A program made the position numbers and the translations under genes. The notes under the pieces were generated by a model. That model saw only the letters and a list, made by a program, of their open reading frames with translations, made no database searches and had not been told where the DNA came from. Source: a virus. From it: a stretch of 21,382 nt of DNA. The stretch is from positions 1 through 21,382 of the IMG/VR virus record IMGVR_UViG_3300027763_000270, one strand, 5' to 3'. This document shows positions 1 through 21,382 of this stretch, in pieces (position 1 is the stretch's first letter; each line of letters starts with the position of its first letter).

Positions 1-495
1 AATGAATTACTCGGTCTTCTCAAGGGTGTCGCACCCACGCTGGCAATGGCTGTCGCTGGTCCTTTGGGTGGCGCTGCTGTTACCGCTTTGGCTAGTAAGT
101 TTGGCGTGTCTGATAGTGTTGATGCCGTTGCAAAGGCTATTGCTGGCGATCCAAAGGCTGCTGAAAAGATAGCAGAGCTTGAGTTGGAGATGGCGAAGAT
201 TGATGCAGCCAATACTGCCGACGCAAGGAAGATGAATTCAGAGATACAGAACTCTGCCACAGCGTCTTGGTTAGCAAAGAACATTGCCTATGTAATCGAC
301 ACATCAATCATTGCTGGCGCTCTCACCATGACCTTTGTGGTGTTTATTGTTGGCGTACCAGAGCAAAACAAGTCGATGGCTTTCACGGCTTTGGGATCGC
401 TCTGGACTCTGACGGGTACGGTGGTGAACTTCCATCGCGGTAGTTCTGCTGGTAGCAAGGCTAAGACTGAAGAAATGATGAAAGGTGTGAAATGA
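1..495 (+). CDS. Holin-like membrane protein, 5' end cut by window edge
   Basis: The reading frame is open from base 1 (NELLGLLKG...), so the true start probably lies before the window; an internal ATG at 46 would give 149 aa. The visible protein has an alanine/glycine-rich hydrophobic N-terminus, a charged helical stretch (ELELEMAKIDAANTADARK) and two hydrophobic segments near residues 80-100 and 110-125 counted from the ATG at 46. A polar tail with GSSAGSKAKTE follows. This architecture and tail resemble the three-transmembrane holin family of phages and gene transfer agents, which form the inner-membrane lesion that lets endolysin act. The gene overlaps the next one by 4 nt (ATGA) and lies two genes before the endolysin, which supports a lysis role. 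Exact timing function is inferred. Confidence 0.75.
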   Translation, partial: NELLGLLKGVAPTLAMAVAGPLGGAAVTALASKFGVSDSVDAVAKAIAGDPKAAEKIAELELEMAKIDAANTADARKMNSEIQNSATASWLAKNIAYVIDTSIIAGALTMTFVVFIVGVPEQNKSMAFTALGSLWTLTGTVVNFHRGSSAGSKAKTEEMMKGVK

Positions 496-809
496 TTGAA
501 TTCTTAAAGCAACTAATACTGGCTAAGGTCAACCGTCCTAAGCCTACCGTTGAAGAGGTCGAGGTTCAAGTCTGGGCATTCGTCGTCAAGTCGATCACCA
601 TCATGGTGCTTGGCATTGCGTTTGGCACTTTGTGGCTTATTGGCTTTGAGAAGCAGGAGACCGAACTCGCACCAATCGACGCAATATTCCTTGAAATCTT
701 GAAAGCCATTGCGTTTATGGGAGTGGGAACAATGGGCGGTATCTCAGGACGCAAGGCATCAAATGCCATTGCAAAAGCCATTGTGGGAGAAGACGATGCA
801 ACTAAGTGA
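492..809 (+). CDS. Small two-helix membrane protein of the lysis cassette
   Basis: The 105-aa product has a short amphipathic N-terminus (MIEFLKQLILAKVNRPKP), a first strongly hydrophobic segment near residues 32-50, and a second near residues 68-84. The C-terminus is polar. It starts in an ATGA overlap with the holin-like gene and overlaps the start of the endolysin gene by 14 nt, so all three are probably translated in a coupled way. Possible roles are a second holin, an antiholin or a holin accessory protein. I do not recognise a named family, and no lipobox or spanin-like coiled coil is visible. The position is the main evidence for lysis. Confidence 0.6.
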   Translation: MIEFLKQLILAKVNRPKPTVEEVEVQVWAFVVKSITIMVLGIAFGTLWLIGFEKQETELAPIDAIFLEILKAIAFMGVGTMGGISGRKASNAIAKAIVGEDDATK

Positions 810-1263
810 TCACTTCACACTTGAGGAGGCAACGCACTCCGATACCGCCACAAGGCTTGGTATCAGCAACCAGCCAGACGCACAGCAATTAGAGAACATG
901 AAGACGGCTGCTGCTGGCATGGAGAAGGTCAGAGCGTTGCTGGGTAAGTCAATAAATGTCAACTCATGGATTCGTCTGCCAGAGGTCAATGTGGCGGTGG
1001 GTGGATCAAAGGTATCGAGTCACATGGACGGCTGGGCTATTGACTTCGTATGCAAGGGCTTTGGCACTCCACTAGAGGTCTGCAAGGCTATTGACGCAGC
1101 AGGTATCAAGTTTGATCAGATGATCCATGAGTTTGGCGACAAGGGCTGGACGCACATTTCCTTTGCGCCAGCATTGCGTCAGCAAAAGCTCACCATCTTC
1201 AGACCTCAAAACAAATACGCCATCGGTTTGTTGACGCAAGACGAATACAACAAGTCAGTATGA
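796..1263 (+). CDS. Endolysin, peptidase M15 family (zinc D,D/L,D-peptidase type)
   Basis: The 155-aa product starts with MQLSDHFTLEEATHSDTA, the usual opening of phage M15A peptidases. The frame is open further upstream, but an earlier start would overlap the membrane-protein gene much more. The zinc-binding motif is present: SSHMDGWAID (His76, Asp83) and WTHIS (His120), with Glu112 in IHEFGDKGW as the likely general acid. The preceding block INVNSWIRLPEVNVAVGGSK matches the family's SGYRSPxVNxAVGGS region, with W in place of the usual G/Y. Such enzymes cut peptide cross-links in peptidoglycan at the end of infection. No signal peptide is seen, so it should depend on the upstream holin. It overlaps the next gene by 4 nt. 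Confidence 0.88.
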   Translation: MQLSDHFTLEEATHSDTATRLGISNQPDAQQLENMKTAAAGMEKVRALLGKSINVNSWIRLPEVNVAVGGSKVSSHMDGWAIDFVCKGFGTPLEVCKAIDAAGIKFDQMIHEFGDKGWTHISFAPALRQQKLTIFRPQNKYAIGLLTQDEYNKSV

Positions 1264-1913
1264 CCAACCTCTATCAGCAGCTCCAGACCCCTGCCACACC
1301 AGACCTGCCTAATCCGCAGGATAGCTACGACAGGTTGACGGTTGCACAGACGAATGCTGCCTTGCGTACATTCTTCTTGAAGCTCACAAATGTCTTACAG
1401 ACCCTTGCGTCACCTCGCGGTGGTAGGTTTCTAAACAACCCTTACGGGGCATTCCAAGACGGCACAGACCAGACGGCAGCGAACACCACGACTGCTTACG
1501 CCATAACCTTTGACACAACTGACTTCAACAATGGCGTAACCTTGTCAAACTCGTCAAGGCTTAATGTGTCTCAGGCTGGAATTTATAACATTCAATTCAG
1601 CGTGCAGTTAGTAAACACGACAAATGCTTCGGTAGACATTGACATCTGGTTTCGCAAGAACGGCACAAACATCGACAAGTCAAACTCACGCTTTGGACTA
1701 GCGCCACGAAAGAGTATGGGAGACCCATTTCACCTTATTGGTGCGATGAACTTCTTTGTAAGTCTTGACACAAACGACTATATTGAACTCATGTGGCGAA
1801 CCTCAGATGTTGGCGCATACATCGAGCACTACGCTGCCAGCTCCACACCAACAAGACCATCGATACCGTCTGTCATTGCGACGGTTACCTTTGTGTCAAA
1901 TCTTTCAGCATAA
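1260..1913 (+). CDS. Putative virion protein with C1q/TNF-like jelly-roll
   Basis: The 217-aa protein has a polar, helical N-terminal part (residues 1-50, including DRLTVAQTNAALRTFFLKL) and then a beta-rich region. In that region alternating hydrophobic strands such as AGIYNIQFSVQLVN, VDIDIWFRKNGTNI and DYIELMWRTSD resemble the C1q-like jelly-roll domain found in phage fibre and decoration proteins. The start overlaps the endolysin stop (ATGA). Its place between lysis and structural genes fits a fibre, appendage or capsid-surface protein expressed late. The fold is inferred from strand pattern only; the receptor or partner is unknown. Confidence 0.55.
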   Translation: MTNLYQQLQTPATPDLPNPQDSYDRLTVAQTNAALRTFFLKLTNVLQTLASPRGGRFLNNPYGAFQDGTDQTAANTTTAYAITFDTTDFNNGVTLSNSSRLNVSQAGIYNIQFSVQLVNTTNASVDIDIWFRKNGTNIDKSNSRFGLAPRKSMGDPFHLIGAMNFFVSLDTNDYIELMWRTSDVGAYIEHYAASSTPTRPSIPSVIATVTFVSNLSA

Positions 1914-1920
1914 TTGACCT

Positions 1921-3402
1921 ATGGCACTCGTACCCTTAAAAATCCCAGCAGGAATCTACCGCAACGGCACAGAATACCAGTCTGCGGGGCGCTGGTTCGA
2001 CTCGAACCTTATCAGATGGTTTGAGAACACGCTGAGACCTGTGGGCGGGTGGCGCAAGCGATCAGCCAGTCAAATGACTGGTGTCAGTCGTGGAATGCTG
2101 ACTTGGCGTACTAACTCCGATGTGCGTTTTATCGCTGCTGGAACTCCTACAAAGCTCTACGCAATGAGCGAGGCGGGTGTCTTGAAGGACATCACTCCTA
2201 CAACCTTTACAACTGGCATTACAGACGCAACGCTAAAGACTGGCTACGGATATAGCACCTACGGTAACTTTGCTTACGGTGTGGCGCGTCCAGACTTGGG
2301 GGGAATAATCCCAGCGACTACTTGGTCAATGGACTCATGGGGAGAATACTTGGTCGCGTGCTCAAACGCTGACGGTCAACTCCTTGAGTGGCAATTAGGA
2401 TTTACCACTCCAACATTGGCTATTGCCATCGTCAACGCGCCAACGAGCTGCGAAGCTGTGATGACGACAGCAGAAAGATTTGTCTTTGCTTTGGGTGCGT
2501 CAGGTAACCCGCGCAAGGTTTCTTGGTGTGACCAAGAAAACAATACGGTCTGGACACCATCGGCTACCAATCAGGCGGGTGATTTTGAGATCAACTCTCT
2601 CGGCTCAATCAAGTGCGGGAAGCGTGTCCGAGGTGTCAATCTGATCTTTACAGATGTCGATGTCCACGCTGCCAGCTATATCGGTTTACCTTATATATAC
2701 AGCTTTGAGAAGGTTGGATCAGGTTGTGGCGTGATCAGCTCTCAGGCGGTAGCAGCCATTGATACGGCAGCGATCTGGATGAGTAAGAGTGGCTTCTGGA
2801 TATATGACGGCTATGTCAGACCTTTACCTTCAGATGTTGGCGACTATGTTTTCCAGAACATCAACTACAACCAAGCCAGCAAAGTTTACGCTGTCCACAA
2901 CTCAAAATACGGTGAGTGCATTTGGTTTTATCCATCGAGCGCCAGCAATGAGAACGACTCCTATGTGACTTACAACTACCGCGAAGGGCATTGGTCGATT
3001 GGCACTTTGGCTCGGACTGCTGGAACTGACAGAGGAGTCTTCACCTATCCCTTGATGATCTCAACTGACGGCTACATCTATGAGCACGAAGTCGGCTACG
3101 CATACGACGGGGCTTCGCCATTTGTGGAGTCTGGTCCTTACCAGATTGGTAATGGTGACAACATCGTATCGGTGCGTCAGGTTATCCCAGACGAGCAGAC
3201 CTTGGGCGAAGTCGTGATTTCCTTCAAGACTCGGATGTATCCGACTTCAACTGAGACGACTTACGGACCGTACCCAGCAGCACAACCGACAGATGTGAGA
3301 TTCGCTGCCAGACAGGTCAAGGTCAGGTACACGGGTGCAGTTCTAGAGGACTGGCGTGTAGGCGTTAACCGTTTTGATGTTGTCGCAATGGGTAAACGGT
3401 GA
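1921..3402 (+). CDS. Phage structural protein, possible head-tail/DNA stabilization type
   Basis: The 493-aa protein begins MALVPLKIPAGIYRNGTEYQ and continues with RWFDSNLIRWFENTLRPVGGW, a signature I associate with long structural proteins of marine and freshwater podovirus-like phages. It is rich in aromatic residues, glycine and short beta repeats (YGNFAYGVARPD, EGHWSIGTLARTAG), as in beta-propeller-like tail or stabilization proteins of the P22 gp10 kind. No signal peptide or membrane segment is seen. It follows the C1q-like gene by 7 nt, and its last 26 bases overlap the next start. A role at the portal-tail junction is inferred, not shown. Confidence 0.55.
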   Translation: MALVPLKIPAGIYRNGTEYQSAGRWFDSNLIRWFENTLRPVGGWRKRSASQMTGVSRGMLTWRTNSDVRFIAAGTPTKLYAMSEAGVLKDITPTTFTTGITDATLKTGYGYSTYGNFAYGVARPDLGGIIPATTWSMDSWGEYLVACSNADGQLLEWQLGFTTPTLAIAIVNAPTSCEAVMTTAERFVFALGASGNPRKVSWCDQENNTVWTPSATNQAGDFEINSLGSIKCGKRVRGVNLIFTDVDVHAASYIGLPYIYSFEKVGSGCGVISSQAVAAIDTAAIWMSKSGFWIYDGYVRPLPSDVGDYVFQNINYNQASKVYAVHNSKYGECIWFYPSSASNENDSYVTYNYREGHWSIGTLARTAGTDRGVFTYPLMISTDGYIYEHEVGYAYDGASPFVESGPYQIGNGDNIVSVRQVIPDEQTLGEVVISFKTRMYPTSTETTYGPYPAAQPTDVRFAARQVKVRYTGAVLEDWRVGVNRFDVVAMGKR

Positions 3403-3718
3403 CTTAGAATTGGAGCAAGAATTAAGGGCAGGAAAAGTACCTGTGTGTATCCGAGAGGATTACACCGTTTACTTGGAGTTTTTCAGAGGTAATTTGTGGA
3501 TTCATGTGGAGATCAAGAGATGGTCTTCTGGGGTCAAAAAGGACTGCTTGAAGAGCATTGCCCTTATTGAGAATTTAATTGGGAAGCCTATCGTCGCGCT
3601 GATACGCGAAGAAGACATCAAACTTGTAAGATTTGCCAAGTCATTTGGCTGGTCTGAGAAATGTCAAATATCACTATTGGACGGCTCTAAGGCTTTTATC
3701 TACACCAACAAGGTGTAA
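3377..3718 (+). CDS. Small phage protein, possible GNAT-like fold
   Basis: The 113-aa product starts at the ATG at 3377 inside the end of the upstream gene (26-nt overlap); a TTG one codon earlier is also possible. It contains a beta pair with a glycine turn (YTVYLEFFRGNLWIHVEIKRW), then a helix (KKDCLKSIALIENLIGKPIVAL) and a C-terminal block RFAKSFGWSEKCQISLLDG. This order is reminiscent of the second half of GNAT acetyltransferases and of small GNAT-like virion proteins near T7-type internal core genes. I see no clear acetyl-CoA pyrophosphate loop, so catalysis is doubtful. It is more AT-rich than its neighbours. Confidence 0.5.
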   Translation: MLSQWVNGDLELEQELRAGKVPVCIREDYTVYLEFFRGNLWIHVEIKRWSSGVKKDCLKSIALIENLIGKPIVALIREEDIKLVRFAKSFGWSEKCQISLLDGSKAFIYTNKV

Positions 3719-3732
3719 CAAGGGAGATTGAT

Positions 3733-5064
3733 ATGGGTGGAGTCGTAGAAGATGTATTTAGCGGTATTGGTGACATAGGTCAGGGTGCTATTGACGCTGT
3801 GAGCGATTTAGGCGCAAGCATTGACGATGTTGTTAATCAGGCTGGGGGTTGGACTACGGCAGCATTACTTGCTGCTGGTTACTATTACGCACCAGAGATT
3901 GGGGCTTATGTCAATGCCACGACTGGTAGCACAGTACCTTTGGCTGCGGTTGCTGATGCTGGCGCAGCAGAAGCAGCTTTAACAGCTACTGATCTTGCTA
4001 TTGGTACTGGTGGTGGCGGTGCTGTTAATGCTGGTTTTTCTTTACCAGTCATTCCCCCAGAGTTAAGTGCAGTATCTACTGCTGCTAGTGTTGCAAATGC
4101 AGTTGGTTCATCTGGTGGTGCAGCAGCAGTACCTACTGCCGTACCTGCTGCCGTATCTACAACCATACCTACTGCCGTAACTCCTTCAGCAGTTACGACT
4201 ACTGGTGGAGTTTTGTCTAGCGCTATCCCTTCAGCAGTTACGACTGCTGGAGAGATGACTGCACAGCAAGCATCTGAAATGATAGCTAAAGAACAGGCTG
4301 CATCTACTGGATTACTTGGTAGCGCCATCAACTTCGCACAAGAAAATATCCCATTGACATTAGCAGGTGCTGGTCTAGCAGCTAAGGCTTTAGGTGGTAG
4401 CACACCAACATCGAGCACCGCAACGACTAGCATTGACCCAGATGTCAAGGAAGCATATTTGCGCAACTTGCAAGAAGCAAGGATGGTTGGAGCTGGTCTA
4501 GGACAAAGACAGTTTGCTCCTTATGCTGACTACAACCTCGGCATGGTTCAAAAGTACATGAACCCTTACGAGAATACGGTTGTACAAAACACATTGGCTG
4601 ACATTGAGCGTGCTCGTCAAGGTCAAATATCGGCAGAAGGCGCAAGGGCTACGGCATCAGGAGCGTTTGGCGGTACACGCCAAGCAGTAACCAGATCGCT
4701 GGTTGATGAGGCAGCACTACGCAATGCAGGTAACTTGGCTGCACAACTTCGCAATACTGGCTTTGCACAGGCTCAGAACTTAGGTCTATCACAGCAACAA
4801 ATGATGCAGCAATACGAACAGCAGAAACTTGATGCAGCTCGCAACTTAGGTCTAGAGCGTTTGAATGTGGCGCAAGGCGCTTTGAGCTTGCAACCTGCAA
4901 ATATTGGTGGAAGCACCACAACTCCAATCTATAAAAATACTACAGCATCTGCTTTAGGCGGTGCTCTTGGTGGTGCAACATTGGGTAAGTTAATCGGTGG
5001 AACTGCTAACCCTGAGTATGCTGGCTATGGTGCTGGCATTGGCGGTTTGCTTGGTTTCATGTAA
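3733..5064 (+). CDS. Internal virion / DNA-ejection-like structural protein
   Basis: The 443-aa protein has a low-complexity alanine/glycine/threonine-rich first half (residues 40-235, with repeated TAVP and SAVTT stretches), then a helical second half. The blocks YMNPYENTVVQNTLADIERA and SGAFGGTRQAV are recurrent in internal virion proteins of environmental podovirus-like phages. A glutamine-rich helix (QAQNLGLSQQQMMQQYEQQK) follows, and the C-terminus ends in glycine-rich GAGIGGLLGFM. A good ribosome site (AAGGGAG, 6 nt before ATG) is present. Glycine-zipper and hydrophobic segments fit a protein that enters the host envelope during ejection. That role is inferred from composition and position. 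Confidence 0.55.
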   Translation: MGGVVEDVFSGIGDIGQGAIDAVSDLGASIDDVVNQAGGWTTAALLAAGYYYAPEIGAYVNATTGSTVPLAAVADAGAAEAALTATDLAIGTGGGGAVNAGFSLPVIPPELSAVSTAASVANAVGSSGGAAAVPTAVPAAVSTTIPTAVTPSAVTTTGGVLSSAIPSAVTTAGEMTAQQASEMIAKEQAASTGLLGSAINFAQENIPLTLAGAGLAAKALGGSTPTSSTATTSIDPDVKEAYLRNLQEARMVGAGLGQRQFAPYADYNLGMVQKYMNPYENTVVQNTLADIERARQGQISAEGARATASGAFGGTRQAVTRSLVDEAALRNAGNLAAQLRNTGFAQAQNLGLSQQQMMQQYEQQKLDAARNLGLERLNVAQGALSLQPANIGGSTTTPIYKNTTASALGGALGGATLGKLIGGTANPEYAGYGAGIGGLLGFM

Positions 5065-5074
5065 GGAGTAAATG

Positions 5075-6445
5075 ATGGCATTAACAGACTTTGGCGGTTT
5101 ACTCTTTGGCGGTGGTGGTACTGGTCTCGAAGGATATATCACTCCAGAGCAACAACAAGCAATTCAGCAGCAGTCAATGCTGCAAGCAGCATCTGCACTC
5201 TTACAGGCTGGCGGTCCAAGTCGTCAACCGATTTCTTTAGGTCAGGCACTTGGTGGTGCTCTGCAAGCAGGTTCTGCTGGCTACGGTCAGGCACAGCAAG
5301 GTGCAATACAAAACCTATTGACACGCCAGAAGTTACAAGAAGGCGCATTAGAGCAAGCCAGAATGCAAGCCTACCTTAACGCTCTTGGCGCTGAAGGTGG
5401 TGCTCCAGCCGTTGCTGGTCAGAACGGTATTCCAGCAATGCCTATGGGTGCTGGTGGTGTGCCTCCTGCTGGCTCTGCACCAACTGCAATGCCTATGGGC
5501 GCTCAAGCTCCTCAAGGTGGCGGTGGAATGTTTGCAGGTCTTACTCCAGAGCAAAGAAGAATTCTGCCCTTAATGAAACCAACTGAGGCTATCGGTGAAG
5601 CGTTTAAGGCTGCTGGTCAAAGGGCTAACCAGTTAACTGATTCAGAACTTGCTGGTTTAGGTTTACCGCCAACAACGCTTGCGTACAAGATGCCTAACGG
5701 TGAGACAAAGATTGTCTATCGTCCTGACTACCAGTACATCGAGACACCTTCTGGTGGCAAGAAGTTAATGGACATGAACAATCCACTTGGCATAGTACCT
5801 AAGCCTGTGCAAGACAGAGTGGCTGCAAGTGGAACAGTACCTAAGCCAACTGGCGATGCTGCGACTTATGGTGGTGGAATGGCTCCAGCATTAAAGCCTG
5901 AGCAGATTATGACTACGGTGGCTGAGTGGGATAAGAATTACAGAACACCAGTTGAGACAGTCCTATCAAGTTACAACATCGTTAAGGACTTGGTGACTAC
6001 GGGTCAGGCTGGTATCTCTGACTATGGTGTCTTGATTAAGGCGATCAAAGCACTTGAACCAAACTCTGCTGTTATGCAGGGTGAGGCACAGTCTGCGCAG
6101 CAGATGCAAGCCATTGCAGACCGTATGCAGGGTTTTGTTGACAAGATTTCTGCTGGTGGTGTCGGTAGTGATCAGGCAAGACTTGACCTTGCTAACTTAG
6201 CCAGATCAGGCGCAAAGGTGGCTATTGAGACATACAACAAGCAAGCAGATCGCAAGTCTCAATTACTTGCTAGGTATGTACCTCAATCAGTTATTGATTC
6301 AACATTCCAGAAGTATCAGATTCCAGAAGACATTACCTCTAAAGTAAAAATGGAACAGTCAATGAAAGCTGGAATGGCGCAAACTCCTCCTGCTGCTGGT
6401 CAGCAAATGTGGCGCTTTGAAAATAATAAATGGATATTTAGATAA
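5075..6445 (+). CDS. Internal virion-like structural protein (glutamine-rich helical N-terminus)
   Basis: Two ATG codons occur in tandem at 5072 and 5075. The second is preferred because AAGGAG at 5063-5068 lies 6 nt before it and only 3 nt before the first. The 456-aa product opens MALTDFGGLLFGGGG, followed by a glutamine-rich helical region (residues 20-100), a proline/glycine/methionine-rich linker (residues 108-155) and a mixed, more ordered C-terminal half from about residue 160. The nearly intact block TTVAEWDKNYRTPVETVLSSY begins a long helical part. The protein ends in MWRFENNKWIFR. It sits in the presumed ejection-protein cluster. No enzyme motif is visible. Confidence 0.5.
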   Translation: MALTDFGGLLFGGGGTGLEGYITPEQQQAIQQQSMLQAASALLQAGGPSRQPISLGQALGGALQAGSAGYGQAQQGAIQNLLTRQKLQEGALEQARMQAYLNALGAEGGAPAVAGQNGIPAMPMGAGGVPPAGSAPTAMPMGAQAPQGGGGMFAGLTPEQRRILPLMKPTEAIGEAFKAAGQRANQLTDSELAGLGLPPTTLAYKMPNGETKIVYRPDYQYIETPSGGKKLMDMNNPLGIVPKPVQDRVAASGTVPKPTGDAATYGGGMAPALKPEQIMTTVAEWDKNYRTPVETVLSSYNIVKDLVTTGQAGISDYGVLIKAIKALEPNSAVMQGEAQSAQQMQAIADRMQGFVDKISAGGVGSDQARLDLANLARSGAKVAIETYNKQADRKSQLLARYVPQSVIDSTFQKYQIPEDITSKVKMEQSMKAGMAQTPPAAGQQMWRFENNKWIFR

Positions 6446-6454
6446 GGTGGTCTT

Positions 6455-8383
6455 ATGGCAGTCGAATTTGTAGAAGGTTTTGGACCAATAGACTTCCCAG
6501 AAGGGATGACGCAAGCGCAAAAGATTGACGCTCTGTCTAAACTTCCAAAGCCTGAGACGCAACGCATTAGACAATTCGCTCAGGGTGCGACTATGGGAAC
6601 TGCTGACGAAGCAGAAGCCCTAGTCCAGTCACAGCTTAAAGGTACGAAGTACGAAGACGAACTGTCTGCTATTCGCCAAAAGATGGCGGTTTACAAGAAA
6701 GCCTATCCAGTCGAATCGGCAGGATACGAAATCGGTGGTGCTATTGCACCAGCAGCAGTCCTTGCACCATTTACTGGTGGTGGCTCTTTAGCTGTTGGCG
6801 CTGCACAGGCTTCTCCAGCATTGTCTAGACTAATGATGATGGGTGGTGCTCAAGGCGGTATTACTGGTGCAGCCAGCGCTGAAGGCGATCTATTATCACG
6901 CGCTAAGGCTGGCGCAGTAGGCACAGCAGAAGGCGCTTTGATCGCTCCTGTGGCACAGCAAGTCATCAAGGCTGGTGGTGCTTTGATCAATGGCGTGATC
7001 GACGCAACCCGTCGTCGTGTCGGTGATCGTGGTGCAAAGGTCGTGGAGACCGAGATCAATCGACTGGCTACTGAGTCAGGTCTGAGTGCCGACGAAATTG
7101 TCCAGAGAATCTCTCGTGGTGAGATCATGGCAGAGAACGCAACATTGCAAGACGCTGTGCGTGCCTTTGCGCGTGGCGGTGGTAGTGCTGCAACTGCACT
7201 CAAGGAAGCATTGACCCGTCGTCCTCCAGCTCTTCGTGGTCAAGCCATGAATGAACTGCAAGCAGGACTTGCTGGCGACTTAGACGAAAACATAATTAGG
7301 TCTTATCGCTTGGGTGAAAAAGAGCTTGGTAAGTTAGAAAAAGATTTGTATACAGGTGCTTTTAATTTAGGCGGTGTCGTCAATAAACCAATGCTAGATT
7401 CCGCTTCAGACGCAATAAAACGCGCTCCAGAGGCAGGTAAAGCCATCAATGATGCCTATCAGTCAGCGACTGGTAAAAAGCCATTCTGGACGATTACACA
7501 AAGTGGTGAAGTCAACTGGAGTCGCACGCCAACATTACAAGACATGGAGATCATTCGTCGTGGCGTGGACTCTGCAAAGAACGCTGCCTATACTGGTGGT
7601 TTTGGTGAGGTTGGAAAAAACTTAGGCGCTGCCGAGAATGCGCTTCGTGCTCAGTTAGATAGTTCTTCTTTGGCTTTAAAGACTGCACGCGATACATTTG
7701 CTCAGAATCGTCTAGCGTCTGAGTCATTCGATGCTGGTCGCAAGGTATTTACAAAGAGTGCTGACGAAGTTGCCTACGACTTTGAAAACTTAGCAGCCAA
7801 AAGCGAAGGCGCTGCCAAGGCTTTCAGAGCTGGTGTGATGGATGCTTTGCGTACTAAGTCAACTCTTGGTGGTCGCAAAACAATGATGCAAAACATTGTT
7901 GATCCAGACACTAAAGAAGGTCAGGTTCTGCGCACACTATTTCCGCAAGACGAGTTAGACAGAATGCTTGAGACCGTAGGTCGTGCGTCTCAGTCCCAGA
8001 AGGCTGCAACTGCAATCCTTGGTGGATCGTCCACAGCACCAACTGTCTTCAACCAGAACCGCATTGGCATGAATATCTCAACTGAAGAGGTTGCTGGCGC
8101 TTTTTCTGGAAACATTGGAAGCTATGTCTCCTTAGCTAGAAAAGCCTTGGCTAAGTCTTCGCCTAACTTAACAGACGAGCAGAGACTCAGGGTCGCGCAG
8201 GTCTTGGTATCAGAAGACCCTAAGTTTGTGATGAATGCACTCAACGATCAGGGTGGCATCAAGATGCTGCAAGACCGTGTAGCGCAGTTATTTGGCACAG
8301 CACAGCGCGTACTGCCTTCGGCTGCTGCAATAACTGCTGGAAGCTATGCACCACAAGTATCTGGTGGACTTTTAGGGAAATAA
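6455..8383 (+). CDS. Large internal virion-like protein
   Basis: This 642-aa protein begins with a charged N-terminus and the block RQFAQGATMGTADEAEALVQ, a motif I associate with large prophage and phage virion proteins. A hydrophobic glycine/alanine segment follows at about residues 85-175 (GGAIAPAAVLAPF..., AGAVGTAEGALIAPV). The rest is largely helical and charged, with a coiled-coil-like stretch in the middle. The C-terminus ends SGGLLGK. A short ribosome site (GGTGG) precedes the ATG. The hydrophobic segment could insert into the host membrane during DNA delivery, as proposed for ejection proteins. No lytic transglycosylase motif was found, so peptidoglycan cutting is not supported. Confidence 0.5.
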   Translation: MAVEFVEGFGPIDFPEGMTQAQKIDALSKLPKPETQRIRQFAQGATMGTADEAEALVQSQLKGTKYEDELSAIRQKMAVYKKAYPVESAGYEIGGAIAPAAVLAPFTGGGSLAVGAAQASPALSRLMMMGGAQGGITGAASAEGDLLSRAKAGAVGTAEGALIAPVAQQVIKAGGALINGVIDATRRRVGDRGAKVVETEINRLATESGLSADEIVQRISRGEIMAENATLQDAVRAFARGGGSAATALKEALTRRPPALRGQAMNELQAGLAGDLDENIIRSYRLGEKELGKLEKDLYTGAFNLGGVVNKPMLDSASDAIKRAPEAGKAINDAYQSATGKKPFWTITQSGEVNWSRTPTLQDMEIIRRGVDSAKNAAYTGGFGEVGKNLGAAENALRAQLDSSSLALKTARDTFAQNRLASESFDAGRKVFTKSADEVAYDFENLAAKSEGAAKAFRAGVMDALRTKSTLGGRKTMMQNIVDPDTKEGQVLRTLFPQDELDRMLETVGRASQSQKAATAILGGSSTAPTVFNQNRIGMNISTEEVAGAFSGNIGSYVSLARKALAKSSPNLTDEQRLRVAQVLVSEDPKFVMNALNDQGGIKMLQDRVAQLFGTAQRVLPSAAAITAGSYAPQVSGGLLGK

Positions 8384-8387
8384 GACG

Positions 8388-10748
8388 ATGGCAGACTACT
8401 CAGACCCACTTGGTTTGCTGTTTGGCGGGGCTAATTACTTTGGTTCACCGCAAAAGTCTCAAGGCTTATTGCAGTTAACTCCGCAAGAGATAGAACGCAT
8501 GGCAGCAGCTCAGAGTCCTGCCTTTGGCGTATTTCCGCAGATGCAACCGTATCGGTCTCAGCAAGACATTACGGCAAGCGCTAATGTGCCTGTCGATGTG
8601 GCAAGAGGTAGGGTTGCTGGAACGCTTGGATTGTTTGGTGATGTCTTCAATCAGCCGATACCAATGGTTAGACCGTTGCAGCTTCTCAGTCAAGCAATGA
8701 CAGGTCAGCAAAAGTACCCTGATACAGAATATTTCCTTGAAAACCTGCCATTGAAGTCAGACACACCAGTCGGTGATGTGGCTGGCAGGATAGGCAGTTT
8801 CGCGCCAATCAATCCAATGCCAGCAGTCAGAGGTGCGCAGAAACTAGGCGGTCTGCTTGGTGAGGAGATGGCAACAAGGCTATCTACTGGCAGACCTATA
8901 TTGCCTAGTTTATTGGCTGAACCACAGACAGCAATGTTTGCGGTGAACCCAGCAGAGCAAGCAATGACTAGCGGTCTATTGCAAGCCGAAGTGTCTCCTC
9001 TAGGGTTTTACTCAGCAGTCGAGCAGCAAGCACTTAAGATTCCAAGGAAACAAGGAACTGGTGAGTCCTTCTTGAATGATCTTCTCAAAGGTCAAGATGT
9101 CAAGAAGTACGAGATCGAGGCTATGGGTCTGGATACTTACCTCAAAGGCAAGCCAAATGTGACACGCCAAGAGGTGCAGGACTTTATTCAGAATAACAAG
9201 ATCAATGTCGAGGAGAGACAACTTGGTGGGACTGTTACAGAAGACCCGCTAGGAATTGCCAAACGCAAGGAAATATTTGACAGGTATGAACCTCAAATAC
9301 AAGATTTGTACAGAAGAATTGATAAACCAGAATATGTTGTATATGACCCAGAAACAAATAAAGTTTTAAAAAGTTACACAAATTACGATGATGCATTACT
9401 TGATAATTTAGACCCATCAAGTGCTTTTGGTAAAACTAAAACAGCGTTAAGACCAAAAGAAAACTCAAGACAATTACAGCAGCAAATTACTGATTTACAA
9501 AACATTAGAGATGCAGAGGCTGACGCTGCTTACACAGTCCCAGAATCAGCGCCAACAAAATATAGTAAATTTCAACTTGCTGGTGGTGAGAACTATCGGG
9601 AGTTATTATTAAAGTTGCCTCAAAAACCTCAACCATTACCAGAAAATTTTAATGTAGATGCTTATTCTGTTAATGGAAAAACAATGTATGGAGTTTTTGA
9701 CGAAACAGGCAGTCGTTATGCAAGTGGGGAAACCAAAGACCAAGCCTTGCAAAAATTTAGTCAGTTACATCAAGAAAAACCATATCAGTCGTCTCATTTT
9801 GCAGACCCAAACATCCTAGCCCACATGAGGGTTAATGATCGAGTCGATGCAGAAGGCAAAAAGATGCTACTCATTGAGGAAGTGCAATCAGATTGGCATC
9901 AAGCTGGTCGGGAGCAGGGTTATAAAGATCCTAAATTACAAGCGCAAGCACAAGAAAAAATAAATGCTTTAAAACAAGAGCATAAACGCCTTGGTAAAGT
10001 TAAAGAGTTAACTACTGATCAAGAAGAGCGTAATGTAATTGCACAGCAGCGTTTTGATTTAATGAATCAAGTTGAGATGTTATCAAAAGTTGGACATAGT
10101 AAAGTACCAGACGCACCATTCAAAGAAACTTGGTATCAGTTAGCACTCAAGAGAGCAATTAAAGAAGCCGTAGACAAGGGCTATGACAGAATCGGTCTGA
10201 CTACTGGTGCGCAGCAAGCATCAAGATATAACCTGAGTAATGAAGTTGATGAAATAAATGTAATTGGTAGGACTGATGCCCGTACTGGAGAAAAATCAAG
10301 ACAAGTTGCTTTAGATTTGAAATCAGGTGGGTCGTATAAATTAGGAGTCAATAACGAGGGAATTATTGACAATGTAAATATGCTTGAAATAAACAATCTT
10401 CAAGGTAAAAATCTTGCTGATGTTGTTGGTAAAGAAGTTGCTAAAAAAATAATGGAAAGCAATTCGCAAACAATCAAAGGAGAAGGTCTCAATATTGGTG
10501 GCGAAGGCATGAAGAAGTATTACGACGAGATATATCCAAACTTCTTAAACAAATACGGCAAGAAATATGGTGCGCAGGTTGGTGAGACTAAAGTAAATAC
10601 CATTAAAGAACGCGCTGAGAACAGCATGATTCCAGCATCAAAGCAAGAAACTGTACGCTACCTAGACATCACGCCAGAGATGAAGAAGGCAGTACAGAAG
10701 GGTCAACCTTTGGCTGCTGTCGAAGGCATGACTGGCTTGCTGGCGTAG
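8388..10748 (+). CDS. Virion-associated protein with phage polyvalent-protein domain
   Basis: The 786-aa product opens MADYSDPLGLLFGGANYFG and has a helical, probably virion-binding first third. From about residue 395 it carries the signature of a domain widespread in large phage polyvalent proteins: GGENYRELLLKLP, then HFADPNILAHMRVNDR, LLIEEVQSDWHQAGREQGYK, VPDAPFKETWYQLALKRAIK, GYDRIGLTTGAQQASRYNLS, GGEGMKKYYDEIYPNFL and, near the end, YLDITPEMKKAVQKGQPL. The biochemical activity of this domain is not known to me; such proteins are thought to be delivered with phage DNA. Coding sequence between conserved blocks is strikingly AT-rich (27-28% GC in two 60-nt lines from 9301, against 52% in the line from 9121). 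The stop codon at 10746-10748 directly abuts the stop of the opposing gene. Confidence 0.65.
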   Translation: MADYSDPLGLLFGGANYFGSPQKSQGLLQLTPQEIERMAAAQSPAFGVFPQMQPYRSQQDITASANVPVDVARGRVAGTLGLFGDVFNQPIPMVRPLQLLSQAMTGQQKYPDTEYFLENLPLKSDTPVGDVAGRIGSFAPINPMPAVRGAQKLGGLLGEEMATRLSTGRPILPSLLAEPQTAMFAVNPAEQAMTSGLLQAEVSPLGFYSAVEQQALKIPRKQGTGESFLNDLLKGQDVKKYEIEAMGLDTYLKGKPNVTRQEVQDFIQNNKINVEERQLGGTVTEDPLGIAKRKEIFDRYEPQIQDLYRRIDKPEYVVYDPETNKVLKSYTNYDDALLDNLDPSSAFGKTKTALRPKENSRQLQQQITDLQNIRDAEADAAYTVPESAPTKYSKFQLAGGENYRELLLKLPQKPQPLPENFNVDAYSVNGKTMYGVFDETGSRYASGETKDQALQKFSQLHQEKPYQSSHFADPNILAHMRVNDRVDAEGKKMLLIEEVQSDWHQAGREQGYKDPKLQAQAQEKINALKQEHKRLGKVKELTTDQEERNVIAQQRFDLMNQVEMLSKVGHSKVPDAPFKETWYQLALKRAIKEAVDKGYDRIGLTTGAQQASRYNLSNEVDEINVIGRTDARTGEKSRQVALDLKSGGSYKLGVNNEGIIDNVNMLEINNLQGKNLADVVGKEVAKKIMESNSQTIKGEGLNIGGEGMKKYYDEIYPNFLNKYGKKYGAQVGETKVNTIKERAENSMIPASKQETVRYLDITPEMKKAVQKGQPLAAVEGMTGLLA

Positions 10749-11453
10749 TTAAACACGACTTCTCAGCGCAATAAGCTCCAGCACACTAGGATCATTTTCC
10801 TGACCCTTTGCTGGTGAGTACAGCGCTCGGTATCTTTCCTCTGCTTGCGGTCTTGGCTCGCACAAGTAGTAAACCGCAAGAGACTTGCGTGCAAAGTCTT
10901 CTGGGCATTGGACAGGTCTTGAGAGTCCATGTAGTGCGTTTGTTGTGTCAAACAAAACAGCACGATTGAATTTAGGCATCACTTCTTTTACGAGGTTGGA
11001 TGGCTCGCTCCACATCCCTAAGTGACCGCCAAAGTCTTTATGCCACTCAGGTGTCAGATACACGATTAGATTCAACCGTCTCTCAAGTAAGAGCTTGGGG
11101 TGTATTGAGTAATCGAGATGCGGGTTGAGCTTTCCCCCAGAGATGTGTCTGTGCATACCAGCGCCATGCAGACCAGCGTCAGCGTAGAGCGTGCAGCCAG
11201 TCAGGTGAACAAGGTGCTGCACAAAGTCTGGGGACACAAGGTGCTGCATTGCTTTGTAGATGCTGGCTGGGAAAGCACCCCAGTAATTCATAGTTGACTT
11301 GTGCTCAAGTGCATTGTTGTAATGCACCCAGAAATCTTGTACCTTGTCAAAGTCTTGAGATATTTGCAGAGCGAGTTGTGGCGAAAAGAAATCATCGATC
11401 ACTAAGTGTTTGAATGGGTGCTCGGACTGCCAAGCGAATGTGTGTGTCTTCAT
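10749..11453 (-). CDS. 2-oxoglutarate/Fe(II)-dependent oxygenase
   Basis: The 234-aa protein has the complete iron- and 2OG-binding set of the prolyl-4-hydroxylase-like superfamily. The HxD motif is in NPHLDYSIHP (His112, Asp114), the distal His is in TNALHGLSRPV (His175), and the 2OG-binding Arg is in FARKSLAVYYL (Arg189). Strands around RLNLIVYLTP and GGHLGMW complete the double-stranded beta-helix. Such enzymes hydroxylate proteins, nucleic acids or small molecules; the substrate here is unknown, and phage or host protein and modified DNA are all possible. It is the last gene of the leftward operon, overlapping the previous gene by 4 nt. It meets the late gene on the other strand stop to stop with no gap. 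Confidence 0.85.
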   Translation of the reverse strand: MKTHTFAWQSEHPFKHLVIDDFFSPQLALQISQDFDKVQDFWVHYNNALEHKSTMNYWGAFPASIYKAMQHLVSPDFVQHLVHLTGCTLYADAGLHGAGMHRHISGGKLNPHLDYSIHPKLLLERRLNLIVYLTPEWHKDFGGHLGMWSEPSNLVKEVMPKFNRAVLFDTTNALHGLSRPVQCPEDFARKSLAVYYLCEPRPQAEERYRALYSPAKGQENDPSVLELIALRSRV

Positions 11454-11821
11454 ATCTCACCAAAGAATGCAGCAGTCAACGGGTCGCGCTTAATCTTGCG
11501 TCTGAGTTGGTTCTGCTTAGTTAGTCTTCTTTCCTTTGCGTCTGCATCTTCTTTGGCTCGGTGCTTACGCAACCGCGAGCTGCTGCTCACAGGCTCTGGC
11601 TTATCTGCATCCACTCCGATGCCGTAGCGGTACACAGCAGACCATTGCGTCACGCTGGTCTTACGCCACGACTGGATGTGTACATTGCCTTCTTTGCGTA
11701 GCTTGGCGATCATGTCTCTGCTGGACCTGATAGTGCAGAACAGCACCTCAGCCAGCTCGACAGCCGTGTACCCCTTTTGAGTGATCAGGGAGATTAGACG
11801 GGGCAACCTGATTGCCTTCAT
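11450..11821 (-). CDS. Putative winged-helix DNA-binding phage protein
   Basis: The 123-aa product has an N-terminal helix-turn-helix-like segment (LISLITQKGYTAVELAEVL, then SSRDMIAKLRKEGNVHIQSW and a beta wing AVYRYGIG). A highly charged linker and a basic C-terminal helix RKHRAKEDADAKERR follow, ending DPLTAAFFG. This order suggests a small regulator or DNA-binding accessory protein. It starts within the stop codon of the 34-aa membrane microprotein (ATGA), and its own stop overlaps the oxygenase start. The fold is an inference from predicted helices and the basic tail; no specific family name is claimed. Confidence 0.55.
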   Translation of the reverse strand: MKAIRLPRLISLITQKGYTAVELAEVLFCTIRSSRDMIAKLRKEGNVHIQSWRKTSVTQWSAVYRYGIGVDADKPEPVSSSSRLRKHRAKEDADAKERRLTKQNQLRRKIKRDPLTAAFFGEI

Positions 11822-11922
11822 TTGTCCTCATGTCCAAAGTACAGAACCGCAAAGATGATGGCAATGGCAATAGCAGCGCCAAGCGTTAGCAAGACGATGA
11901 TGGTCAATATGTTTTCAATCAT
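11818..11922 (-). CDS. 34-aa single-span membrane microprotein
   Basis: On the minus strand an ATG at 11922 opens a 34-codon frame ending in TGA at 11818. The product begins MIENILTIIVLLTLGAA, continues with a hydrophobic AIAIAIIFAVLYF stretch and ends FGHEDK. That is one transmembrane helix with a charged tail. A ribosome site AAGGA lies 7 nt before the start. The start overlaps the end of the upstream gene by 8 nt and its stop overlaps the next start (ATGA), so it fills the gap between two genes exactly. Function unknown; membrane anchor, superinfection-exclusion or host-envelope modulation are possibilities only. Confidence 0.65.
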   Translation of the reverse strand: MIENILTIIVLLTLGAAIAIAIIFAVLYFGHEDK

Positions 11923-12112
11923 AGTTAAGTCCTTTGAGTTTTAATTCAATATTTTTGGCGGTCTGCTCGATGTCGCAGCCCCCTTTGGCATACGCAATAC
12001 ACTTGTGTACCTGCTCGTCGGTTAGGGATACCCACGCTCTTTTGTAGGTCTGGATGTCGTCGTCCTCATCAACCCTGCGATGCGGGACTGAGATGCCTAT
12101 GTGTCGTGTCAT
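11915..12112 (-). CDS. Hypothetical small phage protein
   Basis: The 65-aa product is soluble and charged. It has an acidic N-terminal part (HRRVDEDDDIQTYKRA), the block WVSLTDEQVHKCIAYAK, and a C-terminal amphipathic helix (IEQTAKNIELKLKGLNYD). The WVSLTDEQ block recurs in small accessory proteins of phages, where its role is not known. It begins in an ATGA overlap with the upstream gene and has a purine-rich ribosome site (GAGGAGAAG) in that gene's last codons. Its last 8 bases overlap the membrane microprotein start. No catalytic or zinc motif is seen. Confidence 0.6.
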   Translation of the reverse strand: MTRHIGISVPHRRVDEDDDIQTYKRAWVSLTDEQVHKCIAYAKGGCDIEQTAKNIELKLKGLNYD

Positions 12113-12585
12113 GCCGTCTTCTCCTCTATTACTCGTGCCTTGCGTGACTTTATCTCATTCATCACAATATCGAGTGCCTTCTCAAGCTGGGCGATGGTGG
12201 TGATGTCGAGCTGTGCGTCGTGCAGTTCCATGCCGTAGTTGATGGCGGTAAGTTCTGCTGCCTTTGCCACAAACCTGTCGTCTCGATTGATACCGCGACG
12301 AGACAACTCCAGCAATGCGTCTTGACCTTCCCTAATCTCGTCTACATACTCATGCCCAATGCCAAGCCTTGAGAGGGCTTCGGAGACATTCAGCGCTGAG
12401 ATGATGGAGTCAAGGTCGTAGCGCTTTGCCTGACCCGTCCTGAGAGCTTCTAGGGCAGAGTGGTTCTTTATCTTTAGATCGAGAACCGCGCTGCCAGTAG
12501 CGGACACAAGTCTAAAACCGTTGAGCACATAGGTGGTGGCATCGAGGCGCACACCTTTGGGTTTGTATCTACTTTTTTTTCGCAT
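12109..12585 (-). CDS. Hypothetical basic/helical phage protein
   Basis: The 158-aa protein starts at ATG 12585 (MRKKSRYKPKGVRLDATTYV); a longer frame exists, but only with a TTG start overlapping the cysteine-rich microgene. The N-terminus is strongly basic. The remainder is helical and acidic, with a long C-terminal helix (TIAQLEKALDIVMNEIKSRK) that may be a coiled coil. I do not recognise the family. The basic tail may touch nucleic acid, but no motif proves it. It overlaps the upstream cysteine-rich gene by 17 nt and the downstream gene by 4 nt. No strong Shine-Dalgarno is seen, so coupling to the upstream gene is likely. Confidence 0.6.
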   Translation of the reverse strand: MRKKSRYKPKGVRLDATTYVLNGFRLVSATGSAVLDLKIKNHSALEALRTGQAKRYDLDSIISALNVSEALSRLGIGHEYVDEIREGQDALLELSRRGINRDDRFVAKAAELTAINYGMELHDAQLDITTIAQLEKALDIVMNEIKSRKARVIEEKTA

Positions 12586-12721
12586 TTGCTTTGTGCCGTG
12601 GGCAGGTGATGCAGGTAATCTTAGGTAATGCTTGGCAAACACCAAGGGTATCGCACTTAGTCTGGGTCTTATTCCACGATGGAGTCTTGACCCATTGCGT
12701 CTTGATGACTGGCTCTGTCAT
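12569..12721 (-). CDS. 50-aa cysteine-rich microprotein, possible zinc ribbon
   Basis: An ATG at 12721 overlaps the stop of the upstream gene (ATGA) and opens a 50-codon frame that closes with TAG at 12569-12571. The product has four cysteines, Cys23, Cys29, Cys37 and Cys40, in the pattern C-x5-C-x7-C-x2-C (KCDTLGVC ... TCITC). It ends in a very basic tail PRHKANAKKK and has a tryptophan-containing N-terminus (TQWVKTPSW). The spacing is compatible with a small zinc-binding nucleic-acid or protein-interaction module. It exactly bridges two larger genes, overlapping the downstream one by 17 nt. Zinc binding is inferred from the cysteines only. Confidence 0.6.
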   Translation of the reverse strand: MTEPVIKTQWVKTPSWNKTQTKCDTLGVCQALPKITCITCPRHKANAKKK

Positions 12722-12978
12722 TGCTGCGCAATCATTTGCATCTCTAACTCTTTGACGCGCTCGGTCAACTCTTTGACGGTCAGCTCTGCAACCTCCAGTT
12801 CGTTGCCGTGAGCACGCAAGGACATCTTCATGCCAGCGTCGTATCCAAGCATTGCACCTTTGTGCATTGCGTCTCTGGCTAATTTTGCGACATCTTGTGG
12901 CGACATGATTCTGGCTTGACCTTCGGTCTTCAGAATGTATTGCAAGACCATCTCTTCGATTTTCTTTTGTACTGACAT
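12718..12978 (-). CDS. Hypothetical protein with C-terminal coiled coil
   Basis: The start is placed at ATG 12978 (MSVQKKIEEMVLQYIL); an upstream frame extension would overlap the membrane microgene completely. The 86-aa protein has a helical N-terminal half (SPQDVAKLARDAMHKGAMLGYD) and a heptad-like C-terminus (VAELTVKELTERVKELEMQM) expected to form a coiled coil. It probably oligomerises or serves as an adaptor. It starts 2 nt after the stop of the 47-aa membrane microprotein and overlaps the cysteine-rich gene by 4 nt. Function unknown. Confidence 0.55.
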   Translation of the reverse strand: MSVQKKIEEMVLQYILKTEGQARIMSPQDVAKLARDAMHKGAMLGYDAGMKMSLRAHGNELEVAELTVKELTERVKELEMQMIAQQ

Positions 12979-12980
12979 GA

Positions 12981-13124
12981 TTAGTACCCCATTGTTAGCA
13001 TTGCGGTGATCAAGCCAACGGTTACGCCAGCAAGAAAGATGAAGACGCAATCCACAAGGGAGATGCGTTGGTCAAGGTAAGGACCATCGACCTCAAAATT
13101 TTCTGTGTAGTTTTGATGTTTCAT
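12981..13124 (-). CDS. 47-aa single-span membrane microprotein
   Basis: The ATG at 13124 overlaps the stop codon of the upstream gene (ATGA), and the frame ends with TAA at 12981-12983, 2 nt before the next start. The product has a polar N-terminal half (MKHQNYTENFEVDGPYLDQR) and one hydrophobic helix (VFIFLAGVTVGLITAML) ending in MGY. This is a clear transmembrane microprotein in the middle of a coupled operon. Its precise fit between two genes argues for a real gene. Function unknown; position in a likely early or accessory operon suggests action on the host membrane. Confidence 0.65.
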   Translation of the reverse strand: MKHQNYTENFEVDGPYLDQRISLVDCVFIFLAGVTVGLITAMLTMGY

Positions 13125-13357
13125 TCGTCGCTTTCAGAGTTGAATTGTGTGAGTGCTTCTTCGCAGATGTGGTCTGCAATACTTTGCATAAGAAGGTGGG
13201 CGATGTCAATGTCACCGCAAAAGGCATTGACCAGATTCATGCACTCAGGGAAGTCTGGCGCTTCCCCGTGATTGAATTCTGCGGGTTCGTGTTCGAGGAA
13301 GCAGACGAGAGTTACCCCTTCTACTTCGCACTTAAATCTGAATAAAGTTTCTAGCAT
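13121..13357 (-). CDS. Hypothetical acidic small protein
   Basis: Start at ATG 13357 is chosen because AAAGGAG lies 6 nt upstream; the longer frame from 13408 would overlap the upstream gene and lacks that site. The 78-aa product is acidic, with an N-terminal beta segment (LFRFKCEVEGVTLVCFLEHE) and a helical C-terminal half (IDIAHLLMQSIADHICEEAL). Cysteines are scattered and do not form a clear zinc motif. I do not recognise the family. It is followed by the 47-aa membrane microprotein with a 4-nt overlap. Confidence 0.55.
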   Translation of the reverse strand: MLETLFRFKCEVEGVTLVCFLEHEPAEFNHGEAPDFPECMNLVNAFCGDIDIAHLLMQSIADHICEEALTQFNSESDE

Positions 13358-13370
13358 TTCGTTTGCTCCT

Positions 13371-13616
13371 TTAATAATCTTGACCAGCGCGTGCGGGTTG
13401 TGCGCCAAGGAATTGTGAGTTGTAGGGTGCGTTGTGATTCCAAGTTTTGTCTTGGTTCAAGATGGCTAATGCTTCTTTGGCGCTTGATGCCTCATAGTCA
13501 CGACAGATGGCAAGCTCGATGCCGTTGCTGTACACCGCAACCCATGCACCTGAGACGGTGCAGTTAAGGCGTGGATTGAACTTCTCTTCTTGGCAATAAA
13601 CTTCTACGATTTTCAT
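13371..13616 (-). CDS. Hypothetical small protein
   Basis: The 81-aa product starts at ATG 13616 with AAGGA 7 nt upstream, just after a hairpin that may attenuate leftward transcription. It contains beta strands in the first half (MKIVEVYCQEEKF, GAWVAVYSNGIELAICRDY) followed by one helix (SSAKEALAILNQDK) and a polar tail. This ferredoxin-like or small alpha/beta pattern is typical of phage accessory proteins, but I cannot name it. The stop at 13371-13373 lies 13 nt before the next start, and the intervening bases hold that gene's ribosome site. Confidence 0.55.
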   Translation of the reverse strand: MKIVEVYCQEEKFNPRLNCTVSGAWVAVYSNGIELAICRDYEASSAKEALAILNQDKTWNHNAPYNSQFLGAQPARAGQDY

Positions 13617-13633
13617 GTTGGTGTCCTTAAAAG

Positions 13634-13650
13634 ATGGGGCTTTCGCCCCG
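13634..13650 (-). terminator. Weak intrinsic terminator or attenuator, leftward
   Basis: Minus-strand GGGGC, loop GAAA, GCCCC forms a 5-bp GC stem with a stable tetraloop at 13636-13649, followed on the minus strand by ATCTTTT. The T-tract is short, so partial termination is more likely than full. It would lower expression of all leftward genes after the first one. Confidence 0.55.
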
Positions 13651-13658
13651 TTTGGTTA

Positions 13659-13958
13659 TTAAGCGCGAATCGAAGCAAAACCGCAACGATCAAAAAATAC
13701 TTTGTAAGCACGCTGCTCTGAGACAGCTTTAATACGAGCGTAATTAGCAGCTTCTGCATAAGTAACAAACCAACCTTCGATTGGGAAGTTATCGTCGATG
13801 TAATCGTCCCACTCAGGATGAGGAACTGGAAGACCACGATAAAAAGGATTAGCTTCCCATGTGTCGTACTGAGTATTTATCCACGCACGATCTGGATTCT
13901 CTGCGCCAACATTAAAAGCGTACTCTTTAACTGCGTCAGACATTGTTGCTAAAGTCAT
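13659..13958 (-). CDS. First gene of leftward operon, hypothetical protein
   Basis: ATG 13958 is chosen (MTLATMSDAVKEYAFNVG, 99 aa). The longer frame starts at 13994, inside the -10 box of the leftward promoter at 13990-13995, so that codon would not be on the transcript. A GGGAA sequence lies 6 nt before the chosen ATG. The protein is acidic and aromatic-rich (WINTQYDTWEANPFYRG, PEWDDYIDDNFPIEGWFVT). As promoter-proximal product followed by an attenuator, it should be the most highly made protein of the operon. Acidic early phage proteins often bind host enzymes or mimic DNA, but that is speculation here. Confidence 0.6.
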   Translation of the reverse strand: MTLATMSDAVKEYAFNVGAENPDRAWINTQYDTWEANPFYRGLPVPHPEWDDYIDDNFPIEGWFVTYAEAANYARIKAVSEQRAYKVFFDRCGFASIRA

Positions 13959-13989
13959 TTTGTTTTCCCGTTGTGTTGTTGAGGACTTG

Positions 13990-14017
13990 ATCATATCAAA
14001 TTTGACTACCTTGTCAA
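13990..14017 (-). promoter_or_regulatory. Leftward sigma70-type promoter
   Basis: On the minus strand TTGACA (14017-14012) and TATGAT (13995-13990) are separated by 16 nt. The first box is perfect and the second differs from TATAAT at one base. Transcription should begin near 13983 and serve the whole leftward operon. A perfect 10-bp palindrome TCAAATTTGA sits in the spacer at 13996-14005. Confidence 0.8.
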
Positions 14018-14036
14018 GCCCCTACTATTTAGTCAA
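14002..14036. promoter_or_regulatory. Inverted repeat, candidate operator over leftward promoter
   Basis: TTGACTA at 14002-14008 and TAGTCAA at 14030-14036 are perfect 7-bp inverted arms separated by 21 bases. A related half-site, TTGTCAA, lies between them at 14011-14017 and coincides with the -35 box. Together with TCAAATTTGA in the spacer this gives several half-sites a repressor could use, possibly the HTH protein encoded at 14202. Confidence 0.5.
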
Positions 14037-14037
14037 C

Positions 14038-14157
14038 TATTACCCCAATACAATAGACCCCGACAGGGTGTAGTTTCCCTGTCTGCTGTGCCTCCTTGTC
14101 TCCGCATGGGGTGCAGTTGCCTTATAGGGGTGAGCGTCAAACCTCACCCCTTTTTTT
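14038..14157 (+). ncRNA. Possible structured small RNA or leader in divergent region
   Basis: About 120 bases without a convincing ORF contain two hairpins on the plus strand. GACAGGG (14062-14068) pairs with CCCTGTC (14077-14083) around an 8-base loop, and a terminator hairpin ends the segment. GGGGTG occurs twice (14108-14113, 14127-14132), and both copies could pair with CACCCC of the terminator, which would allow alternative folds. A rightward promoter is weak: TTGACT at 14002-14007 with poor -10 candidates (TACTAT, TATTTA), or TACAAT at 14049-14054 without a good -35. The segment may instead be only the end of read-through transcripts from the late genes. Confidence 0.35.
14126..14157 (+). 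terminator. Strong rightward intrinsic terminator
   Basis: GGGGTGAG (14127-14134) pairs with CTCACCCC (14143-14150) around an 8-base loop, followed by seven T (14151-14157); A14126 and T14151 extend the stem. It can stop rightward RNA before the HTH gene. No comparable terminator lies between the late genes and this point. Confidence 0.85.
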
Positions 14158-14164
14158 GTCTGTC

Positions 14165-14196
14165 TTGTTGAAGTAATCAATTCTAGGTTAACATAG
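14165..14196 (+). promoter_or_regulatory. Promoter and palindromic operator of the HTH gene
   Basis: TTGTTG (14165-14170) and TAACAT (14189-14194) are spaced by 18 nt. The -10 box lies inside the imperfect palindrome CTAGGTTAACATAG (14183-14196, six of seven pairs match), a probable operator for autoregulation. Transcription is expected about 7 nt after the -10 box, at or next to the A of the ATG at 14202. No ribosome site is visible, so the message may be leaderless. Confidence 0.5.
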
Positions 14197-14201
14197 TTAG
14201 C

Positions 14202-14414
14202 ATGAACTACTTAACTGAAATAATTGAACGCGCTGAAAAGGCGGGTTTCAAGATGGCTGATATATGCCGAGAGGCTGGCATTGATCAGGCTCAGATGTCT
14301 CGCTGGATGGCAGGGCATACCGTACCCCTGATAACCTCAATAGAGAAGCTCAGAACCGCCACAGATCGCTTGATTATTGGTCGCATCAAGTCGCTTGAGG
14401 TCAAGAATGATTAG
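14202..14414 (+). CDS. Cro/CI-like helix-turn-helix regulator
   Basis: The 70-aa protein has a lambda-repressor-type HTH at residues 17-37 (KMADICREAGIDQAQMSRWM), followed by AGHTVPLITSIEKLRTATD, the usual helix 4 and 5 region. There is no C-terminal peptidase or dimerization domain, so it is Cro-sized. It probably binds the palindrome in its own promoter and perhaps the repeats near 14.0 kb, controlling leftward against rightward transcription. It overlaps the RuvC-like gene by 8 nt. Whether it supports lysogeny is unclear, since no integrase is seen in the window. Confidence 0.8.
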   Translation: MNYLTEIIERAEKAGFKMADICREAGIDQAQMSRWMAGHTVPLITSIEKLRTATDRLIIGRIKSLEVKND

Positions 14415-14877
14415 GGTGATGGGTGTGGATGTTGGCGCACTCGGAGCGTTTTCACTTTATGTTGACGGCAAGTTTGAGCAGGTCGTCGATATGCCCATCG
14501 TGGAGGTTCTTAGAGGTGGCAAGAACAAGCGCCAAGTCTCTGCGCAGGGCGTAGCAAGCATTGTCAAGGTCTTCGCTCCTACGCACGCATTTGTAGAACG
14601 CACAGGCGCAATGCCAAACCAAGGCACAGCAAGTATGTATGCCTTCGGCAGAGCTGCTGGAATCATTGAAGGCGCACTCGCGTCTTTCTTAGTACCCATC
14701 ACCTACATCAATCCCTTGGTGTGGCAGAAGGCTACTGGTTGCGCAAAGGGTAAGGACGCTATACGCCACAGGTGCATGGAACTGCATCCAGAGCACCAGC
14801 AAGTGTTTTCTCGCGTTAAGGACTCTGGCAGGGCAGACGCAACCATGATCGCTTACTTTGGGAGTCAGGCTAAATGA
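14407..14877 (+). CDS. RuvC-like Holliday-junction resolvase / RNase H-fold nuclease
   Basis: Start at ATG 14407 (MIRVMGVDVGALGAFSLY, 156 aa); a GTG ten codons earlier would overlap the HTH gene more. Acidic residues of the RNase H-fold active site are in place: Asp8 in VDVGALGA, Glu64 in AFVERTGAMPNQG, and Asp139/Asp144 in KDSGRADATMIAY. The block SMYAFGRAAGIIEGAL is typical of phage RuvC-like resolvases. It should cut branched DNA made during replication and recombination before packaging. It stands beside a RecB-like exonuclease and an SSB-like gene, completing a recombination module. It overlaps the next gene by 4 nt. Confidence 0.8.
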   Translation: MIRVMGVDVGALGAFSLYVDGKFEQVVDMPIVEVLRGGKNKRQVSAQGVASIVKVFAPTHAFVERTGAMPNQGTASMYAFGRAAGIIEGALASFLVPITYINPLVWQKATGCAKGKDAIRHRCMELHPEHQQVFSRVKDSGRADATMIAYFGSQAK

Positions 14878-15071
14878 TCGACGAAGAACGCAACGCAATG
14901 CGCGAGCACATTGTCTGGCTCACCAAGGAGCTGGAGGACACCAGAACCAAACTCAAGATACGAGACGAGTTGCTGTCTGAGTTACTTGATCCAGAGCAGC
15001 TTGGTCACGCAGTTACCAATGAGGTGCGCGGTCGCATCTACACACTTTTGCATTTACAGGAAAACAACTAA
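14874..15071 (+). CDS. Small coiled-coil phage protein
   Basis: The 65-aa product is almost entirely helical with heptad character (MREHIVWLTKELEDTRTKLK, IRDELLSELL). It overlaps the RuvC-like gene by 4 nt and shares one base of its stop with the start of the exonuclease gene (TAATG). Such small helical proteins between recombination genes may be adaptors. No family is recognised. Confidence 0.6.
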   Translation: MIDEERNAMREHIVWLTKELEDTRTKLKIRDELLSELLDPEQLGHAVTNEVRGRIYTLLHLQENN

Positions 15072-16171
15072 TGATCAAACTACGCCCATCGGCAGCAACA
15101 CGCTGGCTCTCTTGTCCTGCATCTGTGAGGCTTTGTGCAGACATCCCTTACACGCCAGCAGGTGAAGCTGCGCAGATCGGTACTGCAATACATGAGGTAG
15201 CTGAGACTGCATTCCTTACTAACTCTTCTCCCCATGATTGGATCGGTAAGACGGTCAAGGACATTGTGATCACCGAGCAGAACGCAGACTTTGCAGCAGC
15301 TCATGTGAACCACATCAGGGACTTGGAGTTGCGTCTTGGCACGCTAAAGGTCGAGCAGTATGTCACCGTGTACAAGGACAAGGACATCGAGCTGGGCGGT
15401 ACTGCCGATGTGGTGGCATGGAACGACGAGAAGTCAACCTTAGTCATTGCAGACTTGAAGACTGGTAGAGGCTATGTAGACGCTGACTCAGACCAGATGA
15501 AGATATACGCCATCGGTGCGATGCGTCACGCAAAGATTGAATTCAGCAACATCGAGCTGTCGATCATTCAACCGCATCACGGTGAACCTAGAACGCACAA
15601 GATCACATTCAAAGAATTAAACGACTGGGCAGCGACTAGATTAACTCCAGCGATCCAAGCAATCAAGAAGGGCGATACAGAACCCACACCAACAGAAGAC
15701 GGCTGCCAATGGTGTCCAGCAAAGGCGATTTGTCCTGCGCAAAGAAAAGGCTTTGAGGTTATTGCTGCGCAAGATGATCTAACTCAACTTAACAAAGAAG
15801 ACATCAAGTCAATCATGGTGACATTGACTCCAGAGCAGATCGAGGACTTACTGGATCGCGCACCACTCGTTGAGAAGTTTATCGACGCTGTGCGTGCTCA
15901 CGCTGTCACTCGCATCGAGGCAGGTGAAGTGATCAAGGGCTGGCAGATGCAACCCAAGCGTGCATACCGCAAGTGGATTGACGAGAACGACGCAAAGAAT
16001 CAATTACACGACGCTGGTATCCCTGCGGATAAGTTGGTTACTAGCGAACTAATTAGTCCATCTGAAGCAGCCAAGTTACTTCCCAAAGAATCTAAAGACC
16101 TCATTGACAAGCTCACTAAGAAAGAGAGTAGTGGTTTAACTCTTGCGCGAGATTACTCATTAGGTCAATAA
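15071..16171 (+). CDS. RecB/Cas4-like PD-(D/E)XK exonuclease (DUF2800-type)
   Basis: The 366-aa protein carries the elements of a Cas4/RecB-type nuclease. There is an N-terminal Cys15 (RWLSCPAS), the motif GTAIHEVAE (His41), GGTADVV (Asp113), IADLKTG (Asp128, Lys130), and Gln142/Tyr146 in SDQMKIYAIGA. A C-terminal cluster Cys212, Cys215 and Cys221 (GCQWCPAKAICPAQ), with Cys15, likely holds a 4Fe-4S cluster. This resembles the DUF2800 family. It probably resects double-stranded DNA ends to make single strands for recombination, together with the SSB-like protein downstream. No lambda-Beta-like annealing protein is seen, so the SSB-like protein may fill that role. Confidence 0.82.
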   Translation: MIKLRPSAATRWLSCPASVRLCADIPYTPAGEAAQIGTAIHEVAETAFLTNSSPHDWIGKTVKDIVITEQNADFAAAHVNHIRDLELRLGTLKVEQYVTVYKDKDIELGGTADVVAWNDEKSTLVIADLKTGRGYVDADSDQMKIYAIGAMRHAKIEFSNIELSIIQPHHGEPRTHKITFKELNDWAATRLTPAIQAIKKGDTEPTPTEDGCQWCPAKAICPAQRKGFEVIAAQDDLTQLNKEDIKSIMVTLTPEQIEDLLDRAPLVEKFIDAVRAHAVTRIEAGEVIKGWQMQPKRAYRKWIDENDAKNQLHDAGIPADKLVTSELISPSEAAKLLPKESKDLIDKLTKKESSGLTLARDYSLGQ

Positions 16172-16186
16172 TCATTTCCCCCAACC

Positions 16187-16201
16187 GTTGCTAAACGCAA
16201 C
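16187..16201 (+). promoter_or_regulatory. Small hairpin in SSB leader
   Basis: GTTGC, loop TAAAC, GCAAC forms a 5-bp hairpin in the 49-nt gap before the SSB-like gene. The ribosome site AAAGG follows at 16211-16215, 5 nt before the ATG. It may stabilise or regulate the message, but no T-tract follows, so it is not a terminator. Confidence 0.3.
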
Positions 16202-16220
16202 ATAAACTCGAAAGGCTCAA

Positions 16221-16826
16221 ATGCTTAATCTTTCATCATCATCTGGCGGTGGTAACTACATCCGCTTTATGCCATCTGCTAACGCATGGCTTAACTCAAA
16301 CAAGGAGGAGTTCACGCCAAAGAAAATGGTTGTGGATACTGCCTCGTTGCAGACTGGTTGGATGCACCTTGGAGAAGGTGTGCGCGACTGGCAACCAGAC
16401 GCAAGTCTGGGTAAGAAGGGTGCTCAACCGTCACCTGATCACAAGCGCGGTTTCTCCATCAAGTTCTACAACAAGGAGATGGGACTCGCTGAGTGGTCTG
16501 CTAACGGTACAGGTCCGAACATGGGCTTAGAGAAGTTGTGGAAGGCAATCGAGGCGGGTCAAGCTGCCAACGCTGGTAAGTTACCCGTCATTGAGTACAA
16601 GTCTTCCACGCTAGAGAAGATCGGCAAAGGCACGACTCGTATCCCTAACTTTGATGTGGTGTCGTGGATTGATCGTCCTGCTGGCATGGACGCGGTGGAC
16701 GACGGCACGCAATCATTTGATAGTGACGGCAAGATCAGCATGGCAGCACCAGCTCCAGTAGTAGCACCGAAGCCAGTCCAGAAGACTGCAATGGCTCAGG
16801 CAGTCGAAGACGACGAGATGTTTTAA
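16221..16826 (+). CDS. Single-stranded DNA-binding-like protein
   Basis: The 201-aa product begins with a Ser/Gly-rich stretch (MLNLSSSSGGGNYIRFMPSA) and has a beta-rich core with aromatic residues (WMHLGEGVRDW, GFSIKFYNKEMGLAEWS), compatible with an OB fold. A Pro/Ala linker follows, then an acidic tail ending EDDEMF. An acidic tail closing in phenylalanine is the hallmark of bacterial SSB and T7 gp2.5, used to recruit replication partners. It should coat single-stranded DNA during replication and resection. It follows the exonuclease and is ended by a strong terminator, suggesting abundant expression. The OB fold is inferred. Confidence 0.72.
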   Translation: MLNLSSSSGGGNYIRFMPSANAWLNSNKEEFTPKKMVVDTASLQTGWMHLGEGVRDWQPDASLGKKGAQPSPDHKRGFSIKFYNKEMGLAEWSANGTGPNMGLEKLWKAIEAGQAANAGKLPVIEYKSSTLEKIGKGTTRIPNFDVVSWIDRPAGMDAVDDGTQSFDSDGKISMAAPAPVVAPKPVQKTAMAQAVEDDEMF

Positions 16827-16838
16827 CTCTTAGGAGAG

Positions 16839-16873
16839 ACGGGGCTGGCTGAAAGGTCAGTCCCGTTTTTTTT
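16839..16873 (+). terminator. Strong intrinsic terminator after SSB-like gene
   Basis: A 12-bp stem with a GAAA tetraloop spans 16839-16866 (ACGGGGCTGGCT pairing with GGTCAGTCCCGT, including three G-U pairs). Eight T follow (16866-16873). The next possible start codon is only 5 nt after the T-tract, leaving no space for a separate promoter downstream. Confidence 0.9.
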
Positions 16874-16878
16874 CCTCT

Positions 16879-16986
16879 ATGGAAAACACACAAGAATTTT
16901 GGATGCTGCTTCTTATTGCGTTGGCTCAGAGGGTCTACGAGTTGGAGCAGAGATTAGAACTATTAGAAGGACACGCGGAAAAATGA
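16879..16986 (+). CDS. 35-codon ORF upstream of the Mom-like gene
   Basis: ATG 16879 opens a 35-codon frame (MENTQEFWMLLLIALAQRVY, then ELEQRLELLEGHAEK) that ends in TGA overlapping the Mom-like start (ATGA). The product would be a short amphipathic or coiled-coil helix. No ribosome site is visible because the upstream bases are the T-rich end of the terminator. Translation may be weak or serve mainly to couple with the next gene, as the com-mom pair of phage Mu does, although this ORF lacks Com's cysteines. Confidence 0.5.
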   Translation: MENTQEFWMLLLIALAQRVYELEQRLELLEGHAEK

Positions 16987-17771
16987 AGGCTCACCAAAGG
17001 GTAATTAGAGAGCAAGCGCAGCTTAAAGCTAACGATTCTCTATTTCCCGTTGTTCCAGAAAACATTTCCTTGGCTAGTGCTCAATTTAAACGCATTGACT
17101 ATTTAACCGCAAAGCCAATCATTGAAGAGCACGAATGGATCGGCACAATGCCACTTCCAAAGTCGTGTCGCTTTATGTTTGGTGTGTACTTCGAGAACAT
17201 CCTTGGCGGTGTAACTGTGTTTGTTGAACCATCGACAAGGCAGTTCAATGCCATGAATCCAAGACAGGTTGTGCAGCTTAACCGTGGCGCTTGCGTGTGG
17301 TGGACTCCAACTAATACAGCGAGCTGGTTAATCACCAAGAGCTGCGACTACATGAAGGACGAAGGCATCAAGGCTGTCATTGCGTACTGCACGCCAGAGG
17401 CTGGCGAGATCGGCACGATATATCAGGCTTGCAACTTTCTCTATGTTGGCGAGACTATAAAGTCAAAGGCTTACTTCCTAGACAACCATTGGGTGTCTGC
17501 TAGAACTATGGGTGATAAGACTAAATGGGCTAAAGACAAGCATCCTATGTGGGTCAAGGCTTTCCAAGACATACCTGTGCGCGATCAAAAACCAAAGCAT
17601 AGGTACATAAAGCTAATAGGCAACAAAAACGAAAATCGCAAATTCTTTAAAGACTACAAATATGTAGCGAAACCATATCCAAGGCGGGAGAGTTCAGAGG
17701 TGAACGCTGTATCCAATACAGAGGCAAGGTTCGATTCCTTGATCCCGCTCCATAACAAAGAAAGAAACTAG
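16983..17771 (+). CDS. mom: Mom-like DNA adenine modification protein
   Basis: Start ATG 16983 (MKAHQRVIREQAQLKANDSL, 262 aa). A long central GNAT-like region contains RFMFGVYFENILGGVTVFVE, LNRGACVWWTPTNTASWLI, a helix DYMKDEGIKAVIAYCTP, and the diagnostic block GEIGTIYQACNFLYVGET, ending with KHRYIKLIG. This matches the Mom family, which in phage Mu converts adenine to a carbamoylmethyl form and protects DNA from host restriction. Residues about 234-257 are encoded by a sequence that folds like a tRNA and show no Mom feature. The upstream 35-codon ORF overlaps the start; the stop directly abuts the primase-helicase start. The symbol is given by family resemblance only. Confidence 0.78.
   Translation: MKAHQRVIREQAQLKANDSLFPVVPENISLASAQFKRIDYLTAKPIIEEHEWIGTMPLPKSCRFMFGVYFENILGGVTVFVEPSTRQFNAMNPRQVVQLNRGACVWWTPTNTASWLITKSCDYMKDEGIKAVIAYCTPEAGEIGTIYQACNFLYVGETIKSKAYFLDNHWVSARTMGDKTKWAKDKHPMWVKAFQDIPVRDQKPKHRYIKLIGNKNENRKFFKDYKYVAKPYPRRESSEVNAVSNTEARFDSLIPLHNKERN
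17684..17752 (+). tRNA. tRNA-like element inside the Mom-like gene (degenerate or compact)
   Basis: A 69-base cloverleaf can be drawn. The acceptor GCGGGA (17684-17689) pairs with TCCCGC (17743-17748), then T and CCA (17749-17752). The D-arm is GTTC/GAAC (17692-17705). The anticodon arm is CTGT/ACAG around loop ATCCAAT, which puts CCA (Trp) in the anticodon position, while TCC (Gly) is one base off. The T-arm is perfect: CAAGG, TTCGATT, CCTTG (17725-17741). The acceptor and T73 match bacterial tRNA-Gly. Position 9, position 26 and part of the D and variable loops are missing, and 7:66 is a G-A mismatch. It lies in frame within the Mom-like coding sequence. It may be a pseudo-tRNA, a processing signal or an attachment-site relic. 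Confidence 0.55.
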
Positions 17772-19805
17772 ATGCAAGCCGAACAAATAGCGCAAGCGCT
17801 TGGCAACGCAAGGAAAGTAAACGGGCAATGGATGGCGAGCTGTCCTGTCAGCAGTCATGGGCAGGGTAACGGGGACAAGAATCCAAGTCTTTGCGTCAGC
17901 GAGACAGACGAAGGCAAGCCGTTGTTTAAATGCTTTAGCGGGTGCAGTCAGGAGTCTGTCTTCAATGCGGTGAAGGACTACGGTCTGCTAGACGACTTAC
18001 CAAACCCGACAGACTTCCTCACCCAGATCAAGCCGTTACCGAAACCGCAAGAACCTGTGCTCGAACAGGAGTGGCACTACACAGATGAGGATGGTGTCGT
18101 CCAGCACATAAAACAACGCTACAAGACCTTTGACTCCAAAGGTAAGACATACAAGCAGTACCGCGTGGATGAGAACGGTAGACGGCACGCATCAATGACT
18201 GGTGCGAACATAGTCCCGTACAACCTGCCAGAGGTGGACTTTGCACGCAAGACAGGCAGAACTGTCTTCTTGTGCGAAGGCGAGAAGGCAGCCGACGCTC
18301 TTAAGTCTCTGGGAGTCGTCGCAACCTGTACGCATAACGGTGCAAGTAACTTCCCCGAAGATGTTGTCAAGCACCTAGTCGGACTCACCATCGCAATAGT
18401 CCCTGACAACGACACGGTGGGCTGGGAGTACGCAAGGAAAGCAGTTGCAGCGCTCAAGTCGGTTACAAAAAGTATCCGAGTGGTTGACCTTGGGTTACAA
18501 GAGATCAAGGAAGACGCATACGAGTTCGTCTACAAGTATGGCGGTGACAAGGACAGGCTGGTTGACCTGACAAAAGCCACTCAAGCAGTCACAAGTGAGA
18601 TGGATGTAACGACTCCTGCAAGATTGATTGGCGTTGCTGAGACACCAGTATCGGAAGAGCTGGAGCTGCCACAAGCACCACTTCAACGCGAAGGATTCAA
18701 GCTCGAATCGTGGGACAGCATCGAAGACGAACCAGTTGAGTGGCTTATCAATGGCGTGATCCCGCAACGATCATTCGTTGCCCTGTATGCACCGCCAGCT
18801 TCGTTTAAGAGCTTTATCGCTCTGGACATTGCGGAGTGCATCGCCACAGGCAGAGCATTTCTTGGCAACCAGATCGCCAGACAAGGTGCAGTCCTATACA
18901 TCGCAGGTGAGGGTCATGGCGGTATCGGGTCAAGGATTAAGGCGCTGAAGACGCATCACAAGACACCAGTTGGAGCGCCAGTCTATTTCCTGAGACGGCA
19001 GGTCAACTTGCGCAGCTCAAAGACAGACCTCCAAGACCTAGTGGCAGCCATTGACGACCTCAAGGCTATCCACGAGATCAACTTTGAGTTGATCATCATC
19101 GACACCTTGGCTAGAGCGTTTGGCGGTGGCAATGAGAACGCAAGTGAAGACATGGGTGCATTCATCACGGCTGCTGGCGCTATACAAGGACGGTATGAGT
19201 GTGGCTTGCTGGTGGTGCATCACGCTGGCAAGGACGCAACTAAGGGACTTAGGGGTCACAGCAGTCTCTTAGGAGCAGTAGACACAGAGCTGGAGATCAT
19301 CAGGATCGAAGGCGCTAAACCGCCAAAAGGAATACTCCATGTGTCCAAACAGAAGGACGGTGTGGACGGGCAACGCATTGGATTCAAGATGATTGAGGTC
19401 AGCTCCAGCAGACTCAATGTCGCTGACACATCTAGTCTGGCGGTAGAACCTGACAAGGAGATGGACACATCGGTCAAGCAGAAGGTGAAACAAAACCCTC
19501 CAGACGCTACTGGAAATGGAAAGAATCAAAGGCTCGCAATGGAATGCTTGTATGAGGTCGTTGCCGAAAAAGGGTTCATGCGCGACTCAATAAAGTGCGT
19601 TGGGATTGGCTATTGGGAGGAAAGATTTAGGCAGAAAAAGGGAAATAACATCGCCAAAAAGTCAGTTGATAAGGCATGGAAGGAAGTGCAAGAGGACTTG
19701 GTTGATTACAAAAAAGTAGTAATAAATCGTGACATATGCTGGATCGTATATGAGGACAAAAACGCTTCAGAATATGAAAAAGAGGAGGAGTATTCAGATG
19801 CTTAA
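17772..19805 (+). CDS. Primase-helicase (zinc finger, TOPRIM, RecA-like ATPase)
   Basis: The 677-aa protein has three parts. The first is an N-terminal zinc finger with Cys24, His29, Cys54 and Cys58 (CPVSSH, KCFSGC). The second is a TOPRIM domain at about residues 162-245, with Glu169 in FLCEGEKAADAL and Asp212/Asp214 in VPDNDTVG. The third is a RepA/AAA_25-type ATPase from about residue 310, with Walker A APPASFKSF (Lys346), Walker B LIIIDTLA (Asp444) and VVHHAGKD (His483/484). It should unwind DNA and make primers at the fork, like T7 gp4, though the ATPase is of the RepA type. The start abuts the Mom-like stop and the ribosome site is only purine-rich. The C-terminus after residue 560 is variable and charged. 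Confidence 0.88.
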   Translation: MQAEQIAQALGNARKVNGQWMASCPVSSHGQGNGDKNPSLCVSETDEGKPLFKCFSGCSQESVFNAVKDYGLLDDLPNPTDFLTQIKPLPKPQEPVLEQEWHYTDEDGVVQHIKQRYKTFDSKGKTYKQYRVDENGRRHASMTGANIVPYNLPEVDFARKTGRTVFLCEGEKAADALKSLGVVATCTHNGASNFPEDVVKHLVGLTIAIVPDNDTVGWEYARKAVAALKSVTKSIRVVDLGLQEIKEDAYEFVYKYGGDKDRLVDLTKATQAVTSEMDVTTPARLIGVAETPVSEELELPQAPLQREGFKLESWDSIEDEPVEWLINGVIPQRSFVALYAPPASFKSFIALDIAECIATGRAFLGNQIARQGAVLYIAGEGHGGIGSRIKALKTHHKTPVGAPVYFLRRQVNLRSSKTDLQDLVAAIDDLKAIHEINFELIIIDTLARAFGGGNENASEDMGAFITAAGAIQGRYECGLLVVHHAGKDATKGLRGHSSLLGAVDTELEIIRIEGAKPPKGILHVSKQKDGVDGQRIGFKMIEVSSSRLNVADTSSLAVEPDKEMDTSVKQKVKQNPPDATGNGKNQRLAMECLYEVVAEKGFMRDSIKCVGIGYWEERFRQKKGNNIAKKSVDKAWKEVQEDLVDYKKVVINRDICWIVYEDKNASEYEKEEEYSDA

Positions 19806-19941
19806 GGCTAGAGACGAATGGAGACGAATGGAGACGAATGGAAAGCCATTCGTATCCCATTTGTTGCTTGATTTGGAGACGACAAATGGATGGATGTCTA
19901 GAAGACATCCATTCGTCGTCGCCAGCAAATGTCGCCATTGA
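19798..19941 (+). CDS. Doubtful 47-codon ORF across the repeat cluster
   Basis: ATG 19798 with upstream GAGGAGGAG opens a 47-codon frame (MLKARDEWRRMETNGKPFVS ...) overlapping the primase-helicase end by 8 nt. Most of it consists of direct and inverted repeats, so the peptide is repetitive in origin and shows no recognisable fold. The ribosome site is good, so translation is possible. The DNA repeats are the more likely functional element. Confidence 0.3.
   Translation: MLKARDEWRRMETNGKPFVSHLLLDLETTNGWMSRRHPFVVASKCRH
19811..19853. repeat. Triple 10-bp direct repeat with terminal hairpin
   Basis: GAGACGAATG is repeated exactly three times in tandem (19811-19820, 19821-19830, 19831-19840). 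The last copy forms a perfect 8-bp hairpin with the following bases: ACGAATGG (19834-19841), loop AAAG, CCATTCGT (19846-19853). It lies just after the primase-helicase stop, a common place for phage replication origins with iterons. Confidence 0.8.
19857..19920. repeat. Long imperfect palindrome related to the direct repeats
   Basis: CCATTTGT (19857-19864) and ACAAATGG (19882-19889) are perfect inverted arms. A 43-base hairpin at 19878-19920 has an outer stem of 11 pairs with one mismatch (GACGACAAATG with CATTCGTCGTC), a GATG bulge, an inner perfect 7-bp stem (GATGTCT with AGACATC) and an AGA loop. The arms carry the same CATTCGTC core as the upstream repeats, so several exclusive folds are possible. 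Confidence 0.75.
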
Positions 19942-19964
19942 TTATTTTTTAGTTGGAGTTGTAT

Positions 19965-20654
19965 ATGGTTAAAAAGAGTTTGAGTAAAGCACTTGGTGGT
20001 CTAAAACAACCAGAATTCCCTATGAATACTTTTGAGGTATTTATGAATTCGAGGTTAGTTGAGCTGTCTGTGGTGAAAAGGGAGCACGAAAAGCGTTGGG
20101 GCATCAATCGCTTGATCGAGCTGGTGGACTCAGAGTTTCGGATCAAGGTATGGCGACAGGCTGAACGAGTCTTTGAGGCTTCGGTGTCCAGAGATGAGGT
20201 GAAGCTCGATCGAGCTGTCAATGGAATGATCAAGGCTTATGCAGCGTTGGAGACTTGGGCGGTCGAGAACGGTGTGCCTGAGATGCCAGCGATCACGGCA
20301 GTCGAACATGAGATGCAGGACGGGTCGGTGATGGTGGTCGTTGGTACACATCACGACGCGACGCTGTATCAGCAGTTTAGACCCGATGTCCAGAACAGAC
20401 ACATCTGGACGATGGAAGAGCTGGAGTTAGTCATGGAGTCGCCAGTCATCAAGGACACGATGAAGATCAAGGCGCTGATGCCTTGTGCAGCACTTGTCAG
20501 GTTGGACAAGGATGCGAAGGAGTTTCCACTTGGTGGTGCGACGGGGTTTGATGATGTCAAGTCTGACGAGCTGGAGGCTTCGTCGTTGCCAAAGGTGTTT
20601 GACACCAGCAAGATGCGCAAAAATAGGGTTAACAGGGCTTTAGAGGAGATTTAG
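19965..20654 (+). CDS. Hypothetical phage protein between primase and terminase
   Basis: Start ATG 19965 is chosen because GGAG lies 6 nt upstream; a TTG at 19953 is a weaker alternative. The 229-aa protein is helical in its first half (EKRWGINRLIELVDSEF, KVWRQAERVFEASVSRDEVK). It then has beta strands (EHEMQDGSVMVVVGTHHDAT), the aromatic block RHIWTMEELELVME, and an acidic C-terminus ending in a basic patch KMRKNRVNRALEEI. I do not recognise a family. Its place between the repeat cluster and small terminase could suit an origin-binding, regulatory or packaging accessory role, but nothing proves it. Confidence 0.6.
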   Translation: MVKKSLSKALGGLKQPEFPMNTFEVFMNSRLVELSVVKREHEKRWGINRLIELVDSEFRIKVWRQAERVFEASVSRDEVKLDRAVNGMIKAYAALETWAVENGVPEMPAITAVEHEMQDGSVMVVVGTHHDATLYQQFRPDVQNRHIWTMEELELVMESPVIKDTMKIKALMPCAALVRLDKDAKEFPLGGATGFDDVKSDELEASSLPKVFDTSKMRKNRVNRALEEI

Positions 20655-20711
20655 ATGCGGGTTGATACTTTGTGGTGTGTGAGTGGCTTTGATCGCTTGG
20701 AGGGCTTTTAA
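20655..20711 (+). CDS. 18-codon ORF filling the gap before the terminase gene
   Basis: ATG 20655 follows the previous stop directly and has GAGGAG 6 nt upstream. The frame (MRVDTLWCVSGFDRLEGF) ends in TAA at 20709-20711, immediately before the terminase ATG. The terminase ribosome site (GGAGG) is inside it. It may keep ribosomes moving across the gap or act as a coupling leader; a functional peptide is uncertain. Confidence 0.35.
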   Translation: MRVDTLWCVSGFDRLEGF

Positions 20712-21152
20712 ATGGCTGGAAGACCAAAACGCAAGTCTGACTTGGCTGCACTTGATTCTTTGCCGAAGGCGCATATCGTCGCAATGCTTGAGGCTGGACA
20801 ACCGATTGCACGCATCTGTTACGCGCTCGGAGTTGGTCGCGTTGCACTCGAAGATTGGCTGTCAAAACAGGAGAATGAAGGTCTTGCCTCGCGTGCGCGT
20901 GCGAAGGCAGCAGACGACATGGTAGCAGAAAGCATACTAATTGCTGACGAAACCGATGTCGAAGAGGTACAAAAGGCTAGATTACGGGTGCAAACGAGGC
21001 AATGGGTGGCTGAAAGATGGAATCCAGCAGCGTATGCGCAGAGCAAAGCGCCTACTTTGCAGGTAAACCTGTCGGGGATGCGACTGGACGCATTGCGACA
21101 CATTGAGGTGGTCGAGGACATATCCACAGAAAACAGCGAAAAGTTGTCCTAG
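20712..21152 (+). CDS. Terminase small subunit-like protein
   Basis: The 146-aa product starts MAGRPKRKSDLAAL and has an N-terminal HTH (LEAGQPIARICYALGVGRVA, then LEDWLSKQEN). A helical region follows (DDMVAESILIADETDVEEVQ) and RLRVQTRQWVAERWNPAAYA. This is the usual plan of Sf6-type small terminases: DNA-binding domain, oligomerization helices, and the RxxxRxW block. It should recognise packaging DNA and load the large terminase, which is expected beyond the window. A GGAGG ribosome site lies in the preceding micro-ORF. The tail is polar, and its last codons include a degenerate DnaA-box-like sequence. Confidence 0.72.
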   Translation: MAGRPKRKSDLAALDSLPKAHIVAMLEAGQPIARICYALGVGRVALEDWLSKQENEGLASRARAKAADDMVAESILIADETDVEEVQKARLRVQTRQWVAERWNPAAYAQSKAPTLQVNLSGMRLDALRHIEVVEDISTENSEKLS

Positions 21153-21275
21153 TTATCCACAGTTGCGTGGAAACTAGCAAAGTTATGCACAAAACACCTG
21201 TCAAACCTGTGGATAACAGCAAAATAACTTTACATAATGGACATAGTATAAAGTAGGTGTAGAGATTAGTATTCG
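21120..21275. other. Candidate replication origin with DnaA boxes and AT-rich stretch
   Basis: Perfect DnaA boxes TTATCCACA occur at 21153-21161 (plus) and 21208-21216 (minus, read as TGTGGATAA). TTATGCACA, which also fits the consensus TTATNCACA, lies at 21183-21191. ATATCCACA at 21120-21128 is one base off. The following stretch is AT-rich (13 of 50 bases G/C at 21221-21270), as expected for an unwinding element. The region is the only gene-free stretch of any length at this end. Confidence 0.65.
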
Positions 21276-21382
21276 TTTCTGCTTGTTTTCTGCTGACAGA
21301 TTCGGGTTTACCCCCCCCCTTCGCTTGGCGCGACGGGTGGCGCTGAAACTGCACCCCGACAGTTACCGACCTAACACCCCCC
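21276..21382. other. Non-coding stretch with poly-C run to window end
   Basis: No ORF is convincing here. The stretch holds a run of nine C (21311-21319), a small hairpin AACTG/CAGTT (21347-21351, 21360-21364), and a C-rich end of six C at the window edge. The downstream gene, probably the large terminase, would start beyond the window. Confidence 0.4.

Follow-up and report, generated by a model that had tools for sequence, protein, structure and literature searches.

The window analysed here is the whole 21,382-nt stretch of viral DNA (IMG/VR record IMGVR_UViG_3300027763_000270, positions 1 to 21,382). A plus-strand gene at 16983–17771 encodes a Mom-like DNA modification enzyme of 262 aa, in which a GNAT domain reaching to about residue 234 is followed by a tail encoded by a tRNA-Gly-like element. 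The protein matches PF25680 (2.1e-23; 83.5 bits against a cut-off of 27.1; residues 34–233) as well as PHROG 1384, and its AF2 model (pLDDT 86 overall) shares a GNAT-like fold with phage Mu Mom (PDB 8bv8; Z 18.5, 193 residues aligned), with the conserved S114 aligning with Mu Ser124, the residue mutated in the solved inactive Mu protein. On this sequence and model evidence we place the protein in the Mom family; activity on DNA adenine is predicted.

The Mom fold ends at a PYP motif (codons at 17673–17681), and the element begins 2 nt past the last P codon. It occupies 17684–17752 on the same strand, in frame and wholly inside the coding sequence of a PF25680 gene (approximately residues 235–257 of 262), as the original prediction had placed it. 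Most of the element-encoded tail (residues 240–262) has pLDDT values below 50, and the tail is predicted to be disordered. The next gene downstream, at 17772–19805 on the plus strand, is primase-helicase-like; it is a neighbour and not part of the element, and the gene following the element is not conserved in the close kin L002 and L003. Elsewhere in the window, the late region holds a minus-strand 2OG-Fe(II) oxygenase-like gene (PF13640; 10749–11453) beside a short gene for which Pfam gave no match.

Structure and detection of the window element

The RNA folds into a 69-nt cloverleaf (−24.6 kcal/mol, z −2.6), and both sequence and fold bear out the parts first described: a 6-bp acceptor stem, a 4-bp D-stem, a perfect T-arm, and an encoded T and CCA. 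The acceptor strands GCGGGA (17684–17689) and TCCCGC (17743–17748) supply the glycine identity pairs G1-C72 and C2-G71 found in bacterial tRNA-Gly; read directly from the sequence, the stem stops at 6 bp because position 7 is a G·A mismatch (7-66), whereas relatives of the element have 7 bp. The D-arm (17692–17705) is closed by the stem GTTC/GAAC, which covaries in class A relatives (defined below), and the T-arm (17725–17741) reads CAAGG-TTCGATT-CCTTG. The discriminator is U73 (T at 17749), as in bacterial tRNA-Gly, and is followed by the encoded CCA (17750–17752). For the anticodon arm (17707–17721), a 4-bp stem with CCA in the anticodon position had been proposed; we consider it more likely that a 5-bp stem (CTGTA/TACAG) closes the loop TCCAA, which contains TCC (C35/C36 at 17713–17714) and so shows the glycine-type NCC of the relatives. 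This loop is 5 nt, not the 7-nt loop with NCC of bacterial tRNA-Gly, and is too short for decoding. The window element is atypical for its kind in both its 6-bp acceptor and its short anticodon loop, and with these features and the 7-66 G·A mismatch its charging with glycine is not assured.

Scanning both strands of the window for a 6-bp acceptor, a 5-bp T-arm and TCCA returned a single site, 17684–17752, and in 100 shuffled versions of the window, each scanned on one strand, the pattern turned up 2 times. Of the checks with tRNA finders that the original prediction had called for, the general ones came out empty: ARAGORN made 0 tRNA calls in the window (relaxed settings gave noise only), and Rfam stayed below its gathering threshold (tRNA-Sec, 21 bits). 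However, a covariance model built from the relatives (model R1, with the window excluded from training) matched exactly 17684–17752 with 32.8 bits (E 1.7e-4 in 304 kb). The window element is real and belongs to a widespread group of mom-linked elements.

Comparison with the close relative L002 sets the element apart from its surroundings: the mom DNA before it is 77.7% identical (110 third-position changes), the element itself is identical at 69/69 positions, and identity after it drops to 29/100. Since most of the tail that these bases encode is predicted with pLDDT below 50, a protein-level reason for the identity is unlikely. The exact 3' end of the window element was found only in three kin viral contigs. 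Homology between the window and L002/L003 ends directly after the element (17753 onward), so that mom and its element together resemble an exchangeable module.

Association of the element with mom

We measured the link between element and mom in both directions. In the forward direction, a strict element was defined by G1-C72 and C2-G71 in a 7-bp acceptor, together with U73-C74, at the mom 3' end; it was present in 59/206 non-redundant Mom genes vs. 5/5992 control windows from the same loci. A looser scan by acceptor alone did not discriminate (90/206 vs. 612/2598 controls), which is why the strict definition was adopted. In the reverse direction, we searched all IMG/VR contigs with a degenerate 18-base T-arm signature, GGCGGTKCAANTCCGACC, which has no mom content. 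It returned 80 loci, 75 of them with a Mom ORF; among the other five, the element lay near a contig end in four, and one was a chance match lacking an acceptor. The element was at the mom 3' end in 41 loci and at the 5' end in 27, and three of the seven seemingly distal elements in fact touch a second mom copy of the same locus, so that element and mom are directly adjacent in at least 71/75. Model R1 was trained on class A elements and applied to 208 loci (726 kb), nearly all of them absent from that training; of its 61 hits, 60 touch a Mom gene.

The same arrangement is seen in named phages. In Arthrobacter phage BarretLemon, with a Mom 26% identical to that of the window, a cloverleaf resembling tRNA-Gly(TCC) lies at the mom end, and nearly all of 80 viral contigs with relatives of the BarretLemon Mom carry an element that starts just past the PYP motif, with the 3'-type elements beginning 0–17 nt after it. 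In Salinibacter phage B2_17 and in the complete genome of Microbacterium phage Appa, no tRNA is annotated except a tRNA-Gly beside mom, which lies wholly outside the ORF in the former and forms a separate gene on the opposite strand in the latter. In most 5'-type cases the start codon is 4–13 nt ahead of the element, which would then be translated as an N-terminal tail; the order start codon, element, Mom domain is seen at L117, L125, L136, L137, L178 and L218, and in the 27 T-arm loci. The mom frame is open through 47/59 elements (other frames, 36 and 14; approximately 32 expected), which is suggestive of selection for read-through among relatives that share ancestry.

Several further observations concern the surroundings of these genes. 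Tandem mom-like pairs occur within one locus, with the element at only one copy (L232, L274, L300 and L336). In annotated phages, mom genes of the main element-bearing clade are often preceded by a gene with a ParB-like nuclease domain (L252, L254, L255, L257 and L009), perhaps a linked part of a modification or defence module. A homologue search with the L005 protein returned only L005 itself.

The element is far from universal among Mom proteins. No element lies near 126/192 representative Mom genes (approximately two thirds), Mu included, where none was found at or near mom; it is also absent from close Mom homologues in Enterococcus phage phiEf11 and a Lactobacillus amylovorus plasmid, and Listeria, Staphylococcus and many other Moms are without it. 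These Moms presumably use host tRNA-Gly. On a tree of the 192 Mom proteins, presence and absence of the element require 13 changes, at least 10 of them forced by well-supported branches, and we therefore conclude that it was gained and lost several times. The window's Mom group is far from the main element-bearing clade and the T-arm of its element is near-canonical; the window element could be a separate capture.

Covariation and glycine identity

The relatives fall into class A, with 68–74 nt and a full cloverleaf, and class B, with 64–67 nt and the D-arm lost. The original prediction had proposed compensatory changes in homologous Mom genes as a test, and these were abundant in both classes: 97.2% of cells were paired in class A, with 129 double changes vs. 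34.7 in shuffled alignments and at most 45% pairing in slid-partner controls, and 94.1% were paired in class B, with 73 double changes vs. 19.7. RNAalifold, unprompted, recovered the same stems in class A and class B. The element is under selection as an RNA. In class B, a 2-bp covarying helix beside the anticodon stem replaces the D-arm (alignment A3, columns 14–15 with 40–41; e.g. L027 1185–1254).

The identity of this RNA was as originally proposed, namely tRNA-Gly-like, as the acceptor pairs, U73 and NCC conserved in the relatives attest. Among the T-arm-chosen loci with a clear acceptor, G1-C72 and C2-G71 were present in 75/75, the discriminator was U73 in 71/75 and A73 in 4/75, CCA was encoded in 55/75 and not encoded in 20/75, and NCC was found in 48/56 parsed anticodons; in the strict 3'-end set, 51/55 parsed elements had a 7-nt anticodon loop with NCC. 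ARAGORN and Rfam miss most elements, and several relatives are called tRNA-Gly; at mom ends, every ARAGORN call with a resolved anticodon was tRNA-Gly, in some cases tRNA-Gly(TCC). Judged by these conserved positions, the element family is glycine-specific. U73 is invariant in bacterial tRNA-Gly, whether proteinogenic or not, and shields Gly-tRNA from deacylation by DTD (PMC6097841). The A73 elements (L218/L305, L266, L287 and L333), which read ACCA, may reflect another form of DTD protection or another synthetase preference.

Features expected to support translation are frequently degraded. The T-loop TTC is retained in 5/24 class A rows, and U55 is lost in most elements; class A2 and class B carry a bulged A between T-stem positions 63 and 64, which makes most relatives' T-arms unlike those of host tRNAs, although the window T-arm is normal. 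The bulged A falls within the T-stem stretch that holds pairs 49-65 and 51-63, which set EF-Tu affinity (PMC4052509). Together with the loss of U55, the loss of the D-arm in class B and the short anticodon loop of the window element, it would be expected to weaken use by EF-Tu and the ribosome, and the elements appear mostly not to be built for translation.

Proposed function and comparison with known systems

Alongside mom, these phages carry a tRNA in which the features required by GlyRS are retained and those required by the ribosome are lost, and we therefore take it as probably Mom's own donor tRNA. Glycyl-CoA was earlier predicted as the donor for Mom (PMC7824862), whose product is named as a glycinamide on adenine in a reference title (PMC3874153), and one sentence of a 2025 meeting report describes Mu modification as dependent on tRNAGly for glycyl transfer (PMC12908700). 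GNAT toxins act on glycyl-tRNA (PMC9241777). The element is likely, in our view, to serve as a dedicated tRNA-Gly, mostly outside translation, that forms part of the mom transcript, is charged by host GlyRS and feeds Mom. As their overlap implies, mom and element would share one transcript, from which host RNase P and 3' nucleases would excise the element, with CCA either encoded or added by the host. Host glycyl-tRNA synthetase would charge it through the bacterial glycine identity set (G1-C72, C2-G71, U73 and C35-C36), which the relatives conserve, and the GNAT-fold Mom would move the glycyl group from Gly-tRNA to N6 of adenine in phage DNA. This would give N6-glycyl-adenine, which has the same composition as the known product, N6-purinyl-glycinamide, and is its isomer; on chemical grounds, the known form could arise if the bond migrated within the molecule from N6 to the nitrogen of the glycine. 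The lost translation features (U55, the class B D-arm, the unbroken T-stem and, in the window, the 7-nt loop) would reserve the charged tRNA for Mom, away from EF-Tu and the ribosome. Overlap with the coding sequence means that each transcript would probably give either Mom or the donor tRNA, which may limit Mom.

Several observations weigh against a donor tRNA: about two thirds of Moms do without an element, so that a host tRNA presumably suffices; and CCA is unencoded in 20, and the discriminator A73 in 4, of the 75 scored relatives, and the window element is atypical, which, as far as the sequences go, fits a donor less well. With somewhat less confidence, at slightly better than even odds, we regard mom plus donor tRNA as an overlapping dual-output gene that arose repeatedly (3', 5' and opposite strand), its tRNAs reduced to forms that would have to be recognised by GlyRS and Mom only (no D-arm, bulged T-stem, short loop).

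The main rival to a donor tRNA is an operator: Mom would bind tRNA-Gly, and the element in the mRNA would be a decoy for self-repression or destabilisation, with neither cutting nor charging needed. Overlap with the mom frame at either end could suit an mRNA operator equally well, as could the start codon just ahead of most 5'-type elements, and Mu mom is tightly regulated, including via RNA structure by Com (PMC6483171). However, the conserved C35-C36 and U73 and the mostly encoded CCA are more in keeping with use by GlyRS and at the 3' end than with mere binding to Mom, an operator located at the 3' end is unusual, and the elements outside the ORF (Salinibacter B2_17) or on the opposite strand (Appa) cannot act in cis on that message; we hold an operator to be unlikely. 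Punctuation of transcripts by tRNAs is a known principle, and the window element does lie between mom and the primase-helicase gene, so that it might be no more than an RNase P site parting mom from the downstream mRNA, with the released RNA unused. Such a role leaves the glycine identity (anticodon and U73) and the 5' placement in mom unexplained, and it is improbable. The separation of mom from primase expression, which the original prediction had put first, is not the chief role we favour, because the element follows mom before differing genes and sits 5' of it in other lineages; a part in Mom chemistry, as glycine donor, is more likely. A slightly poorer prospect still is an ordinary translational tRNA-Gly that overlaps mom by chance: tRNAs are common in phages, and some elements are near-canonical enough for ARAGORN to call tRNA-Gly(TCC), but the tight two-way link to mom alone, the restriction to glycine, the T-loops mostly without UUC, the many bulged T-stems or missing D-arms and the short anticodon loop of the window all speak against it. 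An attachment site, captured from or left by integration into a host tRNA-Gly gene, fits the break in homology just past the element, as at a module border, but is very improbable, given that a whole covarying cloverleaf and not a 3' half is retained, that T-arms are mostly unlike those of hosts, that the exact 3' end of the window element recurs only in kin, that the element travels with mom and not with an integrase, and that no tyrosine integrase was found in the window or two kin records, all possibly fragments.

The glycyl donor of Mom was long unknown, with glycyl-CoA as the prediction; the genomes independently point to Gly-tRNA, in agreement with the 2025 Mu report. If a donor tRNA is indeed what the element provides, tRNA-dependent chemistry would extend to DNA across a whole phage gene family, and the family would show how phages keep a private pool of aminoacyl-tRNA and reveal tRNAs that standard finders miss; many annotated C-terminal (or N-terminal) tails of Mom, which consist of translated tRNA, would need correction. 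BarretLemon, Appa and B2_17 offer systems for testing, and the two-way link makes the element a marker for divergent mom genes.

Compared with Mu Mom (PF25680; PDB 8bv8), the window enzyme has the same family and fold, the S114/Ser124 alignment and, as proposed, the glycine donor logic; unlike Mu, which has no element and presumably draws on host tRNA-Gly, the phage here carries the tRNA with the enzyme. The predicted glycyl-CoA-dependent Mom (PMC7824862) is likewise a GNAT enzyme that puts glycyl on adenine N6, whereas the donor indicated here is Gly-tRNA. Canonical bacterial and phage tRNA-Gly(UCC) share with the elements the cloverleaf, G1-C72, C2-G71, U73 and NCC, but most elements are without U55, class B has no D-arm, many T-stems hold the bulged A, and ARAGORN and Rfam overlook the majority. 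Operators with a tRNA-like fold are exemplified by the thrS leader, a translational operator by which ThrRS represses its own message. Alike in placing a tRNA-like fold in the mRNA of the enzyme that handles that tRNA, the phage elements differ from thrS-type operators in having a full acceptor with CCA and in being mostly 3', sometimes outside the ORF or in an opposite-strand gene. The proposed logic is that of the non-proteinogenic tRNA-Gly of Staphylococcus, a dedicated tRNA with U73 that feeds an aminoacyl transferase (FemXAB) and evades EF-Tu through an altered T-stem and D-loop (PMC4052509). For the partner transferase of the phage elements, the genomic link to mom is strong, and the use of tRNA-Gly by the enzyme is known only for Mu, from the meeting report (PMC12908700). 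The Staphylococcus tRNAs are free-standing chromosomal genes that serve cell-wall synthesis, whereas the phage elements overlap the transferase gene, take D-arm-less and bulged-T-stem forms, and are proposed to serve DNA modification.
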